IMG/VR virus record: IMGVR_UViG_3300009167_000021
Coordinates: 1 to 33,195 of that record
Strand: one strand, 5' to 3'
Origin: a virus
DNA: 33,195 nt
In this document: positions 1 to 33,195 of the stretch, one piece after another
Position numbering within the stretch: the stretch's first letter is position 1
Layout of the letters: every line of letters starts with the position of its first letter
Notes under the pieces: generated by a model
What the model was told of the DNA's origin: nothing
Seen by the model: only the letters and a program-made list of their open reading frames with translations
The model's database searches: none
Position numbers and translations under genes: made by a program

Positions 1-458
1 ACAGTCGCCTCTTCCGAGATTCCCGGGTCAGTCGCGCAAACTGCCGACCGACTGACTGTGCGATTCCAGTAGACACACGTGAGTTGGGCACCCGCCTGCT
101 GCAACGCCAAAGCCATTGCCTGCTCGTTTGCGTCCGCCTTAGAGATAGTTGACGTGACCGTTCCGGCCGGGATTGTCACCGTGACAGGGTCACCTTCGGG
201 AACCGGAGCGCCTGCTGAATGTTCGCAAGCCGCCGTTGCGGTCTGGGCGTCATTAAAATAAGTGACTGCCTCCACCGTGCAAACTAACTGAGCCTGAGCC
301 TGCCGTTCGGCTTCGTCTTGAGCTTTTTGATTCGCGTCGGCGACGGAGATGGAGGAACCAACCGTCCCCGCCGGGATCGTAACCGTGACAGGGTTGCCAG
401 TGTACCCGTCCGGACAATGCGCAGTGGCTGTCTGTGCGGAATTGTGGTAGAGCGTGAC
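1..458 (-). repeat. Tandem ~60-codon DUF5977-type repeats
   Basis: Residues 288-349, 350-415 and 416 to the edge of the leftward gene repeat the same unit. Each shows an aromatic start (YHNSAQTATA, YFNDAQTATA, YWNRTVSRSA), and the two complete copies share VTVTIPAGTV, S-IS-ADAN and a terminal Q-C. The units diverge in DNA but align in protein. Confidence 0.75.
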
Positions 459-1319
459 AAGGCTCTGAGGGCTGCCGCGTGCCCGAGACGGCTCACATTC
501 CCTGAGTCTATTCTCTTCCGTGCATTGATGCATGAGCATCGCTCTGGCTTCGTTGTAACCCGCGAGCGCCCTCGCCGCTTCGTCCGCATCATGCCCGTAC
601 TTGTCTTGATGATCCCACCGCACCCACGCTTCGACGGCCCTCGTAAGTAGCGGATCTTCATCCACCAAGTCGGCGTCTGTCCAGATGCGCTTGATACCAT
701 CCCATTTGATGACCACGGACTCTGTGCTCTGAATCCAGGGGGCGATGTAGAGTTTTCCGCGCTCGATAGCCCACCGACCGGCCAGCGCACGGCTGATGGT
801 CGAATCCGTTGACGTTTGCGGATAGTGGTACCCAAGGGGCAACAGCGGCAGGCCAGCGGGCACGCCTTCATCCGTCGGTACCGGGTAACACGCCTTTGTG
901 CAGGCGTCGCCACTGAGGGCAAAATAGGCGGGAATACTAAGGCAACATCCCGCGGCGGAACTTTGGTACAGGAACCGTTTCACCGAGCAAAAATCGACTG
1001 GGGTATAGACGATCTCCGAGCACCAATCGTCTTCGGCATCGGCATCTTCCAGCCCGGTTTCTGGATCGATCTTGTCGATGACGGATACGGATTGGATGTT
1101 CCCCCTGGGCGCGTCGAGTACGGTGAGCCCGCAGTTGTAGAATGTGGCGCAGTGGGGGATGACGTCCGTATTATCCTGTTGAAGGCAGTCCACCCAGGTC
1201 TGAAGGTCAATCAGGGCGTCTACGAAGGCTTTGTTGTGGGCCGCGACAAGACTGCTTGCTTCACCGCCAGGAAAGACTCGCTGGCGAACATCGGTCTTTA
1301 ACTGGCCGAAAGTGTACAC
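1..1319 (-). CDS. Connector-like virion protein with C-terminal DUF5977-type repeats (3' end missing)
   Basis: The reading frame opens with GTG at 1319, three bases after the TAA of the upstream gene, and stays open for 439 codons to the window edge. Residues 1-285 form a Cys- and Trp-rich domain (VYTFGQLKTDVRQRVFPGG at the start) that I do not recognise. Its place downstream of portal, scaffold and capsid genes suggests a head-tail connector or adaptor. From about residue 288 there are three copies of a roughly 60-residue unit with the pattern C-x(n)-G-P/N-VTVTIPAGTV-SSIS-ADAN-A, which matches the DUF5977 repeat seen in bacterial surface and adhesin-like proteins. The third copy is cut by the edge. 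A GTG start without a clear Shine-Dalgarno fits translational coupling. The repeat family call is fairly firm; the connector role is inferred from position. Confidence 0.8.
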   Translation of the reverse strand, partial: MYTFGQLKTDVRQRVFPGGEASSLVAAHNKAFVDALIDLQTWVDCLQQDNTDVIPHCATFYNCGLTVLDAPRGNIQSVSVIDKIDPETGLEDADAEDDWCSEIVYTPVDFCSVKRFLYQSSAAGCCLSIPAYFALSGDACTKACYPVPTDEGVPAGLPLLPLGYHYPQTSTDSTISRALAGRWAIERGKLYIAPWIQSTESVVIKWDGIKRIWTDADLVDEDPLLTRAVEAWVRWDHQDKYGHDADEAARALAGYNEARAMLMHQCTEENRLRECEPSRARGSPQSLVTLYHNSAQTATAHCPDGYTGNPVTVTIPAGTVGSSISVADANQKAQDEAERQAQAQLVCTVEAVTYFNDAQTATAACEHSAGAPVPEGDPVTVTIPAGTVTSTISKADANEQAMALALQQAGAQLTCVYWNRTVSRSAVCATDPGISEEAT

Positions 1320-1322
1320 AGG

Positions 1323-1811
1323 TTAGTCGCCTTCTCCGACTGCTTCCCGGCGACTGATACGCCGCGTAGTCGGGCGAAACTTGGGCGGTTCCTGGTTCAG
1401 TGCGATCTGGGCCTCTCCATTCTGGGGAGCTGGTGCTGTCTGTTGCACTGGCGGGGTTGGCTTAGCCGCAAGAGGGGTTGGCCGGTTACCCGCAACTGCG
1501 GCAACCGGATTGAACACGGCTGGCCTGATGGAAGGCGGCAAGGCGCGCAGCATGTCTTTTTTCAAGCGCGGCGCGGATGGATTGAACGGATGGAGCGCTT
1601 TTTTTTTCCGGTACTCGTCGGCAGTGATCTTGATGATGCCTCCCCGGTGCTTCGCCGCAGCGGCATTCAACCCGGCGACAAGGTCAGGTTGGTGTTCCGG
1701 GTCAATTTCGAGCACGCCGCGATTCCCGTCCAGGGTCTCCCATTCCACCACCTTGCCAGCAATCATGATGGGGTTTGAGATGAGTTCCTTTGAAAAGTAT
1801 TGGAGGTCCAT
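1323..1811 (-). CDS. Small capsid-associated protein of unknown function
   Basis: This 162-residue protein lies directly downstream of the capsid gene. Residues 1-72 look like a compact folded domain (ISNPIMIAGKVVEWE, GNRGVLEID, RGGIIKIT-DEYRKKK), and the rest is a Pro/Ala/Arg-rich, probably disordered tail. Small proteins with this type of N-terminal domain are, from memory, common next to phage capsid genes, which suggests a capsid-stabilising or head-completion part. No enzyme motif is visible. The next gene begins three bases after its stop. Confidence 0.75.
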   Translation of the reverse strand: MDLQYFSKELISNPIMIAGKVVEWETLDGNRGVLEIDPEHQPDLVAGLNAAAAKHRGGIIKITADEYRKKKALHPFNPSAPRLKKDMLRALPPSIRPAVFNPVAAVAGNRPTPLAAKPTPPVQQTAPAPQNGEAQIALNQEPPKFRPTTRRISRREAVGEGD

Positions 1812-1829
1812 AATATCCGCCGCTAATCA

Positions 1830-1865
1830 GAACGGCGGATCGACTTTGGGGTCAACCCGCCGTTC
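1830..1865 (-). other. Strong hairpin between capsid gene and next gene
   Basis: The arms GAACGGCGG (1830-1838) and CCGCCGTTC (1857-1865) are perfectly complementary. Inner bases extend the stem to about 15 pairs with wobbles and a 6-nt loop. No T-run follows, so it is more likely an mRNA-stabilising or attenuating hairpin than a classical terminator. Confidence 0.55.
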
Positions 1866-1891
1866 ATGTCAAATCAAACCGTTCGCACGGC

Positions 1892-3610
1892 TTACTGTGG
1901 AGCCGTGGTGGTTGTGGTCGTCGTCAGGGTGCCAGGATACGTACCCACCAACGTCGCGTGTTCGGGAATTTCGCTGCTGAAATTCTCGATGATGAGATTG
2001 GCCGACGGGCATTCCACGATCATCGTCCAGGTAACGCTGGTAAGCGTCTGCTGCTGCGTGTTCACCGCCATGACGCAGGCATAGTCGGCGTTGATCTTGG
2101 CCAGTGTTTCCAGGTCGCCGGTGCGGTGCACCTTGCGATTGGAGGCGAGGATACCCGGGTAGATTCCGGCAAAATCCAATATCCAGAGCACCCTCGCCGT
2201 GTCCGCCTGACCGGCAGCCGTTGCCGCCGTCAGGTAATCGTCGAAATAGTAGTGGGTCACGACGTTGAATTCCACGCCTTGCGGCCAGAATAACGGGTAG
2301 GTGCGGAAGCTGAACCCGAAGTTCGCTCTCTTGGCTTTGCCGAACGTCTCCACCGGGACCATCAGCCGGGCCATGCCATCGGATTTGCTGTTGTAGTACT
2401 TGATCATGGCCTGATTGATGAGTTCGGCCGTGACCCCGTCCGTGAAGACGTCGAAAACCTTTGGATTCGGGTGATTGCGGCCCTCGCGGACACGCATCAT
2501 GTTGTAGAACGCCTGGAACAGCGCTGGGAGGTTGAGCTGGGTGCCCTGGGAATCATGAACCCGACCGCACTCGGCCATCAGTTCGTAGATCCCGATGGCG
2601 TTCGCTCGCTTGCCAACACAGGTGCCGCCATCCACGCCCAGGAGTGTCGAGGCAATATCGAATGCGGGGATGTCCTCCAGATCGGCGTAATCAGTCGCAT
2701 TCTGGTTCGCCAGGGCTTTGCCCCAGAACATCTGATCCACAAACCGGCGCTGCCAGTCGTTCGCGATCTGTTTGTTCTTCTCGATCTCGTCGAGATCGAA
2801 GAACTCCTTGTACAGGGCGTTGTCGGCCATGACCAGTTCTCGCCACTTGTCGTACTGGTCGCTCTTGCACATGCTGTTGCGGACGGTTTCCACCCAGAAC
2901 GGAACGTTCTTCCAGTTCAGGTAGGCGGGCATTTCGGCGCACCATTTCTCGAAATCGTTCACGTTGGGCGTGCCGCGCCGGGCGAGGCCGGTCACTGGAC
3001 TGCCCAGTTTATCGGCGTCGAGGAATGACCCCGTGTTCTCCTGCGTCAAATTGAGCGTGAGCGTGTCATCGCCGTTATCGGTCACCGCGGCGACTTTCCA
3101 TGCTGTCTTCGTGGAGCTTCCGCCCTCCGAAACGCCATCGATGAAAATACGCAACCCAACGGGGAAGGAACGGACGTCGGCTGGAATGTTCGTGCTGGAT
3201 GCGACGATGATCTGCCAGTCAATGCCTTCGAGAGCGGGATCGTTGCCGCCGGTAACCAGCCAATACGCGTTGTTGATTGGGGAATACTGGCGGGCGAGAA
3301 TGAATGGCGCGATTTCCAGGAGGCCACCGGGCAGCCGCCGGGTCTGCATCGTTTTATGAACGGCGACCTTGTTCGCCATGAAGAAGTCGTACAAACCGTT
3401 CTGGACGGCCTCGCACATCTTGATCTCCATGTCGTGATGGAAAAGCGCTTCCATCACGCGGAACTCACCGGTTTTCATATAGGCGCTGGTGAGATCGCCT
3501 TCGGTCATCGGTTTGGCGCTACAAATCGTTACCGATCCGCACTGCTTGATGTTGGTCGAGATCGCGGGAGCGCACTTCGCGAATGCATTGGCATTGAGAG
3601 CAAAACTCAT
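1892..3610 (-). CDS. Probable major capsid protein
   Basis: The 572-residue protein follows the scaffold-like gene and is called the major capsid protein from gene order (portal, small protein, scaffold, capsid) and size; I do not recognise a fold signature. It starts MSFALNANAFAKCAPAIS and has a mixed alpha/beta, aromatic-rich sequence with no signal peptide or membrane segment. It ends in a low-complexity Thr run (TTTTTTTAPQ). The ATG at 3610 has no Shine-Dalgarno (TAACGAATATG) and follows a large hairpin directly, unusual for a gene that must be made in high amounts. Hairpins flank the gene on both sides, so its mRNA may be processed or stabilised separately. Confidence 0.7.
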   Translation of the reverse strand: MSFALNANAFAKCAPAISTNIKQCGSVTICSAKPMTEGDLTSAYMKTGEFRVMEALFHHDMEIKMCEAVQNGLYDFFMANKVAVHKTMQTRRLPGGLLEIAPFILARQYSPINNAYWLVTGGNDPALEGIDWQIIVASSTNIPADVRSFPVGLRIFIDGVSEGGSSTKTAWKVAAVTDNGDDTLTLNLTQENTGSFLDADKLGSPVTGLARRGTPNVNDFEKWCAEMPAYLNWKNVPFWVETVRNSMCKSDQYDKWRELVMADNALYKEFFDLDEIEKNKQIANDWQRRFVDQMFWGKALANQNATDYADLEDIPAFDIASTLLGVDGGTCVGKRANAIGIYELMAECGRVHDSQGTQLNLPALFQAFYNMMRVREGRNHPNPKVFDVFTDGVTAELINQAMIKYYNSKSDGMARLMVPVETFGKAKRANFGFSFRTYPLFWPQGVEFNVVTHYYFDDYLTAATAAGQADTARVLWILDFAGIYPGILASNRKVHRTGDLETLAKINADYACVMAVNTQQQTLTSVTWTMIVECPSANLIIENFSSEIPEHATLVGTYPGTLTTTTTTTAPQ

Positions 3611-3613
3611 ATT

Positions 3614-3658
3614 CGTTAGTTGGTTGTGCGGCTACTGCCGCGTTACACCCAACTAACG
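3614..3658 (-). promoter_or_regulatory. Nested hairpin immediately upstream of capsid start
   Basis: The arms CGTTAGTTGG (3614-3623) and CCAACTAACG (3649-3658) are perfectly complementary, with an inner GCGGC-TACT-GCCGC hairpin. One arm overlaps the stop of the scaffold gene (3653-3655); the other ends four bases before the capsid ATG, where a ribosome-binding site would be expected. Confidence 0.6.
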
Positions 3659-5125
3659 TTTACCAAGAAAGCGCTCGCCAAAAGCTCTAAGTGGATTTGG
3701 GTCGTTGTTCGCAGCGGCCTTTGCTGTCGCAGCCACAATTGACTCCGCGCCGACGGTCGGTGAAAGCGGTTTCCCATCGGTTTCATCGAGTTCTCCTGCA
3801 CCTTCGCCAGATTCGCCGGGACCCTTATCTGCGCTGTTTTCGGCAAGTTTGATCCCCCGCGCTTCAGCCCACCGCCGGTGTTTTGCCTCCTCTTTTTCGA
3901 TATTTTCCTTGGCAGTTTTCACTCTATCCGCTGCCCGAAGAGCCGCGAGGTCGGCCACGGACAGCGTCCAGTAGTAGCGTTCCCGCTCGGCTTTGGGGAC
4001 TTTATAGTAGTCAGCGGCCGGTAAAAATGCCCTTCCTTTGGCGTCGAGTTTTTCCTGGTCCGGCAAGGCCGCGATGCGCATTTCCTCTTTTTCAGCAAAC
4101 TGGCCAAGCTCAACGTGCATCTCATTCTTGGGGTCGTATTCCGTCAAGCCGTTGAGAAGTTTGTACAGTTCTGCGGTCTCGTTTTCGAGAGCCACAGCGC
4201 TCTGAACCTGTAATTCGAACCCAGTTGGATCGGCCTTTTGCAGCGCCTCCAGCTTAGCCTGATCCACAACACCCCGTTCATTCACGAGGTCTTTATATGC
4301 ATCGCCCAGGCGAGACCAGAATTGCCGGGCTGCTGACACTTGCTCCTGATTTATGATTGGTGTCGCTTCACGCAGTCGTTCTTTGGTCTCCAGCTTCGAG
4401 AGCTTTTCAGAGAGTGGTTTACGTTCAGCCTCCAGGCGCTTGTCGGTCCGGATGTCTGCCAGAGCTTCCGTGTAATCGTCGTCATCCCATTCGATGTCGT
4501 TCTCAGCGAAAAACTCCTCGTGTTCCTCGGCGGATTCATCGAATTCTTTCCCTGGATTTTCCTTCTCCCAGTTCGCGGCGTACTCGCGCAGTTTACGGAC
4601 GGAGGTTCGATATTTGTCGGCCAGACCGGTGTACTTCTCCGCATAGAGCTTCTCCATCCTCGTAAGGACTGCCACCTTACGTTCCTCTTGCGGTGTGGGC
4701 TCGTCTGGCTTCGGTCCCGATTCGGGTCCGGTCTGTCTACCCAGGGCTTTCGCTACTCCCGCTGCGGCCGCTTCGGCGATCTTTTCGCCTGTCAGGGGTT
4801 CGGCTTCACGTTTGGGCGGGACAACGGGGGTTACCTTGGGGCGCGACTGGGCTTTGGGTTTTCCCGTTGCTGCACCAGCCTCAGGCTTCCCCAATTTTTT
4901 TTCGTCTTTCTTGGACGGCTCGATCTTGATGCCCAAATGCCGGGACATAAACGCCTCAACTCCGGAGAGATCAGCGGGTTTTTTGTCGGCCGGTTCCTTT
5001 GGTGCGGCTGGTGCCCCTTCGCCACCTGCTGGCGGCGCCGGTGCTGCCGCGGCCGGGGGAGTTGCCACCGCAGCCCCTGCCCCTGGATCATCCGGGCTAA
5101 GTAAGATGTTGGATTTGAGCAACAT
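3653..5125 (-). CDS. Scaffold-like capsid assembly protein
   Basis: The 490-residue, strongly charged protein sits between portal and capsid genes, the usual place for a scaffold. Residues 1-60 are Ala/Pro/Gly-rich. A Lys/Pro-rich linker follows. From about residue 150 to 430 the sequence is helical and rich in Glu/Lys/Arg (for example KPLSEKLSKLETKERLREAT), as in coiled-coil scaffolds. An acidic patch (EWDDDDY) lies near residue 213. The C-terminus is basic (RAFGERFLGKR), which fits the capsid-binding tail of many scaffolds. No protease triad was seen. The upstream sequence lacks a Shine-Dalgarno. Confidence 0.65.
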   Translation of the reverse strand: MLLKSNILLSPDDPGAGAAVATPPAAAAPAPPAGGEGAPAAPKEPADKKPADLSGVEAFMSRHLGIKIEPSKKDEKKLGKPEAGAATGKPKAQSRPKVTPVVPPKREAEPLTGEKIAEAAAAGVAKALGRQTGPESGPKPDEPTPQEERKVAVLTRMEKLYAEKYTGLADKYRTSVRKLREYAANWEKENPGKEFDESAEEHEEFFAENDIEWDDDDYTEALADIRTDKRLEAERKPLSEKLSKLETKERLREATPIINQEQVSAARQFWSRLGDAYKDLVNERGVVDQAKLEALQKADPTGFELQVQSAVALENETAELYKLLNGLTEYDPKNEMHVELGQFAEKEEMRIAALPDQEKLDAKGRAFLPAADYYKVPKAERERYYWTLSVADLAALRAADRVKTAKENIEKEEAKHRRWAEARGIKLAENSADKGPGESGEGAGELDETDGKPLSPTVGAESIVAATAKAAANNDPNPLRAFGERFLGKR

Positions 5126-5133
5126 AGTCGGGT

Positions 5134-5418
5134 CTAGGTCAATTTAACGGTCTGGAATATCTCCCGCTGTTCCAACATTTCGTTGAGGACGTCGAGGCAG
5201 ATCTGGTAGCGCTGGGCCACACGTAACTTCGCATTCGCGGCATCGAGTTTCGCTCCATATTCCTTGGAATCAACGGCATCGTGTAGTGCTTCAGCCTGGA
5301 AACGTTTGACCTGGGAGGCAACGACGCGGGCAAAAACCTCGCGGGCAGGTTGCCGCAGCCATGCTCGGAGGGCTCGATCAGCCTCGGCTGACAACGGTTC
5401 TAGCTGGCAGTCGATCAT
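5134..5418 (-). CDS. Small helical protein between portal and scaffold genes
   Basis: The 94-residue protein is almost entirely helical (EADRALRAWLRQPAREVFAR, then VAQRYQICLDVLNEMLEQRE) with no recognised domain. It lies eight bases before the scaffold gene and downstream of the portal gene on the same strand, so it is probably a morphogenesis accessory factor. The continuous operon and protein-like composition support it as a real gene. Function unknown. Confidence 0.7.
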   Translation of the reverse strand: MIDCQLEPLSAEADRALRAWLRQPAREVFARVVASQVKRFQAEALHDAVDSKEYGAKLDAANAKLRVAQRYQICLDVLNEMLEQREIFQTVKLT

Positions 5419-5475
5419 GTGGACGTTAAACCTGTCACCGCCACATTTGGCAAGTATAATCGTCCAACTGGTAGG

Positions 5476-7938
5476 TTAGTCGGCTTTGGGAGATTTCGCC
5501 GCAATGGCCTGTTTTGTGGCGGCTTCCTCTTTCGCAATCGCCTGATCTGTTCGGCTTTCGACTGTTTTGATCTGCATGTCGAGTGCCGCTTCCTCGGACT
5601 TGAGCTGCATGTCGAGGGCGTGTTTTTCCTGCTTGCGCCGCGCTTCGGCCTGGGCTTCGCTCTCGCGGATCTGTTCCTTGGTGGCAGCTTCCCGGGCGGC
5701 GATGGCGTTCTTATCCTGCGTCTGCGCCGCGACTTCGTAAATCTTCATGAGCTGCTTAACAGCCGCTTCCAACTCCGCGATCTTCTGCTTGTCTTCGGCA
5801 ACCGCTTCCGCTGCCGGTTGGCCGACCTTCTCCTGAACGGCCTGAAGGGTCGCTTGCTGGGCCTGTTGTATGGCTTGTGTGATCATCGGTGTAAGACCGC
5901 CACCTTGCCCTTCGCCCTGCTGCATCGTTTGAAGTTTGAAGTCTTTCGGCGCGCCGCCCATGATGGCCGCTTGTTCGAGCAGAGAGATAAGCGCTTTCGG
6001 ACCAATCTCCTGCACGAGCAACGGCTGCCCGGCAATGGCGCCGACCACCTGGAAAATGATCTGCGCTACCTCGGCGCTCTTATTGCGCTCAGGCCCCTGG
6101 TTGCTGGCGGCAAAACCTTCGAGTCGGAGGCCGCTTTTCTTGCCGTGCACAAGGAGTTTTTCTTCTCCGGGCCGATGGTTGAAGTCGAAGCCAAGCTCTT
6201 CAAGTATCTGATGGACATTCGGTATTGTCGTGGAGACCTGGGCCATGAAATTCGGATCTGCATAGGCCATTCCAGCGTCATAGAGCTGAGCTTTCCACGC
6301 GTCGATTCCTTCATCGACATAAGAGCACGTGAACGCAACGCGGTTGGTACCGGCGTTACCGGTTTGGAGCACTTCCGCTTTGCTTTGCTGGTGTGACGCC
6401 GCGGCGCCTGCCTCTTGCGCGCTGATTTGAAGAACGCGCTCCATCATGTTCAGTACGATCGGCAGCGCCTGGAGTAGTTCGACGATGCTCTGCTTGGCCA
6501 GATCGAGCGGCGCAAAGGCGTCTTTCGGGTTCAGTCCCTGGCGCGCCCATTTCATCGAGTCGAAAGGGAGGTATTGGCGAGAGCGATACCGCAGTTCACC
6601 GAGATTTTTCATTTTCTCGATCTCGGTCGAGGCGATCATGTTGGTATCGTAGAACGTGACGTTTTCGAGGTTTTGTTTCGCTGTCAGGATGATCTGCGAG
6701 AGGATGTTGCCGATGTGATCCTGCCACGGGATCAATTCCAGAGCCATCGACGACGTGCGCGCCGTCATTTCATCGTAGTCGTACCCCATGAACCAGAGCG
6801 GACTGTAAGCGCACGGCGCACACCACATGACTGTGTCATCGCCAGCAATGGTGAACCTGTGCCAGACCGGATGGCTGTACTCCGCAAGACCCCACTGCGA
6901 CGGCACGAGCTTCATGAAATAGTCAGTCACGAACACGGCTTTGTCTCGGTCGCCGGTGCCATAGAGAACACGGTCCTCGCGCTTGCCAACCGTCGGGCCG
7001 ATCTCGGGATACGACATCGCGCACGGATAGATCTCCTTGAAGTAATTACCAGCGAGCGGATGGTCGAACCAGTTGGTGCCGGACACGATCTTCTTACGGT
7101 TCCACAGGTCCCGGTTGTCCAGAACATCGCCGTAGGAGAGGACGTGCCAGTTCAAAGCCCATTCGCAACCGGTATTTGAATTGAGGCTCGTCAGCGGGTA
7201 CCGGAGGTCGAATCCCATGCGAGTCGGGTGCGGATGGGTGTAGCGGATGCCTTCGCGCATCGTGACCTTTTCGACTGTCCCATTGGCATTTTCGACTTCC
7301 TGGCGTTCGCAATACCATTCCTCGCGTGGGAACGCGACCGAGATCCCATACTTGAGCATCTGCTGGATGCTCTGCCGAAGGACGGCCGGGTACCCCATCC
7401 ACATCGAGATCGTGTTGACGAACTCCGTGATGAGTTCGCACAGAACACGGTTCCGCTGGGTGTTGATCCGGGGGTTGTAGGTCAGCAAGGGGGAAAGGTT
7501 CCGTTCGTTGAAGATCTTGGCCAACCGAACAGTGCAGTACGCCTTCGTGATCGGAATGAAGATCTGGTAGAAGACGGGAGGGTTAATCTGTAACATTTCC
7601 CTCCCGTCAGGCAGGGCTACACTAAGGAACAACTCCTCCTTCTTGAGCCCAAGCGCCTCCAATTCCTTTAGAGTTTCTTCAGCGGTCAGGTGCCTGGACA
7701 GCAGGTGATTGATGAACGTCGGTGTGGTCTGGGAGAACGGCGTCTCGTAGGCGATGTCGATGGCATGGAAGGCGCGATGATCGCGCAGACACAGTGCGTA
7801 CGTGTCTTTCATCCGCGCCGAAATCAGGTTGATGAGGTCCCGTATCCGCCGGGGATACTCCGCGGGTTCAAGCGTGAAAATCTTCTTGTAGGGGCCTGAG
7901 TGGACCCCTCTCTTTTTGAGGTACTTGGGATCGATCAT
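5476..7938 (-). CDS. Portal protein (putative)
   Basis: At 820 residues and placed next to the terminase and upstream of scaffold and capsid, this is the best portal candidate. The body (about 1-620) is aromatic-rich alpha/beta with a long helical stretch near 430-520, where portals have stem and wing helices. The C-terminal 180 residues are a Gln/Ala/Glu/Lys-rich coiled coil (for example LDMQLKSEEAALDMQIKTVE), as in portals with a barrel extension. The size resembles the large portals of podoviruses such as P22 rather than the 400-500-residue siphovirus type. The start at 7938 is preceded by AGGGG at a usable distance. The call rests on context, size and composition. Confidence 0.75.
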   Translation of the reverse strand: MIDPKYLKKRGVHSGPYKKIFTLEPAEYPRRIRDLINLISARMKDTYALCLRDHRAFHAIDIAYETPFSQTTPTFINHLLSRHLTAEETLKELEALGLKKEELFLSVALPDGREMLQINPPVFYQIFIPITKAYCTVRLAKIFNERNLSPLLTYNPRINTQRNRVLCELITEFVNTISMWMGYPAVLRQSIQQMLKYGISVAFPREEWYCERQEVENANGTVEKVTMREGIRYTHPHPTRMGFDLRYPLTSLNSNTGCEWALNWHVLSYGDVLDNRDLWNRKKIVSGTNWFDHPLAGNYFKEIYPCAMSYPEIGPTVGKREDRVLYGTGDRDKAVFVTDYFMKLVPSQWGLAEYSHPVWHRFTIAGDDTVMWCAPCAYSPLWFMGYDYDEMTARTSSMALELIPWQDHIGNILSQIILTAKQNLENVTFYDTNMIASTEIEKMKNLGELRYRSRQYLPFDSMKWARQGLNPKDAFAPLDLAKQSIVELLQALPIVLNMMERVLQISAQEAGAAASHQQSKAEVLQTGNAGTNRVAFTCSYVDEGIDAWKAQLYDAGMAYADPNFMAQVSTTIPNVHQILEELGFDFNHRPGEEKLLVHGKKSGLRLEGFAASNQGPERNKSAEVAQIIFQVVGAIAGQPLLVQEIGPKALISLLEQAAIMGGAPKDFKLQTMQQGEGQGGGLTPMITQAIQQAQQATLQAVQEKVGQPAAEAVAEDKQKIAELEAAVKQLMKIYEVAAQTQDKNAIAAREAATKEQIRESEAQAEARRKQEKHALDMQLKSEEAALDMQIKTVESRTDQAIAKEEAATKQAIAAKSPKAD

Positions 7939-7947
7939 AAGCGACCC

Positions 7948-8256
7948 CTAGCGCTTCCTCATGAGCCGTTCTATCGCGGGGTTCGGGTAGTTCCCGGCAA
8001 CTTCCTGTTCGGGCGCCACAGCTTCCGAGTCGCCAACTTCCCCTTCTTCCTGCCCGCCTTCGGCTTCGGCCGTCGGGCCTTCACCGGGGGTTGCACTCAA
8101 AACCTCGAATTCGCCGGGGCTAACTTGACGAACGGTGACCTCGGAGAAGGTGTACTTCTTGCCGTCCTCCCAGTCCTCCACACCGAACTGCGAAGGAACA
8201 AGACTCAGCCGGTTATCGGCAGCGCCAGCCTCATTTTCCATTGCCATTCCATCCAT
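7948..8256 (-). CDS. Small acidic protein at the head of the structural operon
   Basis: The frame is open further upstream, but that part overlaps the divergent terminase gene, so I take the ATG at 8256 (102 residues; 8247 is also possible). The protein begins MDGMAMENEAGAADNRLS, has a short structured part (KYTFSEVTVRQVSPGEFEV) and then a Glu/Gly/Ala-rich acidic tail ending NPAIERLMRKR. It lies nine bases before the portal gene. Function unknown; an accessory to portal or head assembly is plausible from position. Confidence 0.6.
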   Translation of the reverse strand: MDGMAMENEAGAADNRLSLVPSQFGVEDWEDGKKYTFSEVTVRQVSPGEFEVLSATPGEGPTAEAEGGQEEGEVGDSEAVAPEQEVAGNYPNPAIERLMRKR

Positions 8257-8349
8257 ACGATTGTCAGGTTGAATGTTCTTTTCGGCCTGCCGGGGTACCG
8301 TTACAGTGCCACGTAAGACTTGTTCGCGTGAAACTTCAAGCGAAATCGT
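8257..8349. promoter_or_regulatory. Divergent intergenic region between structural and terminase operons
   Basis: The 93 bases separate leftward structural genes from the rightward terminase operon, so both late promoters or an upstream antiterminated transcript would have to act here. A TTGAAG element with a poor -10 (TTACGT) can be read leftward. I see no convincing sigma-70 pair in either direction, which leaves room for a phage-specific late promoter. Confidence 0.35.
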
Positions 8350-9873
8350 ATGCCCGTTGACGCTGAGGGCAGATGGGCACCCGGGCTTTTCCCAAAGCAG
8401 TGGGAGACCATGCGAGCGTGCCAGCCATCCTTCCAAAACCTCATTCTCTTGAGTGGACCTCGGTGGAGTGGAAAGACCCTTGCAGCGTTGAATACGATAG
8501 CCCAGCACGCATGGAACACGGACCGGGGAAACATCGTGGTACTGACCCTTACGCAATCCGTCGGCCTGGACTCAGGGGTCTGGATCGATCTGATTGAGAC
8601 GATTTTACCGGAATGGATCGACGGAAATTTTGGCATGGAGTGGGTCAAAAAGCCCTATGTCCAGAACGTCACCAAGAAGCCTGCCTGTTCAGTGCTCAAC
8701 AAGTTCGGTAACGAGAGCCGCATCCAGTTGGATTCGCTGAAGAACGAAGACGAGGTCGAAGGCCGCTACAAAGGCAAGCGGTATTCCATGATCTTCATCA
8801 ACGAACTGTCGAAGTTCAAATCCCGGAACACGTTCGACGCGATGAAACAGTGCCTCCGGATGCTGCATCTCAGGGAAGAAGACCATCTGCTCCTGTGCGA
8901 CACGAATCCATCCGATGAGGGAACAGAATCCTGGATCTACGAATTGTGGTACGAGTTCCGGACGGCACGCGATGTGGATGCGTCGCTCTTGCCCCTGCAA
9001 AAGGCCCTGAAGCTGATTGAGTACACCGTTGATGACAATTTCGCGATGTCGCCCGATAAAAAGGCCAGCTTGATGGCGGATTTCTCACACGATGAGGATC
9101 TCCTGGCCCGCTATTTCTATGGGAAGTGGGTAACAGCCTCGGCCGACGCGATCTTTCATCGCGTCTTCAGACCGGCTTACCACGTTGTCGGTGAAGAAGA
9201 GACCCCAACCAACACGGATCCAGAGATGATGTTTCCGGAGGCGGATTGCATCGAACTTTACACCGGGTGGGACCCTGGCGGGACAAACTCGGCCGCGGTC
9301 ATCATGGAGAAATTCTTCCCCAGGCTGCCGGAATACAACGGCTTACCGGCGTTCAAGGTGCTCGATGAGTTGGCTGTAATCGGGGAAGATGTTGACCTTA
9401 AAGAGTTTGTCAACGCAATGCTGCGGAAGATGGATTTTTGGGAGGGAATGGTGGGGAAGCATGTTGGCTGGAAGCACTGGAGCGACCGCAGTGTGTTCGA
9501 CATGAAGGATTTGGAATCGCACAAGTACTACGTCCAACTCATTCACGAGATGAGCGACGGCCGGATACGGCTTGAAGGCGCTGAACGTTCGCCCGGCAGC
9601 GTCAGGGCCGGTGTGGATTTGATGCGGAGGTTGCTATGGGAGGATCGTCTGTTCCTAAACCGAGCCCGATGCCCGATCTGCATCAACGCCATCAAGAGCG
9701 TGAAACGCGGTAAATCGGAGTTGGCAGTGATTCAGAAGGGTAGCCCGCACAAGCACCCTATCGATGCGATGCGGTACGTGCTCCAGTCAGAGTGCTATTT
9801 TGAACTCAACAAACAGGTCTTCATGAACGTGCGAAAGAAACGTGAAAGCGCGATTGTCTCAGTGCCGTATTAA
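8350..9873 (+). CDS. terL: Terminase large subunit
   Basis: This is the ATPase-nuclease that drives DNA packaging. The N-terminal ATPase has a Walker A GPRWSGKT at residues 36-43, Walker B MIFINE at 147-152 and a coupling-motif-like CDTNPSD at 183-189. The C-terminal RNase H-like nuclease shows WDPGGTNSA (first acidic residue, about 308), a second acidic site in HWSDRS (about 379) and the closing HPIDAMRY at 469-476. Its 507 residues are normal for the family. A stop codon lies in frame just upstream of the ATG at 8350, so the start cannot be much earlier. It opens the rightward operon. Confidence 0.95.
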   Translation: MPVDAEGRWAPGLFPKQWETMRACQPSFQNLILLSGPRWSGKTLAALNTIAQHAWNTDRGNIVVLTLTQSVGLDSGVWIDLIETILPEWIDGNFGMEWVKKPYVQNVTKKPACSVLNKFGNESRIQLDSLKNEDEVEGRYKGKRYSMIFINELSKFKSRNTFDAMKQCLRMLHLREEDHLLLCDTNPSDEGTESWIYELWYEFRTARDVDASLLPLQKALKLIEYTVDDNFAMSPDKKASLMADFSHDEDLLARYFYGKWVTASADAIFHRVFRPAYHVVGEEETPTNTDPEMMFPEADCIELYTGWDPGGTNSAAVIMEKFFPRLPEYNGLPAFKVLDELAVIGEDVDLKEFVNAMLRKMDFWEGMVGKHVGWKHWSDRSVFDMKDLESHKYYVQLIHEMSDGRIRLEGAERSPGSVRAGVDLMRRLLWEDRLFLNRARCPICINAIKSVKRGKSELAVIQKGSPHKHPIDAMRYVLQSECYFELNKQVFMNVRKKRESAIVSVPY

Positions 9874-10246
9874 GGTGGCCGAATGGAGCGGCCTGTTCGT
9901 CGCGCTGGTCGTGGCGGCGGCGTTCTCGGACGTCACGTCAAACGCGGCCTGGAAACGCATCTGGCGGGCCTTTACCCTGTGGTTGGACATCTGGCGTACA
10001 CCAGACCCGACAGTCCCTGCCGATGTACGGGAAGCCCGCCTTGAGGCGTGCCGGGCCTGTCCCGTGTACTACGCGAAGCTCCGCACCTGTGGCACGCCGA
10101 TGGTAAAGGAATTGCGCGACATGGGATGCTGGTGCTTTTTGCCTTCCAAAAGCCGCTATAGTGCGGCAACTTGCTGGTTAGAAGACGAACTTGGCGAAGA
10201 GGCGCCACACGGATGGAAGAAGATACTACAGCACAGCCAGAAGTGA
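9842..10246 (+). CDS. Small Cys-rich, probably zinc-binding protein with N-terminal hydrophobic helix
   Basis: The GTG start at 9842 overlaps the terminase end by 32 bases; a second in-frame GTG at 9875 just after the terminase stop is an alternative. Residues 16-29 form a hydrophobic helix (GLFVALVVAAAF). Residues 70-111 carry six Cys (C-x2-C-x9-C, then GCWC and a final C), a pattern typical of a structural zinc site. Similar small Cys-cluster proteins are common near phage terminases but have no assigned function. A membrane or packaging accessory role is only a guess. Confidence 0.65.
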   Translation: MKARLSQCRIKVAEWSGLFVALVVAAAFSDVTSNAAWKRIWRAFTLWLDIWRTPDPTVPADVREARLEACRACPVYYAKLRTCGTPMVKELRDMGCWCFLPSKSRYSAATCWLEDELGEEAPHGWKKILQHSQK

Positions 10247-10878
10247 CTGCCCCGGTTCCAGGCGAGCCCGATGCGCCGGAAGAGTTCGTGGGCAAACCAA
10301 TCCCGCTTGCGAAACGGGTTCAGCAACTGGAAGCAAAATATCGGGCATCAACGCAAGGTCCGCCGATCACATTCGGCGATGTTGACATCCTCGACGCGTC
10401 TGCCACCGACCCCGTGGAGGCACCGAGCCGCATCGTTACCCGGGCCATTAAGACTCTCGGTTTGCGAAAAGAAGGCTGGAGCTTGGCAAAGCTGCGAGCG
10501 GCCCAGGAATTCGGGCGATTCCTGAACATGAGAATCACCGGCCGCATCCTGCTGGTGCGGAGTTTCAACTGCATCGAACAAGTTGAAAAGGCGATGGAAG
10601 TTGTCGGCAAGATTGCGGAGGACGAGAAGGTACCCGCTGAAGATCGCGTCTCGGCTGTCGGCATGATGGCCAAAGCGGCCGAAGCTTACGCGAAGCTGTC
10701 CGATCAGATGATGACGCTGGCGGAGAAGACGGCGCCGAAGATTTCGACGGAAAAGCCTCGGAATTTACCGCCGACGCTCGCCGTCCAGGTGAATGTCGCG
10801 GGACCCCAGACGACACCGGGGTCACCAGCCACTTCTGGCGGTGAGGTCCAGGTTACCGCTTCGCCAGAAGGGAGTTGA
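10213..10878 (+). CDS. Helical protein downstream of terminase, function unknown
   Basis: I start at ATG 10213 (MEEDTTAQPE), which overlaps the preceding gene by 34 bases; the frame is open from 10171. The 221-residue product has a disordered acidic N-terminus, a helical core (about residues 70-180: KEGWSLAKLRAAQEFGRFL and a later KMAEAYAKL-like repeat) and a Thr/Pro/Gly-rich tail. The location near the large terminase makes a small terminase subunit possible, but I see no clear helix-turn-helix, so this is speculative. Confidence 0.65.
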   Translation: MEEDTTAQPEVTAPVPGEPDAPEEFVGKPIPLAKRVQQLEAKYRASTQGPPITFGDVDILDASATDPVEAPSRIVTRAIKTLGLRKEGWSLAKLRAAQEFGRFLNMRITGRILLVRSFNCIEQVEKAMEVVGKIAEDEKVPAEDRVSAVGMMAKAAEAYAKLSDQMMTLAEKTAPKISTEKPRNLPPTLAVQVNVAGPQTTPGSPATSGGEVQVTASPEGS

Positions 10879-10925
10879 CGTGTTTGCTCTCAGTGCGGCT
10901 TCGTTCGCGTGCTACGCTTGCGACC

Positions 10926-11105
10926 GTGAGCGGACGTTACTGGATCAAATCGGCAATCAAACACCCGGGCGCCCTGCGAGCGTCGATGCACGTCAAGAAA
11001 GGCAAGCGCATCCCCGGGGACCGGCTACGGGCGGCAGCGCGCAAAGGCGGAGTGACTGGGCGCCGAGCGCGTTTGGCATTGACTTTGCGCGGGTTCCGCC
11101 ACTGA
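10926..11105 (+). CDS. Short basic phage protein
   Basis: From GTG 10926 the product is about 59 residues: YWIKSAIKHPGALRASMHV then KKGKRIPGDRL and RRARLALTLRGF. This pattern (IK.AIK.PGALR...VKKG..IP...L..AA.KGG..GRRARLA.TL) is, from memory, widespread in phage genomes as a small basic protein, often close to structural genes. An upstream TTG at 10875 is an alternative start. A nucleic-acid or capsid contact is plausible from the charge; no function is known to me. Confidence 0.65.
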   Translation: MSGRYWIKSAIKHPGALRASMHVKKGKRIPGDRLRAAARKGGVTGRRARLALTLRGFRH

Positions 11106-11124
11106 TTCAAAGAAAGGCCACGAT

Positions 11125-11418
11125 ATGTTAATTGGCAAGGCATCACCTATCGCAACCAGCGTCGGCCAACTGGGCGCCGACTTCATCAACGACATCGCCG
11201 CCCACGAAGGGTCCTGGGGTGTCATCTATTGTATTACCACGTGCAGTTTCACGGTATTGACGGCTGGTAACCGCCTGAGCCCGACGGGCGTTGATACGGG
11301 AGTGCCCATGATGAGTGGCACCCTCAATGGGATCACGATGCTGCCGGGCATGAGCATCTACGGATACTTTACGGCGATCACTTTGGCGAGTGGGTCGGTT
11401 GTCGCTTACGTGGTATGA
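11125..11418 (+). CDS. Small beta-rich structural protein
   Basis: The 97-residue product lacks charge in its second half and alternates beta-type residues (IYGYFTAITLASGSVVAYVV). Short proteins of this sort in late operons are often head-fibre, decoration or trimeric tail-tip components. A good AAAGG ribosome site precedes the ATG, and the stop overlaps the next start as ATGA, so it is probably co-translated with the Ig-like protein. Function inferred from context only. Confidence 0.65.
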   Translation: MLIGKASPIATSVGQLGADFINDIAAHEGSWGVIYCITTCSFTVLTAGNRLSPTGVDTGVPMMSGTLNGITMLPGMSIYGYFTAITLASGSVVAYVV

Positions 11419-13133
11419 GGATTGCCCTCGGCTACGCGCTGGATTTGATCCACCTGGAGAATCCCAGGTCTGGCGAGGCAGACGTCACCACCATGAGTCT
11501 GGAGGGCGGATGCTCCACTTGTGCGGATGAGCCGTACGAGAGCGTTGTTAATGTGACCGGAACGGCACCACCCTACATGGTCATCTGGGAGGCAGGAGTG
11601 ATGCCGCCTGGGTTGACCTTGTCTGGGAACGTCATCAGTGGAACGCCGACGACCCCAGGGCGTTACGCGCCGGTTTTCCGGGTTATTGATGCGACTGGCG
11701 CCTACCTTCTGATTCCTTTCTACATCAACGTCGTTGGCATCACGACAGAAGCGCTCGACCCATTTGTCGTTGGAACGCCGTATTCGTTCCAAATGGAAGC
11801 CGAAGGGGGAATGGGAACCTACGCATGGACGATGCCGGGCGGAACACTGCCTCTTGGGCTGTCAATGAGTGAAAGCGGACTCATTAGCGGAACGCCCAGC
11901 GAAGGCGGTGAAAGAGAACTCACCTTTCGAGTGACTGACACCGCATGCGGAGCTGTTATTCCAGAAGGCAACCCGCGGGCGGAAAGCCTCACGTGCGTTT
12001 CGACCACGCGCCTCGCCACGCGACATGGTCTTCCCGGGTTCTTAGACACGAACCGGCTGTTTCGCGAGGTCACGTACGAGGGGACGGCCGAACAGCGCCT
12101 TTTCGTGCGATTCCCCGACAGTGACGCCTACTATTACTGGAAGCCAGATTGGCCACCGCTGACACGCTGGTACGAAGGCCGCGACATTCCGACGTACGCC
12201 ACCGATAATTTCTGCACGGCTGTCCGATGCGCCCAAGCAAAGTACATCTGGTCAGGCACGACCATCATTGATGACGACGGCAACGTCACCCAGATGCATG
12301 CGAAGAACCTGTACGGTTTGTGTCCGAGCGACCTGAATGACCCAGCCTTCTACACGTACCAAGGCTATTGGAACGATGAGGGGGAACCGGTATTCATGCT
12401 CAGCAATTACAGTCTGATTGGGTACTGCTGGGAGCTGGACCCACTCAGTTGCACGCCTTGCATGGACGACAACGGCGGCAATCCGGCGCTGAATCTGATT
12501 CGAGACGAGGCGGTGGTGACGAACCTTGATTGGCCATCCAAGTTCGTGCCGTGGGGCCTGCAATCCGTGGCCACAACGGACACAACGCAGCACATCACTG
12601 GAACACCCGACCCGCTTGAGGAGCCATGGTCCGCCTATCGGAGACTCTACGACGCCGTCACCCATGAATTGATACGCGACACTCAACTGCCCAGGTCACC
12701 TTACCTATGGTATGACTGGGACGACCTTGCCTTGGCGGTAATTGAAGTAGCTGGAGAACAGGATTTCACGGTGACGTTGGCCAATGAGTACACCTACGCT
12801 CAGGCACTCGCCAACGCGGTCGAGTTCGTATCGAACAGCGACACGGCTGTTACGCTCACGGACAATCTTACCTGGGGGGCTGCGGCGAACGGGTTAAAGC
12901 ACGTACAAAGCCGCTATACCAGTGTCGATTTCACAATTCAGGTCATCGACTTATTGGTTGGTTTTGATTACATCGTGAGTTACGACCTGCTTGACACGCT
13001 TACATCTGTGACGACGGTCGTGGACGTTCCGCTGACGGCGACTGACACAGAGATGGACGTACTCGGGAGCGTTCCTACTCCGGCTGAGGGCCATTCAATC
13101 AAAGTCCGCAACGCACGAGTCCGATTTGCGTAG
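11415..13133 (+). CDS. Ig-like (He_PIG-type) virion or adhesion protein
   Basis: The 572-residue protein begins with two putative-Ig modules of the He_PIG type. The first covers about residues 38-107 (PPGLTLSGNVISGTPTTPG), the second about 113-180 (PLGLSMSESGLISGTP). The middle part is Cys-, Trp- and Tyr-rich (for example CTPCMDDNGGNPALN), and the C-terminal 150 residues are beta-rich and Thr/Val-rich. This organisation fits a tail or head appendage that binds host surface glycans. It overlaps the preceding gene by four bases. There is no signal peptide, unlike the FN3-type proteins downstream. Confidence 0.75.
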   Translation: MRIALGYALDLIHLENPRSGEADVTTMSLEGGCSTCADEPYESVVNVTGTAPPYMVIWEAGVMPPGLTLSGNVISGTPTTPGRYAPVFRVIDATGAYLLIPFYINVVGITTEALDPFVVGTPYSFQMEAEGGMGTYAWTMPGGTLPLGLSMSESGLISGTPSEGGERELTFRVTDTACGAVIPEGNPRAESLTCVSTTRLATRHGLPGFLDTNRLFREVTYEGTAEQRLFVRFPDSDAYYYWKPDWPPLTRWYEGRDIPTYATDNFCTAVRCAQAKYIWSGTTIIDDDGNVTQMHAKNLYGLCPSDLNDPAFYTYQGYWNDEGEPVFMLSNYSLIGYCWELDPLSCTPCMDDNGGNPALNLIRDEAVVTNLDWPSKFVPWGLQSVATTDTTQHITGTPDPLEEPWSAYRRLYDAVTHELIRDTQLPRSPYLWYDWDDLALAVIEVAGEQDFTVTLANEYTYAQALANAVEFVSNSDTAVTLTDNLTWGAAANGLKHVQSRYTSVDFTIQVIDLLVGFDYIVSYDLLDTLTSVTTVVDVPLTATDTEMDVLGSVPTPAEGHSIKVRNARVRFA

Positions 13134-13138
13134 AACCT

Positions 13139-14140
13139 ATGGGCTGCCAAAAGACATTTACTCTCACACAGGGCGAGGCCGTGGGTTTCACTCCTCTCCA
13201 TACGGCGGTTTACGTGGCGTCCAGCGATAAGATCCTGGGAACATCAATGGATCACATCATCGAGTTCAACGCCAGCACCGGCGCGTACATCCGTGACGTC
13301 CAGACCCCGTGGCCAATGGTTGGATCTATGCATCTTGGGCTAGTTGACGCGCTGCCTTACGCCGCCGGACACAACAACCCTGCGGCACGCGATCCTGAAG
13401 ATAGTAATTATCACGAGGGGTACGACATTTACCCCATAGACCCAACGACGCTGGACTTAGGAGCTGGATTGGAGGTCTACAAAACGAACCTTGGCGGATA
13501 CCCAATGCTCAACCAGAACGGGCCGTACCAGTTCATCCAGGTGGCCAACAAAGTGTTCTATGTGCTGCCCGGAGATGGCGAGGGCGTCAACATTGTTTGG
13601 GTCAAGAAAACCGGGTTTGGCGCTGGAGTTTATGGGACAGACTGGAGATACGCGTCGGCAACCAGTGGAATATGGGTGGAACAGATTTCCTCGGATGGCA
13701 CTTCCATTTTCGTCGCCGATAATTACTATCCTCGCGTTAGAAGTAGAAACCTCACAACTATGGCTTCGACTGGTTACGGGGCTGCCACTTACTTTTCCTC
13801 TTCGACTGAATATGCGGCGAACGCAGCCAAGGTTTTCGCGGTTGGAGACAGCAAATGGCTGGAGCGCATCGACGACTTTGCTGCCCACACATCCACAGGC
13901 TTCGATTTGGACGCGTTGGTTTCTCAGACCGGTCTAAAGCCGATTCGGTTGCGCTATCGTTCTTCCGACGGCAAACTCTATATTCCCTGCCAGAATAAGG
14001 ATGGCATCGTGGTGTTTGATCCAATCGCTGAGACTGCGGTCTGGAAAAGCGGATTTGACTCTCCCGTTGATATTGTGTTTACCGCGTCGAAGGCGTTTGC
14101 AGTTCAATCCAGCCTTGTTGGGCTGAAGGAGATCGTCTAA
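13139..14140 (+). CDS. Beta-propeller-like protein, first of a tandem pair
   Basis: The 333-residue sequence has repeated short strands and turns (YVASSDKILGTS, IIEFNASTGAYI, LYIPCQNKDGIVVFDP, VDIVFTASKAFAVQSS), as in YVTN/NHL-type beta-propellers. It is clearly related to the next gene: DGKLYIPCQ, SP-DIVFT-AKAFAVQS and LKEI are shared near the C-terminus, and FNA-TGA near the N-terminus. Its stop overlaps the next ATG as TAATG. A role in the appendage or receptor binding is inferred from position after the Ig-like gene. Confidence 0.7.
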   Translation: MGCQKTFTLTQGEAVGFTPLHTAVYVASSDKILGTSMDHIIEFNASTGAYIRDVQTPWPMVGSMHLGLVDALPYAAGHNNPAARDPEDSNYHEGYDIYPIDPTTLDLGAGLEVYKTNLGGYPMLNQNGPYQFIQVANKVFYVLPGDGEGVNIVWVKKTGFGAGVYGTDWRYASATSGIWVEQISSDGTSIFVADNYYPRVRSRNLTTMASTGYGAATYFSSSTEYAANAAKVFAVGDSKWLERIDDFAAHTSTGFDLDALVSQTGLKPIRLRYRSSDGKLYIPCQNKDGIVVFDPIAETAVWKSGFDSPVDIVFTASKAFAVQSSLVGLKEIV

Positions 14141-15138
14141 TGGGAATGAATCAAGCATGTTACCTGCCCGACCCCATCGATAAGATCTTTGGCACCATCG
14201 AAAATTACATCGTCCGATTCAACGCGACGACTGGAGCCAAGGAAGCCCACGGCAAGATTGCTGCTCCCCTTTACGGTCCTTGCACCTGTTGTGCTGGCAA
14301 TGGAGTTGTCTACGTTGGATTGATCCACGATTACTCTTGGTGCAGCGATTACGATCCCGGAGTAGCGAACAAGTTCATCTGGACCGTAGACCCAGATACG
14401 CTTGTGGCCACAGACGCTTTCGCTCTGAATGCGTTCTTTGAGGATTATTGGAGTACCGCTTCGGACGGTTATGCGCATGAGGGAGTTGGTCACATGAAGG
14501 TCTACGGTGATTATCTCTACTTCGAGGGCGCACGGGGGGGCGGCAGCACTCCTGGTCGAGTGAAGTTGACAGACCCAACGGATAATACCCTTGACGACTT
14601 TGGAGACCCCTGGGGTGATTCCGGATTTCGTCCAGAATCAGTTGAAGTTGCCAACTTTGATGGCAACGACAATATGTTCCACATAGATATGGGTGGCCAA
14701 GCCTTCGATTCTAGGATTATCACACCCGGCCCACTTGACCCCACTGTTTCTCCATGGGACCTTTCCATTACCGACTACGAGGTTACTCCTGATTTTCCCG
14801 CCGCTTTAGTATTCAATCCCACGGACACATCAGTTTACATCGTGTGCGGCAATGGAAATCTCCACAAGCGCGATGCCATAACAGGGGGCGCCATTGACGT
14901 GTTCAACTTGGAGATTGTTTACGCTGATGTGAAACCATTCCGTATCACACTGAGTCCGCTTGACGGAAAGCTCTACATTCCTTGCCAGCACAAAAATGCA
15001 GTTATCGTCTGGAATCCTTCCACGGATACTGGAGTCGCTGTCGAGGGATTCAACTCGCCCATCGACATCGTATTTACCGACGCGAAGGCGTTTGCTGTGC
15101 AGTCCGGAGTTACCCCGTTGAAGGAAATCGAACTATGA
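14140..15138 (+). CDS. Beta-propeller-like protein, second of a tandem pair
   Basis: The 332-residue paralogue of the upstream gene is diverged through the middle but conserved at the C-terminus (DGKLYIPCQHKNAVIVWNPS, then DAKAFAVQSG and PLKEIEL). The N-terminal FGTIENYIVRFNATTGAKEA matches the start of the first copy (LGTSMDHIIEFNASTGAYI). It has an extra Cys pair (CTCC). The pair probably arose by tandem duplication; whether both copies are incorporated into virions is unknown. The stop overlaps the next start as ATGA. Confidence 0.7.
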   Translation: MGMNQACYLPDPIDKIFGTIENYIVRFNATTGAKEAHGKIAAPLYGPCTCCAGNGVVYVGLIHDYSWCSDYDPGVANKFIWTVDPDTLVATDAFALNAFFEDYWSTASDGYAHEGVGHMKVYGDYLYFEGARGGGSTPGRVKLTDPTDNTLDDFGDPWGDSGFRPESVEVANFDGNDNMFHIDMGGQAFDSRIITPGPLDPTVSPWDLSITDYEVTPDFPAALVFNPTDTSVYIVCGNGNLHKRDAITGGAIDVFNLEIVYADVKPFRITLSPLDGKLYIPCQHKNAVIVWNPSTDTGVAVEGFNSPIDIVFTDAKAFAVQSGVTPLKEIEL

Positions 15139-15329
15139 GGCATATCACTCACGAAGATAGCGTGGTCCTGGACGGTATCCTGGATGAATTGCACCAGGAA
15201 TTTCGCAAAGATAAACTTTACCTTAAATCTCTGTTCTTCGGACTGGCGCATCAATCTGACGCCGAGACCAAAACCAGGATGGATGCCCTGGTTGAGAAAC
15301 ATCGCAAACTGAACTCAAAGCCGAAATAA
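15135..15329 (+). CDS. Small helical protein after the propeller genes
   Basis: From ATG 15135, overlapping the previous stop by four bases, the product is 64 residues, charged and helical (VVLDGILDELHQEFRKDKLY, then TKTRMDALVEKHRKLNSKPK). No membrane segment or domain recognised. The overlap and codon pattern support a real gene; the function is unknown. Confidence 0.65.
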   Translation: MRHITHEDSVVLDGILDELHQEFRKDKLYLKSLFFGLAHQSDAETKTRMDALVEKHRKLNSKPK

Positions 15330-15338
15330 GAAAACGTC

Positions 15339-15710
15339 ATGAAAACAATAAAAAAACTACTCGCAATCGCAGTCCTCGCGGTCGTCTGCCTTGTGGCATT
15401 CTCGGTGAATGCCGCTGGCACAGTGCCAATCACAGTCGGCTGGTCGTGCGCGCAAGCCGACGGTCCGACGAATTACGTGTTCAAGGTGTACACGAGCCCT
15501 GACGCAACGCCGCCCGGCACTGTCCTCACGACCGTAACCGGAGTCACGAATGCCACCTTGACCGTCAATCGACCCTCGGATCAGTACCTCTACGTGACGG
15601 TCACTGACCCGCGCAGCAATCCCACGAACTACATCGCGGAAAGCGAACCGTCGAATATCATCAGGGTCCGCGTGCTCGGCAACGGGCAACTCAAAGTGAC
15701 TTCGCCGTGA
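15339..15710 (+). CDS. Secreted small FN3-like protein
   Basis: The 123-residue product has a clear Sec signal peptide (MKTIKKLLAIAVLAVVCLVAF, cleaved near VNA-AG) and a fibronectin-type-III-like beta-sandwich (VPITVGWSCAQADGPTNYVF ... YLYVTVTDPRSN ... SEPSNIIRV). A signal peptide is unusual for a phage structural gene, so this is probably exported by the infected cell. The stop overlaps the next GTG start as GTGA, so the two secreted proteins are likely co-expressed. Role unknown: periplasmic or surface modification or exclusion are possibilities. Confidence 0.7.
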   Translation: MKTIKKLLAIAVLAVVCLVAFSVNAAGTVPITVGWSCAQADGPTNYVFKVYTSPDATPPGTVLTTVTGVTNATLTVNRPSDQYLYVTVTDPRSNPTNYIAESEPSNIIRVRVLGNGQLKVTSP

Positions 15711-16540
15711 CCCGATGGCTGACATTACCCTTCGCGCTAATCGCGTTTGCCGTTGTCGCCCAGCAGGGCACCAATAGCGTGACGTTGGCATGGGACCCGT
15801 CGCCTGGACCGGACATTGCGGGATACAGTATCTATTACGGAACAGCGAGTGGCTCTTACGGAGCGGGCAAGGTCACAGTTGGCAACGTCACGAATGCTGT
15901 GGTTACCGGGCTAACAAATGGCGTCACGTACTACTTCGTCGCCACTGCAACTGACACTTCCGGTCTCGAATCTGATCTGTCCAATGAAGTCAGCTACACA
16001 GTGCCCGGTGAACCGCCGCCACCTGTGCCTTGCACGCAGACGAATTGGATTACGAGTTTCATCCCGGGGACGCTCCGCACGAATTACAGCGGCTGGGTTG
16101 GATTGAAGTTCCGGGTTGGCGCAAGGCCGTTGGACGTGCGTGGCCTTGGTAGGGTCCACATTGATGGGAACACGAATCCACATACGCTCCGGCTCGTGCG
16201 AGTCTCGGATGGAGTAATCATCGCTGATGCCGCCTGGGTGCCTGCCGGAGAAACGAATCAGATTTCCTACGCCCAGGTGGATTCCGTCATTCTCCAGCCG
16301 AACACGGAATACATTCTAGCCTCGCAGGAAGTCACCGGGGGCGATGCGTGGTACAGCTATGAGACGGCAATTACCACGACTGACAAAGCCGCTGCCGTCT
16401 CACCAGTTTATAGCAACACGGGGACCGCTTGGGTGAACTACGGCACTCCGGGGAACTTTACTTACGGCCCAGTCGGTCTACTCTATTGCCTTTCGGGTGC
16501 GCCGCCAGGACCACGCAATTTGCGGGTGCTGACGCAATGA
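15707..16540 (+). CDS. Secreted FN3 protein with C-terminal beta-sandwich (DUF4082-like)
   Basis: The start is GTG 15707. The 277 residues begin with a signal-like hydrophobic segment (LTLPFALIAFAVVAQ), followed by an FN3 domain at about 20-97 (VTLAWDPSPGPDIAGYSIYY ... GLESDLSNEVSYT), a Pro-rich linker and a second beta-rich domain at about 105-270 (GWVGLKFRVGARPLDVRGLG, NPHTLRLVRVSDG). The FN3 sequence style is typical of Verrucomicrobiota secreted proteins, and the second domain resembles DUF4082-type glycan-binding sandwiches; both statements are from memory of the families. The product may have been acquired from a host. Confidence 0.7.
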   Translation: MTRWLTLPFALIAFAVVAQQGTNSVTLAWDPSPGPDIAGYSIYYGTASGSYGAGKVTVGNVTNAVVTGLTNGVTYYFVATATDTSGLESDLSNEVSYTVPGEPPPPVPCTQTNWITSFIPGTLRTNYSGWVGLKFRVGARPLDVRGLGRVHIDGNTNPHTLRLVRVSDGVIIADAAWVPAGETNQISYAQVDSVILQPNTEYILASQEVTGGDAWYSYETAITTTDKAAAVSPVYSNTGTAWVNYGTPGNFTYGPVGLLYCLSGAPPGPRNLRVLTQ

Positions 16541-16905
16541 AATCAGAACCGGACAATTGCATGAATGATGTAACCCTGAAGGAATACGTTGAATCAGTGG
16601 TGGGCCAAGAGCGCGAATTGCGCTTGCTTCAGTTCAAAGATACTGAAAGAGCACTCGATCTGGCGCGGCGTACTATGGAATCGCGCTTGGACTCAATGAA
16701 TGAGTTGCGGGCTCAAATAAATTCTGAGAGAGGCATGTTTCCCAGCCGCGACCTGTGTGACCGAATGATGAACACGATGGAAGCACGAGTGCGTGCGTTG
16801 GAAAACTTCAAATCCAACATCGAGGGGCGCATCTTGGTTATTGGCGGCTCGTTGTTGCTGCTGCAAATCATCATTGCCGCCGCCACTCTCTTGCTAAAGA
16901 AGTAG
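16537..16905 (+). CDS. Coiled-coil protein with C-terminal membrane anchor (XhlA-like arrangement)
   Basis: From ATG 16537, overlapping the previous stop by four bases (16561 is an alternative), the product is 122 residues. Residues 10-95 form a charged coiled coil (RALDLARRTMESRLDSMNEL, RMMNTMEARVRALENFKSNI), and residues 100-119 are a single membrane helix (LVIGGSLLLLQIIIAAATLL). This layout resembles XhlA-type proteins that work with holins. It precedes two further membrane-associated genes, so it may belong to a lysis set. No lysin is visible nearby. Confidence 0.65.
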   Translation: MKSEPDNCMNDVTLKEYVESVVGQERELRLLQFKDTERALDLARRTMESRLDSMNELRAQINSERGMFPSRDLCDRMMNTMEARVRALENFKSNIEGRILVIGGSLLLLQIIIAAATLLLKK

Positions 16906-16925
16906 AACTAAGTGAAAGGAATCAA

Positions 16926-17174
16926 ATGAAAAAGTCGCTTGTGGACATGATAAGCTCAGCGGATGGCAGCATCAGCCTTATGCGCGTGTGCACTCTGCTC
17001 GTGGTACTGGCGGTCCTGTTCAACTGGTGCTGGCTCACTGTCAAAACCGGTGTGAAACAACCGCTGGATTGGGATGAAGTCGTAATGGTCATCGGCGCTC
17101 TCACAGCCAAGGCGATCCAACGCCCCTTCGAAACCAAGCCAACCGCACCGGTGGTTACCGGAACAACGCCGTGA
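16926..17174 (+). CDS. Small membrane protein, holin candidate
   Basis: The 82-residue product has one clear membrane helix (VCTLLVVLAVLFNWCWLTV) and a second weaker hydrophobic stretch (VVMVIGALTAKAIQ) ending in a Pro/Thr tail. The pattern SLMRVCTLLVVLA followed by GALTAKAIQRPFE resembles small phage membrane proteins often annotated as holin-like. The start has a good Shine-Dalgarno (AAAGGAATCAA-ATG), which is close to the AAAGGATC leaders of the early region. Holin function is inferred. Confidence 0.6.
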   Translation: MKKSLVDMISSADGSISLMRVCTLLVVLAVLFNWCWLTVKTGVKQPLDWDEVVMVIGALTAKAIQRPFETKPTAPVVTGTTP

Positions 17175-17482
17175 AAACGCTATTCTCACTTCTGGTAGCG
17201 TTCGCCCTCTGTGGGTGCGCTCGCTTCAGCACGAAACAAACGGACGTCAGCTATGACAACGGCAATACGAACAACCCGTCTCGGGAGATTACCACGAAAG
17301 CAGCGGCTTGGACGTTCTTCTCGGGCAAGTCGGCCCTCACGAACTGGAAGGCAACCCAGACCGACAAGACCCAAGGCGCAACCGTAGGGTCGCTTGTACA
17401 GGAGGGCGGGCAGACGAATCAGGTGTCGGACATTGTGGCTGCTGCGGTCGGCGCTGCCGTCAAGGCGACGATGAAGCCGTAG
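17171..17482 (+). CDS. Small lipoprotein (possible superinfection exclusion or spanin-like)
   Basis: GTG at 17171 overlaps the previous stop as GTGA. The 103-residue product has a short signal peptide and lipobox LCGC (FSLLVAFALCGCARFS), so Cys15 is likely lipidated. The mature part is Thr/Asn/Ala-rich without a known domain. Phage lipoproteins usually act in superinfection exclusion or as outer-membrane spanins; neither is proven here. Its end overlaps the convergent VRR-NUC gene by 23 bases, so the two operons read into each other. Confidence 0.65.
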   Translation: MKTLFSLLVAFALCGCARFSTKQTDVSYDNGNTNNPSREITTKAAAWTFFSGKSALTNWKATQTDKTQGATVGSLVQEGGQTNQVSDIVAAAVGAAVKATMKP

Positions 17483-17846
17483 GATGCGCGAGGGCGAGGT
17501 ACTCGGTCTTGCTGCGGATGCAGTGGACTGTGTGGCCCTTCAATTCGAGCTGGATTGAGAATCCAAGTTGAGCCGGGCGCAGCTTCCCGGTGCGCGACTT
17601 GCATTCAATCACGAGGACCCGGCCGCGGTCCGCAAAAATAATGAAGTCTGCGGCGCCCTCGTTGATCGTGGATTTCTTGTCCATCCTGGAATGGATATAC
17701 CCCCAGCCGTTAGCGCGGCAATCGGCCATGATGAACTCGTGCAGGTCGCTTTCCTCTTCAACACCATCATCTGGAATGTTCTCAGGCCGGGCGTTGCCCT
17801 TTAAGCGGGCAAGCATCCTCAGGTATTCTGCTTCGGTGATGATCAT
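17460..17846 (-). CDS. VRR-NUC-type PD-(D/E)XK nuclease
   Basis: I choose ATG 17846 (MIITEAEYLR, 128 residues), which overlaps the upstream stop as ATGA; the frame is open further upstream. The VRR-NUC core is clear: an acidic helix EEESDLHEF near residues 31-38, GAADFII with D67, VIECK with E81 and K83, and AQ near 92-93. The family cuts DNA and includes stand-alone phage endonucleases implicated in resolving branched DNA. It forms the last gene of the early operon, next to other recombination genes. Confidence 0.85.
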   Translation of the reverse strand: MIITEAEYLRMLARLKGNARPENIPDDGVEEESDLHEFIMADCRANGWGYIHSRMDKKSTINEGAADFIIFADRGRVLVIECKSRTGKLRPAQLGFSIQLELKGHTVHCIRSKTEYLALAHPTASSSP

Positions 17847-18070
17847 TGTTCCACGTGGAACTCCCGGGCACGTTTGAGCGCGTATATTGCACGAAAGATT
17901 TCGTCCAAGTCCAAAGGCCCAACCGGTAGTGGCCCACAGTTGTCTAGCATCCACAGAATGCCTCTGTTTGACCTGACCCAACCATTGGGCGCCGCTGGAA
18001 GAAAGATTCCCCCGGTGGACAGCACCAGCGAAGCGCCGAGGATTTGTCTCAGGAAATACCGTCTCTTCAT
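17843..18070 (-). CDS. Small protein with Tat-like signal sequence
   Basis: The 75-residue product starts MKRRYFLRQILGASLVLSTG, which matches a twin-arginine signal (R-R-x-F-L) followed by a hydrophobic stretch and APN. The remaining 45 residues (NRGILWMLDNCGPLPVGPLD, then EIFRAIYALKRAREFHVEQ) form no known domain. It overlaps the VRR-NUC gene by four bases and the upstream stop by one. A short Tat-like protein inside a recombination operon is odd. It could also be a plain membrane-anchored protein. Confidence 0.6.
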   Translation of the reverse strand: MKRRYFLRQILGASLVLSTGGIFLPAAPNGWVRSNRGILWMLDNCGPLPVGPLDLDEIFRAIYALKRAREFHVEQ

Positions 18071-18357
18071 CAGCCCCTTTCCAGTCCGCCGAACACCATG
18101 CCCTTTTCATTGGCGTAGCTCACGTAGATAGTGACCCCGTTGAAGAAGAGAACGCCGGGCTTGCATCGTGCCATGGCTCCCGCCTGCATGGCGTTTGGTG
18201 TCGGAGCTAGTGAATACATCGCCTCCAGACAGCCGCAGAAAGCTTCAAAGTCCTGGTGTCCCATGATACAGACGCACGGGAGAGGTTGACCAGAGGCCCG
18301 CTGTTCAGCGTATTGCCCCTGCTGAAACTCGGTAATGAGGTCACGCGCTTCGCTCAT
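18070..18357 (-). CDS. Small conserved phage-type protein, function unknown
   Basis: The 95-residue product (MSEARDLITEFQQGQYAEQR at the start, GVLFFNGVTIYVSYANEKG near the end) looks soluble, with four Cys (two in CVC and CGC contexts). It overlaps its neighbours by 1 and 17 bases, so it is part of the leftward operon. No domain recognised. Confidence 0.65.
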   Translation of the reverse strand: MSEARDLITEFQQGQYAEQRASGQPLPCVCIMGHQDFEAFCGCLEAMYSLAPTPNAMQAGAMARCKPGVLFFNGVTIYVSYANEKGMVFGGLERG

Positions 18358-18559
18358 GAGGTTTGGACTTCACCTTCAACTGAACCGGTTGGCCGTCGAT
18401 GGAGAATGTGACGGTGCTAACGTCGTCTTTAACGACGCGCAATAATCTGACCCACTGCGACAGGCCGAGGTGCACCACGTTACCGTCCCGTCGAACGCGT
18501 CTGAACGGCATCTGAAGCGCCTGCCCGTTTCCCAAATTAACGAGAATTGTGGTCGTCAC
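18341..18559 (-). CDS. Small beta-rich protein, function unknown
   Basis: The 72-residue product (MTTTILVNLGNGQALQMPFR start, VTFSIDGQPVQLKVKSKP end) is basic and beta-rich, like small nucleic-acid-associated proteins, but no known fold is visible. It overlaps the exonuclease stop by four bases. Function unknown. Confidence 0.6.
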   Translation of the reverse strand: MTTTILVNLGNGQALQMPFRRVRRDGNVVHLGLSQWVRLLRVVKDDVSTVTFSIDGQPVQLKVKSKPHERSA

Positions 18560-19707
18560 AACTCCTCGATGCTCCCCGCACTTTCTTTGGGCTCAATGAA
18601 TCCATCCAGCGCCTTCCGAACCCATTCCTTCGCTGCCTTCTCTGATGACAGGTTCTTCTGCACTCGCACGAACTTCGCCAGATCCTCTTTGCCCATGGAC
18701 AGACAGGCCCAAAGACCGTCCTCCTCGAATCCGTCGCCTTTCAGGAATTCGAATGCTTCCTTGACCAGCACGATTGGATCCAGTGCCCGGCCCTTTCCGA
18801 CTTTGAGTCCAAGGGCGGCGAGTTCTTCTGGTGGCATCTTCTTCAAGCGCGAGACAACGGCGTCCAGAATCTTTTCCACGATGCTCTTGGATTGCCAGAG
18901 GCGCTTCAGGTCTGCGCCAACCATCCTGTCAACAGCCGCTTCGATGTCGGCCTTCTTCACTGCGCCATCGGCAATGACCGACGGCAGAAGCGAGTACGCG
19001 CCCGCGCTCCGGCAGTAGCTTTTGCCTGGGCAATAGTTGCAGTGCGGCCCGGGGATCAGCGGCGCGTCCTCCTGCTCCATCTGCCACAGGTGGTACATGA
19101 TATGCCGGTCTGCGTTCTCCAGGTCGTTCAGAGTGTAATCGCAATAGTCCCCTGCGCCGACCTTCAACCGGGCCTTGCAGTGCGCCACACGGAGGCGCCG
19201 AATCTCGGGACGTTCTTTCCAGAGGCAAACGCCCTGCACGCGCAGTTGTGTCGAGCGCGGCGAAGGCACGAGTTTCTTCACCCAACCGCTCTTCAGATCC
19301 ACGATCAACGCCGCATCCTGAGAACAGAAATGCCGGTCCAGTTTGGCACTGGTCAGCGGTTCGAGTGTGTCAGGGTGCCGGTACCATAGCCTTTCTTCGC
19401 GTGGCCCTTCCTCGCAATCGGGCAGGTTGTAATCCCGCATCCAGCCCTGGACGAGTTGGTCGAGGAACTTAAGACCCTGGTTGTAGACCTCCAGTTGTTC
19501 CTCGGACAACGGCAGCGTGTTACCGGTCTCGAAGGCTTGGTGGATCAGCGTGCCTTCGTCAGCGTCCGGCCCGGCCGGGGAAGACAATACCTCGGCGGGG
19601 AGGGTCGCACACAGCTTTTTCTTGCCGGGACAGGACCAGCCTGCGTTATCGCTGGCAGAGATTAGTCCCAGGCGTTCGTCGTCTTGGTCGAGGGGCTGTC
19701 GGTTCAT
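18556..19707 (-). CDS. Cas4/RecB-like PD-(D/E)XK exonuclease (DUF2800-like)
   Basis: The 383-residue protein has the PD-(D/E)XK order: GTLIHQAFE with H56, D124 in SAKLDRHF, D137 and K139 in VDLKSGW, then a Q/R helix near 154-158. One Cys near the N-terminus (C26) and three after the core (C223-x2-C226-x5-C232) match the four-Cys [4Fe-4S] layout of Cas4 and AddB nucleases. The DUF2800 group of phage exonucleases looks like this. It sits with the annealing-protein candidate, so the two may act as a Red-like recombination pair. Confidence 0.85.
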   Translation of the reverse strand: MNRQPLDQDDERLGLISASDNAGWSCPGKKKLCATLPAEVLSSPAGPDADEGTLIHQAFETGNTLPLSEEQLEVYNQGLKFLDQLVQGWMRDYNLPDCEEGPREERLWYRHPDTLEPLTSAKLDRHFCSQDAALIVDLKSGWVKKLVPSPRSTQLRVQGVCLWKERPEIRRLRVAHCKARLKVGAGDYCDYTLNDLENADRHIMYHLWQMEQEDAPLIPGPHCNYCPGKSYCRSAGAYSLLPSVIADGAVKKADIEAAVDRMVGADLKRLWQSKSIVEKILDAVVSRLKKMPPEELAALGLKVGKGRALDPIVLVKEAFEFLKGDGFEEDGLWACLSMGKEDLAKFVRVQKNLSSEKAAKEWVRKALDGFIEPKESAGSIEEL

Positions 19708-19708
19708 T

Positions 19709-19927
19709 TTAGATCTCGTATTCAGGTTCTTGGGCTACAAGGTCGTATGCCCTGTGGATGGCGCGGACGAGTTCATCAAGGGTAGCGCCTGAGTCCCGGA
19801 GGGAGACGTGCTCCCGGATCAGTCGTCGCTGCGTTTGAAAGGGCAGTCGGACGTGCAGATCGGCATGCGCCTGCAACGCATCGGTGATGCGCGCAGTGTC
19901 CGGATCCCGATAGGCCAGCAGATTCAT
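19709..19927 (-). CDS. Small helical protein between exonuclease and DHH gene
   Basis: The 72-residue product is charged and helical (DPDTARITDALQAHADLHVR, then LDELVRAIHRAYDLVAQEPE). It is separated by one base from the exonuclease start and by 18 bases from the DHH gene. Position suggests an accessory of the recombination genes. No domain recognised. Confidence 0.6.
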   Translation of the reverse strand: MNLLAYRDPDTARITDALQAHADLHVRLPFQTQRRLIREHVSLRDSGATLDELVRAIHRAYDLVAQEPEYEI

Positions 19928-19945
19928 GGTTTGGTTTCGGGCGGT

Positions 19946-20857
19946 TCACGTTGACCCAAGCAGTATGCGATTCGCTGGCGGGAGCCAGAATGGATACAAA
20001 GCCTGAAAACCGCACGCGCCCCTATGCCCGCCTCCACCGTACTTCACTGCAATGGCGGACAGGTCCAGATCGGTGCGGTGGCGGGCATGGTAGAGACTCA
20101 CAATCCATTCCTTGCCGTTGAAGAAGAAACCCATCAGCGCGTCATGCCCAGTCTCCGGCACATCCCTTGCCGCGAACGCCAGAGAGTTGCAACGTGCCGT
20201 GTTCAGGGCCAGGAACTTTAGCCCTTCAAACTCGATGATAAACGAACGCGTTGTGACAATGGAAGCGTCAACGTTCTGCGCGTAACGCTGGGCAATCTCA
20301 CCTTCTTTAACGAGGGCATCCGTGTACCCGGTGTTCTGTGACAGCAGCATATCCCATGCGATGTCCTTTTGAATGCGCAATCCATACTGGAACGTTTCTG
20401 CCCGCGGGTCGCTCCGGTCCCACACGTCGTACTCCCCGGCGAGTTGCACCGCGAGGGGTTCATCGACTTCGCATGCAAGATATTTCTCCTTGCGCGGCAA
20501 TTCCTGGTCCTGTGGAACCGAATTTATTGTGAACCACTGCCACGCCAGACGGCACGCGGCCACGCCGTCGATGCGATAGCCAACAAGGTCCGGTGGGTGC
20601 GACTTGATAGCGCTGGCGTGGTGATCGATCCACACCAGCCGCCGATGGTTCAGTAAGTAGATCAATGGCATGGGCCAGCCAAAAGGTTTGTCAGTTGGCA
20701 GGTCCATAACGTAAACGTCACCCTCGGTCGGGATTGGAATTGGAGGATCTCCATAGTTCCACCCAATGAACGTGGTGTCCTCTGGCAAAAACTTGCGGGC
20801 AATCTCACGGCAGAAAATGCCGTCGTAATCGGCGCTGTGGAAAATCACGGTTGTCAT
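19946..20857 (-). CDS. DHH/DHHA1-family phosphoesterase
   Basis: From ATG 20857 (MTTVIFHSADYDG; the frame also opens at 20890) the 303-residue protein carries the DHH motifs: HxADxDG with D10 and D12, D52 in VMDL, DHH at 78-80, D144 in EYDVWD, and the DHHA1 glycine-rich GGGGHRGACGF at 274-284. The family hydrolyses phosphodiesters in oligonucleotides or cyclic dinucleotides using two metal ions. In a phage it could recycle short oligonucleotides from the nucleases nearby, or degrade nucleotide signals used in host defence. The sequence does not say which. Confidence 0.85.
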   Translation of the reverse strand: MTTVIFHSADYDGIFCREIARKFLPEDTTFIGWNYGDPPIPIPTEGDVYVMDLPTDKPFGWPMPLIYLLNHRRLVWIDHHASAIKSHPPDLVGYRIDGVAACRLAWQWFTINSVPQDQELPRKEKYLACEVDEPLAVQLAGEYDVWDRSDPRAETFQYGLRIQKDIAWDMLLSQNTGYTDALVKEGEIAQRYAQNVDASIVTTRSFIIEFEGLKFLALNTARCNSLAFAARDVPETGHDALMGFFFNGKEWIVSLYHARHRTDLDLSAIAVKYGGGGHRGACGFQALYPFWLPPANRILLGST

Positions 20858-20875
20858 GGTGAGAGAAGGAGAATT

Positions 20876-20910
20876 GGGAAGCCCGGCCATTCCTAGGAGA
20901 CCGGGCTCCC
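20876..20910 (-). other. GC-rich hairpin upstream of DHH gene
   Basis: AGCCCGG (20880-20886) pairs with CCGGGCT (20901-20907), extended by GGG/CCC across a bulge, with a loop containing TCCTAGGA. It overlaps the alternative start at 20890, which favours the 20857 start. It resembles the stem at 27763-27787. No T-run follows on either strand. Confidence 0.5.
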
Positions 20911-20921
20911 CTTGTTCATAG

Positions 20922-20940
20922 TACGCGAAAGGGTCAGAAC
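20922..20940 (-). repeat. 19-nt repeat, copy A
   Basis: TACGCGAAAGGGTCAGAAC here (plus strand) differs in one base from 21207-21225. It lies directly after the stop of the 20941-21201 gene and just before an 8-codon open frame (MNKGSPVS, 20919-20893) that ends shortly before the DHH start. Confidence 0.65.
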
Positions 20941-21201
20941 TCAGTTGTTGGAGTCGATGTGCCTGATGCTGGCGATGCTGGTGATCATCGTTTCCTTGGG
21001 TTGTTCATTCCAAGGGTTTGTCTTCGGCTTAAGTTCAGCGAAAGTCCAGTTGGGTTTGATGTCCGCCCACGACCACGCTTCTTTCCCGTCCACATGAAGA
21101 TGGAATAGCGGTTTCTCTTTAGGCATTTCCGGGTGATCGAGTGATAATAGTAGCTTCTCGATTTCTGCCGCAATGCGCTGTTTTTCTGTTAGACTGAACA
21201 T
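20941..21201 (-). CDS. Small protein between annealing-type and DHH genes
   Basis: I start at ATG 21201 (MFSLTEKQRIAAEIEKLLLS, 86 residues); the open frame extends upstream into the previous gene. The product has an N-terminal helix, a central beta part (KPLFHLHVDGKEAWSWADIK) and a charged end. The start has no Shine-Dalgarno and is preceded five bases upstream by the repeated 19-nt element. No domain recognised. Confidence 0.65.
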   Translation of the reverse strand: MFSLTEKQRIAAEIEKLLLSLDHPEMPKEKPLFHLHVDGKEAWSWADIKPNWTFAELKPKTNPWNEQPKETMITSIASIRHIDSNN

Positions 21202-21206
21202 AAAGA

Positions 21207-21225
21207 TACGCGAAAGGGTTAGAAC
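21207..21225 (-). repeat. 19-nt repeat, copy B
   Basis: TACGCGAAAGGGTTAGAAC on the plus strand. It covers the stop codon of the 21219-22505 gene and ends five bases before the ATG at 21201. Confidence 0.65.
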
Positions 21226-22505
21226 GCTGGTTGTTCCTTGATTTTCGGCAGGATATTCGGCCACGTCTTCAGCATCTGGTTGTACTTCGCCGTGCTTAGT
21301 TCAGTCAGCTTCCGCTGTTCCGGCTTGGCCAGCTTCACTTCATGCGCCCAGTTCATGACCTGGGGTTCGCTTACGCCGTTCTTGTGCATCATCAAGCGGA
21401 CGTTTTGCAGCTCATCACTCTCGTTCGAGTTCGGCACGAATGGCGCAGCCGGTTCTGACTGTGTGGCAGGTTCAGCCGGTGCCGGTGTCGGGACTTGCAT
21501 TGTTATTGTTGTCGTAGTTGTGGTCTGCGTTTGCGATGCTGGCGCAAGACCCGCGGCGGCTTCAGCTTCCTCGTCGGAGGGTTCGACCTTCTCTTTAGCG
21601 CTATTGTCCTGTGGCGCATTGGTGGATGGCTGCTGTGCTGGTGGTGTTGTGGATGTCACGACAGCGGGCGCCGTTTTTTTCGTCTCCTGAGTCGGCGGCT
21701 TCGGTTGTCCGGGAATCTCCGGGGCTTTGGTTGCGGGCCTCACGGGCGCAAAAATCTCCTCGATGGAACACCCTTCCTGCCCGTCCTTGATGGCCGTAAA
21801 CAGGCCAAAAAGAACCTCAAGATCCGAGAGTTCAATCTCTTCCACTGTTTTCTTCTCCACCTTAGCGAGTAGTTGTTCGGTGGTGACCCCGATCTTGCTG
21901 AACTTTTCGATGGCCCGGGCACGCCGTTGCACAAGAGATTTGGCCGTTCCGATGGCCACAGCTTTGGCCTGTTCGAACACAGGCTTGATTAGGGCCAGCG
22001 GGACGATCTTGTAAATAGCGTCGCGAAAGGCGATTGCACTGCAAGCGTTGGTAGCAAGATTGATGTCGTCCTCGTCGATGGCGAGTTTGCTCTTCTTTTT
22101 TGTGATACGGCGCCGTTTCTCCATGCTGACCGTGATGTTGTTCTCAAGGTCGGTAGCGATTGCCTGGACAACCACGTGCGGGTTCTCACCGTTGACCACG
22201 GATTGAATGATACGCGAACCTGCCCGGAGATTGCCGTAGCACGATGCCGCAATCTCAGCCAGCCGGACGCTTGGTCCCTGGATTAACTTCCCGCCTCTGG
22301 GCAGAGAGTAGAAGCAGGACTCTGCGGTCTCTTCATCCAAAGTGGCGAAGCTCATCATCTTGGCCTTTACTCGGGCCAGTTCGCGGGGGTATTTGCGTGC
22401 GGTAGCGATGGAAATGTCTACCTCTGCGCGGGTGACTGCCTCAACCGCTGATGGGGCGAGGACTTCGAGGGGCGCCTCACTACTGCCCATGCTTTGGTCG
22501 TTCAT
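21219..22505 (-). CDS. Phage recombination protein candidate (annealing-type family)
   Basis: The 428-residue protein has a conserved N-terminal half, including CFYSLPRGGKLIQGPSVRLA at about residues 64-83 and KRRRITKKKSKL near 130-141. From memory this family is common in phages beside DUF2800-type exonucleases and is suspected to include single-strand annealing or replication proteins. Residues 255-350 are a Pro/Thr-rich disordered linker, followed by a small helical C-terminal domain (NVRLMMHKNGVSEPQVMNWA). Its place in the same operon as the exonuclease supports a Red-like partner. The exact activity is inferred. Confidence 0.65.
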   Translation of the reverse strand: MNDQSMGSSEAPLEVLAPSAVEAVTRAEVDISIATARKYPRELARVKAKMMSFATLDEETAESCFYSLPRGGKLIQGPSVRLAEIAASCYGNLRAGSRIIQSVVNGENPHVVVQAIATDLENNITVSMEKRRRITKKKSKLAIDEDDINLATNACSAIAFRDAIYKIVPLALIKPVFEQAKAVAIGTAKSLVQRRARAIEKFSKIGVTTEQLLAKVEKKTVEEIELSDLEVLFGLFTAIKDGQEGCSIEEIFAPVRPATKAPEIPGQPKPPTQETKKTAPAVVTSTTPPAQQPSTNAPQDNSAKEKVEPSDEEAEAAAGLAPASQTQTTTTTTITMQVPTPAPAEPATQSEPAAPFVPNSNESDELQNVRLMMHKNGVSEPQVMNWAHEVKLAKPEQRKLTELSTAKYNQMLKTWPNILPKIKEQPAF

Positions 22506-22747
22506 GCCGGATTATTGTTGGATGTTGTTACTGGTGTTGATGTTGTTGCTTGTGTATTTCTGTCGTTTGGTGCTGATTCGGGGGGTGGCAGAAAAACTCC
22601 TGCTTTTTCGGCCAGCTTTTTATGCATGGCGCGAATGCCTGCTTTGCCTGCTTTAGATTTCTGTTCTCGGGTGCCGCGTTTGCCGCCTTTGCGGCCCCAC
22701 TGGACGAAATAAGCGCGGACTTCAGGTGGAAGATTGGATTTGTTCAT
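22502..22747 (-). CDS. Small basic protein
   Basis: The 81-residue product starts MNKSNLPPEVRAYFVQWGRK and continues with a Lys/Arg-rich helix (KGGKRGTREQKSKAGKAGIR) and a disordered Thr/Asn/Pro tail. The PPEVRAYF-WGRKGGK pattern occurs in small phage and plasmid basic proteins. A DNA-binding role is plausible from charge. It overlaps both neighbours by four bases (ATGA). Confidence 0.65.
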   Translation of the reverse strand: MNKSNLPPEVRAYFVQWGRKGGKRGTREQKSKAGKAGIRAMHKKLAEKAGVFLPPPESAPNDRNTQATTSTPVTTSNNNPA

Positions 22748-23067
22748 TTAGTCCCTTGTTGGGTACGGAGGGTCGCGAGGGCGTCTCTACCTCTACTCCG
22801 TATGGCTTCTCTCTGAGACGCACTAAGATTTGCCCATCTGCGCTGCGCAGCAGCTTCATTTGGGGTTAATCCGAGGAGTGGCAAAGCGTCTGCGTACTGG
22901 GATCCGATTCTGGCCCGTATCGTTTTTGCCAAGGTGCATTTTTGTTCTTTGTCGCCCGTATCGGCCAATCGTTCACCTTGCCTGGGATCCAGCGGGCAAT
23001 GATTCACGGAGCAATGGTCCCAACGCGGGCATTCTTTGTAGGGTGTGACGTCAAGAACTGTGGCCAC
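22744..23067 (-). CDS. Cys-cluster protein heading the recombination operon
   Basis: The frame opens at a TTG (23091), but I favour GTG 23067 (VATVLDVTPYKECPRWDHC, 107 residues). The start is uncertain. Four Cys with spacing C-x5-C-x4-C ... C (CPRWDHCSVNHC, then KCTLAK) suggest a metal site. The rest is helical and basic (RRWANLSASQREAIRSRGRD). It is the first gene after a promoter-like sequence at 23075-23102. Function unknown. Confidence 0.6.
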   Translation of the reverse strand: MATVLDVTPYKECPRWDHCSVNHCPLDPRQGERLADTGDKEQKCTLAKTIRARIGSQYADALPLLGLTPNEAAAQRRWANLSASQREAIRSRGRDALATLRTQQGTK

Positions 23068-23074
23068 GACCGCG

Positions 23075-23102
23075 ATGCTACCAGAACCCAACAGCCTGTC
23101 AA
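23075..23102 (-). promoter_or_regulatory. Leftward sigma-70-like promoter candidate
   Basis: Minus strand TTGACA (23102-23097), 16-bp spacer, TAGCAT (23080-23075). It follows the structured element at 23126-23205 and would drive the recombination operon. The predicted transcript would start near the favoured GTG, so it may be nearly leaderless. Confidence 0.4.
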
Positions 23103-23125
23103 TACATCAATCTGGTTGAGAGATT

Positions 23126-23205
23126 GCAGGACACCCAGCCAGGATCCCCGGGGGAAACCAAAGCCCCGGTGGCGGGTACCAGCCGCCAAGAGCCGGGTGC
23201 CCTGC
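23126..23205 (-). ncRNA. 80-nt structured element with three stems
   Basis: On the minus strand an outer stem GCAGGGCACCC/GGGTGTCCTGC (one G-U) encloses two perfect hairpins: TGGCGG-loop-CCGCCA (23170-23188) and CCGGGG-loop-CCCCGG (23148-23169). The wobble makes pairing better on the minus strand, the direction of transcription. It lies in the 120-nt gap between the operons. It could be a terminator, a processing signal or a small RNA; no known class recognised. Confidence 0.5.
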
Positions 23206-23211
23206 ACAAAG

Positions 23212-23406
23212 TTACTTCTGTTTTTCCCAGATCGCTTTGCTGTCCTCGGTCCGAACCCAACGGTAACCTTGGCAGATGGCTTTTTCGAGGAGTCTAGCCG
23301 GTTGGTCGCTGGCAAGGTAAGCATCCGGGTTTTCTTCTGCGTCATGCGCAAACATGGCGTAACAAATCTCTGCGTCGATGACGATGTAGTCGTAGTGAGG
23401 CGTCAT
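23212..23406 (-). CDS. Small protein, function unknown
   Basis: The 64-residue product (MTPHYDYIVIDAEICYAMFA at the start, GYRWVRTEDSKAIW near the end) overlaps the DUF7694 gene by four bases, so the two are likely translated together. It is the last gene before the structured gap. No domain recognised. Confidence 0.6.
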   Translation of the reverse strand: MTPHYDYIVIDAEICYAMFAHDAEENPDAYLASDQPARLLEKAICQGYRWVRTEDSKAIWEKQK

Positions 23407-23894
23407 ATCGGCCTCTGTTTTGATTTGCCTACAGTCACACTGCCGTCGTTGACCAGCCGTTCAGTGAACCCAAACGGGAAACGGTATGCCGGATCCGAAA
23501 CACACCAGAGCCAATACTGGTTGCTTGAGTCCACCAACCGGGACTCCGCCGGGTACAACTGCACTGCTTCGCACTCCGGCCCGACCAGTTGATTCTTGAT
23601 CGCTTGAAAATCCCGCCAGTCATTACAGGGTTCCCTGTCGTTGCGTTTGATGCTGAGGACCACAAGGCCCTCCGGATGACGCCGGAAGCCGACTTGGTAA
23701 GTCTCGTTGCGCCATTGTTCCATGTCGCGCTCGCGGTCCACGAACTCACGGACCAGTTGTTCGATGGTTTCGTCGGTCGCGCCAGGAAAAGCGTTGCGAA
23801 ACTCAGGTACGCCTTCACGCCATTTCTTTACGACATCGGCGCGGATAAGTTCGTACTCGGACTCGGGGATGTATGCTTCTTCGAGTGGGTTCAT
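23403..23894 (-). CDS. DUF7694-like protein
   Basis: The 163-residue protein has an N-terminal helical part (residues 1-70) and a C-terminal domain matching the DUF7694 pattern: VLSIKRNDREPCNDWRDFQA, KNQLVGPECEAVQLYPAESR, then QYWLWCV and FPFGF-ERLV. The family is widespread in phages and mobile elements without a known role. It overlaps both neighbours by four bases. Confidence 0.75.
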   Translation of the reverse strand: MNPLEEAYIPESEYELIRADVVKKWREGVPEFRNAFPGATDETIEQLVREFVDRERDMEQWRNETYQVGFRRHPEGLVVLSIKRNDREPCNDWRDFQAIKNQLVGPECEAVQLYPAESRLVDSSNQYWLWCVSDPAYRFPFGFTERLVNDGSVTVGKSKQRPI

Positions 23895-24073
23895 TTCCTC
23901 AGTATCCTTCTCAATGCCCAGTCGGAGAACCGCCGGGCGGGTTTAAGCGTGCGGTTGGCTTTCCAGTGTTGGTAAGCCGCGCTAAGAATAATCAATGCGA
24001 AGTACGCCAGCAGCAGTATGACTACCTGCCACCAAAGCCACGTTAGAATGCGCCCAAAGCTCATAGCAAACAT
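23891..24073 (-). CDS. Small membrane protein
   Basis: The 60-residue product has one long membrane helix (ILTWLWWQVVILLLAYFALI) and a basic C-terminal tail (PARRFSDWALRRILRK), which predicts the tail on the cytoplasmic side. It overlaps the DUF7694 gene by four bases. Possibly an exclusion or early host-takeover peptide; unproven. Confidence 0.6.
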   Translation of the reverse strand: MFAMSFGRILTWLWWQVVILLLAYFALIILSAAYQHWKANRTLKPARRFSDWALRRILRK

Positions 24074-24234
24074 GGTTGTTCTTTGGTTAAACGTTGTGCG
24101 GCTTCCTCCCGGGCGCGCTCCCGCTCTTCAGCTTCACGCCGCAAGCGTTCCCCATCCTGGGTCTCCTCGGTCCTCAGGTTGAAAACGTTCTCCATCCCGC
24201 CGCCTTCCAATTCGTACTGTGGGGTTCTTTTCAT
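24061..24234 (-). CDS. Very small charged helical protein
   Basis: A 57-codon frame from ATG 24234 runs without a stop to TGA 24061 and overlaps the start of the membrane-protein gene by 13 bases. It begins MKRTPQYELEGGGMENVFNL and continues as a highly charged helix (ERLRREAEERERAREEAAQR). AAGAGGAC precedes the ATG at a suitable distance. Without it the gap between neighbours would be unusually long for this operon. Confidence 0.6.
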   Translation of the reverse strand: MKRTPQYELEGGGMENVFNLRTEETQDGERLRREAEERERAREEAAQRLTKEQPCLL

Positions 24235-24260
24235 TGTTCAACGTCCTCTTGAAGTCTGGC

Positions 24261-24560
24261 TTACAGGGCACACAACCGTTTTACGCGATATGCGACCGCT
24301 GGCCCAGCTATCCTGCGCAACGTGTCCAAGTCCAATTCCTTGCCCCTCATTTCAGGAGATAGGTTCAATGGGATTTCGGTGACTGAGCGCGCCAAGGCCG
24401 CAAGCGCCAAGGGAAGAACACCGATTACATCGCGTCCTGTAATGTCTGCTGGCGTCGCATGTGCTATCACCGAGACAGAGTCGTCCTTGATGATACCGCG
24501 TTCCTGCAACAATGCGACGAGCGCGGCATGACGCGTTACTACAACAGGTGGCAGTCTCAT
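24261..24560 (-). CDS. Csx16-like protein (candidate phage ring nuclease)
   Basis: From ATG 24560, preceded by GGAGG, the product is 99 residues, the usual Csx16 length. It matches the family (VVA1548 type) throughout: V-T-R-H at 8-11, then GRDVIGVLPLALAA at 42-55, IPLNL near 63-67, RGKEL at 72-76 and Y-x-V-x-x-L at the end. Csx16 proteins accompany type III CRISPR systems and are reported to be among the ring nucleases that break down cyclic oligoadenylate. A free-standing phage copy with no cas genes nearby suggests an anti-type-III role; the sequence alone cannot prove activity. It overlaps the next upstream gene by four bases. Confidence 0.75.
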   Translation of the reverse strand: MRLPPVVVTRHAALVALLQERGIIKDDSVSVIAHATPADITGRDVIGVLPLALAALARSVTEIPLNLSPEMRGKELDLDTLRRIAGPAVAYRVKRLCAL

Positions 24561-24700
24561 TTTTGCCTCCATACACAATGTCTTTTACCGTCTTGCCATT
24601 GCAGAAACCATCCGTGCCACTTCCTTTTTTCGATCGTCAATGGCCCGATAGTCCACCACTTAAAGTGCCCGTCCCAATTGTGATATTCGCCTCTATTCAT
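24557..24700 (-). CDS. Trp-rich 47-residue protein
   Basis: Start ATG 24700 has an AGGAAA ribosome site, and both ends overlap neighbours as ATGA, which supports reality at this size. The sequence MNRGEYHNWDGHFKWWTIGP ... LTIEKRKWHGWFLQWQDGKR contains seven Trp in 47 residues. Directly upstream of the Csx16-like gene, so possibly co-regulated with it. Function unknown. Confidence 0.6.
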   Translation of the reverse strand: MNRGEYHNWDGHFKWWTIGPLTIEKRKWHGWFLQWQDGKRHCVWRQK

Positions 24701-24879
24701 AGCATTTCCTGTGTTCCATCCTCGGCAATGTTGGGTTCTGTCAGGTCGTAGTATTTCACTCGTCGGTCCGCGTTGTTGACCATCGCCCAATCCACCAGCC
24801 GGACCTCGCCCTTTTTTGACCGTTCACACAACGCCAGCCATTCAGATGGCGTAAGCGTCTCGGCATGCAGTTTCCTCAT
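24697..24879 (-). CDS. Small soluble protein
   Basis: The 60-residue product (MRKLHAETLTPSEWLALCER, then RRVKYYDLTEPNIAEDGTQE) has a helical start and an acidic end. Its start lies inside the upstream gene (38-base overlap), and its stop overlaps the next ATG. Function unknown. Confidence 0.6.
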   Translation of the reverse strand: MRKLHAETLTPSEWLALCERSKKGEVRLVDWAMVNNADRRVKYYDLTEPNIAEDGTQEML

Positions 24880-25387
24880 TCGACATTTTCAGTAGGCTTT
24901 CCATGGCCAACAGCGTGGCTTCCCTGTTCGGATCATAATTTGCCGCTTCCGGTACCGCGCTGGTATGGCACCAGAGATAAAGGGGCGGAGGCTCGGCCAG
25001 CCACTTTAGGCCGCGCAGCTTCGCACCCTCCATCAAACCGCCGATTGAGAAATCAACGATCTCCTGCGTCTGCACCAAACCGCACCAGATATGGATCTCC
25101 GGCATCCCGCCCTCCGCTATCTGTGCCCGGCTTCGCGCTGAATCAGGAGACCACACAAAACCGTAATGCGTATCCCTTGTCCCATCGTCTAAAGCGTCCG
25201 GCACCATGCGCCACAGCATACTGCCTGCCTGGAGACAGGGGTACAGGCCAAAGCGCGTAAGCGTCATCAGAGTTACTTGTGCCCAGTAGAGACACGCTCC
25301 GTAAGGCAGCAACGGTTTGTCGCCGTGCAGCTCCTGAAAGAGTGCGTTGGCTTCCTGGTAGATTGCGAACTTGTCCGGTCTAATCAT
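24842..25387 (-). CDS. Possible papain/transglutaminase-like protein
   Basis: The 181-residue protein has a possible Cys-His-Asp arrangement: Cys32 in YGACLYWA at a helix start, His99 in PEIHIWCG and Asp112 in EIVDFSIGG. The order (Cys helix, then a strand with His, then a strand with Asp) is that of transglutaminase/papain-fold hydrolases. From memory, similar short phage proteins exist but have no assigned activity. A lysis or peptide-modifying role would be a guess. No signal peptide. Confidence 0.55.
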   Translation of the reverse strand: MIRPDKFAIYQEANALFQELHGDKPLLPYGACLYWAQVTLMTLTRFGLYPCLQAGSMLWRMVPDALDDGTRDTHYGFVWSPDSARSRAQIAEGGMPEIHIWCGLVQTQEIVDFSIGGLMEGAKLRGLKWLAEPPPLYLWCHTSAVPEAANYDPNREATLLAMESLLKMSNEETACRDAYAI

Positions 25388-25410
25388 AAGTTATCGCAGA
25401 ATGTGGTGAT

Positions 25411-25743
25411 TCAATTGCGGTTTTGTCGATCAGGATCCACCCATGCAAAGTGTTGTGGTCGCACTCCGGAATCGTAGCCCGTTACGTGCTGAAAGACGTG
25501 CATGGCTTCAGAGGCACTGTAATGTTTTCTTGAAAGGATGACGACCTGATAGCCGTTACTGCCTGGGTCGGCCATGTCCCAGAAGTGCATACCAATATAG
25601 ATGGACTTCTGGTCTCGCCACATCACGAATGCCCGGCGGGACCCTGGACGCGGCGCTAAACCTGTAAGTTGGTCGTGACGTATTAGAAGCGCTTTAGCCT
25701 CCGTCTGATCGTCAATGATGTTAAAGTGTTTGGGCATGGTCAC
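25411..25743 (-). CDS. Small protein, paralogue of 26124-26459
   Basis: GTG 25743 (next to the upstream stop, with GGAGG at good spacing) or ATG 25737 could be the start; the product is about 110 residues. It aligns along its length with the 26124-26459 product: DD-x3-AKA-x-L, then H at an N-terminal helix end, HF near the middle, NGY-x-VV-x-LS and a C-terminal WV-x-x-D. The two flank the SWIM gene. Fold unknown; the shared pattern suggests a small alpha/beta domain. Confidence 0.65.
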   Translation of the reverse strand: MTMPKHFNIIDDQTEAKALLIRHDQLTGLAPRPGSRRAFVMWRDQKSIYIGMHFWDMADPGSNGYQVVILSRKHYSASEAMHVFQHVTGYDSGVRPQHFAWVDPDRQNRN

Positions 25744-26091
25744 TTAATCCTCCCTCAAATCGAACACGCGGCGCCGCCCGGCTGCCTGGGCGCTGAGATT
25801 CGGTTGTGTCATGCCCGGCACCGCAAGGCGCGGCAGGTTGCGGCGCACTGGCGCCACACTGACGATCTCAGCGTAGCGCACCGTTCTTGTTGCGTGCGTC
25901 TCCGCAAGCCCGGCCTCGTGGTCCCTCACGTGTTTGCAGGTGCGCTCTCCGGTCGCGGTCACTTTCCTTTTGAATTTCCAGCCGGGACACTCACAAGACG
26001 TGGTACCGTCTACGTAAACGAGAGTTTGATAAAACTTGTCCGGAGTGCTTTCGCTGCGGAACACGTACACTATGGCGATCTCTTTTGGCAT
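25744..26091 (-). CDS. SWIM-type zinc-finger protein
   Basis: The 115-residue product has the SWIM signature C-x-C-x16-C-x-H (C33, C35, C52, H54) in TTSCECPGWKFKRKV and GERTCKHVRD. SWIM fingers bind DNA or proteins in transposases, SNF2 proteins and recombination factors. The N-terminal 30 residues are a short beta sheet. The C-terminus ends GRRRVFDLRED, related to the RKFDL ends of two other operon proteins. The start carries the AAAGGATC leader. Confidence 0.75.
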   Translation of the reverse strand: MPKEIAIVYVFRSESTPDKFYQTLVYVDGTTSCECPGWKFKRKVTATGERTCKHVRDHEAGLAETHATRTVRYAEIVSVAPVRRNLPRLAVPGMTQPNLSAQAAGRRRVFDLRED

Positions 26092-26098
26092 GGTATTG

Positions 26099-26106
26099 GA
26101 TCCTTT
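26099..26106 (-). promoter_or_regulatory. AAAGGATC leader for 25744-26091
   Basis: Minus-strand AAAGGATC seven bases before the ATG at 26091. AAAGGA is a Shine-Dalgarno core; the invariant TC that follows is not explained by anti-Shine-Dalgarno pairing. Confidence 0.7.
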
Positions 26107-26123
26107 CCTCGCGCAGCAAAATC

Positions 26124-26459
26124 TCAGTTGTTCTCAGGGTCGCTCTTCACCCACTGACAGAAACAAGGGCCGTTACCTTGCGCATTGGCGAACGTCTTGA
26201 ACCACTCCGCCGCCTCAAGTTTGGTGAACTCGGCTTGCGATAGCAGGACAACGGTGTACCCGTTGTCGCGGGCATCGGGATACCCGTAGAAGTGCGCCGC
26301 CATGATCCAATTCTGTGCATCCGACCAGAAGCAGAACACCCGGGGGTATCCTGCCACCGGCTGAAGCGCGACGAGGCGATTGTGATAGGCAAGAAACGCT
26401 TTAGCGCGTGCGTCGTCCTCAATGAAGAGGACACCTTTTCGAGTTTGGGGTTGTGACAT
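26124..26459 (-). CDS. Small protein, paralogue of 25411-25743
   Basis: From ATG 26459, placed by the AAAGGATC leader, the product is 111 residues. FIEDDARAKAFLAYHNRLVA aligns with NIIDDQTEAKALLIRHDQLT of the paralogue, and DNGYTVVLLSQ aligns with SNGYQVVILSR. Cys are present in this copy (CFCQWV) but not the other. Duplication within the operon is likely; function unknown. Confidence 0.7.
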   Translation of the reverse strand: MSQPQTRKGVLFIEDDARAKAFLAYHNRLVALQPVAGYPRVFCFWSDAQNWIMAAHFYGYPDARDNGYTVVLLSQAEFTKLEAAEWFKTFANAQGNGPCFCQWVKSDPENN

Positions 26460-26465
26460 GGTATT

Positions 26466-26473
26466 GATCCTTT
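26466..26473 (-). promoter_or_regulatory. AAAGGATC leader for 26124-26459
   Basis: Minus-strand AAAGGATC six bases before the ATG at 26459, overlapping the stop of the upstream small gene (TGAAAGGATC). Confidence 0.7.
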
Positions 26474-26652
26474 CAGGTTGTTTGTTTGCGTCTCGTGATG
26501 CGGACCCAGCGCTTGGCTTTCTTGTCCCAGCGCTTGCCGCGTGTGTCCACCCAACCATTGCACCATCCCTGCGATGTCCCAGACTGCCACCAGGGAGCTA
26601 GGCAATTCGCATCAATGGTGCGGCCGTAATGGTGTTCGTGATATTCTGGCAT
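26473..26652 (-). CDS. Trp-rich 59-residue protein
   Basis: A 59-codon frame from ATG 26652 runs to TGA 26475-26473, whose last base joins the next leader. Sequence parts are MPEYHEHHYGRTIDANCLAP, WWQSGTSQGWCNGWVDTRGK and WDKKAKRWVRITRRKQ. The composition (many Trp, Arg) suggests a folded small protein rather than chance. No good Shine-Dalgarno; a GCGCCA hairpin lies eight bases upstream of the ATG. Confidence 0.55.
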   Translation of the reverse strand: MPEYHEHHYGRTIDANCLAPWWQSGTSQGWCNGWVDTRGKRWDKKAKRWVRITRRKQTT

Positions 26653-26659
26653 TGGGTGT

Positions 26660-26674
26660 GCGCCACTCTGGCGC
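26660..26674 (-). promoter_or_regulatory. GCGCCA-stem hairpin, copy 1
   Basis: GCGCCA-CTC-TGGCGC, a perfect 6-bp stem in the 129-base gap 26653-26781. Related copies are at 28959-28974 and 31448-31465. The rest of the gap shows no gene. Confidence 0.6.
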
Positions 26675-26781
26675 CCGGTGCCCTCGCTTCCCGCCTCGCA
26701 CTATGGCCCCGTCGGAGGTTCCCGACACTAGAAGAGCCAAGCCGCACGGCAAAGAAGCAAGGGCAATCGGCGCAAGACTGA

Positions 26782-26967
26782 CTAGCTCGCCTTCTGTGCC
26801 GGTGGCTCCGGCACTTCCACCGTGACCGTGATCGTGGTCGCCTCGTTCACGCCTTTGAGCGCTCGCGACACGTACACATTCGTTACTGGCTGTTTGTCGT
26901 CGTCCGTAGCGAACCGGACACTGCCCTTGCAGTCTTTGTCTCTGCTCAATACCACTTTTGCTGTCAT
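26782..26967 (-). CDS. Small protein, function unknown
   Basis: The 61-residue product (MTAKVVLSRDKDCKGSVRFA start) looks like a small beta-sheet protein with a Thr/Val-rich strand (EATTITVTVEVPEPP). The AAAGGATC leader supports the start at 26967. Function unknown. Confidence 0.65.
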   Translation of the reverse strand: MTAKVVLSRDKDCKGSVRFATDDDKQPVTNVYVSRALKGVNEATTITVTVEVPEPPAQKAS

Positions 26968-26976
26968 GATGTTTTG

Positions 26977-26984
26977 GATCCTTT
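26977..26984 (-). promoter_or_regulatory. AAAGGATC leader for 26782-26967
   Basis: Minus-strand AAAGGATC nine bases before the ATG at 26967. Confidence 0.65.
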
Positions 26985-27011
26985 CTATTGTGTTGTTGTG
27001 TGTTGTTCTTC

Positions 27012-27227
27012 CTATCGCCTAAATGCTTTGCCTTTCTCGTAGCTGACAAACTCTTCCGCACTGGCCCGCTCCAATCTCATCCGCCAGTGAAGTCCACCGC
27101 AAGGACATAGAACCTTGTCGTCGTTATTGGTTCCTCCTATGATAATGGTGCGGTTGTGCGGGCACCTAAAGAAACCCGCGTCATAGATGCGTTTGGCAAA
27201 CTCTTCGTCGCTAATGTTGGTCTTCAT
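27012..27227 (-). CDS. Small zinc-ribbon-like protein
   Basis: The 71-residue product carries C22-x-H24 (FRCPHN) and C41-x-C43 with H47 (LCPCGGLHW), consistent with one bound zinc. The N-terminus is helical (DEEFAKRIYDAGFF) and the C-terminus is basic. It overlaps the next upstream gene's stop by four bases. A regulator or nucleic-acid-binding protein is plausible. Confidence 0.65.
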   Translation of the reverse strand: MKTNISDEEFAKRIYDAGFFRCPHNRTIIIGGTNNDDKVLCPCGGLHWRMRLERASAEEFVSYEKGKAFRR

Positions 27228-27421
27228 GAAAAGTTCTCGTTAATGTCGATCCAGTTAAGGATCTCCCTCAGGCCCTTGCGCGTGATCTTTACCGTCGGCC
27301 CCATCAATCCGCCCGGAGACTTCCGAACTGTCATTGTGCCATCGTTGTACGTGATCAAGGTGTACTCGCCCAGGACCACCGCAGCAGCGCCGCGCTTCAA
27401 AATTCTAAGCAGGTAGTTCAT
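27224..27421 (-). CDS. Small protein, function unknown
   Basis: The 65-residue product (MNYLLRILKRGAAAVVLGEY start, ITRKGLREILNWIDINE end) is a small alpha/beta protein. Its leader reads GAAACAATCAA before the ATG, resembling the GAAAGGATC leaders but without the Shine-Dalgarno bases. No domain recognised. Confidence 0.6.
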   Translation of the reverse strand: MNYLLRILKRGAAAVVLGEYTLITYNDGTMTVRKSPGGLMGPTVKITRKGLREILNWIDINENFS

Positions 27422-27494
27422 TTGATTGTTTCAAGGGTTGCTAAAGTACCGCCGCCGCCGATCCGCCCCCGGACGGCGCCCGGCAAAAAAAGAT

Positions 27495-27722
27495 TCAAAC
27501 TTTCGGGGTGTCCGCCTCGGCTGTTCCGAGGTCAAACTTGCGCCCGGCCGTTCCGGCCGCTCCCTTGACCGTCGCGGCAATCTCCGACGCTTGGCGCCGC
27601 ACTAGGCGCGCTTCCTGGGCACGGTACCGTTGGAGCTTGCCCGCCGCGAAGCGTAGCTTGCGCTCCCACCGCACGATTGCGGCACGTGCCGCCGTGAGTT
27701 TCTCGCTTGTGTTCCGTCTCAT
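27495..27722 (-). CDS. Small basic coiled-coil protein with RKFDL tail
   Basis: From ATG 27722, set by the AAAGGATC leader, the 75-residue product is an Arg/Ala/Lys-rich helix (MRRNTSEKLTAARAAIVRWE, then LQRYRAQEARLVRRQAS). It ends GRKFDLGTAEADTPKV, which matches the end of the 27818-28858 product (SRKFDLSEDTEAAP). The shared tail suggests a common partner. Nucleic-acid binding is plausible from the charge. Confidence 0.65.
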   Translation of the reverse strand: MRRNTSEKLTAARAAIVRWERKLRFAAGKLQRYRAQEARLVRRQASEIAATVKGAAGTAGRKFDLGTAEADTPKV

Positions 27723-27725
27723 AGT

Positions 27726-27733
27726 GATCCTTT
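27726..27733 (-). promoter_or_regulatory. AAAGGATC leader for 27495-27722
   Basis: Minus-strand AAAGGATC three bases before the ATG at 27722, just downstream of the alternative-hairpin region. Confidence 0.65.
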
Positions 27734-27740
27734 CCGTTGA

Positions 27741-27798
27741 CTGGCCTTTGTGGCCAGACTGAAAGCCCGGGCCGGTCTCCCGGGCTTGTGTGTCTGGC
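27741..27798 (-). promoter_or_regulatory. Alternative hairpins (attenuator-like)
   Basis: A perfect 9-bp stem AAGCCCGGG/CCCGGGCTT (27763-27787) is enclosed by GCCAGAC/GTCTGGC (27753-27759 with 27792-27798). Bases 27752-27757 can instead pair with 27741-27746 (GGCCAG/CTGGCC). The two outer pairings exclude each other, and the second lies next to the ribosome site of the 27495-27722 gene. Confidence 0.5.
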
Positions 27799-27817
27799 AA
27801 CCAAGGGAGGATCGTCC

Positions 27818-28858
27818 CTATGCTGCAACAGCCTCGCCCGCTGGGGCGGCTTCGGTGTCTTCCGACAAATCGAACTTGCGGGACTTGCGGTCTACGATCA
27901 TACCGTCAAGGGCGGTCTGAACTTCGCGGAACTTGTTCGCGATCTGGTCTCTCACGTTCAGGTTCTTGCGCAGCTTTTCCGGGTCGGTGTCCTTGACGAT
28001 CTTTTGCGCCTTCTCTACCAGCGCCGCAAGTTCGGCATCGCCCAGGTTCTTGTCCTTGAACGTCGCGATAAAGTCTTCCACGTTCGCCACAAGCGTGTCC
28101 TTGAAGATCTTGGGCTTGGCGCCCGCCTCCACGGTCAAGCGCTCCACAAGATGATCAACCAACTCGGCGAAGCTCACCCGCAACGCTTCCCGCATCTGAT
28201 CGGCCGCGTTCACTAGCTTGCGTTCGAACTCCGCGACCTTCTCAGCCCGCAGCTCCGCGGGAAGATCCTCAGGCACGCCGATTGCCAAGTATTCCCAGTC
28301 GAGGGAGAACTTGCTGGCCGCTTCACTTGCGCCAGGGTAGTTACTCTCCACGTACAACGGCCCAAGTCCGCCCTTCTTGACGGGGGTGTCCTTCGCCCGC
28401 CGCTTGGCGTTCTGCCAGTCCGCCACGATTGCCGGGCGGTACTTGGTTTCGAGCTGAACCAGGGCGTCTTTCAGAAGCTCTTCAACTTCCGTGACAATGT
28501 CCTTCCGGCATCGGAACAGCCCTTCCTGAATGAAGCTTGGCTGCATTCGCCCCCGATACTTCCCACACAGTTTGTCTTTGATTTCGTTCAAGAAATCATT
28601 GACGTAATCTATCGGTTGACTGTCCATGAGTCTGACTGTGTGCTTGCACTTGTCAACGGCGCCCGCCGTCCGGACGCTGGAAACTGGTTGCCCGGGATCC
28701 GTGCTCTCATCCTCCCCTTCGGGCAGGTTCAAGAGTCGGATGTATTCCCTCACTGCGTTCCCGTTGGTAGCCTTGGCTGAGTTACCCCAGCGGTGGATTG
28801 AAAGCCGGAATAGGTAGCTATTCCGGAGGTCGTCTATGTTTACGAGTGTTGTCTGCAT
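27818..28858 (-). CDS. Large helical DUF3150-like protein beside the AAA+ module
   Basis: The 346-residue protein is mostly helical and highly charged. The start (SYLFRLSIHRWGNSAKATNG) and the later KYRPAIVADWQNAKRRAKD resemble the DUF3150 group, whose genes often sit beside MoxR-like AAA+ ATPases; this is a moderate-confidence match from memory. The last 20 residues carry RKFDLSEDTEAAP, related to two other operon proteins. The adjacent genes encode the AAA+ protein and its probable partners, so this may be a substrate, adaptor or structural partner. Confidence 0.6.
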   Translation of the reverse strand: MQTTLVNIDDLRNSYLFRLSIHRWGNSAKATNGNAVREYIRLLNLPEGEDESTDPGQPVSSVRTAGAVDKCKHTVRLMDSQPIDYVNDFLNEIKDKLCGKYRGRMQPSFIQEGLFRCRKDIVTEVEELLKDALVQLETKYRPAIVADWQNAKRRAKDTPVKKGGLGPLYVESNYPGASEAASKFSLDWEYLAIGVPEDLPAELRAEKVAEFERKLVNAADQMREALRVSFAELVDHLVERLTVEAGAKPKIFKDTLVANVEDFIATFKDKNLGDAELAALVEKAQKIVKDTDPEKLRKNLNVRDQIANKFREVQTALDGMIVDRKSRKFDLSEDTEAAPAGEAVAA

Positions 28859-28865
28859 TGGATTT

Positions 28866-28873
28866 GATCCTTT
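28866..28873 (-). promoter_or_regulatory. AAAGGATC leader for 27818-28858
   Basis: Minus-strand AAAGGATC seven bases before the ATG at 28858. Confidence 0.65.
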
Positions 28874-28893
28874 TGGTTAAGTGTGAACTTGGC

Positions 28894-28974
28894 CAGTGTC
28901 GTTTTAACACTGACGCGCCTACTGCCCGCAGCTTACCTCAGGGCTCCGGGCAGGTAGCGCGCCACTGTTGGCGC
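28894..28974 (-). promoter_or_regulatory. Three consecutive hairpins in a 116-base gap
   Basis: Minus-strand order: GCGCCA-stem hairpin copy 2 (28959-28974), CTGCCCG/CGGGCAG (28922-28928 with 28947-28953), and CAGTGT/ACACTG (28894-28899 with 28907-28912). They sit between the DUF2997-like stop and the leader of the 27818-28858 gene, so they could modulate read-through or translation. Confidence 0.5.
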
Positions 28975-29223
28975 CTAGTGTGTGTGACCGTCCGACGCGT
29001 GCGCCTCTAGCGCCGCGTGTATGTGTGCATGCGTGCCCTTAAGCTTGATCTCAGTGGTCCCGCCCGCCAGCCGTGACAGTTCCCGCAAGAACGCTTCAGC
29101 GTTGGCGTGATTCGGTCCGGATATGATCCCCGTATCGGTCCGGATTCTGCCATCTTCCAATACTTGGATCCGGAGAATATCGCCCCCAGGCTTGCGGACT
29201 TCAAAACAGATAGGCGCGCTCAT
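28975..29223 (-). CDS. DUF2997-like small protein with His-rich tail
   Basis: From ATG 29223, preceded by GAGGAGG, the product is 82 residues. Residues 5-60 follow the DUF2997 pattern: I-x-F-E-V near the start, a G-x-ILRIQVLEDGRIRTDTG strand pair, ISGPN and a helix (AEAFLRELSRLAG). The last 20 residues contain several His (HAHIHAALEAHASDGHTH), a possible metal-binding tail. DUF2997 genes are often seen beside DUF1257 and AAA+ genes, as here. It overlaps the DUF1257-like gene by four bases. Confidence 0.65.
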   Translation of the reverse strand: MSAPICFEVRKPGGDILRIQVLEDGRIRTDTGIISGPNHANAEAFLRELSRLAGGTTEIKLKGTHAHIHAALEAHASDGHTH

Positions 29224-29546
29224 GACACCCTCCTCACTGCCCAAGCGGGCTGGTCAACCTGTTTTGTTACCCACCCAAACCGCGCAAAGCGCCTCGCGGT
29301 ATCTCTCACTACAGCGGCGCCATAAGCCTGTTTGATCTCGTTTACGTCGCGACTGCTCGCGAACTGGCTTTGACCGGTGGCAACGTCAATCCACTCTCCC
29401 CGGCCAAAATGAATTCGCCCCTTGTCCACACTGCGGATAAAGGCGCCCAGGTGCAGATCGTTCAGCGCCGCCAGCATCAAATCCGGGTTAATCCGCCCGA
29501 CGCTGGAAAGGTCTACGCTAATCGTTCTAATGCTATCGCATGGCAT
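29220..29546 (-). CDS. Ycf35/DUF1257-like protein
   Basis: The 108-residue protein starts MPCDSIRTISVDLSS and includes LMLAALNDLHLGAF, a beta part (GRIHFGRGEWIDV) and a C-terminal EIKQAYGAAVVRDTARRFAR followed by FGWVTKQ and a terminal AVRRVS. This is the DUF1257 (Ycf35) layout: N-terminal L-x-x-AL-x-x-L, then an I-x-x-x-Y helix followed by a GF/GW strand. The neighbours are a Ycf46-like AAA+ protein and a DUF2997-like protein, the set found together in cyanobacteria and other bacteria. Confidence 0.65.
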   Translation of the reverse strand: MPCDSIRTISVDLSSVGRINPDLMLAALNDLHLGAFIRSVDKGRIHFGRGEWIDVATGQSQFASSRDVNEIKQAYGAAVVRDTARRFARFGWVTKQVDQPAWAVRRVS

Positions 29547-29548
29547 AG

Positions 29549-31084
29549 TTAATCCTGGGTTGTGATTTTCCGGCCTACTGGCGCCGCCCCGACGGCCTCA
29601 CCGGCACTGTAGCGGTATTTCCCGGGCAGACTGGCACTGAGGAACCGATTATGCGCGAGCTTGCGCAGTGCCTCAACGGCCTCCGGGGCAGACTGGCACA
29701 CCGGGACAACATTGTCGGCGGCATCGACCAGGGACAGCCCGGCCCGAAACGCCACGTCGCAGCATGCCCTGATTTCCGCCCCCGTCCATCCGTTGCACTC
29801 AGGCAAGGCTTGCTGCGGGTCCAACCTGAACCGCTTGATCCATATAGGCCAGATCGTAGCCCTTTCCTCCGCCGTCGGAAGGTCAAAGAAGAAGGTCCCC
29901 ATTGTATAACGGCGCCTCAACTCCGGCGGGAGACTGGTAATCTTGTTGCACGTCGCAAGGATCATGCCCTGGCGGTTGCTCACGCTCATGTAAATATCCA
30001 TCGCTGCCCGGATTCGGGCTTCGGAGTCGCCAACTATGCCCGCTTTCATGGCTCCGCAATCGAACGCTACGACCGGCACGTTTGCCAGATTGCCCGCTGC
30101 CTTCGCGACTTGGCTTTTCCCCGTGCCAGCATGGCCGACAAGTAGGATCCCCGGGATGTCGTAATCTTGCATGACTTTCAGGAACACTTGCAACTGGTCT
30201 TTGCTGACTCCGGAGTCCCCGCCCCCGTCGGTGGCGCCCGCGAGTCCCTTTTCAATCTCGTCGACAAACCCCAGCGCGCCCACCTTGGTATTGCCAGACG
30301 TGAGAATGCACGTGAGATAACGCTTCAGGCGGTCTAGCCCGCCAATATCCGCGAACGTTTCACCCCCGCGCCAGACGCTCAAACCTGGGGTTTGCTCAAT
30401 CATCTTGACCTTGCGCGCCCACAGGCTATCAGGGTCGAGCCCTGCCCGCGTCACGGAAACCGCGGTAACCTGTTCGACCGCGAACGCTGACAGCCCTGTT
30501 AGCACATCCGCCGTCTTGTCCAACTCCGCCGGTGGCGCAATCTCAGCATCCTTGCATACGCTCTGCACGATCTCTGAGATTTCCGCTGAGTCTGGCAACG
30601 CCTCACTACTGACCATTACGTCTTGCTTCAGCTCCGGCGGCAGTGTCAACGCTGGCCCGAGGAGAACCAGCAAGGCATGGCGCCCTTTCAAGGCGTCGCG
30701 GCAATTCCAGACGGCCTGCATCACGGTCGTCTCAGATATGAATCGTTGCGCATTGTGCATGAAGCAGACGGTCTCCGCCGGAGCTTTCGCCGCCAGGGCG
30801 GAAAGCGCTTCGGTCGGATTAGTCAGGGGGATCCCGTCGTTCCCGCCAACCTCGCGGACGGCATCGCCCGAAACGTCATTGTAGGCCCGGCCGCTTGCCG
30901 GATCCGTGACCTCAGAAAATGCTCGAACAACATCCCATTGAATCAACGGGACAGATTCGAGCTTGCCATTCATGGCCCGAACCGCATTCAAGATCGTGCG
31001 GGCGGGATCCGCGGTCTCCAGTCCCGCAATGGGCACGCCAGCCCGCCGCCAGGGCTTGATCGGATGACTTTGAACGTTACGCAT
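29549..31084 (-). CDS. Ycf46-like AAA+ ATPase with permuted Walker motifs
   Basis: The 511-residue protein has an N-terminal part (about 15-230) like the degenerate ATPase domain of Ycf46 (ALLVLLGPALTLPPELKQDV). The AAA+ core follows, but in an unusual order. Walker B (LGFVDEIEK, 271-279) and its following helix (GVSKDQLQVFLKVMQ) come first; then Walker A (GHAGTGKS, 317-324), VGDSEARIR (351-359), sensor 1 ATCN (377-380), PPELRRRY with the arginine-finger region (386-393) and the sensor-2 helix TGAEIRA (434-440). The frame is continuous, and the segment between VGDSE and sensor 1 is too short to hold another Walker B. The product probably remodels or loads partners encoded by the neighbouring genes. 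Confidence 0.85.
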   Translation of the reverse strand: MRNVQSHPIKPWRRAGVPIAGLETADPARTILNAVRAMNGKLESVPLIQWDVVRAFSEVTDPASGRAYNDVSGDAVREVGGNDGIPLTNPTEALSALAAKAPAETVCFMHNAQRFISETTVMQAVWNCRDALKGRHALLVLLGPALTLPPELKQDVMVSSEALPDSAEISEIVQSVCKDAEIAPPAELDKTADVLTGLSAFAVEQVTAVSVTRAGLDPDSLWARKVKMIEQTPGLSVWRGGETFADIGGLDRLKRYLTCILTSGNTKVGALGFVDEIEKGLAGATDGGGDSGVSKDQLQVFLKVMQDYDIPGILLVGHAGTGKSQVAKAAGNLANVPVVAFDCGAMKAGIVGDSEARIRAAMDIYMSVSNRQGMILATCNKITSLPPELRRRYTMGTFFFDLPTAEERATIWPIWIKRFRLDPQQALPECNGWTGAEIRACCDVAFRAGLSLVDAADNVVPVCQSAPEAVEALRKLAHNRFLSASLPGKYRYSAGEAVGAAPVGRKITTQD

Positions 31085-31089
31085 AGTAT

Positions 31090-31097
31090 GATCCTTT
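31090..31097 (-). promoter_or_regulatory. AAAGGATC leader for the AAA+ gene
   Basis: Minus-strand AAAGGATC five bases before the ATG at 31084. Confidence 0.7.
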
Positions 31098-31115
31098 CCT
31101 TGGTTGGTTGGTTGC

Positions 31116-31385
31116 CTACGACCGGCACACTTGCCAGAGGATGATCGCGGTCAGCGTCACACTCGCGACGCAGTAGATCGCAAGCCACAAGTTGAGCCAG
31201 CCGCACCCCGGCCGCACACCGAACACGTTATCGAGCCATGGCCCGGCCCGCCTCACCGTCCGCCGGACTCGCGCCCACACCGAGGGCACCCACAGACACG
31301 CGACGCCAGCCAACAGCGGCGCCACAAGGCCCAGGTGCCCGGCACACGTGCCGCACCCTAGAACTACGGTATTGATTGAATACAT
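31116..31385 (-). CDS. Small two-helix membrane protein, first gene of the early operon
   Basis: From ATG 31385, set by the AAAGGATC leader, the 89-residue product has a Cys-rich first membrane segment (INTVVLGCGTCAGHLGLVAP, LLAGVACLW), a basic loop (ARVRRTVRRAG) and a second membrane helix (LWLAIYCVASVTLTAIILW). The arrangement puts the basic loop in the cytoplasm. Being the first early gene, it could be a superinfection-exclusion or host-membrane protein; unproven. Confidence 0.65.
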   Translation of the reverse strand: MYSINTVVLGCGTCAGHLGLVAPLLAGVACLWVPSVWARVRRTVRRAGPWLDNVFGVRPGCGWLNLWLAIYCVASVTLTAIILWQVCRS

Positions 31386-31392
31386 TGGTGTT

Positions 31393-31400
31393 GATCCTTT
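31393..31400 (-). promoter_or_regulatory. AAAGGATC leader for 31116-31385
   Basis: Minus-strand AAAGGATC seven bases before the ATG at 31385. Confidence 0.65.
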
Positions 31401-31447
31401 TGGTTGCACTCCTCAGCTAGTTTGATCCGGACTTGGAACCCGGCATC

Positions 31448-31465
31448 GGCGCCACACTTGGCGCC
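31448..31465 (-). promoter_or_regulatory. GCGCCA-stem hairpin, copy 3
   Basis: GGCGCCA-CACT-TGGCGCC, a perfect 7-bp stem with a 4-nt loop. Same stem as at 26660-26674 and 28959-28974. Confidence 0.6.
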
Positions 31466-31975
31466 CATGGTGCTTTAGTGCTTTCCCCAGGTTCTACCCG
31501 CAGACTTGCGGATTACCCCGGGAGCAGTACAGCAGAAAGCCCGGCACCCCAGCGCTTACCTAACAAGGATTCACGCCAGAGAACCGCGCAGGCTCCGCCT
31601 CTGCCAATCGCCTTTTTGGCCGAACAAGAACCGCCGGGCCATGGCGCCCGGGACCGTCAAACCGCTTCGGTCTCGCCGTTGCCTATCGAACCCGCCCGCC
31701 AACCTCGCGAACCATGATCACCAATCGCATGGCCCGCTCTGCGGTCGAACCCGCTCCATTCTGGCCGGAGAAGCCCCCAGCGGGATAACGCGCCGCCGGA
31801 CTACTCGCGCCGCCTCCCAGCGGAAACCCTTAGCCCTTCCCCTCAGCCCACACACAGACTACCAGACAACCTAGCAAACCGTCAATGCCCTTGGTGAAGA
31901 TTTAGACTCCTTTTTCTGGCTCACTTGGCACACCCAATGCTCCCCTAGACATGCCCCGTCCACCCTAAACTCAAC

Positions 31976-32044
31976 CCTTAATACCCCTAATACTTTCCCT
32001 TAGTCACCCGTACTACACCTAATACACCTAATACTCCTAATTAG
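31976..32044. repeat. Short CCTAATAC-type direct repeats
   Basis: CCTTAATAC, CCCTAATAC, CACCTAATAC, CACCTAATAC and CTCCTAATTAG occur within 70 bases, the last three copies at 9-bp steps. This AT-rich block stands out from the GC-rich surroundings and lies just downstream of the leftward promoter. Iteron-like origin repeats or transcription-factor sites are possible. Confidence 0.6.
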
Positions 32045-32068
32045 ACTAAAGATGTCCACCTATATCAA
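32040..32068 (-). promoter_or_regulatory. Leftward early promoter
   Basis: Minus strand TTGATA (32068-32063), 17-bp spacer, TCTAAT (32045-32040): each hexamer differs from consensus by one base, and the spacing is ideal. It points into the 14-kb leftward early gene array, with an operator-like inverted repeat directly upstream. Confidence 0.65.
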
Positions 32069-32069
32069 A

Positions 32070-32105
32070 CGTTCGTTTTAAACGTACGTTCAATTGAAAC
32101 GAACG
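32070..32105. promoter_or_regulatory. Operator-like inverted repeat
   Basis: CGTTCGTTT (32070-32078) and AAACGAACG (32097-32105) are exact inverted copies. The interior contains the palindrome AACGTACGTT and CAATTG. It lies between the leftward -35 box and the rightward helix-turn-helix gene, the classic place for a repressor or activator site. Confidence 0.6.
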
Positions 32106-32121
32106 ACTGATAAGAACAGGC

Positions 32122-32601
32122 GTGTTACTTTCTCTCCTTCTCTTGTTCGGCCGATGGGGCCAACATAGTGCAGTGCCAGCGCTCATCCGCCAGCCCAGAC
32201 GTAAGGCCGCAAGGGCTCATGCCCGGCGAACACTGCGCCTTGGCGACGAAACCCGGCGGATGTGGCGAATGTTGGCGCCGTCGGATGAGGAGTTCCGAAT
32301 TATGCTGGTGGACTTGTTCCGACTGTGCAGCAAGAATTTCTACCTCCTCACGTCGATGCTCGGAGTCCCCGCAATGACACTCCAGCGGTGGATGCTGGGC
32401 AAGAATTCGCCACCAGCCGGAGCGCGCCGGGCTGTCTGGCTAACCTGGGCCTTGCTGATGCATCCGGAGGTAATCGAGACGATCTACGACCTCGCGACAT
32501 GGGGAAGGTTCAGAACCATCCGGCCGCGACCGCGGCGCCCGCCTCACAAGAGCTACGCCACCGTTGCAGTCCCCGAGGGGGTTGACGACTGGAGCGTCTG
32601 A
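32122..32601 (+). CDS. Helix-turn-helix DNA-binding protein (candidate early regulator)
   Basis: The open frame starts at GTG 32122 (159 residues); ATG 32260 (MWRMLAPSDEEFRIMLVDLF) is an alternative that would remove a Leu-rich and Arg-rich N-terminal stretch. Residues about 73-96 (FYLLTSMLGVPAMTLQRWML, then GKNSPPAGARRAV) form a good Cro/XRE-like helix-turn-helix: L-x-x-x-LGV-x-x-x-T-x-x-RW-x-x-G. The tail is Arg/Pro-rich. It diverges from the early operon across the inverted repeat, so it may regulate the leftward promoter and itself. No sensor or protease domain was seen. Confidence 0.65.
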   Translation: MLLSLLLLFGRWGQHSAVPALIRQPRRKAARAHARRTLRLGDETRRMWRMLAPSDEEFRIMLVDLFRLCSKNFYLLTSMLGVPAMTLQRWMLGKNSPPAGARRAVWLTWALLMHPEVIETIYDLATWGRFRTIRPRPRRPPHKSYATVAVPEGVDDWSV

Positions 32602-33195
32602 CCGCGGCGCCTTGTGTCCCGGGGACCACTACAGGCAGCGTACGCGAGGCGGATACTGGCCTTGACACGCCACAAGTCGGGGACTGGCTGTCCACCAACC
32701 ACTTGCGCACGGAGCAATTGAATATAACTGTTGTTGCGCGAAGTCGGCGCCATTGTGGCCCTCGGTTTGCCTTCCCGCCCGGCCCGGTCACCCTGCCCGG
32801 TCACCCGGGATCCTCCCCTGCCCTGCCCGGCCATGGTGCCAGCGGCGGACGGAACGGCGCCGCGACCGCGACCGACCGCAGAACCCGCACGCACGCGGCC
32901 GCGCTGAACCCCGGGGGGAGTTTTGGGGGTGCCGGGGGTGCCCCGGTTCACGTAATATGTCCTCTTTCTCTTTCCGACGGGATTGCGTTGGGACTCTCTG
33001 GGAATGAATGCGTGGCAGGATTGAAACTGGTGGTTAGGGGGGGGGTAGGGGGTGGGGAATAGTTGACTGTGTCGTGGTTTTTAAGTTGTAAGGTCTTGGT
33101 GGATAGGGTTACAAACAAAGATGAAAGATTGAGCTTGACAGGCTGTTTTATTTTTTTCATTCTTCAAAAGCTCCTCGCGCGCGCGCAATGTGGGT
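32602..33195. other. GC-rich non-coding end region
   Basis: No convincing gene in 594 bases. Visible features are a direct repeat GCCCGGTCACCC (32782-32793 and 32795-32806), G-rich tracts near 32911-32940 and 33036-33058, a T-rich stretch near 33138-33160 after TTGACA, and a GC alternation near 33176-33186. The two G-rich blocks could form quadruplexes on the plus strand. Confidence 0.5.

Follow-up and report, generated by a model that had tools for sequence, protein, structure and literature searches.

Introduction

Few ATPases have been studied as much as AAA+ proteins, in which the order of strands is normally fixed. Reordered NTPase motifs that are functional in nature are found in the P-loop GTPases RsgA/YjeQ and RbgA. 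These proteins are circular permutations of GTPases, however, whereas in the ATPase described here blocks inside an AAA+ domain have changed places. No permuted AAA+ or P-loop ATPase came to light in our searches of the literature.

The window analysed here is a viral sequence of 33,195 nucleotides (IMG/VR record IMGVR_UViG_3300009167_000021). Its ATPase is homologous over the full length to SpoVK/Ycf46-type AAA+ ATPases of phages, plasmids, cyanobacteria and planctomycetes, many of which adjoin genes of the same partner families. Canonical members of this group carry Walker A before Walker B, and the window ATPase lies in a separate clade. A plasmid operon of Ca. Manganitrophus (CP114554) has the same gene order, AAA - DUF1257 - DUF2997 - DUF3150, with the DUFs annotated, but differs in an extra small ORF between the AAA and DUF1257 genes, in the canonical order of its ATPase and in partners of the subtype that we term type A. 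The IncC plasmid operon AAA - hypothetical - DUF2997 encodes a related ATPase, a DUF1257-like protein, a DUF2997 protein and a larger downstream gene; its ATPase is canonical, and the large gene is not a confirmed DUF3150 member. Among 50,697 records, Tunturiibacter phage Tunturi_3 (gp103-gp96), which has the soil host Tunturiibacter psychrotolerans X5P2, was the sole isolate phage with a permuted ATPase, which is 36% identical to the window protein over 94% and has the P-loop GVPGVSKS. Here gp102 is DUF1257-like, gp101 DUF2997-like and gp96, annotated as an HNH endonuclease, DUF3150-like, while gp99 belongs to a fifth-gene family. Unlike the window, which has type B partners, Tunturi_3 has type A partners.

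Organization of the locus

The sequence-only reading had described four consecutive leftward genes, three of them joined by ATGA or near-zero spacing. Four ORFs on the minus strand were confirmed (Table 1). The ATPase and DUF1257-like genes are 2 nt apart (TAAct-ATG) and the DUF1257-like and DUF2997-like genes share an ATGA overlap, so that these three genes are tightly coupled, and the gap follows. The DUF2997-like protein is 82 aa long from an ATG with a strong Shine-Dalgarno sequence, or 89 aa from an upstream TTG. An AT-rich inverted repeat (28873-28896) in the gap, just upstream of the Shine-Dalgarno sequence of the DUF3150-like gene, remains unproven, as such sites were no more numerous than in shuffled sequences.

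Table 1. Features of the ATPase locus, in window coordinates.
Feature	Position	Strand	Basis
Permuted AAA+ ATPase (SpoVK/Ycf46-like), 511 aa	29549..31084	-	ORF; PHROG 8638 2.4e-47
Degenerate AAA-like N-terminal half, no P-loop, ~residues 1-235, p97 D1 equivalent	30380..31084	-	profile; p97 alignment
Relocated beta3-alpha3 unit with Walker B, residues 270-308 (D275, E276)	30161..30277	-	
beta1-alpha1-beta2-alpha2 unit with Walker A, residues 312-372, after Walker B	29969..30151	-	
Sensor 1 (ATCN 377-380) to arginine-finger pair (R391-R392)	29909..29956	-	
DUF1257 (Ycf35)-like protein, type B, 108 aa, N-terminus Met-Pro-Cys	29220..29546	-	ORF; hhalign
DUF2997-like protein, type B	28975..29223	-	junction; hhalign
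His-rich C-terminal tail of DUF2997-like protein	28978..29037	-	His counts
Gap, 116 nt, before DUF3150-like start	28859..28974	-	junction analysis
DUF3150-like protein, mostly helical, 346 aa	27818..28858	-	relatives' profile 2.3e-59; AF2

The catalytic domain of the ATPase is permuted

The window ATPase retains all four AAA+ signatures (Walker A and B, sensor 1, arginine finger) but departs from the canonical order, in which Walker A comes first, Walker B second and sensor 1 third. Its Walker B (FVDEIEK, residues 273-279) is N-terminal to Walker A (GHAGTGKS, 317-324), placing the strand-helix unit beta3-alpha3 ahead of beta1-alpha2 in the catalytic domain. The profile of canonical relatives matched the protein in four non-collinear pieces, each with E<=3.3e-9. 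For the N-terminal half, residues 10-259 matched at 5e-35, residues 273-308, with Walker B, corresponded to profile positions 321-357 (3.3e-9), residues 312-368, with Walker A, to positions 259-315 (4.9e-18), and residues 372-493, with sensor 1 and the arginine-finger pair, to positions 360-496 (4.6e-32). All four blocks are thus homologous to canonical Ycf46-like proteins. Because Walker B precedes Walker A and the profile matches are non-collinear, this protein is a permuted variant and no ordinary member of the group.

The AlphaFold (AF2) model of the ATPase (pLDDT 93.1, pTM 0.87) placed beta3 (270-274) before beta1 (312-317), with helices at 277-285 and 293-307. The whole model aligned to p97 D1-D2 (VIA Z 19.1, 402 aa, 5.0 A), and matches to single domains of p97/Cdc48 and Vps4 had Z ~17. 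The remaining catalytic domain superposed on p97 D2 (2.5 A over 204 residues, Z 16.7), and models of phage Ycf46-like proteins matched at TM 0.62-0.67. As modelled, the ATPase resembles p97 D1-D2 with a dead first ring and an active, permuted second ring, where activity is inferred in the absence of biochemical data. p97 itself has canonical connectivity and an active D1, and is only 15-20% identical. By sequence and fold, then, the protein is a SpoVK/Ycf46-type homologue with changed connectivity.

Across 86 sequences, D275, E276, K323, T378, N380 and R392 were invariant, and R391 was present in at least 90%. The third P-loop glycine was Ala or Ser in ~40% of non-redundant permuted proteins, the commonest motif being GPPGAAKS, and for this reason some members may, judging from sequence, bind ATP differently; the window P-loop keeps GTGKS. 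A permuted order and frequent P-loop Ala could also give a subunit unable to cycle, with which a phage would sabotage the Ycf46-type machine of its host in a dominant-negative manner. We regard this as very unlikely, since the Walker A Lys, the Walker B Asp-Glu, sensor 1 and the arginine finger are invariant, the phage encodes the whole partner set, and at least 16 full-length copies occur in eight bacterial assemblies.

Distribution of the permuted ATPase

The window is a metagenomic virus record, and the permutation might have been an artefact of assembly or gene rearrangement. We give this next to no credence. The identical motif order, which the sequence-only reading had inferred from this one protein, recurred in at least 106 loci, mostly viral contigs from many separate assemblies, in single open frames that have diverged to about 27-50% identity. 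Nor is the order due to chance, given this recurrence and that of the three partner families beside it. The independent contigs and the isolate genome of Tunturi_3 refute an assembly artefact.

A tree of 81 non-redundant permuted proteins and 74 canonical relatives showed a clean split between the two (support 0.98), and non-collinear alignment to the canonical profile was seen for 80/81 permuted and 0/74 canonical proteins. Because of this split, the permutation probably arose once. Loci were chosen by ATPase motifs; frequencies are conditional on this choice, and counts are lower bounds. A distribution restricted to phages was considered and dropped, as the contigs of the Acidobacteriota copies carry a coupling-protein-like gene but none of the terminase or capsid families searched.

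Partner proteins of the ATPase

Of the 72 loci that extend 4 kb or more downstream, 66 had a DUF1257-like gene and 67 each a DUF2997-like and a DUF3150-like gene. This strong co-occurrence, together with profile-profile comparison, bears out at the superfamily level the proposal, made from the sequence alone, of a Ycf46-Ycf35-DUF2997 set with DUF3150. Direct matches to the family models failed for the window's own proteins: single-protein scans of Pfam, PHROG and NCBIfam gave no partner family, with no match of the DUF1257-like protein to PF06868, of the DUF2997-like protein to PF11211 or of the DUF3150-like protein to Pfam. Proteins from equivalent loci did match, 13/17 to DUF1257 and 14/17 to DUF2997, as did 14/27 DUF3150-like relatives to PF11348 (best 1.3e-20). 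Comparing the window's type B profiles with the canonical type A profiles by hhalign gave 96.3% and 1.5e-9 for DUF1257 (decoys <=0.5%), and 92.0% and 6.6e-7 for DUF2997 (decoys <=0.2%, other families <5%), with every cross-comparison below 5%. As the homology is remote and Pfam matches are lacking, we use the labels DUF1257-like and DUF2997-like.

The large partner had been expected to be helical, which agrees with its AF2 model (pLDDT 87.7). Compared with solved structures, this model matched nothing beyond generic helical bundles (VIA Z 8.9 at best; Foldseek E 0.85). DUF3150 was named in no paper of the open literature searched. A search of the window for the fifth-gene family was negative, consistent with its presence in 0/30 type B loci.

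The DUF1257-like and DUF2997-like subtypes were always matched, with 42 A/A, 30 B/B and no mixed pairs. The subtype switches ~16 times on the ATPase tree, yet the pairs were never mixed, which predicts a direct DUF1257-DUF2997 complex. That type B partners are restricted to permuted ATPases was rejected, as three canonical loci (L075, L078 and L084) carry them. Type B DUF1257-like proteins have Pro-Cys at residues 2-3 (30/30); Asn-His was found in 27/31 at type B loci, and the last 35 aa of type B DUF2997-like proteins contain a median of ~6 His, against 0-2 in nearly all of type A. Type A DUF1257 proteins start with Ser-His (23/42 read as SH) and type A DUF2997 proteins contain a Cys (42/42 on inspection).

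These differences look like a swap of one Cys and one His ligand between the two proteins, as would suit a metal or cofactor machine in which the ATPase powers the loading or extraction of a metal centre, in the style of CobS/CobT or MoxR-VWA, and DUF1257-DUF2997 forms the metal site. The clustering of the Synechocystis DUF2997 and ycf35 genes with the ferredoxin gene fed7 (PMC4284462) points in the same direction. We nevertheless consider such a machine unlikely, though possible. A type A subgroup starts with SK/SA and lacks the His, which also weakens a strict exchange of ligands between the two proteins; type A DUF2997 proteins lack a His-rich tail, NH does not fall exactly on the Cys in the profile-profile alignment, the motor resembles p97/Vps4 and not chelatases, and no VWA partner was seen.

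The permutation and the gene module are well supported. The chances seem to us about even for the fuller account, namely a naturally permuted AAA+ domain, made once by internal block exchange, that is active in catalysis and has become fixed in a large clade of phages and other mobile elements, together with a two-part DUF1257-DUF2997 factor whose Cys/His ligands are exchanged between two interchangeable subtypes.

Proposed function of the locus

The best PADLOC match of the ATPase was IetA (6.7e-9), and the antitoxin of SGI1 is an AAA+ protein related to the SpoVK/Ycf46/Vps4 superfamily (PMC10954446). Both would fit a phage-borne AAA+ system for defence or counter-defence, resembling IetA or a toxin-antitoxin pair. 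We judge this improbable, since only part of the protein matches IetA, chiefly the P-loop segment, and the constant partners are DUF1257, DUF2997 and DUF3150. The module does not qualify as IetAS, since none of its four proteins is IetS or any other protease, and no S8 protease or other effector gene adjoins it.

In the absence of biochemical data, we can put no more than even weight on the function that we favour, an ATP-driven protein-remodelling machine of mobile-element and early phage replication/recombination operons. The remodelling half of an earlier suggestion is thus retained, as an inference from the fold, while host control found no specific support. By sequence and prediction, the motor is a two-tier, Cdc48-like AAA+ protein with a degenerate first AAA domain and a second carrying all catalytic signatures, and it likely forms a hexamer that hydrolyses ATP. 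In the second domain, beta3-alpha3 has moved ahead of beta1-alpha1-beta2-alpha2. Both termini of every swapped segment should lie at a single edge of the 5-1-4-3-2 sheet, so that the chain could be re-wired without moving active-site residues. The gene probably arose when the beta1-alpha3 block was duplicated in tandem, with both ends trimmed afterwards. The DUF1257-like/DUF2997-like pair, inherited as a matched unit and encoded with the DUF3150-like protein in the operon of the motor, is likely a small composite protein with a Cys/His site. That the pair and the DUF3150 protein act as adaptor, substrate head or regulator is a guess, given that sequence searches turned up no relative of known structure for DUF1257, DUF2997 or DUF3150 and the DUF3150 model matched nothing specific.

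A long-standing, widespread reordering without loss of any catalytic residue would demonstrate that the AAA+ fold tolerates re-wiring, and the permuted clade offers a natural experiment on the part that connectivity plays in the power stroke. Modules of this kind are shared by phages, plasmids and cyanobacteria/plastids (Ycf46, Ycf35). In cyanobacteria and plastids their function is open, and it becomes testable through the phage versions, of which one belongs to an isolate that can be cultured.

The target, a weaker inference, would be a protein or nucleoprotein complex that serves replication/recombination in phages or plasmids, as such modules adjoin RecT, YqaJ, SSB, PolA, Gp157 and PD-(D/E)XK genes and the window's module stands at the head of the replication/recombination strand, with the terminase on the other. 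This association with recombination genes may come merely from the general tendency of early genes to cluster. Neither promoters nor terminators in the window outnumbered those in shuffles, and no promoter was convincing; early expression of the module is plausible from gene layout and has not been shown. The exonuclease of the window phage (18556-19707) is encoded on the same strand as the module.

Motif order and relatives of the ATPase

The window ATPase carries its Walker B motif (FVDEIEK, residues 273-279) ahead of Walker A (GHAGTGKS, 317-324) and sensor 1 (ATCN, 377-380), and because of this changed order the Pfam AAA profile aligns over its first 51 positions only. Relatives were collected from IMG/VR and bacterial genomes by scans with the window and Tunturi_3 sequences, and then with a larger alignment. 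A motif test found the permuted order in at least 106 loci, and a further four, in which the Walker B motif varies (DEGEK, DEGDK, DEFEK and DEAEK), were recognized by eye. Loci were selected by ATPase motifs; locus counts are lower bounds, and frequencies are conditional on the ATPase being found. The P-loop reads GPPGAAKS in 20 of 85 non-redundant relatives.

We then aligned the window ATPase to a profile built from 74 canonical relatives only (Walker A before Walker B). Residues 10-259, 273-308, 312-368 and 372-493 corresponded to profile positions 10-240, 321-357, 259-315 and 360-496, respectively. This non-collinear order was supported in 80/81 permuted proteins and 0/74 canonical ones and, together with the motif order, bears out the permutation inferred in the sequence-only reading. 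In a tree from a block-wise alignment, one branch (support 0.98) parts the 81 permuted from the 74 canonical proteins, which is most simply read as a single permutation event.

A search of the open literature, which leaves out most subscription journals, turned up no description of a comparable permuted AAA+ or P-loop ATPase. The only isolate with a permuted ATPase is the Tunturiibacter phage Tunturi_3; the word "ATPase" is absent from the main text of its paper (PMC11924767). PHROG 8638 includes relatives (85/86 members match) and matches the window ATPase in multiple pieces, which indirectly suggests that it was built on the canonical order.

Predicted structure

An AlphaFold2 model computed from 86 permuted sequences, with no canonical ones (pLDDT 93.1, pTM 0.87), showed the order beta3 (270-274), alpha3, beta1 (312-317), alpha1, beta2, alpha2, beta4 (373-379). 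Nearly the full length of the model aligned with the p97 D1-D2 tandem (VIA Z 19.1, 402 residues, 5.0 A); for the C-terminal half, the match to p97 D2 was 2.5 A over 204 residues. The alignment omitted about as many residues as the relocated unit contains; the aligner appears to preserve chain order. The first half lacks a P-loop and is therefore read as a degenerate D1, and the catalytic residues of the second half are invariant.

The operon and its partner families

All four consecutive minus-strand genes proposed from the sequence alone were present as ORFs (Table). A spacer of 2 nt separates the ATPase gene from the DUF1257-like gene. The DUF1257-like and DUF2997-like genes share an ATGA overlap preceded by a strong Shine-Dalgarno, so the DUF2997-like start is better placed at ATG (82 aa) than at TTG. 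A 116-nt gap, the only sizeable one, precedes the DUF3150-like gene; directly 5' of its Shine-Dalgarno lies an inverted repeat, possibly a regulatory hairpin though not above shuffle background. A PD-(D/E)XK exonuclease and a DHH phosphoesterase share the operon's strand, and the terminase is on the opposite one. The window also encodes a small SWIM-like protein (motif CxC...CKH), and a similar family recurs in 8 loci near permuted ATPases; a DUF7694 protein (2.1e-13) likewise has counterparts near other permuted loci.

Table. Features of the window and of related loci (L, ATPase locus, L004 being Tunturi_3; G:C, bacterial assembly and contig)
Feature	Location	Strand	Type
ATPase	29549-31084	minus	ORF
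DUF1257-like	29220-29546	minus	ORF
DUF2997-like	28975-29223	minus	ORF
DUF3150-like	27818-28858	minus	ORF
Inverted repeat	28873-28896		
SWIM-like small protein	25744-26091	minus	
DUF7694 protein	23403-23894	minus	
~85-aa family, examples	L195:8429-8680; L004:10640-10969		
Tunturi_3 gp96	L004:11678-12637		
Acidobacteriota permuted ATPases	G005:C107, C145, C129; G007:C7		
~690-aa ATPase, five assemblies	G003:C221; G004:C5; G005:C129; G006:C4; G007:C7		ORF

Clustering the neighbours of the ATPases gave four recurrent families. The proposed assignments were upheld by Pfam matches among relatives to DUF1257 (13/17), DUF2997 (14/17) and DUF3150 (14/27), and the window DUF3150-like protein matched the relatives' profile at 2.3e-59. 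Co-occurrence in related genomes was also confirmed: with refined profiles, DUF3150, DUF1257 and DUF2997 were detected in 67, 66 and 67, respectively, of the 72 permuted loci for which 4 kb or more of downstream sequence was available. The fourth family (~85 aa, RASHVEP...SPVGGP.LGPF...ALxAExxWL) matches no Pfam family; this fifth gene occurs in 33/42 type A and 0/30 type B loci (subtypes described below), and also with many canonical ATPases. Tunturi_3 gp96, annotated as an HNH endonuclease, belongs to the DUF3150-like family, and its label is likely a misannotation.

Matched partner subtypes

The DUF1257 and DUF2997 proteins each split into two subtypes. In type A, DUF1257 usually begins Met-Ser-His and DUF2997 carries Cys; in type B, the window's own subtype, DUF1257 begins Met-Pro-Cys (30/30) and DUF2997 has Asn-His (27/31) plus a His-rich tail. 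Profile-profile comparison of type B with type A (DUF1257, 96.3%, 1.5e-9; DUF2997, 92.0%, 6.6e-7; five column-shuffled decoys and cross comparisons, at most 4.5%) indicates that the two are homologous, which supports the window's own assignments.

Among 72 loci with both genes, 42 pairs were A/A, 30 B/B and none mixed. Parsimony placed ~16 type changes on the ATPase tree (a rough figure, node supports within the clade not being considered), and type B pairs stand beside three canonical ATPases. The two genes thus travel together, for the most part without regard to the ATPase, which is good evidence, albeit from sequence, that the two proteins may form a physical complex. The Cys/His exchange between them hints at a shared site, although His is absent in the type A subgroup beginning SK/SA.

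Genomic context and proposed function

Neighbours of permuted ATPases include RecT, YqaJ, SSB, DNA polymerase A, Gp157, PD-(D/E)XK nucleases, UDG, an archaeo-eukaryotic primase and PRTRC E. Plasmids carry canonical sister systems, for example one of Ca. Manganitrophus with the window's gene order and, in partial form, IncC plasmids. Cyanobacteria have DUF2997 clustered with ycf35 and fed7 (PMC4284462), and their Ycf46 (slr0374), encoded in a stress operon, affects CO2 use (PMC7496141); no mechanism was found. We infer that the ATPase may be a Cdc48-like remodelling motor, with DUF1257-DUF2997 as an adaptor or substrate pair and the DUF3150-like protein as a helical partner, and that the machine would serve mobile elements in early replication or recombination. 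The motor reading is backed by fold and conservation; its target is a guess.

Several Acidobacteriota assemblies contain multiple full-length permuted ATPases each; a divergent TraG/VirD4-like coupling protein of 595-603 aa is encoded 16-22 kb away. The terminase and HK97 capsid families searched for were not found on those contigs, and the copies perhaps sit on ICE- or IME-like elements. Five assemblies have a second ATPase, a Cdc48-like tandem with two P-loop matches, at a distance of 23-39 kb from the permuted one.

Follow-up and report, generated by a model that had tools for sequence, protein, structure and literature searches.

In AAA+ ATPases, the succession of motifs from Walker A through Walker B to sensor 1 is taken to be invariable, and the models by which these proteins are detected have it built in. 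A viral record (IMG/VR IMGVR_UViG_3300009167_000021, positions 1 to 33,195; this whole stretch of 33,195 nucleotides is referred to here as the window) carries a gene for a Ycf46-like protein in which Walker B lies ahead of Walker A. This raises the question of whether such an order is genuine or results from chance or misassembly and, if it is genuine, what has been rearranged and whether the protein might still fold and work as an ATPase. An earlier note, made from the sequence alone, had described Walker B (residues 271-279) followed by Walker A (317-324), ATCN and an arginine region; this order held, positions included.

Motif order in the window protein

The gene is an open reading frame for 511 amino acids that begins with ATG and contains no internal stop. 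Its features are as follows.

29549..31084, minus strand: AAA+ ATPase gene with a rearranged core, 511 aa (open reading frame, profile mapping, model)
30389..31084, minus strand: N-terminal half, residues 1-232 (profile match, structural match)
30155..30277, minus strand: displaced block β3-α3 with Walker B, residues 270-310 (profile positions 335-371; model)
30248..30274, minus strand: Walker B LGFVDEIEK, residues 271-279 (motif; DE invariant in alignment A2)
29975..30154, minus strand: block β1-P-loop-α1-β2-pore loop-α2, residues 311-370, after Walker B (profile positions 273-329)
30113..30136, minus strand: Walker A GHAGTGKS, residues 317-324 (G317, G320 and K323 invariant in A2)
29945..29956, minus strand: sensor 1 ATCN, residues 377-380, end of β4 (T378 and N380 invariant)
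29909..29914, minus strand: arginine pair R391-R392, presumed arginine fingers (invariant in A2)

The motifs run along the chain as Walker B, Walker A, sensor 1 and arginine pair, the core of Walker B (VDEIEK) occupying residues 274-279 and the arginine pair lying within LRRRY (389-393), C-terminal to sensor 1. Measured against the canonical AAA+ core, the protein satisfies the expectations for Walker A (GxxxxGK[ST]; GHAGTGKS), for Walker B (hhhhDE; LGFVDEIEK, with DE invariant) and for a sensor 1 and arginine finger placed C-terminal to Walker B (ATCN; R391 and R392), and it fails the expected order Walker A-β2-Walker B-sensor 1. The earlier note had seen no room for a second Walker B, and indeed none was found between α2 and sensor 1, where residues 366-376 (MSVSNRQGMIL) include no acidic residue. 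A DD pair present between α2 and sensor 1 in four relatives was considered as a second Walker B and rejected; it appears to lie in a loop before β4 and not at a strand end. The N-terminal half (residues 1-232) is collinear with ordinary relatives and contains neither a Walker A nor a Walker B motif.

Profile mapping of the exchanged blocks

Relatives were drawn from phage records, IMG/VR and contigs of GTDB genomes, and a profile of the ordinary order was built from 24 of them (alignment A3). Complete ordinary relatives each match this profile in one continuous stretch; the window protein matches it in four separate pieces, each of which is significant.

Piece 1 (N-terminal): residues 12-258, profile positions 19-253, i-E 2e-31
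Piece 2 (Walker-B block): residues 273-308, profile positions 335-371, i-E 9e-12
Piece 3 (Walker-A block): residues 312-368, profile positions 273-329, i-E 7e-18
Piece 4 (C-terminal): residues 366-492, profile positions 368-508, i-E 2e-28

Because a profile of ordinary relatives maps to the window protein in four significant, re-ordered pieces, the position of Walker B before Walker A is not a matter of chance but a genuine and conserved order. Two adjacent blocks have been swapped, namely β1-α1-β2-α2, which bears Walker A and the pore loop, and β3-α3, which bears Walker B. All four blocks share common descent with those of ordinary relatives. Thus, the protein meets the requirement of a Ycf46-like family member for a homologous N-terminal half and C-terminal lid (2e-31 and 2e-28), and does not meet that for the ordinary motif order, which is found in all complete relatives outside its clade. 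Approximately 19 profile positions of the linker before β1 remain unmatched in the rearranged form.

Among 248 loci, 128 were rearranged, 116 ordinary and four unclassified. Three of these four are fragments that look ordinary; the other, L038, has a degenerate Walker B piece that did not reach the threshold, yet its sequence reads in the rearranged order. After removal of duplicates, all 101 distinct rearranged proteins showed the order N-terminal half, Walker-B block, Walker-A block, C-terminal part. Counted from Walker A, the position of Walker B is bimodal, at either -41 to -47 or +54 to +56. It should be noted that the search patterns for candidates included DEIEK, and motif counts are therefore biased towards an intact Walker B. 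General family models do not capture the rearranged form: Pfam AAA (PF00004) matches the window protein over positions 1-51 only, compared with 1-130 of 131 in ordinary relatives, PHROGs recognise rearranged proteins only through fragments of other families, and among the matching Pfam, NCBIfam and PHROGs families no best-matching stretch begins ahead of the P-loop and none spans both exchanged blocks.

It could be argued that DEIEK arose by chance or is unrelated to Walker B, the true catalytic acid being somewhere else, and that the protein is an AAA homologue without activity. The absence of Walker motifs from the N-terminal half of the family speaks for this reading. However, the entire block 273-308, well beyond DEIEK itself, fits the β3-α3 part of the profile at 9e-12, DE is invariant in an alignment of 27 sequences, and no other acidic strand end occurs between α2 and sensor 1, which leaves this explanation very improbable.

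Circular permutation, the term that the earlier note had applied to the core, was also rejected. The N-terminal half and the C-terminal lid keep their places, and the order Walker B-Walker A-sensor 1-arginine is not a cyclic shift of Walker A-Walker B-sensor 1-arginine. The rearrangement is instead an exchange of two inner β-α blocks, with the ends of the domain unmoved.

Distribution of the rearranged form

The possibility that a misjoined contig, or an error in binning, set Walker B ahead of Walker A deserves consideration, given that the window is a viral contig of metagenomic origin. Against this, 101 distinct proteins from many datasets share the same order, including one from an isolate genome, that of Tunturiibacter phage Tunturi_3 (PP885686), whose homologue is 36-38% identical and is annotated only as an ATPase (no ATPase is mentioned in the main text of the paper on the Tunturi viruses). 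In addition, the reading frame is intact, and dN/dS between the closest pairs of rearranged proteins is 0.05-0.13; the rearranged protein is therefore under purifying selection. An assembly artefact was thus rejected, and an artefact of either kind is all but ruled out. The view that the intact frame reflects a real rearrangement held, and reads across 30100-30280, which had been proposed as a check of the junctions, are unnecessary for excluding misassembly given these relatives. The arrangement had been described for one phage alone; this needs correction, since the whole clade has it.

Identical copies of the window protein occur on two further contigs. The rearranged relatives come from many metagenomes, from the one isolated phage and from contigs in bacterial bins, and are mostly phage-borne. 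Fifteen contigs from bacterial bins (L089-L103) carry the rearranged form, the bins being mostly Bryobacteraceae and other Acidobacteria, with Nitrospirales, Armatimonadetes and Delta-/Myxobacteria. Two of these contigs were inspected (L090 and L102, from bins of Nitrospirales and Acidobacteria), and there the rearranged ATPase adjoins phage-like replication and nucleotide genes, among them ribonucleotide reductase, a sliding clamp, primase and Gp157. Because phage-like genes adjoin the ATPase, these two contigs might be misbinned phage sequence or integrated prophages. A search of plasmids returned 649 matching records, none of which covered 80% of the window protein.

Common origin and P-loop variation

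When the collinear parts (341 columns) were used for a tree, the 101 rearranged proteins fell into one clade (support 0.82), next to a large ordinary clade (support 0.996, parent 1.0) whose members come from phages and planctomycete contigs. A tree of the exchanged blocks only (99 columns) gives the same picture, with 100 of 100 rearranged proteins in one clade (support 0.78). The support for the rearranged clade is moderate, but in both trees it stands beside the same ordinary clade. Since the two trees agree, all blocks share one history, which indicates an internal rearrangement that most simply happened once. It is likely, then, that the rearrangement was a single ancestral event within the Ycf46-like AAA lineage. 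The swap may have proceeded by tandem duplication of the β1-α3 stretch, after which the leading copy of the Walker-A block and the trailing copy of the Walker-B block would have been lost; none of the 101 rearranged proteins has either block in duplicate, as an intermediate would.

The P-loop varies within the clade. The form GxxGxAK[ST] occurs in 52 of the 101 rearranged proteins (e.g., those of L012, L014, L020 and L024) and GxxGxSKS in seven more, giving 59 with an altered P-loop, and neither AKS/AKT nor SKS was seen in approximately 106 ordinary relatives with a readable motif. The first of these forms is MCM-like, as MCM helicases use AKS. With half of the clade altered in this way, catalysis may differ there, the precedent of the MCM helicases notwithstanding. 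A separate substitution is found on the ordinary side, where 46 relatives, including those at phage loci L039, L041 and L057, have serine in place of the first P-loop glycine (SxxGxGKS).

Predicted structure and possible refolding

AlphaFold2 was run on the window protein with 26 rearranged sequences and gave a model with pLDDT 88.6 and pTM 0.79. Its strands lie at residues 270-274 (Walker B, pLDDT about 92), 312-317 (Walker A), 338-341, 373-379 (sensor 1) and 397-400, the displaced block being modelled as strand 270-274 and helix 292-307, and the elements follow one another along the chain as β3-α3-β1-α1-β2-α2-β4. A model of an ordinary relative (L040; pLDDT 85.6, pTM 0.82) shows the usual strand order, with strands at 249-254, 275-278, 308-312, 349-355 and 373-377. 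All elements of the α/β core are present at high confidence in the window model, although their spatial strand order was not measured. The rearranged topology is therefore structurally plausible as a prediction, with strands in the rearranged order along the chain and the spatial place of β3 unmeasured. A normal fold with another acidic Walker B between residues 351 and 377, which the earlier note had named as a refutation, is not what the prediction shows.

When aligned with p97 D2 (3cf0), the ordinary model matched over 248 residues (Z 24.6, rmsd 2.6) and the window model over 204 (Z 16.7, rmsd 2.6); the corresponding numbers of aligned residues were 231 and 201 for 6g2v and 237 and 203 for 4d82. 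The shortfall could correspond to roughly one 40-residue block lying out of sequence, on the assumption that the aligner keeps chain order. Taken as a whole, the model of the window protein best matches the tandem AAA chains of p97/Cdc48 (Z 19.3, 397 residues, rmsd 5.0), and for this reason the N-terminal half looks like an AAA domain without Walker motifs, resembling a degenerate first domain of this kind. In a viral structure library, the best matches were Ycf46-named proteins (TM 0.60-0.68).

The positions of the three new junctions, each just ahead of a β-strand, suggest how the core may still fold. At the first, β3 has taken the usual place of β1 behind the helix and "RP(K/R)" linker; at the second and third, α3 runs into β1 and α2 into β4. 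The strand order of the AAA+ sheet is 5-1-4-3-2. The junction loops would lie at the sheet edge away from the active site. The catalytic loops, being on the other edge, would remain uncut, and each β-α unit could return to its original position in the sheet through right-handed crossovers. As the crossover directions would all be as before, no helix would need to change to the other face of the sheet, and the ATP site would be rebuilt. This scheme is inferred from the known strand order and does not rest on measurement.

Alternatively, β3-α3 might be displaced or swapped into a neighbouring subunit, giving a protein that binds ATP but works differently, for instance as a nucleotide-gated scaffold instead of a translocase. 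In favour of this reading are the confinement of the altered P-loop (59/101) to the rearranged clade and the structural alignment, which is about 40 residues shorter than that of the ordinary relative. However, the Walker B strand is modelled with high confidence in the monomer, and the DE pair, the P-loop lysine, the sensor 1 asparagine and the arginine pair are all conserved; such a displacement is thus considered unlikely.

Putative function

The rearranged clade retains the catalytic residues listed above and, in addition, an (I/L)VG pore loop. Because these are conserved, an active ring ATPase that remodels proteins is the likeliest reading, although it is an inference, as there are no biochemical data on hydrolysis, ring formation or substrate. 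Such a ring would combine an inactive first AAA domain with an active second one, and the (I/L)VG pore loop would pull on a protein. The picture as a whole, of a phage-borne Ycf46-like lineage in which one ancestral swap of two core blocks gave a refolded, active ring ATPase, is regarded as very likely; within it, the motif order, its conservation, purifying selection and the retained catalytic residues are established.

A role in defence was considered and rejected, the similarity to IetA of the IetAS anti-phage system (NCBIfam IteA) being weak. The AAA core resembles that of IetA (E 6.7e-9 in PADLOC, 1.6e-6 in NCBIfam), but the curated cut-off is not met (27.5 vs. 510 bits).

Relation to known systems

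The closest known proteins are the Ycf46-like classical AAA ATPases (SpoVK/Ycf46/Vps4 group), for example those of Pseudomonas phage SM1 (A0A0U3CC34), Streptococcus satellite phage Javan368 and mycobacteriophages. They share with the window protein the N-terminal half, the motifs, the lid and the C-terminus, all four blocks being homologous, whereas the Walker-B block stands ahead of the Walker-A block only in the rearranged form. p97/Cdc48/VCP has a similar tandem AAA layout and is the best structural match over both halves; however, the window protein differs in core order, lacks Walker motifs in its N-terminal AAA half and is only 17% identical. A SpoVK/Ycf46/Vps4-related, antitoxin-like ATPase has been described for SGI1 (PMC10954446), but no mechanism that transfers to the phage ATPase was found.

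Re-ordered motifs are known from the circularly permuted GTPases, YlqF/YawG (YRG) with G4-G5-G1-G2-G3 and cpRAS with G3-G4-G5-G1-G2 (PMC2430557). Both are P-loop NTPases, and in cpRAS a Walker-B-like G3 likewise stands ahead of G1. Nonetheless, YRG and cpRAS represent genuine circular permutation of an entire GTPase domain, whereas the phage ATPase has undergone an internal exchange with unchanged domain ends. No permuted AAA+ protein was found in a search of 5.39 million open-access papers, which yielded only these GTPases and unrelated uses of the term (subscription papers and bioRxiv were mostly outside its scope). This supports the earlier statement that no description of Walker B before Walker A was known, although a previous report of a rearranged AAA+ order cannot be excluded. 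A bolder reading, which seems likely, is that this is the first known AAA+ lineage, and perhaps the first ASCE-type P-loop NTPase, with a non-canonical core order, arising from one ancestral exchange that was kept functional and spread through many phages. If the enzyme works, the AAA+ core would be modular enough to survive an internal block exchange, and the clade would offer a natural experiment on the loops that couple ATP hydrolysis to pore-loop motion. It would also serve as a warning that phage genomes may hide other rearranged NTPases.

Gene neighbourhood

Three genes near the ATPase belong to families that recur beside its relatives.

29220..29546, minus strand: next gene downstream, 108 aa, DUF1257 (Ycf35)-like family (family profile)
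28975..29244, minus strand: small gene of up to 89 aa, perhaps DUF2997-like (family profile)
27818..28858, minus strand: uncharacterised 346-aa partner gene (near both ATPase forms)

The family of the 108-aa gene was found in 107 rearranged and 93 ordinary loci; some members pass the Pfam cut-off for DUF1257, whereas the window copy has no Pfam match. The small gene is more restricted (46 rearranged and three ordinary loci), and DUF2997 was detected in its relatives only at E 0.015-0.07, under the cut-off. The 346-aa gene, for which no Pfam or PHROG family was found, has relatives in 116 rearranged and 72 ordinary loci. Outside these three families, no gene of the wider neighbourhoods is shared by more than 11 loci. 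The DUF1257-like and ~340-aa neighbours are common to both forms, and the presence of the same partners beside rearranged and ordinary ATPases suggests the same job. Both proteins may act with the ATPase as substrate or adaptors.

Some further features of these loci can be mentioned. The ~340-aa family is apparently helical and is conserved near Ycf46-like ATPases in 190 loci. Some bacterial contigs (L143, L144 and L163) have two ordinary Ycf46-like genes only a few kilobases apart. In the window itself, positions 18556-22505 contain, on the same strand as the ATPase, exonuclease-like (phrog_69), DHH phosphoesterase-like (phrog_4771) and phrog_3657 genes.
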